NCBI GenBank assembly: GCA_019695295.1 | Contig: JAIBAH010000035.1 | Location: 1-37,258 of the forward strand | DNA: 37,258 bases | Reading direction: 5' to 3' | Source: Bacteroidia bacterium | GTDB lineage: Bacteria; Bacteroidota; Bacteroidia; J057 | Part shown: positions 1-37,258 of the stretch, one piece after another | How positions within the stretch are numbered: position 1 is the first letter of the stretch | Layout: each line of letters starts with the position of its first letter | Translations under genes and position numbers: made by a program | The notes under the pieces: generated by a model | What the model saw: the letters and a program-made list of their open reading frames with translations, nothing else | Told to the model about the DNA's origin: nothing | Databases searched by the model: none

Positions 1-155
1 ATTCCCCTTTCTCTTTCGAGGTCGTTGTTGTCAAGGATAAGCTCTCCGGTTTCCTGATTGTCCCTGAACAGCTTACAATGATGTAAAATCTTGTCCACAA
101 GTGTGGTTTTACCGTGGTCAACGTGCGCAATAATTGCTACATTTCTAATTTCCAT
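1..155 (-). CDS. typA: TypA/BipA translational GTPase, N-terminal fragment
   Basis: The reverse strand starts with ATG at 155 and runs off the left edge, giving about 51 residues. They include the P-loop [10 protein letters not shown] near residues 9-18, then a switch region ending in [10 protein letters not shown]. This is the start of the ribosome-associated GTPase TypA/BipA, which belongs to the EF-G/LepA class of translation factors. The [13 protein letters not shown] and LERERGI forms are shared across that class, so LepA is the main alternative. The [20 protein letters not shown] start and the [11 protein letters not shown] spacing fit TypA better. A TAnnTTTG promoter element lies upstream at 197-204. 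Confidence 0.85.
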
Positions 156-509
156 TGAAAATCAATAAGTTAAGTTTATTCTGTCGAATTTGGGTGCAAA
201 ATTACGGAAAAAAACGATAGCTTGTACTGTCTTTGTGATAATTATAATAAAAATCTTGCATTCAGGAGTTTATTTCATAATTTTATCCCATGAGATTCTT
301 TCCTGAAAAAGGGTTGTCAGGAGAGATATCCGGATAAAATGAGTAATATTGGGATAACAGAAATTTACACAGATTCATCCACAACTGCATTTCGTCAGAT
401 AATTACTGCTGTTCCTACATTAGATACTGGTTTTTTAATTTTTCTTCGTTACTTTTACAGTATAAGACCTCATCAATACATACTATCATTCTAAATTTTA
501 AAAAATAAT
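156..509. other. Intergenic stretch between divergent typA and the GH5 fibre gene
   Basis: These 354 AT-rich bases hold the leader of typA on the minus strand and the upstream region of the plus-strand fibre gene. A short hairpin (TCCTGA at 301-306 with TCAGGA at 317-322) is visible but has no T-tract. I found no perfect TAnnTTTG element for the plus-strand gene and no additional gene. Confidence 0.6.
197..204 (-). promoter_or_regulatory. Bacteroidota -7 element upstream of typA
   Basis: On the minus strand this reads TAATTTTG, a perfect match to the TAnnTTTG -7 consensus of the Bacteroidota primary sigma factor. It sits about 42 bases before the typA start. I saw no clear TTTG -33 partner. 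Confidence 0.5.
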
Positions 510-3500
510 ATGAAAAATCTGTTTTTTTTAGCTTGCCTTTTTTATAGTCTGAGTATGTGGGCACAAACCACTCATTTGACGGTTAATGGAAAGTATCTTC
601 TGGGAAATTGCGGGGATACAATTGTACTCAGAGGAGTAAATTATGCTGTGTATAACTGGGGTTATTCCCCCACTCAAATCCGATTTGACCAGATTGCGCA
701 AACTGGAGCAAACGCCGTAAGAATACCCTGGTACGCAAGCGGAAGTCCGGCTTTATATGCAGACTGGGTGAAACTGGATAGTGCGCTTTCCAAATGTATT
801 CAATATGATATGATTCCGATTCTTGATTTGCATGATCAAACCTGTCAGAATGACCCTGCTGCCCTTACAACCATGACGAATTGGTGGACACAACCCTCAT
901 TTCTTGCACTAGAAAACAAGTACAGGCATTCTTTAATCATTAATGTTGCCAATGAGGCATTATTTGTTGCGTGGACTGGAAATCCAGCTACCGCTCAGAC
1001 CACTTTTACCAATACTTATACAACGATTGTGAACAACCTCAGAAATGCCGGTATTCAGGTACCTCTGATGATAGATGGTCCGGATTGTGGCACTAATCTG
1101 GATGTATTGTCGGCTGTAGCATCTACCTTACAGACCAATGACCCTCAGCATAATCTGATATTTAGTGCACATGCTTATTGGTACGGTTATGCAAATAATG
1201 ATTCCTTGACGATGAGAACGAAAATTACCAATGCTGTCAATGCTAATTTCCCCTTTATATTCGGGGAGGTAGCCAATCAGCAAGATGATCAGGTGCTTTG
1301 TCAGTACAATCTAAATTATCGTCCAGTATTGAGTATGTGTCAGGAGTTTAATATCGGATGGTGTGCCTGGTCTTGGGATAACGACGGTTGTCCTAACCGT
1401 CAGGTAACTACAAACGGGAATTTTAGTTCTCTTACGCCGTATGGAAGTGTCATTGTAAATAATCCTTATTTTGGAATCAGTAATACAGCAGTCAGAAGTA
1501 AATATCTGGAGTTTGGTGTATGCAGTTCTGGAAACAATGACCATAACACTAATTATGGAGATAGTAGTTTTGTGAGTAATACTTCAGGGGATTATAATAG
1601 TGCTTTTGGTTTTAATAGTTTGAAGTCCAGTATTTCCGGTAATCATAATAGCAGTTTTGGGTATAATTCTCTGAAATCCAATACTTCCGGTCTCAATAAT
1701 GTGGCGGTGGGAAGTAATGCACTGAGAAGCAATACTTCCGGGAAAAATAATGTAAGTATAGGGAATATGGCTACTTACGCTGCGGTAAACAGTTATGGAA
1801 ATACACATGTAGGTTTTAGTGCAGGCTATAATGCCAAAGGCAGCGGAAATGTAGCCTTGGGAGATTCTGCATTATTTGCGGCTTCAGGCTCTACCGGAAG
1901 CTTTAACACCTCAATAGGGCGCATGACAATGAGGAATCTTACTACTGGAAGAAATAATGTTGCTCTTGGAGATTCCGCCCTGTTTTCTCTGACTACTTCT
2001 GCGAATACAGTTGCAATCGGAAAATCTGCTTTGAAAGGAAACACTACAGGAACCAACAATCTTGCATTGGGAAGTTATGTATTAACCTCCAACTCTACCG
2101 GTAACGGAAATACAGGAATCGGGTTTCAGGCACTGATGAATAACTCTACCGGATCTGGAAATCAGGCTTTTGGGTATCAGGCACTTGCTGCTAACCTTGT
2201 AGGCAGCAATAATATGGCTATTGGATATCAGGCACTCAATGCCAATACTACTTCCAACAATATGGCAATTGGATATCAGGCAATGCAGGTAAATACCTCC
2301 GGCTCCAATAATATGGCGATAGGTTTTCGGGCTCTCCAGAATAATACCACAGCAGGACTGAATGTGGCAATGGGATATTCATCTATGCAAATGAATACAA
2401 CAGGAGCTAATAATGTTGGTGTGGGAGCCAATACACTCAAGGGAAATACTACAGGAGGAAACAATGTAGCCATTGGAGAGTCTGCACTTACAGCCAATAC
2501 CACAGGAAGTACTAGTGTTGCCGTTGGTGGGCAGGCTTTGAAAGCCCAAACAGTAGGGGTGCGCAATATAGCAGTGGGCTATCAGTCTCAACAGGCAACG
2601 GTAAATGGAAACAATAATGTAAGTATGGGTCAAAACAGCATGAATGCCAATACTTCCGGCTCCAATAACGTAGCCTTGGGTACTTATTCGATGAGAGCAA
2701 TGACTACGGGCGGAAGAAATACTGCAATTGGAGATTCTTCCTTAGCCGCTAATCTTGCCGGAGTGGGAAATGTAGGAGTAGGAAGAAGGGCTGGGGCATT
2801 AAGAAGCGATTATACAAACTGTACTTTTTTAGGGCAGAATGCCGACGCAAGTACAGCCGGATTTTCCAATGCAATGGCTTTAGGGAATGGTGCAGTTGTA
2901 AACTCCAGCAACAAAGTAATAGTAGGAAATACCTCAGTGACTTCTATCGGCGGTCAAGTGGGCTGGACAACATTCTCTGACAGAAGATTGAAAACCAACA
3001 TCCGTCCTTCTGAATTGGGCTTGGAATTCATCAATCAACTCAATCCCGTAACCTACGAATACACCGCCGAAGGTCAAAAAGGTATCCGTTACACAGGGCT
3101 GATAGCTCAAGAAGTAGATGAAGCCGCTAAAGGTACTTTCTCCGGTGTGGATAAAAACGGAGAATACTGGGGAATCCGGTATGCAGAACTAACTGTGCCT
3201 TTGGTAAGTGCAGTAAAGGAACAAAATCAGATTATTGAAAATCAGCAATCCCAAATTCAGAGTCTTGAATCTCAAATTCAAAACCTGACTTTAATGCTCT
3301 CTCAACTCAGCACTGATTTACAATCTTGTTGTCTGAAAGAAACCAATGCTAAAACGTCTCAGGCTATCGTTTTAACCGGAGAAAACCCTTATTTGGAGCA
3401 AAATGTACCCAACCCATTTACCAAATCCACAACAATTCAATATTATATTCCTCAAAACGTAAAATCAGCCATTCTTCAAATTCAGAGTGTTAATGGAGAT

Positions 3501-3647
3501 ATCCTTCAAACTGTCGAAATCCAAACAAGAGGGGTGGAAAGTACAGAAATCAAAACGGGTGAATTAAGTTGGGGGACGTATTACTATTCTTTGATTTTAG
3601 ATGGAAAGATATTTCAGACCAGAAAAATGATAATATCAAATCAGTAG
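510..3647 (+). CDS. Secreted GH5-like glycosidase fused to YadA-like repeat fibre, S74 chaperone and T9SS sorting domain
   Basis: This 1045-residue protein has a signal peptide (about 1-19, ending WAQ). Residues 20-335 resemble a GH5 cellulase/mannanase: LRGVNY, NVANEA with candidate acid/base Glu149, HAYWYG, and FGEVANQ with candidate nucleophile Glu253, then WCAWSWDND. From about 341 to 815 come repeats of roughly 17 residues of the NNMAIGYQAL-x-NTTG type, as in trimeric YadA-like heads. Near 820-875 is an endosialidase-type S74 intramolecular chaperone with the Ser823/Lys828 pair in SDRRLK. A Q/N-rich coiled coil (about 890-935), a vicinal Cys940-Cys941 and a type A T9SS sorting domain (from about 958, LEQNVPNPF) follow. 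It probably acts at the cell surface. The substrate is unknown; mannan or beta-glucan are guesses from the family. The parts are clear, but the fusion is unusual. A hairpin lies just downstream. Confidence 0.85.
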   Translation: MKNLFFLACLFYSLSMWAQTTHLTVNGKYLLGNCGDTIVLRGVNYAVYNWGYSPTQIRFDQIAQTGANAVRIPWYASGSPALYADWVKLDSALSKCIQYDMIPILDLHDQTCQNDPAALTTMTNWWTQPSFLALENKYRHSLIINVANEALFVAWTGNPATAQTTFTNTYTTIVNNLRNAGIQVPLMIDGPDCGTNLDVLSAVASTLQTNDPQHNLIFSAHAYWYGYANNDSLTMRTKITNAVNANFPFIFGEVANQQDDQVLCQYNLNYRPVLSMCQEFNIGWCAWSWDNDGCPNRQVTTNGNFSSLTPYGSVIVNNPYFGISNTAVRSKYLEFGVCSSGNNDHNTNYGDSSFVSNTSGDYNSAFGFNSLKSSISGNHNSSFGYNSLKSNTSGLNNVAVGSNALRSNTSGKNNVSIGNMATYAAVNSYGNTHVGFSAGYNAKGSGNVALGDSALFAASGSTGSFNTSIGRMTMRNLTTGRNNVALGDSALFSLTTSANTVAIGKSALKGNTTGTNNLALGSYVLTSNSTGNGNTGIGFQALMNNSTGSGNQAFGYQALAANLVGSNNMAIGYQALNANTTSNNMAIGYQAMQVNTSGSNNMAIGFRALQNNTTAGLNVAMGYSSMQMNTTGANNVGVGANTLKGNTTGGNNVAIGESALTANTTGSTSVAVGGQALKAQTVGVRNIAVGYQSQQATVNGNNNVSMGQNSMNANTSGSNNVALGTYSMRAMTTGGRNTAIGDSSLAANLAGVGNVGVGRRAGALRSDYTNCTFLGQNADASTAGFSNAMALGNGAVVNSSNKVIVGNTSVTSIGGQVGWTTFSDRRLKTNIRPSELGLEFINQLNPVTYEYTAEGQKGIRYTGLIAQEVDEAAKGTFSGVDKNGEYWGIRYAELTVPLVSAVKEQNQIIENQQSQIQSLESQIQNLTLMLSQLSTDLQSCCLKETNAKTSQAIVLTGENPYLEQNVPNPFTKSTTIQYYIPQNVKSAILQIQSVNGDILQTVEIQTRGVESTEIKTGELSWGTYYYSLILDGKIFQTRKMIISNQ
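1500..2860 (+). repeat. In-frame 51-base repeats coding YadA-like head units
   Basis: The coding sequence has a period of about 51 bases, giving 17-residue units such as NNMAIGYQAMQVNTSGS. Units are diverged and some are longer or shorter. The related array in the next large gene spans about 4800-7300. Such repeats stack as a left-handed parallel beta-roll in trimeric adhesin heads. Confidence 0.8.
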
Positions 3648-3666
3648 TATTTTCAAACTGATTATT

Positions 3667-3720
3667 TCCTCCCCTTGAATAGTGTTCAACCTTCGGGTAG
3701 ATAACAATTCAAGGGGAGGA
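3667..3720 (+). terminator. Long hairpin after the GH5 fibre gene
   Basis: A perfect 14-base inverted repeat (3667-3680 with 3707-3720, core TCCTCCCCTTGAAT) starts 20 bases after the stop codon. Its loop contains a second small hairpin, ACC-TTCG-GGT (3689-3698). There is no long T-tract after it (GTTTATC follows), so it may be a terminator, an mRNA-stabilising structure or a mobile hairpin element. Confidence 0.5.
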
Positions 3721-3818
3721 GTTTATCAAATATCAATTGTTTGCAGAAAGTAAGTTTGGTTTATCAGGATATCATATTTTTTTAAATTAGACTTGCTTAT
3801 AGTTGATTATTAGTACTT

Positions 3819-3913
3819 TGTCATGCTGAGTAACGAACTTCTCTCGCCGTTAGGCAACCATCACACCCCATTTACAGGTAATGTGTCATGTTGAGCGATA
3901 GCGAAACATGACA
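3819..3913. repeat. TGTCATG[C/T]TGAG intergenic repeat with hairpin
   Basis: TGTCATGCTGAG (3819-3830) recurs as TGTCATGTTGAG (3884-3895). The second copy forms a 9-base stem with AACATGACA (3905-3913) around a GAGCGATAGCGA-type loop. From memory, similar TCATGCTGAGCGAAGCGAAGCAT elements are dispersed in intergenic DNA of Bacteroidota and other phyla. Its function is unknown. Confidence 0.5.
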
Positions 3914-4103
3914 AAATTTATCAATAGATTGATTATCAATATAGAGTAACTCTATTAAATTAATAATTGTGTATCATTTGGGAGAAGTCCTCCCTGAAAA
4001 ATAGTAAGTATTTGATTTTTAGGATATTTAAATCCAAATAATAATCAAATCTTTAGTTTGTGTTTTTTTTTAATAATTTTGTGTTTGAATGCGAAATAAT
4101 GTT

Positions 4104-4111
4104 TATATTTG
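4104..4111 (+). promoter_or_regulatory. Bacteroidota -7 element upstream of the small secreted protein
   Basis: TATATTTG matches TAnnTTTG exactly. TTTG stretches at 4078-4081 and 4084-4087 are possible -33 partners, with 22 and 16 base spacers. Transcription would begin near 4117. Confidence 0.55.
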
Positions 4112-4154
4112 CAGTTAATATAGTTCAGTGTTTACCTTTAATCAATTATTTTTT

Positions 4155-4580
4155 ATGTATCAAAACAGTCACTTTATTCACAGAAAATCCATTTTATTAA
4201 TGGTGCTATTCTTGTTTTTGGGTTTTTATGCACACGCACAGCAGAGTACAACTCCAGCAAAACCAAAACCTCCGGTTTCAGTTATCTACACTTCTCAGCT
4301 AACTCAGATGTCTCCTCAAAAAAAGGAGTACATTCAGACTCATCCGGAAGAGTTTACGATTGTAGCAGATCCAGTAGCTGTTGCTACTACTCCTATTGTT
4401 GTACCTGTTACAGACCCCAAAAGCCCTTCATGTAATCCAAGCAGGGCTTCTGTTGAAGTACCTAAGATGGAGGCTACATCTGTAAAGACTAAGATTTCCA
4501 ATGCAGACTTCCAAAAAATGCCTGCTGAAAAACAACAAGAGATTATGAAACATGCGGAATTATTTGAGTTTACCGATTAA
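4155..4580 (+). CDS. Small secreted protein with a duplicated motif, function unknown
   Basis: I chose ATG 4155 over GTG 4128 because it gives a compact signal peptide (basic HRK, hydrophobic LLMVLFLFLGF, AHA|QQ, cleavage near 28). The product is 141 residues. After a Pro/Thr/Lys-rich linker, one motif occurs twice exactly 70 residues apart: QMSPQKKEYIQTHPEEF (51-67) and KMPAEKQQEIMKHAELF (121-137). Met, Lys, Ile, His, Glu and Phe are kept in register. The link between them is rich in Val, Thr and Pro. No enzyme motif is visible and I do not recognise the family. It lies between two S74-chaperoned fibre genes and has its own promoter. A role as an accessory to them is only an inference. Confidence 0.7.
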   Translation: MYQNSHFIHRKSILLMVLFLFLGFYAHAQQSTTPAKPKPPVSVIYTSQLTQMSPQKKEYIQTHPEEFTIVADPVAVATTPIVVPVTDPKSPSCNPSRASVEVPKMEATSVKTKISNADFQKMPAEKQQEIMKHAELFEFTD

Positions 4581-4692
4581 TTTTTTTTTTAATTCATCTT
4601 ATCTATCATTATTTCAACATTAAAATGAAAGAAATGGTGATGGTTTTATCATTTATTTTACTACTAATTTAACAATCTTAAGCAAAATTTTT

Positions 4693-7600
4693 ATGAAAAA
4701 AATAATATTTTTATTGTTTGCGGGACTTGCTACATCAGGAAGCCTTTTGGCACAGCTTAACCTTGGTGTCGGTTCAGGTACTACGGGGTTTGATTACACC
4801 AATATCGGTGTAAATACCAATAATGGAGGAAATGCAGGAGCGGGGAATGTTGCTCTTGGACAACATGCTATGAGAGGAAATGCAGGTACAAATGGTTATA
4901 ATGTAGGGATTGGATATAACGCTTTAGATAATGCTCAAACAACCGGTGCAGATTATAATGTCGCATTAGGGGCTTATAATGGTTGGTTTATTACAACCGG
5001 GGCATATAATACAGCCGTGGGACCTCGTGCTTTATATTGGATGGGTACGGGTAATCGCAATATTGGGGTAGGGCATGCAGCCGGCTACTATATTGGTCAG
5101 GGAACAGGTGCAATCTATAATACTATCATCGGTGACTCCGCTATGTACAGTCCTTTCTCGGGAAATGATGTAACCAATAATGTGATAATCGGAGCGAAGG
5201 CTGCTTATGGTAATACTACCGGCTCTAATACTGTAGCGATAGGCTATGAAGCCGGACGTAAAAATACTTCTGCTTCAGAAAATGTAAGTATAGGCTATCA
5301 GGCAGCACGAGAAAATGCTATAACTTACGCCAATACGTTGGTAGGTGCTTATGCCGGTAGAAACAATACTGGAGGGTTTGGAATAACTGCATTAGGACAT
5401 AGAGCACTTGTAAATAATACATCAGCCCTCTGGAATACTGCTATTGGTGCTTATGCATTAGAAGATGTTACTACTGGGACTCCCAATGACGGATTCGGTA
5501 ACTCAGCCTTAGCTAATCTAACTACTGGTTCGGAAAATATAGGTGTGGGAGCTGGTGCAGGGTTGGGGATTGTAACCGGAAGCAGAAACATTTCTATGGG
5601 CTTTTATTCATTATTTGCCAATAATAACTCTAACAATAATATTGCAATAGGAAGTTACTCTCAATATGCTTCTACTACAGGAAACAACAATATTTCTGTT
5701 GGGACTGCTACTCTTGTAGCTAATACCACAGGTTATTCTTCAGTAGTAATAGGAGATTCTTCAGGTTATAGTAACACTTCCGGTTTTGGGAATACTTTTA
5801 TGGGTTCTAAATCTGGATTTAGCAACACCACCGGTGCTTACAATGTCGCAATTGGAGAGAGGGCAGCCAATTTTAATAATACCGGCTCTTATGGGGTATT
5901 CGTTGGTCAAAATGCAGGCTTTGCTAATACAGCAGGATCTTACAATACTATGGTAGGTCAGGAGGCTGGGTTTAGTACTACTTCAGGGTACGAAAATAGC
6001 TTCTTTGGTGACTGGTCAGGCAGAAATAATACTACAGGGAATGATAATACCTTTATCGGAAATCAGTCCGGGCAGAATAATACAACTGCAAGCAATAATA
6101 CTTACGTTGGAAACCTTTCCGGATATTCTGGAACAACAGGCGTTTTGAATGCTTATTTGGGGAGTTATTCCGGATATTACAGTATTACAGGGTATGGTAA
6201 TACTTATCTAGGTGCTTATAGTGGTTTTGGAGATATACTTGGAGGTACCGGAAGAGGTAATACAGCAATCGGTGATAGCGCAATGTATTCTGTTACTACT
6301 GGAAGCAATAATGTATCAGTAGGTAGAATGGCAATGAGAGGCATTACTACCGGAAGTTGGAACGTGGCAATCGGAGACTCCGCCGCTTTTAACCTGACTA
6401 CTCCTAATTTTGCTATCGCAATCGGAAAGGCGGCATTAAAAAGCAATACTACCGGAAACCTCAATATGGCAATTGGAACCAATGCTTTGTATTCTAATTC
6501 TACAGGAGCGAGTAATACCGCTATGGGCTATGAGGCTTTAAGATCCAATACTACTGGAAACAGTAACCTTGCACTTGGATATCAGGCTCTTTCTTCTAAT
6601 TTAGTGGGGAGTTTAAATATGGCTTTTGGTTATCAGGCATTATTGAATAATACCACTTCCAACAATATGGCAATGGGCTATCAGGCAATGCAGTCTAATA
6701 CTTCCGGCTCCAATAATATGGCAATTGGTTTCCGTGCATTACAAAATAATACTACCGCAGGGTTGAATGTAGCAATGGGTTATACTTCCATGCAAATGAA
6801 TACTACAGGGGTAAATAATGTTGCGGTAGGGGCTAATTCATTGAAGCAAAATCAAACCGGAGGAAATAACGTTGCGGTAGGTGAGTCTGCACTTACAGCC
6901 AATACTACCGGAGGAACAAGCGTGGCTGTGGGCGGTCAGGCATTGAGGTCTCAGACTGTTGGCTTTCGTAATATAGCAGTTGGCTATCAGTCACAGCAAA
7001 ACACAATTGACGGTATCAACAACGTAAGTATGGGTCAAAACAGCATGAACGCTAATACCTCCGGCGCAAATAACGTGGCTTTGGGTACTTATTCCATGAG
7101 AGCGATGACTACCGGCGGAAGAAATACTGCTATTGGGGATTCTTCCCTTACCGCTAATCTTGCCGGCATCGGAAATGTAGCAGTAGGAAGAAGAGCAGGA
7201 GCATTGAGAAATGATTATACCGGCTGTACATTCGTAGGTCAGTTGGCAGATGCTACTGTAGCTGCACTTACCAATGCCACCGCTATCGGAAATGGAGCAA
7301 GTGTAAATGCAAGCAATAAAGTAGTAGTAGGAAACACCTCAGTTACCTCTATCGGCGGTCAGGTAGGCTGGACTACATTCTCTGACAGAAGACTGAAAAC
7401 TGACATCCGCCCCTCAGAACTGGGTCTGGAGTTTATCAATCAACTGAACCCTGTAACCTACGAATACACGGCTGAAGGTCAGAAAGGAATCCGTTATACC
7501 GGACTGATTGCTCAGGAAGTGGATGAAGCAGCCAAAGGTACTTTCTCGGGTGTAGATAAAAATGGTGAGTATATGGGAATCCGTTATGCAGAACTGACTG

Positions 7601-8103
7601 TGCCTTTGGTAAAAGCAGTTCAGGAAGTAAACGGACAAAATCAGACTCAGGACGTACAGATTGCAACGTTAAAGGCGCAAAATGAGGAATTGAAAGCGCA
7701 AAATATTGCTCAGGAGGCAAGAATTGAAAATCTGGAAGCAATTATCACTCAATTTGGAAAGGATTTACAATCCTGCTGCCTAAAATCAAACGAAACCGGT
7801 GCTACAAATACCAAAAGTGTATTGATTCTTTCCGGTGAAAGTCCTGTGCTTGAGCAAAATGTCCCCAATCCCTTTACAAAATCCACAATGATTCAGTATT
7901 ATATTCCTCAAAATGTGAAATCTGCTTTCTTGCAAATTACAGATGTAAATGGAACGGTAATACAAAGTACTGAAATTACAGAAAGGGGCACAAGCAGTAC
8001 AGAAATAAAAACCGGAAATCTTAGCTGGGGTACTTATTTCTATAGCTTAATCATTGAAGGTAAAGTATTTGAAACGAAAAAAATGGTGATTTCCAATCAT
8101 TAA
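4693..8103 (+). CDS. T9SS-exported YadA-like repeat fibre with S74 intramolecular chaperone
   Basis: The 1136-residue product has a signal peptide (1-21, SLLAQ) and then about 800 residues of glycine- and asparagine-rich repeats of the NNVAVGANSL-x-NTTGG type. There is no enzyme domain before the repeats. An S74 chaperone begins at about residue 890 with Ser897/Lys902 in SDRRLK. In phage tail spikes this module drives trimer folding and then cuts itself off. A coiled coil (about 975-1020), a vicinal Cys1028-Cys1029 and a type A T9SS sorting domain (from about 1047, LEQNVPNPF) follow. From the final repeats onward it is almost identical in protein to the GH5 fibre upstream. Likely a trimeric surface fibre or adhesin; the ligand is unknown. 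An intrinsic terminator ends the unit. Confidence 0.85.
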   Translation: MKKIIFLLFAGLATSGSLLAQLNLGVGSGTTGFDYTNIGVNTNNGGNAGAGNVALGQHAMRGNAGTNGYNVGIGYNALDNAQTTGADYNVALGAYNGWFITTGAYNTAVGPRALYWMGTGNRNIGVGHAAGYYIGQGTGAIYNTIIGDSAMYSPFSGNDVTNNVIIGAKAAYGNTTGSNTVAIGYEAGRKNTSASENVSIGYQAARENAITYANTLVGAYAGRNNTGGFGITALGHRALVNNTSALWNTAIGAYALEDVTTGTPNDGFGNSALANLTTGSENIGVGAGAGLGIVTGSRNISMGFYSLFANNNSNNNIAIGSYSQYASTTGNNNISVGTATLVANTTGYSSVVIGDSSGYSNTSGFGNTFMGSKSGFSNTTGAYNVAIGERAANFNNTGSYGVFVGQNAGFANTAGSYNTMVGQEAGFSTTSGYENSFFGDWSGRNNTTGNDNTFIGNQSGQNNTTASNNTYVGNLSGYSGTTGVLNAYLGSYSGYYSITGYGNTYLGAYSGFGDILGGTGRGNTAIGDSAMYSVTTGSNNVSVGRMAMRGITTGSWNVAIGDSAAFNLTTPNFAIAIGKAALKSNTTGNLNMAIGTNALYSNSTGASNTAMGYEALRSNTTGNSNLALGYQALSSNLVGSLNMAFGYQALLNNTTSNNMAMGYQAMQSNTSGSNNMAIGFRALQNNTTAGLNVAMGYTSMQMNTTGVNNVAVGANSLKQNQTGGNNVAVGESALTANTTGGTSVAVGGQALRSQTVGFRNIAVGYQSQQNTIDGINNVSMGQNSMNANTSGANNVALGTYSMRAMTTGGRNTAIGDSSLTANLAGIGNVAVGRRAGALRNDYTGCTFVGQLADATVAALTNATAIGNGASVNASNKVVVGNTSVTSIGGQVGWTTFSDRRLKTDIRPSELGLEFINQLNPVTYEYTAEGQKGIRYTGLIAQEVDEAAKGTFSGVDKNGEYMGIRYAELTVPLVKAVQEVNGQNQTQDVQIATLKAQNEELKAQNIAQEARIENLEAIITQFGKDLQSCCLKSNETGATNTKSVLILSGESPVLEQNVPNPFTKSTMIQYYIPQNVKSAFLQITDVNGTVIQSTEITERGTSSTEIKTGNLSWGTYFYSLIIEGKVFETKKMVISNH

Positions 8104-8129
8104 AAAGGAGGTTATTTAATTTTGAATTC

Positions 8130-8167
8130 ATTCCGGATCTTCTTTAGTACAAGGTCCGGAATTTTTT
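8130..8167 (+). terminator. Intrinsic terminator of the fibre gene
   Basis: A 12-base stem (8130-8141 with 8151-8162, core ATTCCGGA/TCCGGAAT, one G-T pair) with a 9-base loop is followed by a run of T. It lies 27 bases after the stop codon. Confidence 0.85.
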
Positions 8168-8356
8168 CTATTATTAAAAATACAGCGAAGTTTATTGGGT
8201 GTCGGATATGAATCATTCTGAAATATCAATAATATTGTTTATAAATTGCTTGGTTTCCCTGTTTTTAACGAAACTATCCATCACCTATGTACTAGGAAAT
8301 TTTTGATGATTTTTCTGGGAGGGATATGTATCTGTATGTCCCTACCATTTATTTCT

Positions 8357-8497
8357 CCTTAAAAGCCTTAGATGGTAAAAAACCTTAAATCCCCTTAAAA
8401 TCCTTAAATGGTAGAAAAATCTTAAATCCCCTTAAAAGCCTTAGATGGTAAAAAAACCTTAAATCCCCTTAAAATCTTTAAATGGTAAAAAACTTAG
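8357..8497. repeat. Array of phased CCTTAAA direct repeats in 36-37 base units
   Basis: Four units begin at 8357, 8393, 8430 and 8467 with cores like CCTTAAAATCCTTAAATGGT. Units alternate between a GCCTTAG form and a T(C)CTTAAA form, so the basic block may be a 73-74 base dimer. CCTTA-type hexamers occur at 8357, 8366, 8383, 8393, 8402, 8420, 8430, 8439, 8457, 8467 and 8476, mostly spaced 9, 10 and 17-18 bases. An inverted copy, CTACCATTTA at 8342-8351, matches TAAATGGTAG at 8405-8414. Confidence 0.85.
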
Positions 8498-8669
8498 CTA
8501 CTAAAAATACATAGAAAAAATCTATTTTTTCCCATCAAAAGAGAATAATTTTCTAAAATTTTTATTTTTTAATAAGCTGATTATTAATTATATATAAAAA
8601 AAATCCTAACTTTTACATTTCATTTACATCGTTTTACAGATTAAAAGAACTCTTTTCTGTTTTTTACCG

Positions 8670-8677
8670 TAAATTTG
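8670..8677 (+). promoter_or_regulatory. Bacteroidota -7 element for the membrane regulator
   Basis: TAAATTTG is a perfect TAnnTTTG match 17 bases before the start codon. Transcription would begin close to 8684, leaving a very short leader of about 10 bases. Confidence 0.6.
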
Positions 8678-8694
8678 TATGCAAATCATAAAGT

Positions 8695-9645
8695 ATGAAA
8701 AGATCAGGAATTTTGCTTGCTGCTTTAATAATCAGTGTTCTGTTGATGCAATTTGTGTGGTATAATCCTCCTGCACAAAAAGCAGAAACTGTCATTGCTG
8801 CGGAAAAAGTAAATCTTGCCCTGCGCCGTACCGGACATTTAATTCTGAAACAGTCTGGCGATAGCACTACACAGATTCCGCCTGTAAAGCAAGTGAGTCA
8901 AAATGTGTGGGAGTTAAGATTGCCTGAGTATTTTCAGTATGATAGTTTACCTTATTTTTTGCAAAGTTCATTGAATATTCACCAAATCCGTTGTAAATAT
9001 AATGTAGCTATTTTTAAATGCAGTGACACGACCTTAGTGAAAGGATATAGTTTTGGGGATATTGCGAATGGACAAAAGGCCCCCTGTACAAACCGTATTA
9101 TGGAGAAGGATTGCTATGATATCCGGCTTACGCTTTTGCCGGAAATGAAAAAAGAGCATTCTTTTATGCTAATTGCCCGGATTGTCAGTGCGTTTTCTTC
9201 AGTTGTATTGTCGGTCATTGCGGTTGTGTATTTTGTGGGGATATACCGTAATTCCCGGAAAGATTTGCCGTTTTCTTCCGGAGAAACAGATTCAGGTTTA
9301 TTGTCACCGGAAGCAGAAGAACGTATCAATATTCCCGTTAAGCCTGCCCTTCGGTTTGCAAATTCGAGCCTGGATGTATCGAATCTTGAGCTTAAATGCG
9401 GGGAAATATGCCACCGGCTGACGTACAGAGAAGCGAAATTGCTTCACTTTTTTGTGCAGCAGGCCAATCAGGTTCTGGAAAGGAATTTTATTTTGGAAAA
9501 TGTGTGGGAGGATGAAGGAATTGTGGTGGGAAGGAGTATCGATATGTTTGTTTCCCGTCTCCGTAAAATGCTGAAGGATGACCCTGATGTTCAGTTGGTG
9601 GCTGTGCATGGAATCGGGTATAAAATGGAAATAGTGGCTACCTGA
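8695..9645 (+). CDS. Membrane-anchored OmpR-type winged-helix transcription regulator (ToxR-like layout)
   Basis: The 316-residue product has an N-terminal hydrophobic segment (about 5-22), an extracytoplasmic region of about 130 residues with four cysteines (100, 109, 131, 140), and a second membrane segment (about 157-184). A linker and a C-terminal winged-helix domain of the OmpR/PhoB Trans_reg_C family (about 219-313: LTYREAKLL, VWEDEGIVVGRSIDMFVSRLRKML, VHGIGYKME) follow. No receiver domain or histidine kinase is present. It should therefore sense something outside the membrane and bind DNA directly, like ToxR or CadC but with the DNA-binding domain at the C-terminus. The topology places the wing domain in the cytoplasm. 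A propeller lipoprotein follows about 100 bases later, and a phased repeat array lies upstream. The signal is unknown. Confidence 0.85.
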   Translation: MKRSGILLAALIISVLLMQFVWYNPPAQKAETVIAAEKVNLALRRTGHLILKQSGDSTTQIPPVKQVSQNVWELRLPEYFQYDSLPYFLQSSLNIHQIRCKYNVAIFKCSDTTLVKGYSFGDIANGQKAPCTNRIMEKDCYDIRLTLLPEMKKEHSFMLIARIVSAFSSVVLSVIAVVYFVGIYRNSRKDLPFSSGETDSGLLSPEAEERINIPVKPALRFANSSLDVSNLELKCGEICHRLTYREAKLLHFFVQQANQVLERNFILENVWEDEGIVVGRSIDMFVSRLRKMLKDDPDVQLVAVHGIGYKMEIVAT

Positions 9646-9670
9646 CTTCAGTGGTTTTGAAGTCAAAAAA

Positions 9671-9678
9671 TATTTTTG
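9671..9678 (+). promoter_or_regulatory. Bacteroidota -7 element before the propeller lipoprotein
   Basis: TATTTTTG is a perfect TAnnTTTG match. It overlaps a TTG codon at 9676 that could be mistaken for a start and argues for a start further downstream. It is 25 bases past the regulator stop, so the lipoprotein may have its own promoter. Confidence 0.5.
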
Positions 9679-9747
9679 AAATTCAGGGACACTAAAAATC
9701 TGTCCGTAATAATTATACAATCATTTCAATTATTTATGAATCGTTTT

Positions 9748-10815
9748 ATGAAAAATCAACATTTTTATTTTTACGCTCTGATACTGTTGCTCGCTGCCTG
9801 CGCAGGACAAAATCAGTCTCAGTTATCTGCAATCAGACCCAATGAATCTGTTATTGCCTGCTCATTTACTCCTCCGGAAGCAAAAGTCTCGGGTACTGAG
9901 CGTCATAAAGAAGCTCCTCCGGCATTTGTGCATGCTATTTTACAGGACAAGTCTGGTAAGATTTGGTTTGGCGGATGGGAAAGCGGGCTGAACTCATACG
10001 ATTTCAGTGATTTTAAGGAGTATGAGAAAGTGAACGAAATGGGAAGGCATGTTCATACTTTATTTGAGGATAAGTCCGGTAAACTCTGGATGGGAACATG
10101 GCAGAACGGTGTACATATCTATGATGGGACTTCCTTTCAGAATTTTACCCAAAAAGACGGACTCAATGACAATTATATACATAGTTTTTATCAGGATAAA
10201 GAAGGAAATATCTGGATTGGTACGGCTGCGGGCGTCTGTATGTATGATGGTAAAAGTTTTATCAATATCAGTGAAAGAGAAAAGCTGACTCAAAAAAGTA
10301 TTTACAAAATTACAGCCGATAAATCCGGAAAAATCTGGTTTGGAGGAGATGAGGGAATATTTTATCATGACAATCAGGGTTTTCATTCTTTTACAAAAGC
10401 GGATGGTAGCAATTATCAGGTAGTGCGTGGTATTGTTGAGGATAAAAAGGGTGTCATCTGGTTTGGGAGTCAGGAAGGGTTATTCTCTTACGATGGAAAA
10501 AAAGTCAGTCATTTATCTTTAAATGGCAAAGAGCAGTCACAACAGGCCGTCTGGACAGTATATGAAGACTCCAAAGGCAATATCTGGTTCGGACTGTATG
10601 ATTTTCATGGTTTTGGCGGTGGCTTGTGTCGCTATGACGGCAAATCCTGGACTTGCTTCACCGAAAAAGAAGGCCTGCCCGGCAACAGGGTATTTAGCAT
10701 CTGTGAAGATAATAAAGGTAATTTATGGGTCGGTACATCCAATGGAATTTGTAGTTTTACTGAAAAAGGGATAACCTTTTTTGAAAAAATCTTTGACCCA
10801 GAGAAGGGCTGTTGA
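9748..10815 (+). CDS. Propeller-repeat lipoprotein (two-component-regulator propeller type)
   Basis: ATG 9748 begins a lipoprotein signal (MKNQHFYFYALILLLAAC, lipid cysteine 18); ATG 9736 is an alternative four codons earlier. The 355-residue protein has seven repeats of the Reg_prop kind between about residues 64 and 340, each D-K-x-G-x-IWFG followed by GLxxYDG, for example DKEGNIWIGTAAGVCMYDG. Seven repeats fit one complete beta-propeller. In hybrid two-component systems such propellers form the periplasmic ligand-sensing part, with 14 repeats and a kinase attached. Here there is no membrane segment, kinase or DNA-binding domain, so the propeller is free and lipid-anchored. The gene follows the membrane regulator, which suggests a partner role (inference). 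It could also be a stand-alone sugar-binding lipoprotein. Confidence 0.85.
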   Translation: MKNQHFYFYALILLLAACAGQNQSQLSAIRPNESVIACSFTPPEAKVSGTERHKEAPPAFVHAILQDKSGKIWFGGWESGLNSYDFSDFKEYEKVNEMGRHVHTLFEDKSGKLWMGTWQNGVHIYDGTSFQNFTQKDGLNDNYIHSFYQDKEGNIWIGTAAGVCMYDGKSFINISEREKLTQKSIYKITADKSGKIWFGGDEGIFYHDNQGFHSFTKADGSNYQVVRGIVEDKKGVIWFGSQEGLFSYDGKKVSHLSLNGKEQSQQAVWTVYEDSKGNIWFGLYDFHGFGGGLCRYDGKSWTCFTEKEGLPGNRVFSICEDNKGNLWVGTSNGICSFTEKGITFFEKIFDPEKGC

Positions 10816-10824
10816 GGGTTCTTG

Positions 10825-10859
10825 CAGACATTCCAGATTTTTGAAGTCTGGAACGTCTG
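10825..10859. repeat. Hairpin after the propeller lipoprotein gene
   Basis: A 13-base stem with one mismatch (CAGACATTCCAGA at 10825-10837 with TCTGGAACGTCTG at 10847-10859) surrounds a 9-base loop. No T-run follows, so termination is uncertain. Confidence 0.55.
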
Positions 10860-10932
10860 TAAATCTAACCTGCTCCTAAAAAGAATGTCTGTATTTGTGT
10901 CAGGACTTTGATGGTTCAGGGGGTACTTTTCT

Positions 10933-11052
10933 CAAGCGGACGCTTGAGGATGGGATAGCACAAGCGGACGCTTGCGCAAGCTAGGGGTTCAGGTGTCCGT
11001 TTGAATAAAAAATTCAAGCGGACGCTTGAAAAGGGGCTTGCACAAGCTAGGG
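10933..11052. repeat. REP-like palindromes, CAAGCGGACGCTTG in three copies
   Basis: CAAGCGGACGCTTG (a stem of CAAGCG/CGCTTG around GA) occurs at 10933-10946, 10961-10974 and 11015-11028. CAAGCTAGGG occurs at 10977-10986 and 11043-11052. The cluster fills the intergenic space between convergent genes. No transposase is visible nearby. Confidence 0.8.
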
Positions 11053-11056
11053 CAAG

Positions 11057-11089
11057 ACCTTACGATCGGTTTCCATACCCTCGTAAGGT
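11057..11089 (-). terminator. Hairpin downstream of priA
   Basis: ACCTTACGA (11057-11065) pairs with TCGTAAGGT (11081-11089), 9 bases with a 15-base loop. It lies 26 bases beyond the priA stop on the minus strand, and A/C-rich sequence rather than a clear T-tract follows. It may end priA transcription. Confidence 0.4.
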
Positions 11090-11114
11090 TTTACCCTTGT
11101 AACGTTTTTAAAAA

Positions 11115-13574
11115 CTACGCAGGGTCTACATTAATCAGTACTCTCAGTGTTTTATTGGGGGCTGACTGATAATACTGGTCAATGGCCTGAAGGATAAAAT
11201 GCCGTACTTTAGTCAGGGAAAAGGTTTTATGAAGTTTCAGCAGGAATTGCATGCGGTAAGTGTTTCTTACCCTTGGAACTGTAGCATAATCAGGGCCGAG
11301 TAGCATATCGCCGAAAATGGGTTTCAGAAAGGTGTTGAGTCGGAGGGCTTCGGTTTCAATAAAAGACTGGAGGGGATGATGAATTTCAATTTCAATCAAT
11401 CGGGTAAACGGCGGATACAAAAGCTCCTGACGGTGATATACGGTAGCCTCATAAAACAAGGAATAATCCGATTGGAGAAGTGTGAGTACCTGATTGGAAG
11501 GTTGAAAGGACTGGATGATGACTTTTCCTTGTTTTGTACTTCTGCCTGCCCGTCCGCTTACCTGAGTGAGCATCTGATAGGCATATTCATGTACCCTGAA
11601 ATCCGGGTAAGTAAGCAGATTGTCGGCACTGACTACGCCAACGAGGGTAACATTCTCAAAATCCAGCCCTTTGGATACCATCTGAGTTCCTACAAGCACA
11701 TCTATTTCCCTTGCTTCCAGCCTTGAAATCAGCCGCTGAAACCGGGTTTTTCCCCTAGTAGTATCCAGATCCATTCTTTCAATATTCAGGGTAGGGAAGA
11801 GGGCTTTCACTTCTTCCTCTATTTTTTCCGTTCCGATGCCCTGTTTTTTCAGGGTAAAATTTCCGCAGCCGGGACATTTATCATTGAGGTATTCAGTATG
11901 TCCGCAATAATGACAGCGGGCAAAGTCTTTCTGTTTGTGATAAGTAAGGGAAATATCACAGTTAATACATTCCGGAACGTGGCCACAACTTGTACAAATC
12001 AGATAGGGAGAATATCCTCTCCGGTTCTGAAACAGGATTACCTGTTCCCCTCTCTGAAGTGTCGCCGTCATATTTTCAATCAGGGTTTCTGAAAATACCC
12101 CTTTCACCTTTTTGGCTTTTACCGCTTCCCGCATATCCACCACTTCAATTACCGGTAGTTTGGCTGTTGGAATAGCTCTTTCTTTTAATTCGGTATAATG
12201 ATATTTGCTTTTGAGTGCATTCATGAACGTTTCAAAAGAAGGGGTAGCAGAGCCTAATAAAACAGGAATCTGCTGCTGATTTCCCATCCATATTGCTACA
12301 TCTCTTGCGTTATACCTCGGAGCGGGTTCGTCCTGTTTAAATGAGCGGTCATGTTCTTCATCAATAATAATCAGTCCCAGATTTTCGAAAGGAAGAAAAA
12401 TAGCAGAGCGAACGCCAATTACAACATCATATTGATTCCCACATATTTTTTGCCATATTTCCACCCTTTCGTTATTACTGAAACGGGAATGATATACGCC
12501 CACCCGGTTTCCCAGTTCTCTTTTTACGCGGTCAATGATTTGCTGAGTAATAGAGATTTCGGGAAGAAGATACAGCACCTGTTTTCCGGACTTGATTGCG
12601 TCCCTTATGAGATGGACATAAATCAGGGTTTTTCCACTTCCGGTGATTCCGTTTAATAACACTGGAGTTGAGGGATTGAGCGTAAAGGATTTTTTGATAT
12701 CCTGATACACATTTTCCTGGGCAGGATTCATTACCAGAAATTTTTCATTTACTGCTACGGGAAGGTCAGGGACTCTGTCCACTTCAACGGATTTCTCGAT
12801 AATGTATCCTTTTTCCACCAGACTACTTACCACTCCAGCCGAAATATTCAGGTGTTTCAGGGTTTCTGATTTGGGGCACAACTGACCTTGTAAATGCGCT
12901 GATATCACATAAAGCAGCAGATTTTCCTGTTGGGGAGCACGGGAAAGAGCGTTGAGCGGTTCTTCCAGAAGGTGTTCATTTTTCTGATAGATTTCCGGTA
13001 AAAATAAATACGTTTTGGTTTTTGCCTGATAACTGCTTTCTATTTTCTGATTGATTTTTATCCAGCCTTTTTCCTCTATTTTTTTGAGTTTTGCCATCGG
13101 GCTCTGGATATTCCATATATCCGCAATTTCAGTAACATTTAACTCAGGATTCGATTGCAATGCTTCAAACAGAAGATACTCTTTATCATCGGTTACATAT
13201 TCTTCCCACTTCATATCTTCCTCCCTCAGGCATACATAAAAATCGCTTTTGGGTTTTAGTCCGATAGGTAAAGCGGCTTTAAGCACTTCTCCTTCTGTGC
13301 ACATATAATAAAAAGCCATCCATTCCATCATCCGGAACTGGGCTTCAAAAATAATCGGATGTTCATCAAGGATTTCTTCCACGAACTTCATCCTTTCTGT
13401 GTTTTCGGAATGAGACTCCCTGATACTTTTGATGATTCCCGTATAGATTTTATTTTTACCAAACTGAACATAAACCCTTTTGCCCGGAGCCGCTTCAGGA
13501 ATCTGAGTCTCTGTCAGCCGGTAAGTATAATTGGACTGTACCGCCAAAGGAAGAATAATTTCCGCAAATACCAT
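11115..13574 (-). CDS. priA: Primosomal helicase PriA
   Basis: The 819-residue product matches PriA, the 3'-to-5' helicase that reloads the replisome at stalled forks. It shows Walker A GITGSGKT (309-316), DEEH (405-408), motif GSATPS (441-446), and a paired zinc site with eight cysteines: 527, 530, 536, 539, 554, 557, 567 and 570. RRGYSPYLICTSC and VSGRAGR are also present. The N-terminal part corresponds to the DNA-binding domain (FAEIILPLAV). Length is ordinary for Bacteroidota. The start at 13574 is 23 bases from a TAnnTTTG element. No gene nearby suggests an operon partner. Confidence 0.97.
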   Translation of the reverse strand: MVFAEIILPLAVQSNYTYRLTETQIPEAAPGKRVYVQFGKNKIYTGIIKSIRESHSENTERMKFVEEILDEHPIIFEAQFRMMEWMAFYYMCTEGEVLKAALPIGLKPKSDFYVCLREEDMKWEEYVTDDKEYLLFEALQSNPELNVTEIADIWNIQSPMAKLKKIEEKGWIKINQKIESSYQAKTKTYLFLPEIYQKNEHLLEEPLNALSRAPQQENLLLYVISAHLQGQLCPKSETLKHLNISAGVVSSLVEKGYIIEKSVEVDRVPDLPVAVNEKFLVMNPAQENVYQDIKKSFTLNPSTPVLLNGITGSGKTLIYVHLIRDAIKSGKQVLYLLPEISITQQIIDRVKRELGNRVGVYHSRFSNNERVEIWQKICGNQYDVVIGVRSAIFLPFENLGLIIIDEEHDRSFKQDEPAPRYNARDVAIWMGNQQQIPVLLGSATPSFETFMNALKSKYHYTELKERAIPTAKLPVIEVVDMREAVKAKKVKGVFSETLIENMTATLQRGEQVILFQNRRGYSPYLICTSCGHVPECINCDISLTYHKQKDFARCHYCGHTEYLNDKCPGCGNFTLKKQGIGTEKIEEEVKALFPTLNIERMDLDTTRGKTRFQRLISRLEAREIDVLVGTQMVSKGLDFENVTLVGVVSADNLLTYPDFRVHEYAYQMLTQVSGRAGRSTKQGKVIIQSFQPSNQVLTLLQSDYSLFYEATVYHRQELLYPPFTRLIEIEIHHPLQSFIETEALRLNTFLKPIFGDMLLGPDYATVPRVRNTYRMQFLLKLHKTFSLTKVRHFILQAIDQYYQSAPNKTLRVLINVDPA

Positions 13575-13596
13575 ACTTGAATCTGTATTTTTTTGG

Positions 13597-13604
13597 CAAA
13601 TATA
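13597..13604 (-). promoter_or_regulatory. Bacteroidota -7 element for priA
   Basis: The minus strand reads TATATTTG, a perfect TAnnTTTG match, 23 bases upstream of the priA start codon. Confidence 0.6.
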
Positions 13605-13730
13605 CAGAATATTTATAAAAGAATTATCAAAAAAAGAAATTTTTAGGGTAGAAACGGCCTTGAATTTCTTGTCATTTTATACAGTTAATCCGGATTCAGA
13701 ATAAAAATTTTACTTCCTGATTTTTTTACT

Positions 13731-14633
13731 TTATACTGATTTACCCGGATTTTGACGCTTATGTAAGCCAGACATAAGGTAGCTGAAAATTACCGCCGTC
13801 CAAAAACTAAAAAGGGAATATACTAAGGCGGGTTCGATTAATATATCATTTTTCAAAAGGGTACTTCCTACGAGAAATGCAAGGGTCGTATTATGAATTC
13901 CGAGTTCTACTCCCAGGGTTAATCCATCTTTAAAGGGGAGTTTGAGTACTCTGGAGGAAAGATATCCCAATAAAAACCCAGCAAGATTTAACAAAAATGT
14001 AACCGGAAATAAACGGTACATATCTGTCACAGACACTACACTTGTTCCTCCCCGAAAAAATTTCAGGGCAAATACTGTCCCCAAAAGAATAATTGTAAGG
14101 TATTTCAGGATAGATTCGAGCTTTTTTGAGAGATTTTCGAAACGATACCGCAAAAACATTCCGACAGCAGCAGGCAGAATTGTTACCCAGAAAATTTGCA
14201 GTACTGTTTCTCCAAAAGGTAAACGGATGATTGCATGCTGATGGGTAAAAAGCTGAATCGCCAGATTGGTGATAAACGGAATGGTAAACAAGGATAAAAC
14301 GGCGTTCAGATTGGTCAGTGCGACGGAAAGTGCGAGATTTCCCTTAAACCAGTAAGTGATAAAATTGGTGGTAGTACCTCCGGGACAGGCAGCCAGAATG
14401 ATAAACCCGATTTTCCATTCTTTCGGAACGTCAAAAAAAGAGATAATTCCAAAAGCAATAATTGGAATAATCAGGGACTGAAGAATAAGACCGCTGATGA
14501 TGGCCCTGGGATACAGAAAAATATTCAGAATGTCTTTCCAGGTAAGCGAAAGCCCAACTCCCAGCATGACAAAAGCCAGAGCACCCCTTATGAGGGTATC
14601 CATTTCGTTATGCAACAGAAGGTTTTCAGCCAT
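13731..14633 (-). CDS. Bile acid:sodium symporter (BASS) family transporter
   Basis: This 300-residue inner-membrane protein has about nine or ten hydrophobic segments and the BASS family features: an early GVGLSLTWKDI, the conserved ILAACPGGTTTNFITYWFKG stretch near residues 81-100, and a second half with LGVELGIHNTTLAFLVG. Family members use sodium to import organic anions such as bile acids, pantoate or pyruvate; the substrate here cannot be told. It precedes priA on the same strand by 156 bases and is divergent from the DUF1573 gene. The start at 14633 (MAENLLLHNEMD) gives a short polar N-terminus; MDTLIRG a few codons in is an alternative. Confidence 0.85.
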   Translation of the reverse strand: MAENLLLHNEMDTLIRGALAFVMLGVGLSLTWKDILNIFLYPRAIISGLILQSLIIPIIAFGIISFFDVPKEWKIGFIILAACPGGTTTNFITYWFKGNLALSVALTNLNAVLSLFTIPFITNLAIQLFTHQHAIIRLPFGETVLQIFWVTILPAAVGMFLRYRFENLSKKLESILKYLTIILLGTVFALKFFRGGTSVVSVTDMYRLFPVTFLLNLAGFLLGYLSSRVLKLPFKDGLTLGVELGIHNTTLAFLVGSTLLKNDILIEPALVYSLFSFWTAVIFSYLMSGLHKRQNPGKSV

Positions 14634-14732
14634 ATTTTCTGTTTTTTAAGAATAAAAACGCACTAATCCGTTAATTTACTCAAAAAAATGTTAAATCCTT
14701 ATTAAAGTTTATTCAGGACTTGTAATTTTGCG

Positions 14733-14740
14733 TAAATTTG
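14733..14740 (+). promoter_or_regulatory. Bacteroidota -7 element for the DUF1573 gene
   Basis: TAAATTTG matches TAnnTTTG. It overlaps the TTG codon at 14738, so that codon is unlikely to be the start and ATG 14792 is preferred. Confidence 0.6.
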
Positions 14741-14791
14741 TTTCAAATTATTTATTTATCAAAATTTTCATTCAATAAAATCAGTTATAAT

Positions 14792-15553
14792 ATGAAAAAA
14801 AGTACAGTTATTCTTTGCCTTCTTTCCATGTTTGCGGTTTCCGGATTTGCACAGGAAGCCCGTAAAATTACAAAAGAAATGCGTATGACCATGAAGCAAC
14901 TTCCACTTGAGTCCCGGAAAAAGTTGCTGGAGTCCGCCAAAAGGGAGCTTACCTTACAGGAAGCCGTAAATAAATCCGGAGTCGTCGCCGGTGCAACCGA
15001 GAAAGCGCCTGCTACAGCCCCCAAAATTATTACCACTTCGCCTTCTGTAACGGTTACCCCTGAGACTAAGGTCGCACCCGTTGCGGGAAATGAAACAAAG
15101 GTACAGGCTCCTGCCACTTCTTCTTTTACTCCTCCTGCGCCTCCGGCAGTTGCTCCGGAAGACTTCGTAACCAAAGCGAAATCTTACCCTGCTACTACTT
15201 TAGCATGGGATTCTGAAACCTTTGATTTTGGTAAAATGAACGAAGGGGATAAGGTAAAACATATTTTCACCGTTACCAATACCGGCACAAATCCGCTTTA
15301 TGTTGTAAATGTCAAGCCTTCCTGTGGTTGCACAAGTCCCAACTGGACAAAAGAAGCAATCGCTCCGGGAAAAACCGGAATAGTGGAAATCGAGTTTAAT
15401 TCAGCCGGAAAAGCCGGAATGCAATCTAAAACGGTAATGATTACTACCAATACAGAACCGGTTCAGAAAAGCCTGAAATTTACAGGGGAAGTACTTCCAA
15501 AGCCCGGACATGATAATCATGACGGACATAATCACGATGGTCATAACCATTAA
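14792..15553 (+). CDS. Secreted DUF1573 protein with His-rich tail
   Basis: From ATG 14792 the 253-residue product has a signal peptide (about 1-21, SGFAQ), a charged helical stretch (KQLPLESRKKLLESAKREL), and a long Pro/Ala/Thr/Val-rich linker (about 60-130). Then comes a DUF1573 domain (about 138-232; FDFGKMNEGDKVKHIFTVTN and PSCGCTSPNW), an immunoglobulin-like ASH/HYDIN-type fold common in secreted Bacteroidota proteins. The last 14 or so residues form a His/Asp/Asn/Gly tail with HDNHDGHNHDGHNH. The tail could bind metal (inference); the domain has no known reaction. It is likely periplasmic or surface-exposed. Its terminator is shared with the convergent gene. Confidence 0.85.
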   Translation: MKKSTVILCLLSMFAVSGFAQEARKITKEMRMTMKQLPLESRKKLLESAKRELTLQEAVNKSGVVAGATEKAPATAPKIITTSPSVTVTPETKVAPVAGNETKVQAPATSSFTPPAPPAVAPEDFVTKAKSYPATTLAWDSETFDFGKMNEGDKVKHIFTVTNTGTNPLYVVNVKPSCGCTSPNWTKEAIAPGKTGIVEIEFNSAGKAGMQSKTVMITTNTEPVQKSLKFTGEVLPKPGHDNHDGHNHDGHNH

Positions 15554-15572
15554 TATTCTTCAATAAATTATA

Positions 15573-15617
15573 AAAGAAAAAATCAGGATATTCGTGTCCT
15601 GATTTTTTCTTTTTTTT
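15573..15617. terminator. Bidirectional terminator between convergent genes
   Basis: A 16-base stem (15573-15588 with 15597-15612; AATCAGGA/TCCTGATT core) has an 8-base loop. It is flanked by A-rich sequence on the left and a run of T on the right, so it can act for the DUF1573 gene on the plus strand and for the gene at 15635-16180 on the minus strand. Confidence 0.9.
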
Positions 15618-15634
15618 GCAAAATAATGAAATGC

Positions 15635-16180
15635 TTAAATATTATTATATTCCCGGATAAAATCCTTTTTATAGAAAATTTTCTTTTTTACGACAAAAGG
15701 CTGTTTTCCCAGATCCACAAATTCCGGAAAGGAGGTTTTGATGTCATAATCCCATTCTTTGGGGATAAAAATGGAGGTAGCGTCATAGAGTTTTATGTCT
15801 CCGATATATTCCTGATTGTCAATGACTACTACATTTTCCTGGATATTGTCATAATATTCCTCTCTTTCTTCTTTCATGTATAAATCCTTCCATACAACAT
15901 AATCTGAACGGGTTACATTGATTAATCCGTCAAGGGAAGATTCAAAATAGCCGGAATGATAAAATACCCCTTTGATTTTGGTGTCAAAACTATGTTTTCC
16001 TGCTTTTAATTTCAGGGTAATCATCGTTTTGGGGGGAATGATGTGGGATTTCAGTCCATCCATATTCACTACAATCGTATCTGGTAACGGATTGTCCAGA
16101 TCTGCATTTATCAATTTGGGGGGAGCAATAAATCCCGGAAAAATAAAAGGAATGAAAATCAGTATTTTGTAATATTTCAT
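15635..16180 (-). CDS. Exported protein of unknown function, paralog of the lipoprotein at 18503
   Basis: The 181-residue product begins with a hydrophobic signal-like segment (KILIFIPFIFPGFIA). It lacks a lipobox cysteine, so it may be periplasmic or anchored by this segment. From about residue 85 to the end it aligns with the lipoprotein at 18503-19048. Shared features are GLIN, YV[VI]WKDLY, an IGD or KGD step, EWDYD or TWDFD, and a C-terminal K-x-[IL][FY]-[YR]-x-[KE]-DF. Both are exactly 181 residues. The N-terminal half looks like a small beta domain (LKLKAGKHSFDTKIKG). I do not recognise the family. It follows ndh on the same strand. Confidence 0.75.
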   Translation of the reverse strand: MKYYKILIFIPFIFPGFIAPPKLINADLDNPLPDTIVVNMDGLKSHIIPPKTMITLKLKAGKHSFDTKIKGVFYHSGYFESSLDGLINVTRSDYVVWKDLYMKEEREEYYDNIQENVVVIDNQEYIGDIKLYDATSIFIPKEWDYDIKTSFPEFVDLGKQPFVVKKKIFYKKDFIREYNNI

Positions 16181-16303
16181 ATTTTTAAAATCTCAGACAG
16201 AATCTGTTTTTACGTAAAAAAATACCGAAGGTTTTTGAGTGGAAAATAAACCGGAAATCTGCAATTAGGGAATAGCTAAAAAATGTCAATTGGATTTATT
16301 CAT

Positions 16304-17614
16304 TTATTTAACAAGAATTTCCGGGTCTGAAAGACCTTTTACTCTTTTGAATTTCCGGATAATCACTCTTGAACCTTTGTCGTAGGTAATATAACTCCAA
16401 ATCCAGTTAATCAGAACGATAAGCCGGTTTCGGAAACCTATCAGGAAAAGCAGGTGTATCATCATCCACATCAGCCATGCAATAATTCCCTTGAAGTGTG
16501 CTTTTGCAAGATCCGCTACTGCTTTATTTCTGCCGATAGTAGCCATAGAGCCTTTGTCATAGTATTCAAATGCCCTCAAAGGAGCCCCTTTCAGCAGATA
16601 CTGAAGGTTGTGGGCCAGATTTTTCCCCATCTGAATGGCTACCTGAGCTACCTGAGGATGTCCCTGAGGGAAATTTCCATCGGAAGTCATATAAGCAATG
16701 TCTCCGATAGCGAAAATATCTTTATAGGTTTCCACCTGGCTGAAGGCGTTTACCCTGATACGGCCGTTGGGAAGCACCACCTCGGGGTCTAATCCGTTGA
16801 TTGGACAGCCTTTTACGCCTGCACTCCATATCAAAGTGGTTGCTTCAAAGGTTTCTCCCTGATTGGTCTGTACGGTAGTGCCATCATACCCGGTAACGAA
16901 AGTATTGAGAGAAACATGAACTCCCATTTTTTCCAGATCACTCAGCGCATGGACGGATGATTTATCGGACATTCCGCTCAGTAAACGGTTTCCGGCTTCA
17001 ATCAGCTGAATTTCCATCTGACGCATATCCAGTTCCGGGTAATCTGCAGGTAAAACGTATCTTTTTAGCTCAGCCAAAGCGCCCGCTGTTTCCACTCCCG
17101 TGGGTCCGCCTCCCACAATTACAAATTTCATCAACGCACTTTTGGTTTTGGGGTTGGATTCGTAATTGGCCTGCTCAAAATTCTGAAGAATCAGACTTCT
17201 TAAGTCCAGAGCCTCCGGAATCGTCTTCATGCTCATCGCCAGATTGTCTACAGGGAGATTGAAGAAATTGGTTTGTGTTCCGGTAGCAATCACCAGATAA
17301 TCGTAGGATATCGCACCGATAGAGGTTTCCATGAATTTTTCATCCGGATAAAGATGCGTAACTTCCGCATTCCGGTAAATGATATTCTCCTGATCATCAA
17401 ATAATTTTCTCAGGGGAAAAGCGATAGAATCCGGTTCAAGCCCGCCTGTCGCAACCTGATAGAGTAATGGCTGAAAAGTATGATAATTGTTTTTGTCTAA
17501 TAATACAATCTGAATCTGAAGATGCTTCAGGGATTTAGCCAGATTAACGCCTCCAAATCCTCCGCCGATAATGACAATTCTGGGTAAATTGGTACCGGGA
17601 ATGACCTTGTCCAT
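16304..17614 (-). CDS. ndh: Type II NADH:quinone oxidoreductase
   Basis: This 436-residue flavoprotein transfers electrons from NADH to quinone without pumping protons, at the inner face of the membrane. It has an FAD-binding VIIGGGFGGVNLAKSL (about 13-28), the YHTFQPLLYQVATGGL stretch typical of NDH-2, and a second NAD-binding VIVGGGPTGVETAGAL (about 165-180). DIFAIGDIAY and an AQVAIQMGKNLA segment follow. A C-terminal hydrophobic segment (IIAWLMWMMIHLLFLIGF) anchors it to the membrane. It is read after the rhomboid gene with a 236-base gap in which I found no TAnnTTTG element. Confidence 0.93.
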   Translation of the reverse strand: MDKVIPGTNLPRIVIIGGGFGGVNLAKSLKHLQIQIVLLDKNNYHTFQPLLYQVATGGLEPDSIAFPLRKLFDDQENIIYRNAEVTHLYPDEKFMETSIGAISYDYLVIATGTQTNFFNLPVDNLAMSMKTIPEALDLRSLILQNFEQANYESNPKTKSALMKFVIVGGGPTGVETAGALAELKRYVLPADYPELDMRQMEIQLIEAGNRLLSGMSDKSSVHALSDLEKMGVHVSLNTFVTGYDGTTVQTNQGETFEATTLIWSAGVKGCPINGLDPEVVLPNGRIRVNAFSQVETYKDIFAIGDIAYMTSDGNFPQGHPQVAQVAIQMGKNLAHNLQYLLKGAPLRAFEYYDKGSMATIGRNKAVADLAKAHFKGIIAWLMWMMIHLLFLIGFRNRLIVLINWIWSYITYDKGSRVIIRKFKRVKGLSDPEILVK

Positions 17615-17850
17615 ATTCTTGTTTTTTTGCGTAATGAAACCCCTTTGGGGATTTGAAAATTCTGTATAAAATTGTTACAGATTGAAAATATAACGCCTTA
17701 AAACGGGAAAAGTTTGATGATTATTTATAGAAAATGTCCATAATCCGACTTTGTGCAGTCAGGGATTATTAGAGAAGCCGTTTTTTCTGTAAGCCGGATT
17801 CTCCCTTAAAAAAAAGGAACCGTTTGAATCTTTGGGATTGCAATTGTGGT

Positions 17851-18417
17851 TTACCGGCCCTTTCTGTCGTTTTTACCTAACCAGAAACCAAACCCTGAAC
17901 CACAAACGCCTCCGATAATGTGCGCAAACTGCGAAATGTGATCTGTAGCCTGAATGCTGTTTACGATTTCTCCTCCGATATAAAGTGCTGCAACGATGAT
18001 AAATGTGAGCGGAATTTTACCCTGACTGAAATTGGTAAAAGAACTTAAAAGGATAAGCATAAAAACGATACCGCTTGCGCCCAGTAAACCTTCACGGAAT
18101 AATGTAAGCTGAAGGACACCGGTTATGAACGCGGTGAAAAGAATCATGATTACGAGGTCTCTTCCCCCGTATTTTTCTTCCACCACCGGACCAATAAGCA
18201 ATAATAATGAAGCATTGGCGAGCCAGTGATGCCAGTTGGCGTGTCCGAGTACGTGAGAAAACAACCGGAAATAAGTAGAAGGACTGGAAATACTCATGTC
18301 GGGTGTAACTGTAAAATATATCCTGAATCCGTCACCCATAAAACTGCTCAATATGAGAATGACGGTACAAAGGATGGAGAACGTGAGAATTACGGGTGAA
18401 TTGTATTGGATTTTCAT
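17851..18417 (-). CDS. Rhomboid family intramembrane serine protease
   Basis: This compact 188-residue protein has about six membrane segments. It shows the rhomboid marks: HANWHHWLAN (about 59-68) in the second transmembrane region, catalytic Ser115 in GASG (113-116), and catalytic His166 in SQFAHIIGG. Rhomboids cut membrane proteins within or next to the bilayer. The substrate cannot be told. It lies between the lipoprotein and ndh on the minus strand and has its own TAnnTTTG element. Confidence 0.92.
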   Translation of the reverse strand: MKIQYNSPVILTFSILCTVILILSSFMGDGFRIYFTVTPDMSISSPSTYFRLFSHVLGHANWHHWLANASLLLLIGPVVEEKYGGRDLVIMILFTAFITGVLQLTLFREGLLGASGIVFMLILLSSFTNFSQGKIPLTFIIVAALYIGGEIVNSIQATDHISQFAHIIGGVCGSGFGFWLGKNDRKGR

Positions 18418-18463
18418 TTTTAAAAATATTGAAAAATAGTAGTCTGTTTTAAAATTTTCTGTA

Positions 18464-18471
18464 CAAAAGTA
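18464..18471 (-). promoter_or_regulatory. Bacteroidota -7 element for the rhomboid gene
   Basis: The minus strand reads TACTTTTG, a perfect TAnnTTTG match 46 bases upstream of the rhomboid start, in the 85-base gap after the lipoprotein gene. Confidence 0.5.
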
Positions 18472-18502
18472 TAGAATATAAAGGATAAAACAAGGATTAA
18501 AC

Positions 18503-19048
18503 CTAATTTTTCTTTACTTCTTTTACAAAATCCTCCAGCCGGTAGAGTTTGCTTTTTATGATATACTTTTCGCCATTGGGCAAATCCCATCCGATTCTGT
18601 CTTTGGGAAAAGGCTGGTCAGGGTCAAAGTCCCAGGTTTTTTCTGTAAAAATTTTAGTAGAATCCAGCTCTGTAAAGTCGCCTTTGAATATCCAGTTGCC
18701 GTATTCAATTTGTTTTTCGGAGAGTTTCGTCGTTCTGTAAATCTGATCTCCGTAGAGGTCTTTCCAGATTACGTATCGGGAATTGCTGAGGTTAATCAGT
18801 CCGCCTTTATTCAGGGTGAAAACAGTGTCTTTTAAAACAGTCTTGTTTTCATCCATGATTTTAATTTTATGAGTACCTTTGTTTGCTTTCAGTATCATTG
18901 CACTTCCGGGTTCCATGGCAAAAGTCTGCCCGTCTATTTCGATTTTTCTCAGTGATTTACCGGCATTGTCTATGTACAGATTGTCGCGGGAACAACCACT
19001 GAAAGCGAGTAAAACGCCTGCTAAAATCCAGATTCGTATAAAAATCAT
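18503..19048 (-). CDS. Lipoprotein of unknown function, paralog of 15635-16180
   Basis: I chose ATG 19048 because it gives a lipoprotein signal (MIFIRIWILAGVLLAFSGC, lipid cysteine 19); the longer reading frame adds a polar extension. The 181-residue product has a beta-rich first half (IDGQTFAMEPGSAMILKANKG) and a second half shared with the paralog: GLIN at 83-86, WKDLY at 95-99, KTWDFD and a basic C-terminal end. Placement in the inner or outer membrane is uncertain. It lies between the MoeB-like and rhomboid genes, with 73 and 85 base gaps. No known family. Confidence 0.75.
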   Translation of the reverse strand: MIFIRIWILAGVLLAFSGCSRDNLYIDNAGKSLRKIEIDGQTFAMEPGSAMILKANKGTHKIKIMDENKTVLKDTVFTLNKGGLINLSNSRYVIWKDLYGDQIYRTTKLSEKQIEYGNWIFKGDFTELDSTKIFTEKTWDFDPDQPFPKDRIGWDLPNGEKYIIKSKLYRLEDFVKEVKKN

Positions 19049-19121
19049 GTATTGAGTATTTAATTTTTCCGTGTGTAAAACAAAGAAATATTCTACAATT
19101 TTCAAAATAAATATCGGGAAT

Positions 19122-20258
19122 TTAACTTTTCTCTTCTTTCTGCCATTCTCTTACAGCATTCAGTCCGCCCTGGAGGGAGAAAAGTGGGAGGTTGGGGGCT
19201 TTTTCTTTTAGTTTTTTAACGGCATTATCACTTCTTTTGCCGGACTGACAATAAAGAATGCAAATTTTCTCTTTATCTATCGCTTCAATAATCTGATGGG
19301 CTTTGTTTTGTGGAATATGAACCCCGCCTATATGATCAATCTGCCGCTCAAAATCTTCTCTGATATCAATCAAAATAAAGCTATCCGGACTCTTCTGAAT
19401 CTCCAGAAAACGGTGAACGGAAAGAGAAAAGGAGAACGAAGGTTCTGCGCTGCGATTACAGAATAATTCATAGTCCTGTAATTCCCGGATTACCGGGTTT
19501 TCTCCGCTGATGGGATTTTCAGGGTCTTTGACTATTGTCAGCGTATGCATCTGAAAGGTCAAAGCGTCAAAAATACAAAGCCGGTTAATAAGAGGTTCTC
19601 CGGTTCCGGTAATAACCTTGATTACTTCCAGTGCCTGCATACTTCCTATTATGCCCGGCAATACTCCCAGTACTCCCGCTTCGGAACAATCCGGAATGCT
19701 TCCCGGTGCAGGCGGCTCAGGAAAAATATCCCGGTAATTTGCGCTGAATGTATTGTCAATCTCAGGAAAATTAAAAACCGAAACCTGCCCTTCAAACTGA
19801 TGAATTGCCCCATACACAAGGGGTTTTCCCAAAAGTACGCAGGCGTCGTTGACAAGATAACGGGTAGCAAAATTATCAGAACCATCTGCCACTACATCAT
19901 ATTCCCGGATGGTTTCCAGTGCATTTCCCGATGTACATCTGAATGGATATAACGATATCTCTGTCAGAGGATTAAGTGCTTTTATTTTTTTCACTGCTTC
20001 CTCTCCCTTGGGCTTTCCTGTGCTTTCGGTGGAATACAAAATCTGACGCTGAAGATTGGATATATCCACAATGTCATCTTCCATGATTCCGATTTTTCCT
20101 ACGCCTGCTGCGGCAAGATACAGTAGCAAAGGCGCACTTAATCCGCCTGCACCGATTACCAGTACGCGGGATTTTTTTAGTTTATGCTGAGACTCCGTCC
20201 CGAATCCTTTCAGAATCAGGTGCCGGTGATATCGTTGAAGTTCATTGTCTGTAAGCAT
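19122..20258 (-). CDS. MoeB/ThiF-type adenylyltransferase fused to rhodanese
   Basis: The 378-residue protein has an E1-like adenylating domain (about 1-245) and a rhodanese domain (about 270-378). Visible marks are the nucleotide loop GAGGLSAP (37-44), SNLQRQILY (68-75), DGSDNFATR and a cysteine-containing PDCSEAGVLG (Cys191). The rhodanese active loop is CQSGKRS with Cys337. Family members activate ubiquitin-like sulfur carriers such as MoaD or ThiS by adenylation, and some pass sulfur through rhodanese. Both CxxC pairs that hold zinc in classic MoeB are absent: the first is NYRD (174-177) and the second falls in DPENPISG (245-252). No ThiS or MoaD gene is near. It follows the DegT aminotransferase gene by 56 bases. 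Confidence 0.85.
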   Translation of the reverse strand: MLTDNELQRYHRHLILKGFGTESQHKLKKSRVLVIGAGGLSAPLLLYLAAAGVGKIGIMEDDIVDISNLQRQILYSTESTGKPKGEEAVKKIKALNPLTEISLYPFRCTSGNALETIREYDVVADGSDNFATRYLVNDACVLLGKPLVYGAIHQFEGQVSVFNFPEIDNTFSANYRDIFPEPPAPGSIPDCSEAGVLGVLPGIIGSMQALEVIKVITGTGEPLINRLCIFDALTFQMHTLTIVKDPENPISGENPVIRELQDYELFCNRSAEPSFSFSLSVHRFLEIQKSPDSFILIDIREDFERQIDHIGGVHIPQNKAHQIIEAIDKEKICILYCQSGKRSDNAVKKLKEKAPNLPLFSLQGGLNAVREWQKEEKS

Positions 20259-20314
20259 GCCGGTTCTTGGAATAAAACAAAACGTTATTTTTCTTTCGGG
20301 AACTCCTCAGGAAT

Positions 20315-21457
20315 TCAGAGAGAGGTTTCTCTTAATGCATTTTTTAAGTGCTCACAAATAAACCGGATTTGATCTTCCGGCAATTCTGAGTGCATAGGCA
20401 AACTGAGTACTTCGGCAGTAAGCTGCTCTGTAACAGGAAGGTCTCCTTCATGATAACCGTATTCCTGGTATGCCTGCTGAAGATGAGACGCCACCGGATA
20501 ATAAATCATATTTGGAATGTTTCTGGCGTCAAGATAAGCCTTTACTGCGTCTCTTTTGGCTCTTCCTTCCGTAATTTTGAGGGTATATTGATGATAAACG
20601 TGCTGTACGTTATCTGCACAGGCTGGCAGTATGAGTCCTTCTGTGTCTTTCAGGCATTCGTTGTACAAATCCGCAGCCTGATTTCTGGAAGTATTGTACC
20701 GGTCAAGGTGAGGCAGTTTGGCGGAAAGTACGGCAGCCTGAATTGCGTCTAACCGGCTGTTGATTCCGATACTGTCATGATAATACCTTTTTTTCTGTCC
20801 GTGATTACAAATCATCCGGATTTTTTCTGCCAGGGTATCGTCCTGAGTGAATATTGCGCCTCCGTCACCGTAAGCCCCGAGGTTTTTGCTGGGATAAAAT
20901 GAGGTACAGCCGATTTCGCCCAAAGTGCCTGCTTTATGTACAGCACCGTTGGAAAAGGTAATTTCAGACCCAATGGCCTGAGCGGTATCTTCGACTACAA
21001 AGAGATTATTTTCCTTTGCAATTTTCAGAATTTCCTCCATATCAGCCGGCTGACCATACAGATGAACCGGAATGATTCCTTTGGTTCTGGGAGTGATTTT
21101 CCGTTTCAGATCTTCGGTATCAATATTAAATGTATCGGGATACACCTCCACAAAAACCGGCTTTAGTCTGAGTAAAGCGATTACTTCTACCGTGGCGATA
21201 TAGGTAAAGGAAGGTGTCAGAATCTCATCGCCCGGCTCTACACCCATCACCATCAGGGCTACCTGCAATGCGTCGGTACCATTGGCACATGAGATTACGT
21301 GTTTTACTTTCAGATACTCAGCCAGTTGATTTTCAAAGTTTTTTACGGCTTCTCCTCCAATGTATTGTCCTTTTTCCAGTAAATTCAGGATGGCTGAATC
21401 TATATTTTCCTTTATTTCGTGATATTGCGTAATCGTATCTACCAGTTTAATATTCAT
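20315..21457 (-). CDS. DegT/DnrJ/EryC1/StrS-type sugar aminotransferase (PLP)
   Basis: This 380-residue protein, counted from ATG 21457, is an aminotransferase of the DegT/StrS group that makes amino sugars from nucleotide-linked keto-sugars. MNIKLVDT is a typical family start; the longer frame adds an atypical leader. Signs include ISCANGTDALQVAL, PSFTYIATVEVI, VVEDTAQAIG with Asp157, and FYPSKNLGAYGDGG with catalytic Lys191. HDSIGINSRLDAIQAAVL and YHQYTLK follow. The exact keto-sugar cannot be told. The gene is divergent from a GHMP kinase pair across a palindromic promoter region, which hints at surface-glycan work, but no glycosyltransferase is in the window. Confidence 0.92.
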   Translation of the reverse strand: MNIKLVDTITQYHEIKENIDSAILNLLEKGQYIGGEAVKNFENQLAEYLKVKHVISCANGTDALQVALMVMGVEPGDEILTPSFTYIATVEVIALLRLKPVFVEVYPDTFNIDTEDLKRKITPRTKGIIPVHLYGQPADMEEILKIAKENNLFVVEDTAQAIGSEITFSNGAVHKAGTLGEIGCTSFYPSKNLGAYGDGGAIFTQDDTLAEKIRMICNHGQKKRYYHDSIGINSRLDAIQAAVLSAKLPHLDRYNTSRNQAADLYNECLKDTEGLILPACADNVQHVYHQYTLKITEGRAKRDAVKAYLDARNIPNMIYYPVASHLQQAYQEYGYHEGDLPVTEQLTAEVLSLPMHSELPEDQIRFICEHLKNALRETSL

Positions 21458-21612
21458 GAGATGTTTTTTATTGGTTAAATAATTAAATTTGAATGGGTTT
21501 ATCCTTAATTTTTCAGCTACGGCACTCAAACGGGATTCTCTGAAAGGCAGGAATAACGGTTGAGCAGCGTTTTTTAATCAGTACTGACAAATTATAAGAA
21601 CGTAAAATTGCT

Positions 21613-21620
21613 TATATTTG
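21613..21620 (+). promoter_or_regulatory. Bacteroidota -7 element, upstream of the barrel gene
   Basis: TATATTTG is a perfect TAnnTTTG match 66 bases before the start of the barrel gene. A second candidate lies at 21636-21643. Confidence 0.45.
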
Positions 21621-21624
21621 CGGG

Positions 21625-21643
21625 CAAAATTACATTAATTTTG
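21625..21643. promoter_or_regulatory. Back-to-back divergent -7 elements forming a palindrome
   Basis: The 19 bases CAAAATTACATTAATTTTG are a perfect 8-base inverted repeat with a 3-base spacer. Each arm is TAATTTTG on its own strand, so each is a perfect TAnnTTTG match: the left arm would drive the DegT gene to the left, the right arm the barrel gene to the right. It could also be an operator. Confidence 0.55.
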
Positions 21644-21685
21644 TGATTTAATAAAAGGATAAAAAAATAGCATTTTTCTAACTAT

Positions 21686-22441
21686 ATGAAAATGAAGCAA
21701 CTGGTAGTTATGATATTTTTATTTACAGGGGTAAATCTTTTTGCACAGGTAAATATTGCAGATTCAACGATTTCACTCTGGATGTTGCAGGTGGGATACA
21801 AGGGATTTATTCCCGGAGGCGATATGGCAAAAAGATATGGCTATACTTCTACTGCGGGTATGCTTGTAGGATATAAATGGGAGTCAAACTATTATGTATC
21901 TGCGGGTTTGCATACGCTTTTTGGGGGAAGTATAAGGGAGGATTCTATTCTGAAAAATATTACAATTGATGGGTATCTGGTTGATAATGAAGGAAATTTC
22001 GTAGCACCTCGCCCTTCTGAAACCGGATTCATTGTACCTTTCTCCGTTGGAAAGGTTTTTCATACGGGTTTTGCTCCCAATAAAAATTCAGGAATTTATG
22101 CCGAACTCGGAACGCAGTTTCTTCAGCATCGGATTTGGTATAATGTACCCCGAAACCGGATTCCGGCCCTTACCAAAGAGTATCAGAAAGGATATGACCG
22201 CCTGACCAATGGTTTGGGAGTAACGGAAGGAATCGGATACCGCAATTTTTCCAATAATAGTTTTTATAATTTTTCAATCGGACTGGAATTTAGCCAGAAC
22301 TTCACTCAAAACCGCCGGACTCTGGATTTCGATACGGGCGTAAGGGATACACGCAAGCGACTGGACTTGTTTTTTGGGGTTTCTGTAAACTGGATTTTCC
22401 CTGTATATAAACAGGCCGATGATAAAATTCATTATTATTAA
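21686..22441 (+). CDS. Outer-membrane beta-barrel protein, unknown role
   Basis: The 251-residue product has a signal peptide (about 1-20, VNLFAQ) and alternating hydrophobic strands with aromatic residues (LWMLQVGYKGFIPGG, GMLVGYKWESNYYVSAGLHTLFGG, IYAELGTQFLQHRIWYNV, YNFSIGLEFSQNF). The C-terminus ends in LFFGVSVNWIFPVYK and a tail. This is an outer-membrane barrel; eight to ten strands would fit. No enzyme motif was seen. It is followed by a GHMP kinase after only 26 bases, so it is probably co-transcribed. A typical recent-origin PorT/OmpA-like annotation would be possible but is not supported by a motif. Confidence 0.7.
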   Translation: MKMKQLVVMIFLFTGVNLFAQVNIADSTISLWMLQVGYKGFIPGGDMAKRYGYTSTAGMLVGYKWESNYYVSAGLHTLFGGSIREDSILKNITIDGYLVDNEGNFVAPRPSETGFIVPFSVGKVFHTGFAPNKNSGIYAELGTQFLQHRIWYNVPRNRIPALTKEYQKGYDRLTNGLGVTEGIGYRNFSNNSFYNFSIGLEFSQNFTQNRRTLDFDTGVRDTRKRLDLFFGVSVNWIFPVYKQADDKIHYY

Positions 22442-22467
22442 TTATTCACTTTTATAACCATAAATCA

Positions 22468-23499
22468 ATGATATACAGAAGTAAAGCACCTTTACGCCTC
22501 GGTCTTGCAGGGGGAGGTACAGATGTAAGTCCCTATTGTGATACTTACGGAGGGGCAATTTTAAATGCTACGATTAATATGTATGCTCAGGTAGCAATTG
22601 AACCAATTGAGGGGAACACACTGATTTTAAATTCAATAGACAGAAATAAAACACTCGAAATTCCCCTGATGAATGGTCAAGAACTGGATACTTCAGACGG
22701 TGAGCTGATTCTGCTCAAGGGGGTATATAACCGGATTGTAAAAGATTTTGCCCATAAACATCTTCCCTGTAAAATCACTACTTTTGTAGAAGCTCCGCTG
22801 GGTTCCGGCCTGGGCACTTCCTCTACACTGGTAGTAGCAATCATCGGGGCTTTTGTGGAATGGCTGAAACTCCCATTGGGAGAATATGATATTGCTCATC
22901 TCGCCTATGAAATCGAAAGGCAGGACCTCAAAATGGCCGGCGGAGCCCAGGATCAGTATGCCGCTACTTTTGGAGGATTCAATTTCATGGAATTTTATGA
23001 AAATCAGAAGGTAATTGTAAATCCACTCCGGATTAAATCCAATATTATCAATGAACTGGAATGTAATTTACTCTTGTATTATACGGAAACAAGCCGTTTG
23101 TCTTCGTCTATCATTGAGACACAGCAAAGCAATATTCAGAATAAGGAAGGGAAATCCATAGAAGCTACGCACAAAGTAAAAGAACAGGCTTTTATGATGA
23201 AAGAAGCAATTCTGAGAGGAGAAATCCTGAAAATCGGGCAAATTCTGGATTTTGGCTGGCAAAATAAAAAACAAATGGCCAAAAATATCTCCAATCCTCT
23301 GATTGATCAGATTTATGATAATGCCCTCAGGGCAGGCGCAACCGGAGGTAAAATTTCCGGAGCCGGTGGGGGCGGGTTTATGACTTTCTTCTGTCCCGGA
23401 ACCACCCGCTTTCAGGTTACAGACGTACTCCTTCAGTTTGGAGGCAGAACACAACCGTTTCAGTTTTCCAGTGTGGGGCTTACGACCTGGAGTATTTAG
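22468..23499 (+). CDS. GHMP-family sugar kinase, D-glycero-D-manno-heptose 7-phosphate kinase-like
   Basis: The 343-residue product carries the GHMP kinase marks: RLGLAGGGTDVSPYC near residues 10-24, the ATP-binding APLGSGLGTSST (109-120), AGGAQDQYAATFGG (157-170) and GKISGAGGGGFMTFF (about 293-307). This pattern is close to HddA, which phosphorylates D-glycero-alpha-D-manno-heptose 7-phosphate for GDP-heptose synthesis; sugar kinases for L-fucose or related sugars share it. No isomerase, phosphatase or nucleotidyltransferase for heptose is adjacent. It is cytoplasmic and likely in one transcript with the barrel protein. Confidence 0.88.
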   Translation: MIYRSKAPLRLGLAGGGTDVSPYCDTYGGAILNATINMYAQVAIEPIEGNTLILNSIDRNKTLEIPLMNGQELDTSDGELILLKGVYNRIVKDFAHKHLPCKITTFVEAPLGSGLGTSSTLVVAIIGAFVEWLKLPLGEYDIAHLAYEIERQDLKMAGGAQDQYAATFGGFNFMEFYENQKVIVNPLRIKSNIINELECNLLLYYTETSRLSSSIIETQQSNIQNKEGKSIEATHKVKEQAFMMKEAILRGEILKIGQILDFGWQNKKQMAKNISNPLIDQIYDNALRAGATGGKISGAGGGGFMTFFCPGTTRFQVTDVLLQFGGRTQPFQFSSVGLTTWSI

Positions 23500-23565
23500 G
23501 TTGAGAGAAACAAAACAGGAATCAGGATTGAAATTACTTTTTCTCAATCAATAAAAAATAACAAA

Positions 23566-24234
23566 ATGTATCATTTCTCCTATTTCAAAGAAAAAGAACA
23601 ACAGGTCATTCTGGATTTTATAGCCCGGAATCCGTTTGCTTTTCTGACGGGGAGTTTCCTGTCGGGGGCTCAGGTTGCTACTCAGATTCCGGTATTGATG
23701 GAAGAAAGGGAGGGCGAATTGTATTTGCAGGGGCATATCATGAGAAATACAGATCATCATAAGGCGTTTGTAGAAAATCCCAGTGCCTTGCTTGTATTTA
23801 CCGGGCCCGATTGTTATGTGAGTGCTTCCTGGTACAGCAATCCTCAGATTGGTTCAACGTGGAACTATATGAGCGTACACATTGGCGGAAAACTGAGTTT
23901 CATGACTAATGAGGCACTCGTTGCGTTTATGAGGAAAATGACCCTGAAATTTGAGAAAGGAAATACAGACTCTGCGACAATTTATGATAATCTGCCGGAG
24001 TCGTTTTTAAGTAAAATGATGCCTGCAATTGTAGGTTTTGAGATAAAAGCGAACAAAATAGACAACGTATTTAAACTCAGTCAGAACAGAGATGAACAAA
24101 GCTACCGGAATATCATCGGGAAATTAGAGGAAGAGGGAGGAAAAAGTGCTTTGATTGCCGGCGAAATGAGGAAAAGACAAAAAGAGTTATTTCCTTCAGG
24201 GGTGGAGTGGGATGTCTCAAAGTTTGATTCCTGA
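23566..24234 (+). CDS. PaiB-like FMN-binding protein
   Basis: This 222-residue protein resembles the PaiB/FMN-binding negative regulator family, with a split-barrel flavin fold. Visible marks are NPFAFLTGS, TQIPVL, HIMRNTDHHKAF, and the CYVSASWYSNPQIGSTWNY stretch near residues 86-104 followed by HIGGKLSF. Family members in Bacillus influence protease and sporulation gene expression; here a regulatory role is not shown and a flavin oxidoreductase is possible. It lies 66 bases after the kinase. Confidence 0.85.
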   Translation: MYHFSYFKEKEQQVILDFIARNPFAFLTGSFLSGAQVATQIPVLMEEREGELYLQGHIMRNTDHHKAFVENPSALLVFTGPDCYVSASWYSNPQIGSTWNYMSVHIGGKLSFMTNEALVAFMRKMTLKFEKGNTDSATIYDNLPESFLSKMMPAIVGFEIKANKIDNVFKLSQNRDEQSYRNIIGKLEEEGGKSALIAGEMRKRQKELFPSGVEWDVSKFDS

Positions 24235-24346
24235 ATTTCATTGATTTTCCAAAAAAGAACACTATTTTAAAACCATTTTCCGAAATTCAAAACACACAGG
24301 CTTTTCCTGACCCGAACGGGTTGAAAAAATCAATGGAAATTTTATC

Positions 24347-24679
24347 ATGACAAAAGAAGAAGCAATTGCTCATATCAATGAAACTTGCGGCAACGGATGG
24401 ATTAATCCGGTAGAAATATTGTATGACAATAAGCCGGAAAATATAGAAATACAATGTGTTTTTCAAAAGTGGGCAGGATTATCCGTGGATTATGAAGGAG
24501 AAGATGTGCATTTTGAAGAGTTAACGGATGTCATATATTCAATCAGTCAGAAGATGTGTGAGATATGCGGTAAAAGCGGAGGTTACACAATCATTGACGG
24601 ATGGGAAACCACTTTGTGTGATTTTCATTTTAAAGATTCGCCAGCAAAAGAAAAGCACAGAAATACGCATACTAAATAG
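24347..24679 (+). CDS. Small protein with a C-terminal zinc-ribbon-like cluster, function unknown
   Basis: The 110-residue protein has an acidic first part and a Cys/His cluster at the end: CEIC (about 71-74) and CDFH (about 91-94), with GW between. This resembles the small metal-binding tail of hypothetical proteins that sit near polymorphic toxins in other bacteria, but that is recollection and not shown here. No toxin gene is visible. It has no signal peptide, so it is probably cytoplasmic. The sequence is more AT-rich than many neighbours. The gene at 24754 follows by 74 bases. Confidence 0.55.
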   Translation: MTKEEAIAHINETCGNGWINPVEILYDNKPENIEIQCVFQKWAGLSVDYEGEDVHFEELTDVIYSISQKMCEICGKSGGYTIIDGWETTLCDFHFKDSPAKEKHRNTHTK

Positions 24680-24753
24680 TTAAGTAAATAAATGAAAATC
24701 AGTATTTCTCAAATCATCACCTCTGTTTAATAAATAAAGAAAATAATAAAAAA

Positions 24754-25590
24754 ATGGGATACGGTATTCATGTAAATTGCAATTGTTATAAAGAAGGGAG
24801 AACTACTGAACCACCACACAAATCGTATATAAAGTTTGATGCGGAGGATTTTTATTTGGAGATACCCAACGAAATCAGGATGAAAGACAAAGAACAGGCT
24901 TATCAAATGGATGAAGAATTTGAGGAATGGAAACGAACTGCGTGTGAGCACGAAGATATGAAGTTGATAAATGAGCATCTTTGCAATCTTTCAGGTATGG
25001 GTGAACTTCATTACGTTGTGAATGGTATAGGAGAAGGTAAGCTATTGCCGATTTTAAAAGAGCATTTACCCACTTCAAACGATGGCTTTATACCCGTTCA
25101 TTTGGCTCAGGCACTACTTGAGGAGCTTATACTTCTTGAAAAAGAGCTGGAAAAGGCAAATAGAATCACGCTGATAGAAAAATCCTCCCGTGATTCTATT
25201 GCTTTTCTGGAATTTGAACCTCAATATTTTTTCCTTTTTACTGAAAACAATCAGCATGTTTATGGGATTGATGAAGGAGGTTTCTGTATTTTTGAAAAGG
25301 GGGAAGAGGAAAATAAAATGGTTTATGATGTCGTTTTTCATTCTTCTGACTTTATTCAGAAAAGGGTATCTGATAATCTTTACAAATTTATAGACAATTC
25401 AGGTGGAGCAAGTTATGAGTGTTCTGAAAAACTTTATCCTCAAGGCGAAGAGGAGGCGGGAGAGGAGTATGAATTTGAAATTATTATACAGGAAGGATTT
25501 TGGGATATTTATTTAGAGTACAGGATAGGGATATTAAAAGAAGCAGCAAAGGCCTCAATGATTTCAGGTAACCCGATATACTGGTCATAA
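24754..25590 (+). CDS. Acidic cytoplasmic protein of unknown function
   Basis: The 278-residue product starts MGYGIHVNCNCYKEG, with a possible CNC metal ligand cluster. It then has a long acidic helical region (EDMKLINEHLCNLSGMGELHYVV) and a C-terminal acidic beta part (EEEAGEEYEFEIIIQEGFWDIYLEY). No signal peptide or membrane segment is seen. I do not recognise the family. It appears to form a pair with the small Cys-rich protein upstream and is AT-rich. A role in toxin or phage defence would be a guess. Confidence 0.65.
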   Translation: MGYGIHVNCNCYKEGRTTEPPHKSYIKFDAEDFYLEIPNEIRMKDKEQAYQMDEEFEEWKRTACEHEDMKLINEHLCNLSGMGELHYVVNGIGEGKLLPILKEHLPTSNDGFIPVHLAQALLEELILLEKELEKANRITLIEKSSRDSIAFLEFEPQYFFLFTENNQHVYGIDEGGFCIFEKGEEENKMVYDVVFHSSDFIQKRVSDNLYKFIDNSGGASYECSEKLYPQGEEEAGEEYEFEIIIQEGFWDIYLEYRIGILKEAAKASMISGNPIYWS

Positions 25591-25697
25591 CACAATTGGT
25601 GAGAGTTTAAATTTTAAAGTTTTCTCAATAAATCTTCACAGGGATTCTTTTTTTTAAGAAACTTTATTTTGAAGATAGGTTGTTTCAATAATTTCAT

Positions 25698-25705
25698 TAA
25701 TTTTG
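25698..25705 (+). promoter_or_regulatory. Bacteroidota -7 element for the TPR protein
   Basis: TAATTTTG is a perfect TAnnTTTG match 41 bases before the TPR gene start. The nearest TTG (25680-25682) is 15 bases upstream, shorter than the usual spacing. Confidence 0.55.
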
Positions 25706-25746
25706 TACTTTTAACACAAATATTTAAATTAATATTTTAAAAAGTT

Positions 25747-26547
25747 ATGCGTAAACCTATTTCACAAATTTTTATTCTTGTTTTTTTGTTACTCGCGTTT
25801 CAGAATGCACTTTTTGCCCAAAAAGGGAAACCAACTCCTCCAGCAACTACAAGTAATGCTACTCCTCCGGTGTCATGGAAAACAGAGATGGTTCAGTTAC
25901 AAAAAAATATTTATGCCAGTGCGGTTAAATACAATGATATTAATGCAGCAAAAAATGCGCTGTATTCGCTGATTGATTTAGACCCTACAGGCGGCGGAAC
26001 GGCTTCTTACAAAGATTCCCTGCTGAATCTTTTCTATGGTTCTCAGCAATATGTAAGTGCTGTGCTTTTAGGCAGAGAACTGCACGATCTGGACCCCAAA
26101 AACAAATCACGTCTTGCAATTCTTGCACTTGCAGAGCAAAACCTGGGAGTTTATGTTGAGTCTTTGGATCACTATAAAAAACTATATGATTTATCCCAGA
26201 ATCCAAGTGATTTGTATCAGGCAGCAGTATTGGAGTTTCAGTTGCAGCGATACCTGGAGTGTAATATCTCTTTGGATAAAATCCTTTCTAATCCGGCTTC
26301 CGAAAAAGAGAAGATTTACATTGCCTATAATCAGCAGCAGGGCCAGGAATGTCCATTAAGAGCAGCCGCTTTTAACATCAAAGGATATTCTGCTCAGTCT
26401 ATGAATAAACTGGATGATGCCAAGATGATGTTTAATGAAGCACTGAAAGTATTCCCCGAATTTGAATTGGCAAAAAACAACATCAAGCAATTGGAGAATC
26501 CTCAGCCTCAGGGACAGGGACAGACAAAAGCTCCCGGACAAAAGTAA
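25747..26547 (+). CDS. Secreted TPR-repeat protein
   Basis: The 266-residue protein has a signal peptide (about 1-24, LFAQ), a Pro/Thr-rich linker, and tetratricopeptide-type helix pairs. Clear units include NIYASAVKYNDINAAKNALY, RLAILALAEQNLGVYVESLD and AAFNIKGYSAQSMNKLDDAK, which ends in MMFNEALKVFPEFELAKNN. TPR domains hold protein partners. The C-terminal tail is Gln/Pro/Gly-rich. It is probably periplasmic and has its own promoter and terminator. The partner is unknown. Confidence 0.85.
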   Translation: MRKPISQIFILVFLLLAFQNALFAQKGKPTPPATTSNATPPVSWKTEMVQLQKNIYASAVKYNDINAAKNALYSLIDLDPTGGGTASYKDSLLNLFYGSQQYVSAVLLGRELHDLDPKNKSRLAILALAEQNLGVYVESLDHYKKLYDLSQNPSDLYQAAVLEFQLQRYLECNISLDKILSNPASEKEKIYIAYNQQQGQECPLRAAAFNIKGYSAQSMNKLDDAKMMFNEALKVFPEFELAKNNIKQLENPQPQGQGQTKAPGQK

Positions 26548-26575
26548 CCCCATAATCCGAAAGGAATGTATCCAT

Positions 26576-26614
26576 AAAAATCCGGCGGAAACTCTGCGTT
26601 TTCTCCGGATTTTT
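26576..26614. terminator. Bidirectional terminator between TPR and ABA4-like genes
   Basis: AAAAATCCGG (26576-26585) pairs with CCGGATTTTT (26605-26614) around a 19-base loop. A-runs and T-runs on either side suit both the plus-strand TPR gene and the minus-strand gene at 26618-27052. Confidence 0.85.
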
Positions 26615-26617
26615 CTA

Positions 26618-27052
26618 TTACAGATTTTCAGAAACCGTTACCTTCCCTTTTGCCAGCCGGATGATTGAAAATAAAAGGAATCCCATTGGGCCAAACATAA
26701 AGGTAAACGGAAGGCATAGAACCGCTATCCAGTGAGAAAAACCGGATTGATACGCTTTTCGGACGATGTACAAACCGGTGAGCAGGTCAAAGCATAAATA
26801 ATGAATCCAGCCGGCAACTACGGCGGAGTCTTCCTGAAAAAGTGCTTTTACACTGGCGAGTGTGCTGAAACTTTCCGGATTGAATTGCCCAAGGCCAGAA
26901 AGTACAAGTACGGTATAGGCAAGCGCAAGGATTCCGGCTACGCCCCACTCAACAATAAAGCCCGATTTATTCCATTGAGGAAAGAAAATTAACAATATCC
27001 ATCCAATCAGGACGAAAGCATTGGCAAGTTTGAAAAGAAGGTCAGCGTTCAT
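26618..27052 (-). CDS. ABA4-like (DUF4281) membrane protein
   Basis: The 144-residue protein has four hydrophobic segments. Its middle and end match the ABA4-like family: WIHYLCFDLLTGLYIVRKA and LCLPFTFMFGPMGFLLFSI. Plant ABA4 is needed for neoxanthin formation. Bacterial members have no established reaction, and no carotenoid gene is in the window. It lies 42 bases after the beta-helix lipoprotein gene on the same strand, so it is likely co-transcribed. Placement in the inner membrane is inferred. Confidence 0.8.
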   Translation of the reverse strand: MNADLLFKLANAFVLIGWILLIFFPQWNKSGFIVEWGVAGILALAYTVLVLSGLGQFNPESFSTLASVKALFQEDSAVVAGWIHYLCFDLLTGLYIVRKAYQSGFSHWIAVLCLPFTFMFGPMGFLLFSIIRLAKGKVTVSENL

Positions 27053-27094
27053 AAATTTTAATTTCAGGAGGGTTATTGTTTTTTTATCAGACTA

Positions 27095-28612
27095 CTATTC
27101 TATCGGATAATACTCATACGCGCCGATATCGTAAGGAGCAGTACGCATGCTGTCCATTCTTCCCCGGATATCTGTATTGTAAGGAAGATTACTGATTCCG
27201 GCATTGATAAGCGGGCTGCTCAGCTCCGGACGATAATCCCATTTATAGGAATTGTGAAAGAGTGGGTTCTGATTTTTGATGACATTGGTAAAATATGCGT
27301 CATAATTAAACTCCGTTTCATCAATTTTCACCAGACAGTTTTCCAGATTTACTTCTTTCGTTCTTCCGTCTATCATACCGAGAAAAATCTCGTGGTCATT
27401 GCTTCCCCAAATTGCACAGTTGGTAAATTGGGTGCGAATATCATAAGGTCCATAAATTTGGTCCCCGTATTTGATATAATTAAGGGCGGCAACCGTAGCG
27501 TCTTTGGACTGAAAACTACCGGAATTGTCAAAAGTGCAGTTATAGAATTCATTCCAGCCGCCACGGTCTATATACAGGGTATTGGAAGTACAAGCTGATA
27601 TCTGACTGTTTTCTACCACAACTCCCGGAGCACTTCCCACACCACCCGATTCTATATAATTGACAATATACATACCGTAAGCCGCCATATTCCGGATTTG
27701 TGTGTAACGCATGGTGAGTTTGGAAATTCCGTTGACAGAAGCAGAATCTACTTCAACCCCTACCCTTGCGTTTTTAATGACAGCGTGTTCAATGATAGAA
27801 TTGGTACTGGAATTATCGAGCCGGATTCCTCTCCACTGATCGGGTTGTTCCAGGTAATTATAAAAAGGTCCGGTCTGTAACCTGCTGCCCTGAAGTACAG
27901 CCGGATTGCCTGCCTGCCCCTGAATCCTGAGCGTACCAGCTACATGAAGCATGGAGTAAAGCGCATAAAACGGCAGTTCTCCAGGGGGCTTTATTTCCAC
28001 TTTGTAGGGAGTGAAGTGTACCTGAGCACCTGCTTCAATGGTGAGGTTACATCCTTTGGGGACATACAACGGTCCGGAAATTACATGGGGTTTATCATTT
28101 TTTAAAACCAGGTCACAATACGCAGTATCATAACTGATAAATCCGTTCACGAGGTCAATGGTTGCTTTGGTTGGATAAAAATAAGCATCAAGGACAAATG
28201 CCCGTATCAGCACCCTTTGGGTTTCATTTCCAATCTGAAAATTCAGGTAATCTTCTACAAATGCGTCCCGGGCCTGAGATTTCATATTGACAAATACGTA
28301 AATACTGTCTTTGGAAGGAATAATCACTTCTGTGGATTCCTGGGTTTTTACGCCGTCAATGATGAGGGTAAATTCGGAAGAAGCCCCGGATTCCAGCCAA
28401 ATTCTGGCTACTTTGATGTTGTTTCCGGTTGGATTGATTACCGCAAGCCACTCGGAAGGGGACTGAAAAGTGGTGAAAATCGTGTCGAATTTTACCGTAT
28501 CATTTGAAAATCGTAATGTTCCTTTTTCAACGGTAAAAACCGGCCTTTCGCAACTTATTCCTATGATACTCATAAGAATCAGCAATATTCCGCCAAAATA
28601 ATATCTCTGCAT
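27095..28612 (-). CDS. Lipoprotein with parallel beta-helix repeats
   Basis: The 505-residue product has a lipoprotein signal (MQRYYFGGILLILMSIIGISC, lipid cysteine 21), then an immunoglobulin-like region (about 30-140) and a right-handed parallel beta-helix (about 190-470) with pectate-lyase-like turns: GPLYVPKGCNLTIEAGAQVHF, VAGTLRIQG, WRGIRLDNSS, IEHAVIKNARVGVEV and VVVENSQISACTSNTLYI. The end INAGISNLPYNTDIRGR and PYDIGAYEY is common in Bacteroidota surface proteins. Polysaccharide binding or cleavage is possible; the catalytic residues of a lyase were not identified. Confidence 0.88.
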   Translation of the reverse strand: MQRYYFGGILLILMSIIGISCERPVFTVEKGTLRFSNDTVKFDTIFTTFQSPSEWLAVINPTGNNIKVARIWLESGASSEFTLIIDGVKTQESTEVIIPSKDSIYVFVNMKSQARDAFVEDYLNFQIGNETQRVLIRAFVLDAYFYPTKATIDLVNGFISYDTAYCDLVLKNDKPHVISGPLYVPKGCNLTIEAGAQVHFTPYKVEIKPPGELPFYALYSMLHVAGTLRIQGQAGNPAVLQGSRLQTGPFYNYLEQPDQWRGIRLDNSSTNSIIEHAVIKNARVGVEVDSASVNGISKLTMRYTQIRNMAAYGMYIVNYIESGGVGSAPGVVVENSQISACTSNTLYIDRGGWNEFYNCTFDNSGSFQSKDATVAALNYIKYGDQIYGPYDIRTQFTNCAIWGSNDHEIFLGMIDGRTKEVNLENCLVKIDETEFNYDAYFTNVIKNQNPLFHNSYKWDYRPELSSPLINAGISNLPYNTDIRGRMDSMRTAPYDIGAYEYYPIE

Positions 28613-28637
28613 ACGTTTTTATTAAAAGATTTCTGCA

Positions 28638-28645
28638 CAAAGGTA
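28638..28645 (-). promoter_or_regulatory. Bacteroidota -7 element for the beta-helix lipoprotein
   Basis: The minus strand reads TACCTTTG, a perfect TAnnTTTG match 26 bases upstream of the start codon at 28612. Confidence 0.55.
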
Positions 28646-28883
28646 GCAATATTCTCCTTAACGGAAAAGGGAATAAATCAGTAGCATAAAACAGAATGTT
28701 TCCTCCTTATTTTTTTTCAAAAATCATAGGGAAATGGTTTTTTTTGAGAAAAAAATTTTTTTTTTCTGGCTGAACTGACACATAGTAACACTATTCAGTA
28801 CTTTTTAATACATGAATGGTAACCGTTCAGACAAAGGGGACTGAAGGCTTCCACAGGTATTTTTTTTATTGAGAAAAGTAATT

Positions 28884-28891
28884 TATTTTTG
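28884..28891 (+). promoter_or_regulatory. Bacteroidota -7 element for the surface protein
   Basis: TATTTTTG is a perfect TAnnTTTG match 29 bases before the start codon at 28921. Confidence 0.6.
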
Positions 28892-28920
28892 CAACTCACA
28901 TTTATCGTAAATATTAAAAT

Positions 28921-31900
28921 ATGAAAATCACTTTATTTAAAAACGCATTATTTTTCTTTTCTCTGCTACTTTCTGTTAATCTAAATGCCTCTCACTTTGG
29001 AGGAGGAAACCTTTGGTATGAATGTCTGCCCGGAGGGTGTGAATACCGGATTTTTCAGACGTTTTATTTTGATTGTGCAAGTGCTTCAGCTGCCAATTAT
29101 TTGCCAGCAGGATTAAGCAATACGAATCCACCTTCATCTTCCCCTTTATCTGCTATGGGACAAGGTTGTACTGCAACTATCAGTAGTCTTACCTGGAAGA
29201 TGATGTATTTTGAAGAGGTAACTCCTGTCTGTCCAAGCATTCAAACAGCATGCACTACCCCAGGTGCAACTATCAATGGAGTAGTAGCTGTTACCTATTA
29301 TTCAGACTATAATGCATGTATTTATGCTCAAGGATGTAGTGAGGTTACTATATCATGGTCAAGTTGTTGTAGAAATTATGCGATTACCTCAGGTGCAAGT
29401 GGGAATGGGATTTACTTTAGCACTACCATTGATTTAAGTCTTTCTTCTTGTAATAGTTCCCCTGTATTTGAAAACTCCGCTTTTGCTTATATCTGTGCAG
29501 GACAAACGCAAACTATCAGTCAGTCTGCTTATGATTTGGACGGGGATTCGCTTTCCTATTCATTAGGGCCCTGTTACCAAAGTGCAACTCAGCCGGTAAC
29601 GTACAATGCAGGGTATAGTCCTGCTTCACCTTTGGGACCGGGATGGTTAGTTAATTTAGATCCCGTTTCCGGAGAAATGACTTTTGCTCCAAATCCATCG
29701 GGACCTATTGTCGTCGGTGTGGTCTGTATTTATGTGAATGAGTGGAGAAACGGTGTACAAATCGGGCAAGTAAGCAGGGATATGCTTTTGTATGTAGTAA
29801 ACTGTACTACTCAGGTGGCAAACGATGCCCCGGAGGTAGCGATTCAGGCTATGTCCGGAGGAAATATGGTTCATGCAAACCGGATTGAAGTATCTGCCGG
29901 ACAGCAAATTTCTTTTGATATGGTTTTTACAGACCCTGATACCGGTCAAAGCCTTTCCTTTCACCGGAATCATATTCCGCTTACCGCTTCATTAACCCCC
30001 ATATTTGGAAGCAGTGCATTAACCTTACATTTTGACTGGACACCTTCTGCCGCTGATACCGGAAATCACTATGTCTGGGTAGATGTCTTTGATGATGCCT
30101 GCGTCATTAATGCACATACTTCCCGGTATCTTGATATTGTGGTAAAGGAAGCATCTTTGAATGCCATAGTAACGCCTACTCCGTGCGGGGTAAATGCCGG
30201 CGCAATAGACCTTACGGTACTTTCCGGAATGCCTCCCTTTACTTTCCTCTGGAGCAATGCCGCCACTACGGAAGATCTGAGTGGTTTATCCGGTGGGGTC
30301 TATTCTGTTGCAGTTACAGATAGTATCGGAGCCGTATTTAATGCCACCTATTATGTAAACAATCTTGGAGGGGTGGTTACCAATCCGGTGGTTTCGGGAT
30401 TTACCTGTAATCAGAATAGCGGAACCATAGACCCGGGTGTTTCGGGTGGAACCCCGCCTTATCAGTATGCCTGGAGTAACGGAGCTACGACCCCTGTTCT
30501 GGGAAACCTTTCTCCCGGAGGGTATTCTGTAAATATTACGGATTCCTTAGGGTGTTTTCTCCATACGGTTGTCATTGCAACGGCACCTTGTTTCTCTAAA
30601 ATCGGGGGGATACTTTTTTCGGATGGTAATGGAAACTGCATAAAAGACAATGGGGAAAATGTTATTCCTTACGGACTGATTGATATTAATCCGGGAGGGA
30701 TTCTGTTTTCAGATGTCAATGGATATTATGAAGTGCTGGTAGATACCGGGACTTTTGCACTCAATTATCTTCTTCCCAATAATCCTTATATGAGCATTTC
30801 CTGTCCGGCTATGGCCAGTTTTAATGTACATATCCCTCAGCTGGGGATAGATTCTACGGATTTTAATATCCCTGTCGCTGTTGATTCGGTCATAGACCTG
30901 AAAGTTTCCTTAACCATCAATGGAATTGCTCCCGGTATATCGAATCAGAGCTCTTATATTCACTATAAAAATATGTCCTTTGACCCGGGAGCCCCTGCAC
31001 AGATTACCTATCAGCATTCCCCGCTTTTATTTAATCCTTCTTTTTCGCTTCCCCCTTCTACTTATACTCCGGCTACCCAAACCGCTGTCTGGAACTTTCC
31101 AACCGGAATTCCCTACTCTCCGAATTATCATATAATCTCTATTCTTTCTCAGGTAGATACTACCGCAACGATTGGAGATACTGCCGTAGGGTATGTACAG
31201 ATATTGCCGATAAACGGAGACGCAGACATGACTAATAATACTGATACTGCACATAGAGTTGTAGTTGCATCACTCGACCCCAACTACAAGGAAGTTACTC
31301 CTTCCGGCGTTACCAATCAGGGATATATTCCATATAATACACCCAAACTTGAATATACCGTTCATTTCCAAAATACCGGAACGTGGTACGCTGAGTATGT
31401 AATCATTAAAGATAAGTTAGATGCTAATCTGGATTTTACTTCTTTGGAATATCTGGCTGCAAGCCATAACTGTACCTTTGCAATTGATGACAATGATACT
31501 TTGATTATTACTTTTGCGAATATTCACCTTCCGGATTCAGGGACAGACTTAGCGGGAAGTCAGGGATTTGTGCGTTTTTCCTTCAAGCCCAAGCCCGGCC
31601 TCGTGCCTGAAACGACTGTTTCCAATACTGCTGGGATTTATTTTGATTTTAATGCTCCGGTAATTACTAATACGGTAAACAGTACTTTTCATCTTCCGGC
31701 CACAATTGTTTTATCCAATCCGATTTGTGAAGGAAATGCCGTTACTGCAACCGTTCAGAATGGAGTGCCGCCTTATTTGTGGAACGGGAGTGTTCCGGAT
31801 AATACGGGGGTTTATTATTTTCCTGCCGGACAAGCCGGGAATTATACGATTACCTTATCAGATGCTTTTGCGCCGGTAAGTATGAATTATACTGTAACGG

Positions 31901-32391
31901 ATGTTCCGGATAATGCAGACTTCAATTATACTTCTGCAGGAAATACATTTTTATTTACCCCTCAAAATTCGGGTTATCCCGATTACCAGTGGGATTTCGG
32001 AAACGGCACCACCAGTACACTCACTTCCCCAACAGTGACCTATGCTCAGTCGGGGAATTACAACGTTATCCTCACCGTTTCCAATGAATGTGGCTCCTTT
32101 ACAGATACAATGACGGTTTCTGTTACCACCGGTCTTGAAGGCACTGCATTTGCGCAATCTGTTAAGCTCTATCCAAATCCGGCTTCTCAAATTGCGGTAT
32201 TAACCTTCGATAATCCGGAAAAATCAGAATATACTCTTGTAATCCGGGATATAACCGGCAGGCTGATTTCTTCTCAAATCCAATCCGGCCATGAATTCCA
32301 AATCGAAACCGGGAAATTGGCTTCCGGAGTTTATACCTGGGAGTTGAGGGGAGAGAAAGTGGCTACCGGGAGGTTTACGGTAGGGGAGTAG
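28921..32391 (+). CDS. T9SS-exported multidomain surface protein with SprB-type and PKD repeats
   Basis: The 1156-residue protein has a signal peptide (about 1-23, NLNA|SHFGGG). A cysteine-rich N-terminal domain (about 24-300: WYECL, CEYRIF, SWSSCCRNY) follows, of the kind that opens many gliding-associated Bacteroidota proteins. Two SprB-type repeats (about 413-480 and 483-558; LWSNAATTEDLSGLSGGVY) come next, then an SdrD-B-like segment from about 559 (GILFSDGNGNCIKDNGE), a DUF7619/DUF11-like module (about 779-921; FQNTGTWYAEYVIIKD) and a PKD domain (about 1015-1070; YQWDFGNGTT). A type A T9SS sorting domain (from about 1079, LYPNP) ends it. It is probably a cell-surface adhesin; the ligand is unknown. 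A paralog starts at 34170. Confidence 0.88.
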   Translation: MKITLFKNALFFFSLLLSVNLNASHFGGGNLWYECLPGGCEYRIFQTFYFDCASASAANYLPAGLSNTNPPSSSPLSAMGQGCTATISSLTWKMMYFEEVTPVCPSIQTACTTPGATINGVVAVTYYSDYNACIYAQGCSEVTISWSSCCRNYAITSGASGNGIYFSTTIDLSLSSCNSSPVFENSAFAYICAGQTQTISQSAYDLDGDSLSYSLGPCYQSATQPVTYNAGYSPASPLGPGWLVNLDPVSGEMTFAPNPSGPIVVGVVCIYVNEWRNGVQIGQVSRDMLLYVVNCTTQVANDAPEVAIQAMSGGNMVHANRIEVSAGQQISFDMVFTDPDTGQSLSFHRNHIPLTASLTPIFGSSALTLHFDWTPSAADTGNHYVWVDVFDDACVINAHTSRYLDIVVKEASLNAIVTPTPCGVNAGAIDLTVLSGMPPFTFLWSNAATTEDLSGLSGGVYSVAVTDSIGAVFNATYYVNNLGGVVTNPVVSGFTCNQNSGTIDPGVSGGTPPYQYAWSNGATTPVLGNLSPGGYSVNITDSLGCFLHTVVIATAPCFSKIGGILFSDGNGNCIKDNGENVIPYGLIDINPGGILFSDVNGYYEVLVDTGTFALNYLLPNNPYMSISCPAMASFNVHIPQLGIDSTDFNIPVAVDSVIDLKVSLTINGIAPGISNQSSYIHYKNMSFDPGAPAQITYQHSPLLFNPSFSLPPSTYTPATQTAVWNFPTGIPYSPNYHIISILSQVDTTATIGDTAVGYVQILPINGDADMTNNTDTAHRVVVASLDPNYKEVTPSGVTNQGYIPYNTPKLEYTVHFQNTGTWYAEYVIIKDKLDANLDFTSLEYLAASHNCTFAIDDNDTLIITFANIHLPDSGTDLAGSQGFVRFSFKPKPGLVPETTVSNTAGIYFDFNAPVITNTVNSTFHLPATIVLSNPICEGNAVTATVQNGVPPYLWNGSVPDNTGVYYFPAGQAGNYTITLSDAFAPVSMNYTVTDVPDNADFNYTSAGNTFLFTPQNSGYPDYQWDFGNGTTSTLTSPTVTYAQSGNYNVILTVSNECGSFTDTMTVSVTTGLEGTAFAQSVKLYPNPASQIAVLTFDNPEKSEYTLVIRDITGRLISSQIQSGHEFQIETGKLASGVYTWELRGEKVATGRFTVGE

Positions 32392-32393
32392 AT

Positions 32394-32457
32394 TGCATAG
32401 CTCTCCGTTCAGTTTTGTTTATTCTTATTTTTGTGGGAGAGTATGCATTGCGGCTTT
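32394..32457 (+). terminator. Putative terminator after the surface protein gene
   Basis: TGCATAGCTCTCC (32394-32406) pairs with GGAGAGTATGCA (32436-32447), with one bulged base and a loop of about 29 bases. A short CTTTTT follows at 32454. It starts 3 bases after the stop codon. Form and distance fit a terminator, but the loop is large. Confidence 0.5.
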
Positions 32458-32480
32458 TTGGAAATAAGAAAAAGGATTTA

Positions 32481-32488
32481 TATTTTTG
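32481..32488 (+). promoter_or_regulatory. Bacteroidota -7 element upstream of the Fic gene
   Basis: TATTTTTG is a perfect TAnnTTTG match, but it lies 129 bases from the Fic start, leaving a leader of about 120 bases. No other perfect element was seen between. Confidence 0.45.
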
Positions 32489-32616
32489 CAGAGAAATGGG
32501 TTTAATGTGACTGCAAAAAAAAGTTACCAGGAATTGAAATTAGAGTAATGTACTGAATGTACGGATTTTGCAAAAAGGATAAGATTTTCATTTTAGTTCA
32601 AAAAACAGGATAAATT

Positions 32617-34155
32617 ATGGAATTAGGTTTTTTGTTAAATCAGGCTCAGTCTATGAAGATAGAGTTAGATAAATTCAGGCCATTTGACGCAGAAAGGGAA
32701 GCACGTGTTGTTCAAAAACTAAGATTGGACTGGAACTATCACTCTAATCATCTCGAAGGAGGAAAACTTACTTATGGAGAAACAAAAGCGCTTATTTTAT
32801 TCGGAATTACAGCTCAGGGTAAACCGCTTCAGGATCATTTGGAAACCTCAGGGCATGATGAAGCTATACTTTGGATAGAGGATGTTGTAAAAAAACAAGT
32901 TCAGCTTACAGAGGTTTTTATAAGACAATTGCATGAACTTATTTTAAAAAATCCTTATCAAAAAAGAGCAATTACGCCTGATAATAAAGAAATTACAAGA
33001 TGGATAAAAATAGGGGTATATAAATCTGAGCCCAATCATGTAAGAACCCAAACAGGTGAAATTTTTCGGTTTGCAACTCCGGAAGAGACTCCTGCATTAA
33101 TGAACGACTTATTGAACTGGTATAATGAAAAAAAAGAAAATAAAGAGATAAATCCTGTATTATTTGCGGCTGAATTTCATTACAGGTTTATTCGGATTCA
33201 CCCCTTTGATGATGGGAACGGGCGATTGGCGCGTATATTGATGAATTTTATACTGCTGCAATCCGGGTATCCGCCTGCAATTATTAAATCTGAGGATAAG
33301 GAAAATTATTTTGCAGCACTCCGGCAGGCTGATGCCGGAATGTTTGAACCCTTTGCGGGCTATATTGCTGAAAATGTGATTCGTTCTCTGGAAATAATGA
33401 TTAAAGGCATAAAAGGCGAGAATATAGAAGATCCTGATGACCTGGATAAGGAAATTGTTTTACTGGAACATAAGTTAAATGGAGGTGGAGATGTAATTGA
33501 AAAAATAAAAAGCGAGGAAACCCTTCGCGATTGGTTTGAAAAAACCCTTCCGCCTTTGGTATTGAAATTTATAACTGTAAATGAAAAGTTTAAGAATTTT
33601 TATGTGGATAGAGTTTATGGTTTATTTTATTATGAATTAGGAAATTTGGTGTATGTAGATGATTATTCAGATTTAGGAGAAGATAATGAACCGCATCAAG
33701 AATATCGAGAAGAAAAAGTCAGTCTTTTATTGACTAACTTAGTAGATAAAGATGAGGTTCCATTACGAATAATTATTACCCCACAAACCAAAGAATTTAA
33801 CAGAGAAAATTTTTTAGAAAAAATAGCAAATTTAGAAAATGACTTAATTGAAGTATTCCTATTGGGAGATAAACGCCTTTCTCTCAAACTTATTTGCCGA
33901 CATAATATATTTAACAGACCTGATATAGTAGAACCCTTTAATTATGAATATAAAATTAGCATTTACTTTGATAAAACGAAATACTATCTTTCAGGAGAAC
34001 AATCAAAGCATTCAATCACTAAGCTTTATCATCAAAGGTTTACCGATGAGGAAATAAATTATATTTTAAAATCTGAAGCAGACATACATTTGAAATTTGT
34101 AAAAGATACAATAGAAAAGGATAAATTAATAGAAGAAGATGACCTTCCCTTTTAA
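32617..34155 (+). CDS. Fic-domain protein (predicted AMP transferase) with an N-terminal inhibitory motif
   Basis: The 512-residue protein has the Fic core motif HPFDDGNGRLAR at 195-206 (catalytic His195), which transfers AMP or a related nucleotide part to protein hydroxyls. The autoinhibitory helix motif S/T-xxx-E-G/N is present as SNHLEG (Ser43-Gly48) on the N-terminal side, as in class II Fic proteins. The C-terminal 220 residues (about 290-512) do not show the winged helix common in Fic proteins; I do not recognise them. No signal peptide, so cytoplasmic. The gene is AT-rich relative to neighbours. It ends 14 bases before the next surface-protein gene and follows that gene's paralog, so it may share a transcript with the former. 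Target unknown. Confidence 0.9.
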   Translation: MELGFLLNQAQSMKIELDKFRPFDAEREARVVQKLRLDWNYHSNHLEGGKLTYGETKALILFGITAQGKPLQDHLETSGHDEAILWIEDVVKKQVQLTEVFIRQLHELILKNPYQKRAITPDNKEITRWIKIGVYKSEPNHVRTQTGEIFRFATPEETPALMNDLLNWYNEKKENKEINPVLFAAEFHYRFIRIHPFDDGNGRLARILMNFILLQSGYPPAIIKSEDKENYFAALRQADAGMFEPFAGYIAENVIRSLEIMIKGIKGENIEDPDDLDKEIVLLEHKLNGGGDVIEKIKSEETLRDWFEKTLPPLVLKFITVNEKFKNFYVDRVYGLFYYELGNLVYVDDYSDLGEDNEPHQEYREEKVSLLLTNLVDKDEVPLRIIITPQTKEFNRENFLEKIANLENDLIEVFLLGDKRLSLKLICRHNIFNRPDIVEPFNYEYKISIYFDKTKYYLSGEQSKHSITKLYHQRFTDEEINYILKSEADIHLKFVKDTIEKDKLIEEDDLPF

Positions 34156-34169
34156 TCACGCAAAACTAT

Positions 34170-37100
34170 ATGTTCCAATACTTTCGCAATTCTATAATTA
34201 TTGTAATCCTTCTTTTAGGAAGTGGGAAGAGCTATGCTTCACATTTTTCAGGATTTGAGATGTGGTATGAATGTTTGAATGCCTGTGAGTATAGGATATT
34301 TCAAACTACCTATTATGATTGTGGCGGTCAGGCAACAGCACAGTATTTACCGCCGGGCTTAAATGCTCAAAATATTCCTCTGAGTTCCTTTCTTACCCCT
34401 ACGGGTAGTTGTATCCTGAATAATCCTTTAAACTGGAATTTTTTGTATTATGAAGACATTACTACTGTTTGTCCGGCAATTGGAACTGACTGTTATGATT
34501 CAGCCTCTGCGGTTCCTGGACTTGTTGCCGTTACTTATTATGCGGATTATGATATTTGTAATACCGGTTGCAGTTCGGTTACCTTAAGCTGGAGTTCCTG
34601 TTGCAGAACATACGCATACAGTTCAGGGGCGGGCGGACAGAGTTTGTTTTCTGAAATGACCCTTGATTTTACCGCTTCCCAATGCAATAATTCTCCCTAT
34701 TTTAAAAGCCCGCCTTTAACCTATCTTTGTGCCGGTCAAACAACAGTAACAAAATTAAATGTCTTTGATATAGATGGAGACTCTCTCGTTTATACATTAG
34801 GAGATTGCTTGCAGGGGCAGCAAAACAGTGTAACTTACAATACCGGTTTCAGTGCATCAAGTCCTTTGGGACCTTCATGGACAGTAAATTTAGATTCCCA
34901 AACAGGAGAATTAACCTTCATCCCAAACCCTGGCGGGATTGTTTCGGCTCCGGTTTGTATCTATGTAACAGAATATAGAAATGGAATTCAGATTGGACAA
35001 ATCAGCAGGGATTTCCCCCTTTCTGTCATTAACTGTACCGGAGCAAGTGGTCAGGCTAACGACATTCCATCCGATACCCTTGTAAATCTTCTGGGAGGAA
35101 CATTTATAAACCCCAATAAAATCTCTGTTGATGCCGGAACCTTATTAAGTTTTGAGGTATATGTAACGGATACCGATACTTTACAATCCCTTGGATTTCA
35201 TCATAATCCGCTTATGAATGGAGGGGTTTTGACTTCTGATACTCTGGGCGATAGTTTACATATTTATTTTGAATGGCAGCCTTCCATAGCAGACAGTGGC
35301 TCTCATTATCTATGGCTGGACTTTTTTGATGATAATTGTTGGGTAAATGCCCACAAATACAGGCTGATAGAAATCATTACAGCATTGCCTTCTATTTCTG
35401 CCAGTATCACAGAACCACCTTGTGGAAGCAATTCCGGTGCGATTAATATCACTGTAAATACAGGGCAACCCCCTTTTTCGTACCTGTGGAATACAGGAGA
35501 TACTACTCAGGATTTAACCGGTTTGTTTTCCGGGGTATATATTGTAACCGTAACGGATGATACTGGCTTTGTATTCAGCGAAACGTTTTATGTCAATAAT
35601 TCCAATGGTATTTCAGCGAATCCGGGTGTGGGTAATATTAGCTGTAATTTCCCCACTGGAATAATTGCTGCAAATGCAAGTGGAGGAAATCCGCCTTACA
35701 ATTATGACTGGAATACGGGAGATACAGTAGCCGTTTTGTTGAATGTTCCTGCCGGAAATTATTTTGTGAATATTTCCGATACTTCCGGCTGTTTTTTGCA
35801 TACAGTCATTCAGGCTCCCTTGCCTCCGGGTTGCTATAATCTTATTGGCGGAAAAATATTTTTTGATGTCAATCAAAATTGTGTTCAGGATAGCGGGGAG
35901 ATTCCGTTGCCTTATGCGTATGTGGACGTGAATCCCGGAGGGGCAGCACTAACTGATTCCGCAGGAAGTTTTACGTTTATGGTGGACACCGGAAATTTTG
36001 TCCTGACGTATTTCCCCTACAGTACTCAATACATGAATATTCTCTGCCCAAACATCAATCCTGTAACCGTTGTCCTTTCTCAACTTGGCATTGATTCTTT
36101 AGATTTTGATATTCCGGTTTCCATAGATTCAGTTGCAGATTTAGAAGTAAACCTATATGAAGATGTATATATTCCCGGCTTCTTACATTCCACTCAACTT
36201 TCTTTTACCAATCATGCACCTTTACCGGTTTATTCTACGCTTACTTATATGCATAGTCCGTGGATTTACAATCCCGTATTTTCTATTGCTCCCGACACCT
36301 ATAATCCCCTTACACATACTGCCGTATGGACATTTAATCCGGCAAACGTACTCACGATTCAGTCCATTAACATTCAGTCCTTTGTAAGCTATTTGGCCCC
36401 GCCTGACTCTCCTTCGGTTAGTTTTTGCTCCTATTATTGTGTAGTGAATGATTTAAATCCGATAAATAATCAGGATACAGTTCAAGATATAATTCTGTCC
36501 TCCTACGACCCCAATTACAAAGAAGTTACCCCTTTCGGCGTTACTGCAAACGGCTACATTCCCTACAATACTCCCACATTGAAATACACCGTTCACTTCC
36601 AAAACACCGGAACCTGGTACGCTGAGTACGTAATCATTAAGGATAAATTAGACAATAATCTGGATTTTAATACTTTACAGTATTTAGGTTCAAGTCATAA
36701 TTGCACCTTTGCGATAGATGACAATGATACTTTAATTATCACCTTTGCGAATATTCACCTTCCGGATTCAGGGACAGATTTAGCAGGAAGTCAGGGTTTT
36801 GTGAGTTTTTCGATGAAACCCAAACCCGGTTTAGTGCCGGAAACGATGATTTCCAATACGGCAGGGATTTATTTTGATTTTAATGACCCGATTATTACCA
36901 ATACCGTAAACAGTACCTTTCATTATTCGGCAAACGTACTTTTATCCAATCCGATTTGTGAGGGAGAACCGGTAACCGCTACCGTTCAGAATGGAGTGCC
37001 GCCTTATCTCTGGAATGGAAATGTGCCGGATTCAACGGGGGTTTATACCTTTATTCCTGCCACCTCCGGGCCTCAAACCCTGACAATGGAAGATGCTTTT

Positions 37101-37258
37101 TCGCCGGTTAGTACTGGCTATAATGTATCCTCTCCTCCTCAGAGTGCCGGATTTTCCTGGCTGCCTTCGGGAAATGCCACCTTGTTTTTTGTGCAAAATA
37201 CAGGCTACTCAAATTATCTCTGGGACTTCGGTAACGGCTCTACTTCCACCCAAATGAA
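34170..37258 (+). CDS. T9SS-type multidomain surface protein paralog, 3' end beyond window
   Basis: The open frame runs from ATG 34170 to the window end without a stop, over 1029 complete codons. It has a signal peptide (about 1-23, SYA|SHFSG), the cysteine-rich N-terminal domain (WYECL, CEYRIF, SWSSCCRTY), two SprB-type repeats (from about 407 and 478; LWNTGDTTQDLTGLFSG), an SdrD-B-like segment (about 557), the DUF7619-like module (about 777-918) and the start of a PKD domain (LWDFGNG near 1010). By analogy with the gene at 28921, a T9SS sorting domain should follow beyond 37258. The module from about 777 is nearly identical to the paralog. It starts 14 bases after the Fic stop. Confidence 0.85.
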   Translation, partial: MFQYFRNSIIIVILLLGSGKSYASHFSGFEMWYECLNACEYRIFQTTYYDCGGQATAQYLPPGLNAQNIPLSSFLTPTGSCILNNPLNWNFLYYEDITTVCPAIGTDCYDSASAVPGLVAVTYYADYDICNTGCSSVTLSWSSCCRTYAYSSGAGGQSLFSEMTLDFTASQCNNSPYFKSPPLTYLCAGQTTVTKLNVFDIDGDSLVYTLGDCLQGQQNSVTYNTGFSASSPLGPSWTVNLDSQTGELTFIPNPGGIVSAPVCIYVTEYRNGIQIGQISRDFPLSVINCTGASGQANDIPSDTLVNLLGGTFINPNKISVDAGTLLSFEVYVTDTDTLQSLGFHHNPLMNGGVLTSDTLGDSLHIYFEWQPSIADSGSHYLWLDFFDDNCWVNAHKYRLIEIITALPSISASITEPPCGSNSGAINITVNTGQPPFSYLWNTGDTTQDLTGLFSGVYIVTVTDDTGFVFSETFYVNNSNGISANPGVGNISCNFPTGIIAANASGGNPPYNYDWNTGDTVAVLLNVPAGNYFVNISDTSGCFLHTVIQAPLPPGCYNLIGGKIFFDVNQNCVQDSGEIPLPYAYVDVNPGGAALTDSAGSFTFMVDTGNFVLTYFPYSTQYMNILCPNINPVTVVLSQLGIDSLDFDIPVSIDSVADLEVNLYEDVYIPGFLHSTQLSFTNHAPLPVYSTLTYMHSPWIYNPVFSIAPDTYNPLTHTAVWTFNPANVLTIQSINIQSFVSYLAPPDSPSVSFCSYYCVVNDLNPINNQDTVQDIILSSYDPNYKEVTPFGVTANGYIPYNTPTLKYTVHFQNTGTWYAEYVIIKDKLDNNLDFNTLQYLGSSHNCTFAIDDNDTLIITFANIHLPDSGTDLAGSQGFVSFSMKPKPGLVPETMISNTAGIYFDFNDPIITNTVNSTFHYSANVLLSNPICEGEPVTATVQNGVPPYLWNGNVPDSTGVYTFIPATSGPQTLTMEDAFSPVSTGYNVSSPPQSAGFSWLPSGNATLFFVQNTGYSNYLWDFGNGSTSTQM

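Follow-up and report, generated by a model that had tools for sequence, protein, structure and literature searches.

A beta-mannanase-type GH5 domain joined to a predicted S74-chaperoned fibre with a type IX sorting signal in a Bacteroidia genome

Can a bacterium carry a polysaccharide-cutting enzyme on a phage-type fibre, and would such a fibre stay on the cell or leave it? The question is raised by a gene in the window, by which we mean the whole 37,258-nucleotide stretch of Bacteroidia DNA analysed here, corresponding to contig C58 of a 4.9-Mb assembly that is 97% complete. A single intact ORF (510-3647, + strand) encodes 1,045 amino acids and holds the whole fusion in one chain, bearing out the domain order of the original prediction, namely a GH5-like glycosidase, repeats, an S74 module, a coiled coil and a T9SS domain. 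The features of this gene, and the related fibre gene that follows it, are as follows:

510..563, + strand: signal peptide, residues 1-18 (MKNLFFLACLFYSLSMWA ahead of QTTH; type I by eye)
567..1514, + strand: GH5 beta-mannanase-type catalytic domain, residues 20-335 (about)
954..956, + strand: codon of E149, predicted acid/base, aligned with the NE of mannanases
1266..1268, + strand: codon of E253, predicted nucleophile, aligned with the GE of mannanases
1515..1553, + strand: short linker, residues 336-348, between the GH5 model and the first repeat
1554..2954, + strand: 17-residue NNVAIG-type repeats, beta-solenoid stalk, residues 349-815 (about)
2955..3209, + strand: Peptidase_S74 / intramolecular chaperone (ICA) domain, residues 816-900, with the dyad S823, K828
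3210..3338, + strand: coiled coil, residues 901-943, with a-positions I909, I916, I923, L930 and L937, then C940-C941
3375..3644, + strand: T9SS type A C-terminal sorting domain (CTD), residues 956-1045
4693..8103, + strand: fibre paralogue without the enzyme head (repeats, S74, T9SS), 70% identical over 344-1044, with S74 and Por_Secre_tail matched

Downstream of the second fibre gene, adjacent ORFs at 8695-10815 encode a transcriptional regulatory C-terminal domain and a two-component regulator propeller, and at 28921-32391 lies a 1,156-residue protein with SprB repeats, DUF7619, PKD and a T9SS sorting domain.

The enzyme domain

Profile searches matched both the GH5 and the S74 parts of the chain. 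For the enzyme, the Pfam Cellulase/GH5 model matched the isolated N-terminal part at 3e-23 (83.1 bits; curated cut-off 23.5) and missed it when the full chain, or its first 650 residues, served as query, presumably through the HMMER composition filter reacting to the repeats. Full-chain Pfam and NCBIfam scans missed the sorting domain as well as GH5, and isolated pieces find both. A single-sequence search of the PDB gave seven clear matches, all from the mannanase group (8.7e-25 to 4e-17), and a profile built from 18 homologues matched eight mannanase-group entries at 6e-55 to 1e-37, with the next GH5 entry, a cellulase, at 6e-11. The AlphaFold2 model of the domain (pLDDT 90.7) matched the fold of mannanases at Z 39-42 (top 41.7; rmsd about 2 A over about 290 residues) and that of cellulases at Z 27.

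R71, H108, N148, E149, H221, Y223, E253 and W287 were invariant in 18 of 18 homologues and aligned with the solved enzymes. Among these are the two residues that the original prediction had picked out as catalytic-type glutamates, E149 and E253; with the profile matched and both glutamates in place, each aligned with a catalytic Glu of solved mannanases, the domain once described as GH5-like is of the beta-mannanase type and has an intact active site. Mannanase activity and the substrate are predicted on this basis. Fold and active-site residues are shared with the GH5 beta-mannanases of the Bacillus/Thermomonospora/Streptomyces group (1WKY, 2WHL, 1BQC and 4Y7E, which we take to be subfamily GH5_8), at about 25% identity domain-wide. 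Known enzymes of that group stand alone or carry binding modules, whereas the GH5 domain in the window is joined to a fibre. A scan of neighbouring ORFs showed no genes for mannan utilisation.

The stalk and its S74 domain

The stalk repeats follow the motif NNVAIGxxALxxNTTGx, with 17 of 23 inter-motif intervals exactly 17 residues long. A model of residues 340-1045 placed two short strands per repeat across most of the stalk, followed by a helix (903-942) and a six-strand sandwich (973-1042). When compared with viral proteins, the repeats matched PHROG virion structural and tail spike families (up to 3.7e-82), and the best viral structures for the stalk model were phage and giant-virus proteins, several of them named S74/ICA (E down to 6.5e-13). 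Foldseek against the PDB gave weak matches for the stalk, none at E 0.001 or better; the CTD of RemA was among them, in keeping with a sorting domain. The description of the repeats as YadA-like holds for the resemblance in motif, but not for the Pfam YadA_head profile, which had no match in the window repeats and does match two or three of the other S74 proteins. With trimeric autotransporters such as YadA, the chain has in common a (predicted) distal N-terminal head, a repeat rod and a C-terminal outer-membrane end. It differs in its predicted T9SS export, in the unmatched YadA_head profile and in the lack of a translocator barrel: Pfam scans found no match to a YadA anchor, and the C-terminus is the T9SS sandwich.

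Pfam Peptidase_S74 matched residues 823-872 at 8.6e-14 (52 bits; cut-off 22). A profile built on S74 domains of this genome and of others matched solved phage fibres and MYRF in the PDB, where a search with the single sequence gave none. The Ser-Lys dyad is present as S823-D824 and K828, its two residues five apart, and both Ser and Lys were kept in 70 of the 70 S74 family matches fetched, these being high-scoring ones. In endosialidases and MYRF, S74 trimerises and the Ser-Lys pair then cuts the chain (PMC3742443); by analogy with this family, the window chain would trimerise and may likewise cleave itself. In the model of the lone chain, the S74 part reached a pLDDT of about 25-35, which is to be expected if folding needs a trimer and proves nothing. 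In ten related stalks, the first cysteine of the Cys-Cys pair after the coil (3327-3332) is invariant (C940) and the second nearly so (C941); placed just before the sorting domain, the pair is a possible inter-chain disulphide clamp (alignment A4).

Two known systems come close to this architecture. Phage endosialidase tail spikes (K1F endoNF) have a polysaccharide-degrading enzyme ahead of a trimeric stalk, followed by a C-terminal S74/ICA domain with a Ser-Lys dyad, an order that the window chain resembles, whereas the window chain has a GH5 TIM barrel, a solenoid of 17-residue repeats, a bacterial signal peptide and a T9SS domain after S74. MYRF has a head, a beta-helical stalk, S74/ICA with the dyad and then a membrane tether, and its cleavage frees the trimeric head; unlike the window protein, it is a eukaryotic transcription factor with a transmembrane segment in place of the T9SS signal.

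Probable origin of the fusion within a fibre family

The fibre belongs to a family within its own genome, which gave ten S74 matches, several of them in genes with a stalk end of the window type (roughly 59-82% identity). No Pfam domain was found in the first 336 residues of the paralogue at 4693..8103, nor in the N-terminal pieces of ten fibre or S74 proteins of this genome. Several further fibre genes of this genome (L009, L010, L013, L015 and L016, on C13, C68, C200, C165 and C170) lie at contig ends, and the family may exceed the ten S74 matches counted. Across the class, S74 proteins are very common, occurring in 196 of 295 genomes. Most of the long ones (class loci L052-L124) end roughly 100-145 residues past the S74 start, and roughly a fifth extend about 200-250 residues past it, often with a T9SS sorting domain.

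We then compared 90 repeat-free segments of 71 long S74 proteins of the class with Pfam and found no enzyme domain, in a Pfam-dependent survey whose sample favoured high-scoring long proteins, so that rare enzyme heads elsewhere are possible. The segments gave collagen, YadA head, phage fibre parts and a few unknown or stray families, and the window GH5 segment passed as control. An earlier survey of the heads with pieces of 650 residues was not counted as a negative, since the corresponding piece of the window chain had failed too. Bacteroidota S74 ('tail fiber domain') proteins with a T9SS CTD resemble the window chain in their repeats or other fibre parts, S74, coiled coil and type A CTD, and differ from it in that the 71 long ones have no recognisable enzyme domain. 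A literature search on S74 proteins of Bacteroidota found no functional paper in the library searched.

A survey of the domain order, as proposed in the original prediction, located the same fusion in a single genus, where two species have it, and nowhere else among the genomes searched. The second species, KLAP112 (the only one of the two other genomes of the genus examined to have the fusion), keeps the linker junction between GH5 and repeats, with 81% identity in GH5 and 82-87% in the proximal repeats. Between the two, nonsynonymous divergence was 0.09-0.12 (pN 0.12 for GH5) against a pS of 0.72-0.85, at which synonymous sites are near saturation; judged by these substitutions, the fusion is under strong purifying selection in both species.

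A search of 395 genomes of the class found homologues of the GH5 domain in 12; those from beyond the genus all lack a fibre, and most of them end in a T9SS-type sorting domain. Such GH5 proteins of Bacteroidota (the C73 gene, L047-L050 and L125-L134) share the GH5 subfamily at 36-67% identity and mostly carry a terminal T9SS-type sorting domain, but they have neither fibre nor S74 and comprise about 360-520 residues. The C73 gene is an unfused paralogue in the same genome, 67% identical and with its own sorting-type domain at the end. In the tree, the fused GH5 domains of the window and KLAP112 form one clade (100/99), sister to the C73 paralogue (91/97) and nested among unfused proteins. This looks like one fusion after duplication, in which the GH5 domain of a gene for a mannanase plus sorting signal was joined to the fibre cassette of the co-resident S74 family. 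From about residue 690, the chain is often closer to paralogues of its own genome than to the KLAP112 orthologue (98% vs 82% over 825-874; 73-75% vs 46% over 951-998). The pattern in the aligned sequences suggests that the C-terminal cassette of the fibre has been exchanged, or has undergone gene conversion, among co-resident genes (window 4693-8103, L012, L013 and L014).

Proposed export, display and release

The isolated sorting domain scored 23.6 bits against the NCBIfam type A model TIGR04183 (cut-off 23) and 20 bits in a longer context, and 26 bits against the Pfam sorting model, just below its cut-off of 27. T9SS components are encoded in the genome: the SprA translocon scored 2074 bits and the sortase PorU 1199 bits. 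T9SS substrates exit SprA CTD-first, bound to PorV (PMC10994853).

The reading that we consider reasonably probable is that the gene encodes an extracellular endo-beta-mannanase on a phage-type fibre, exported by the T9SS, displayed and then released. Sec would move the chain to the periplasm, and the T9SS would draw it CTD-first through SprA. First to surface, beside the anchor, would be the S74 domain with the coiled coil, which would gather three chains; the repeats would then be templated into a rod from the C- to the N-terminus. Three mannanase domains would thus end at the far tip, last and furthest out, on a rod that could reach roughly 13 nm by repeat count, assuming about 27 turns of roughly 0.48 nm each. 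PorU could strip the sorting domain and attach the chain to the cell surface. Since S74 has kept its Ser-Lys dyad, completion of the trimer would probably also cut the chain before S823, so that the rod would be displayed first and then freed as a stable trimer. The dyad sits upstream of the sorting signal, and a cut there would part the enzyme rod from the T9SS signal. We propose, tentatively, that S74 acts as a folding sensor for self-shedding, such that only finished trimeric mannanase rods leave the sorting anchor, much as MYRF frees its transcription factor.

The original prediction had an enzyme on a T9SS-exported fibre held away from the cell. The domain order, the intact GH5 catalytic centre and the T9SS genes support that picture, but the self-cleaving dyad, which the prediction had not raised, makes permanent display only one of two outcomes, and its position upstream of the sorting signal means that shedding may be the likelier. 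A permanently tethered fibre, in which S74 trimerises with no cut, or with halves that stay together, and PorU-anchored trimers hold the mannanase off the cell, would fit the type A signal and the PorU sortase, and the conserved Cys-Cys past the coil could staple the trimer beside the anchor. We regard this outcome as possible, if somewhat doubtful, given that the dyad is intact here and in all of the 70 fetched matches and that characterised dyad-bearing relatives cut themselves off (PMC3742443). It is unlikely that the GH5 domain serves mainly to bind mannan, as a lectin-like tip that needs little catalysis and is carried by one of several adhesive fibres. The other scanned fibre and S74 proteins of the genome, with no recognisable enzyme heads, would suit such an adhesin; the full active-site set is nevertheless kept in both species under purifying selection, and degraded pseudo-enzymes usually lose the glutamates.

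Two further readings concern what the gene is rather than what its product does. The resemblance of stalk and S74 to virion proteins could point to a prophage or phage-derived tail spike in place of a cellular surface enzyme, yet the chain has a signal peptide and a T9SS sorting domain, about ten S74 genes are scattered through the genome, and the scanned neighbours include housekeeping genes such as priA, with no virion genes among the scanned ORFs. A search of viral contigs for relatives of the GH5 or S74 stretch confirmed none; for GH5, there was one weak phage match (27% identity) and there were weak plasmid matches. We consider a phage origin of this kind very improbable. Slighter still is the chance of an assembly or annotation artefact, in which a repetitive fibre contig was misjoined. 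Contig ends do hold several further fibre genes of the genome, but the orthologue has the same junction in the independent KLAP112 assembly, GH5 and proximal stalk diverge similarly from that orthologue, and the longest exact match to any compared co-resident paralogue is 26 bases, not long enough to confuse an assembler.

Phage spikes already offer the precedent of an enzyme on an S74 fibre; its form as a T9SS-exported bacterial mannanase appears to be new within what was searched. As a released or displayed mannanase rod, the protein would be a bacterial counterpart of the phage depolymerase spike: a polysaccharide-cutting enzyme on an S74-chaperoned fibre, exported by the T9SS. The enzyme at its predicted tip can be assayed and offers a direct handle on whether such fibres are exported by the T9SS, whether they trimerise outside the cell and whether they are anchored or shed by the self-cleaving domain.
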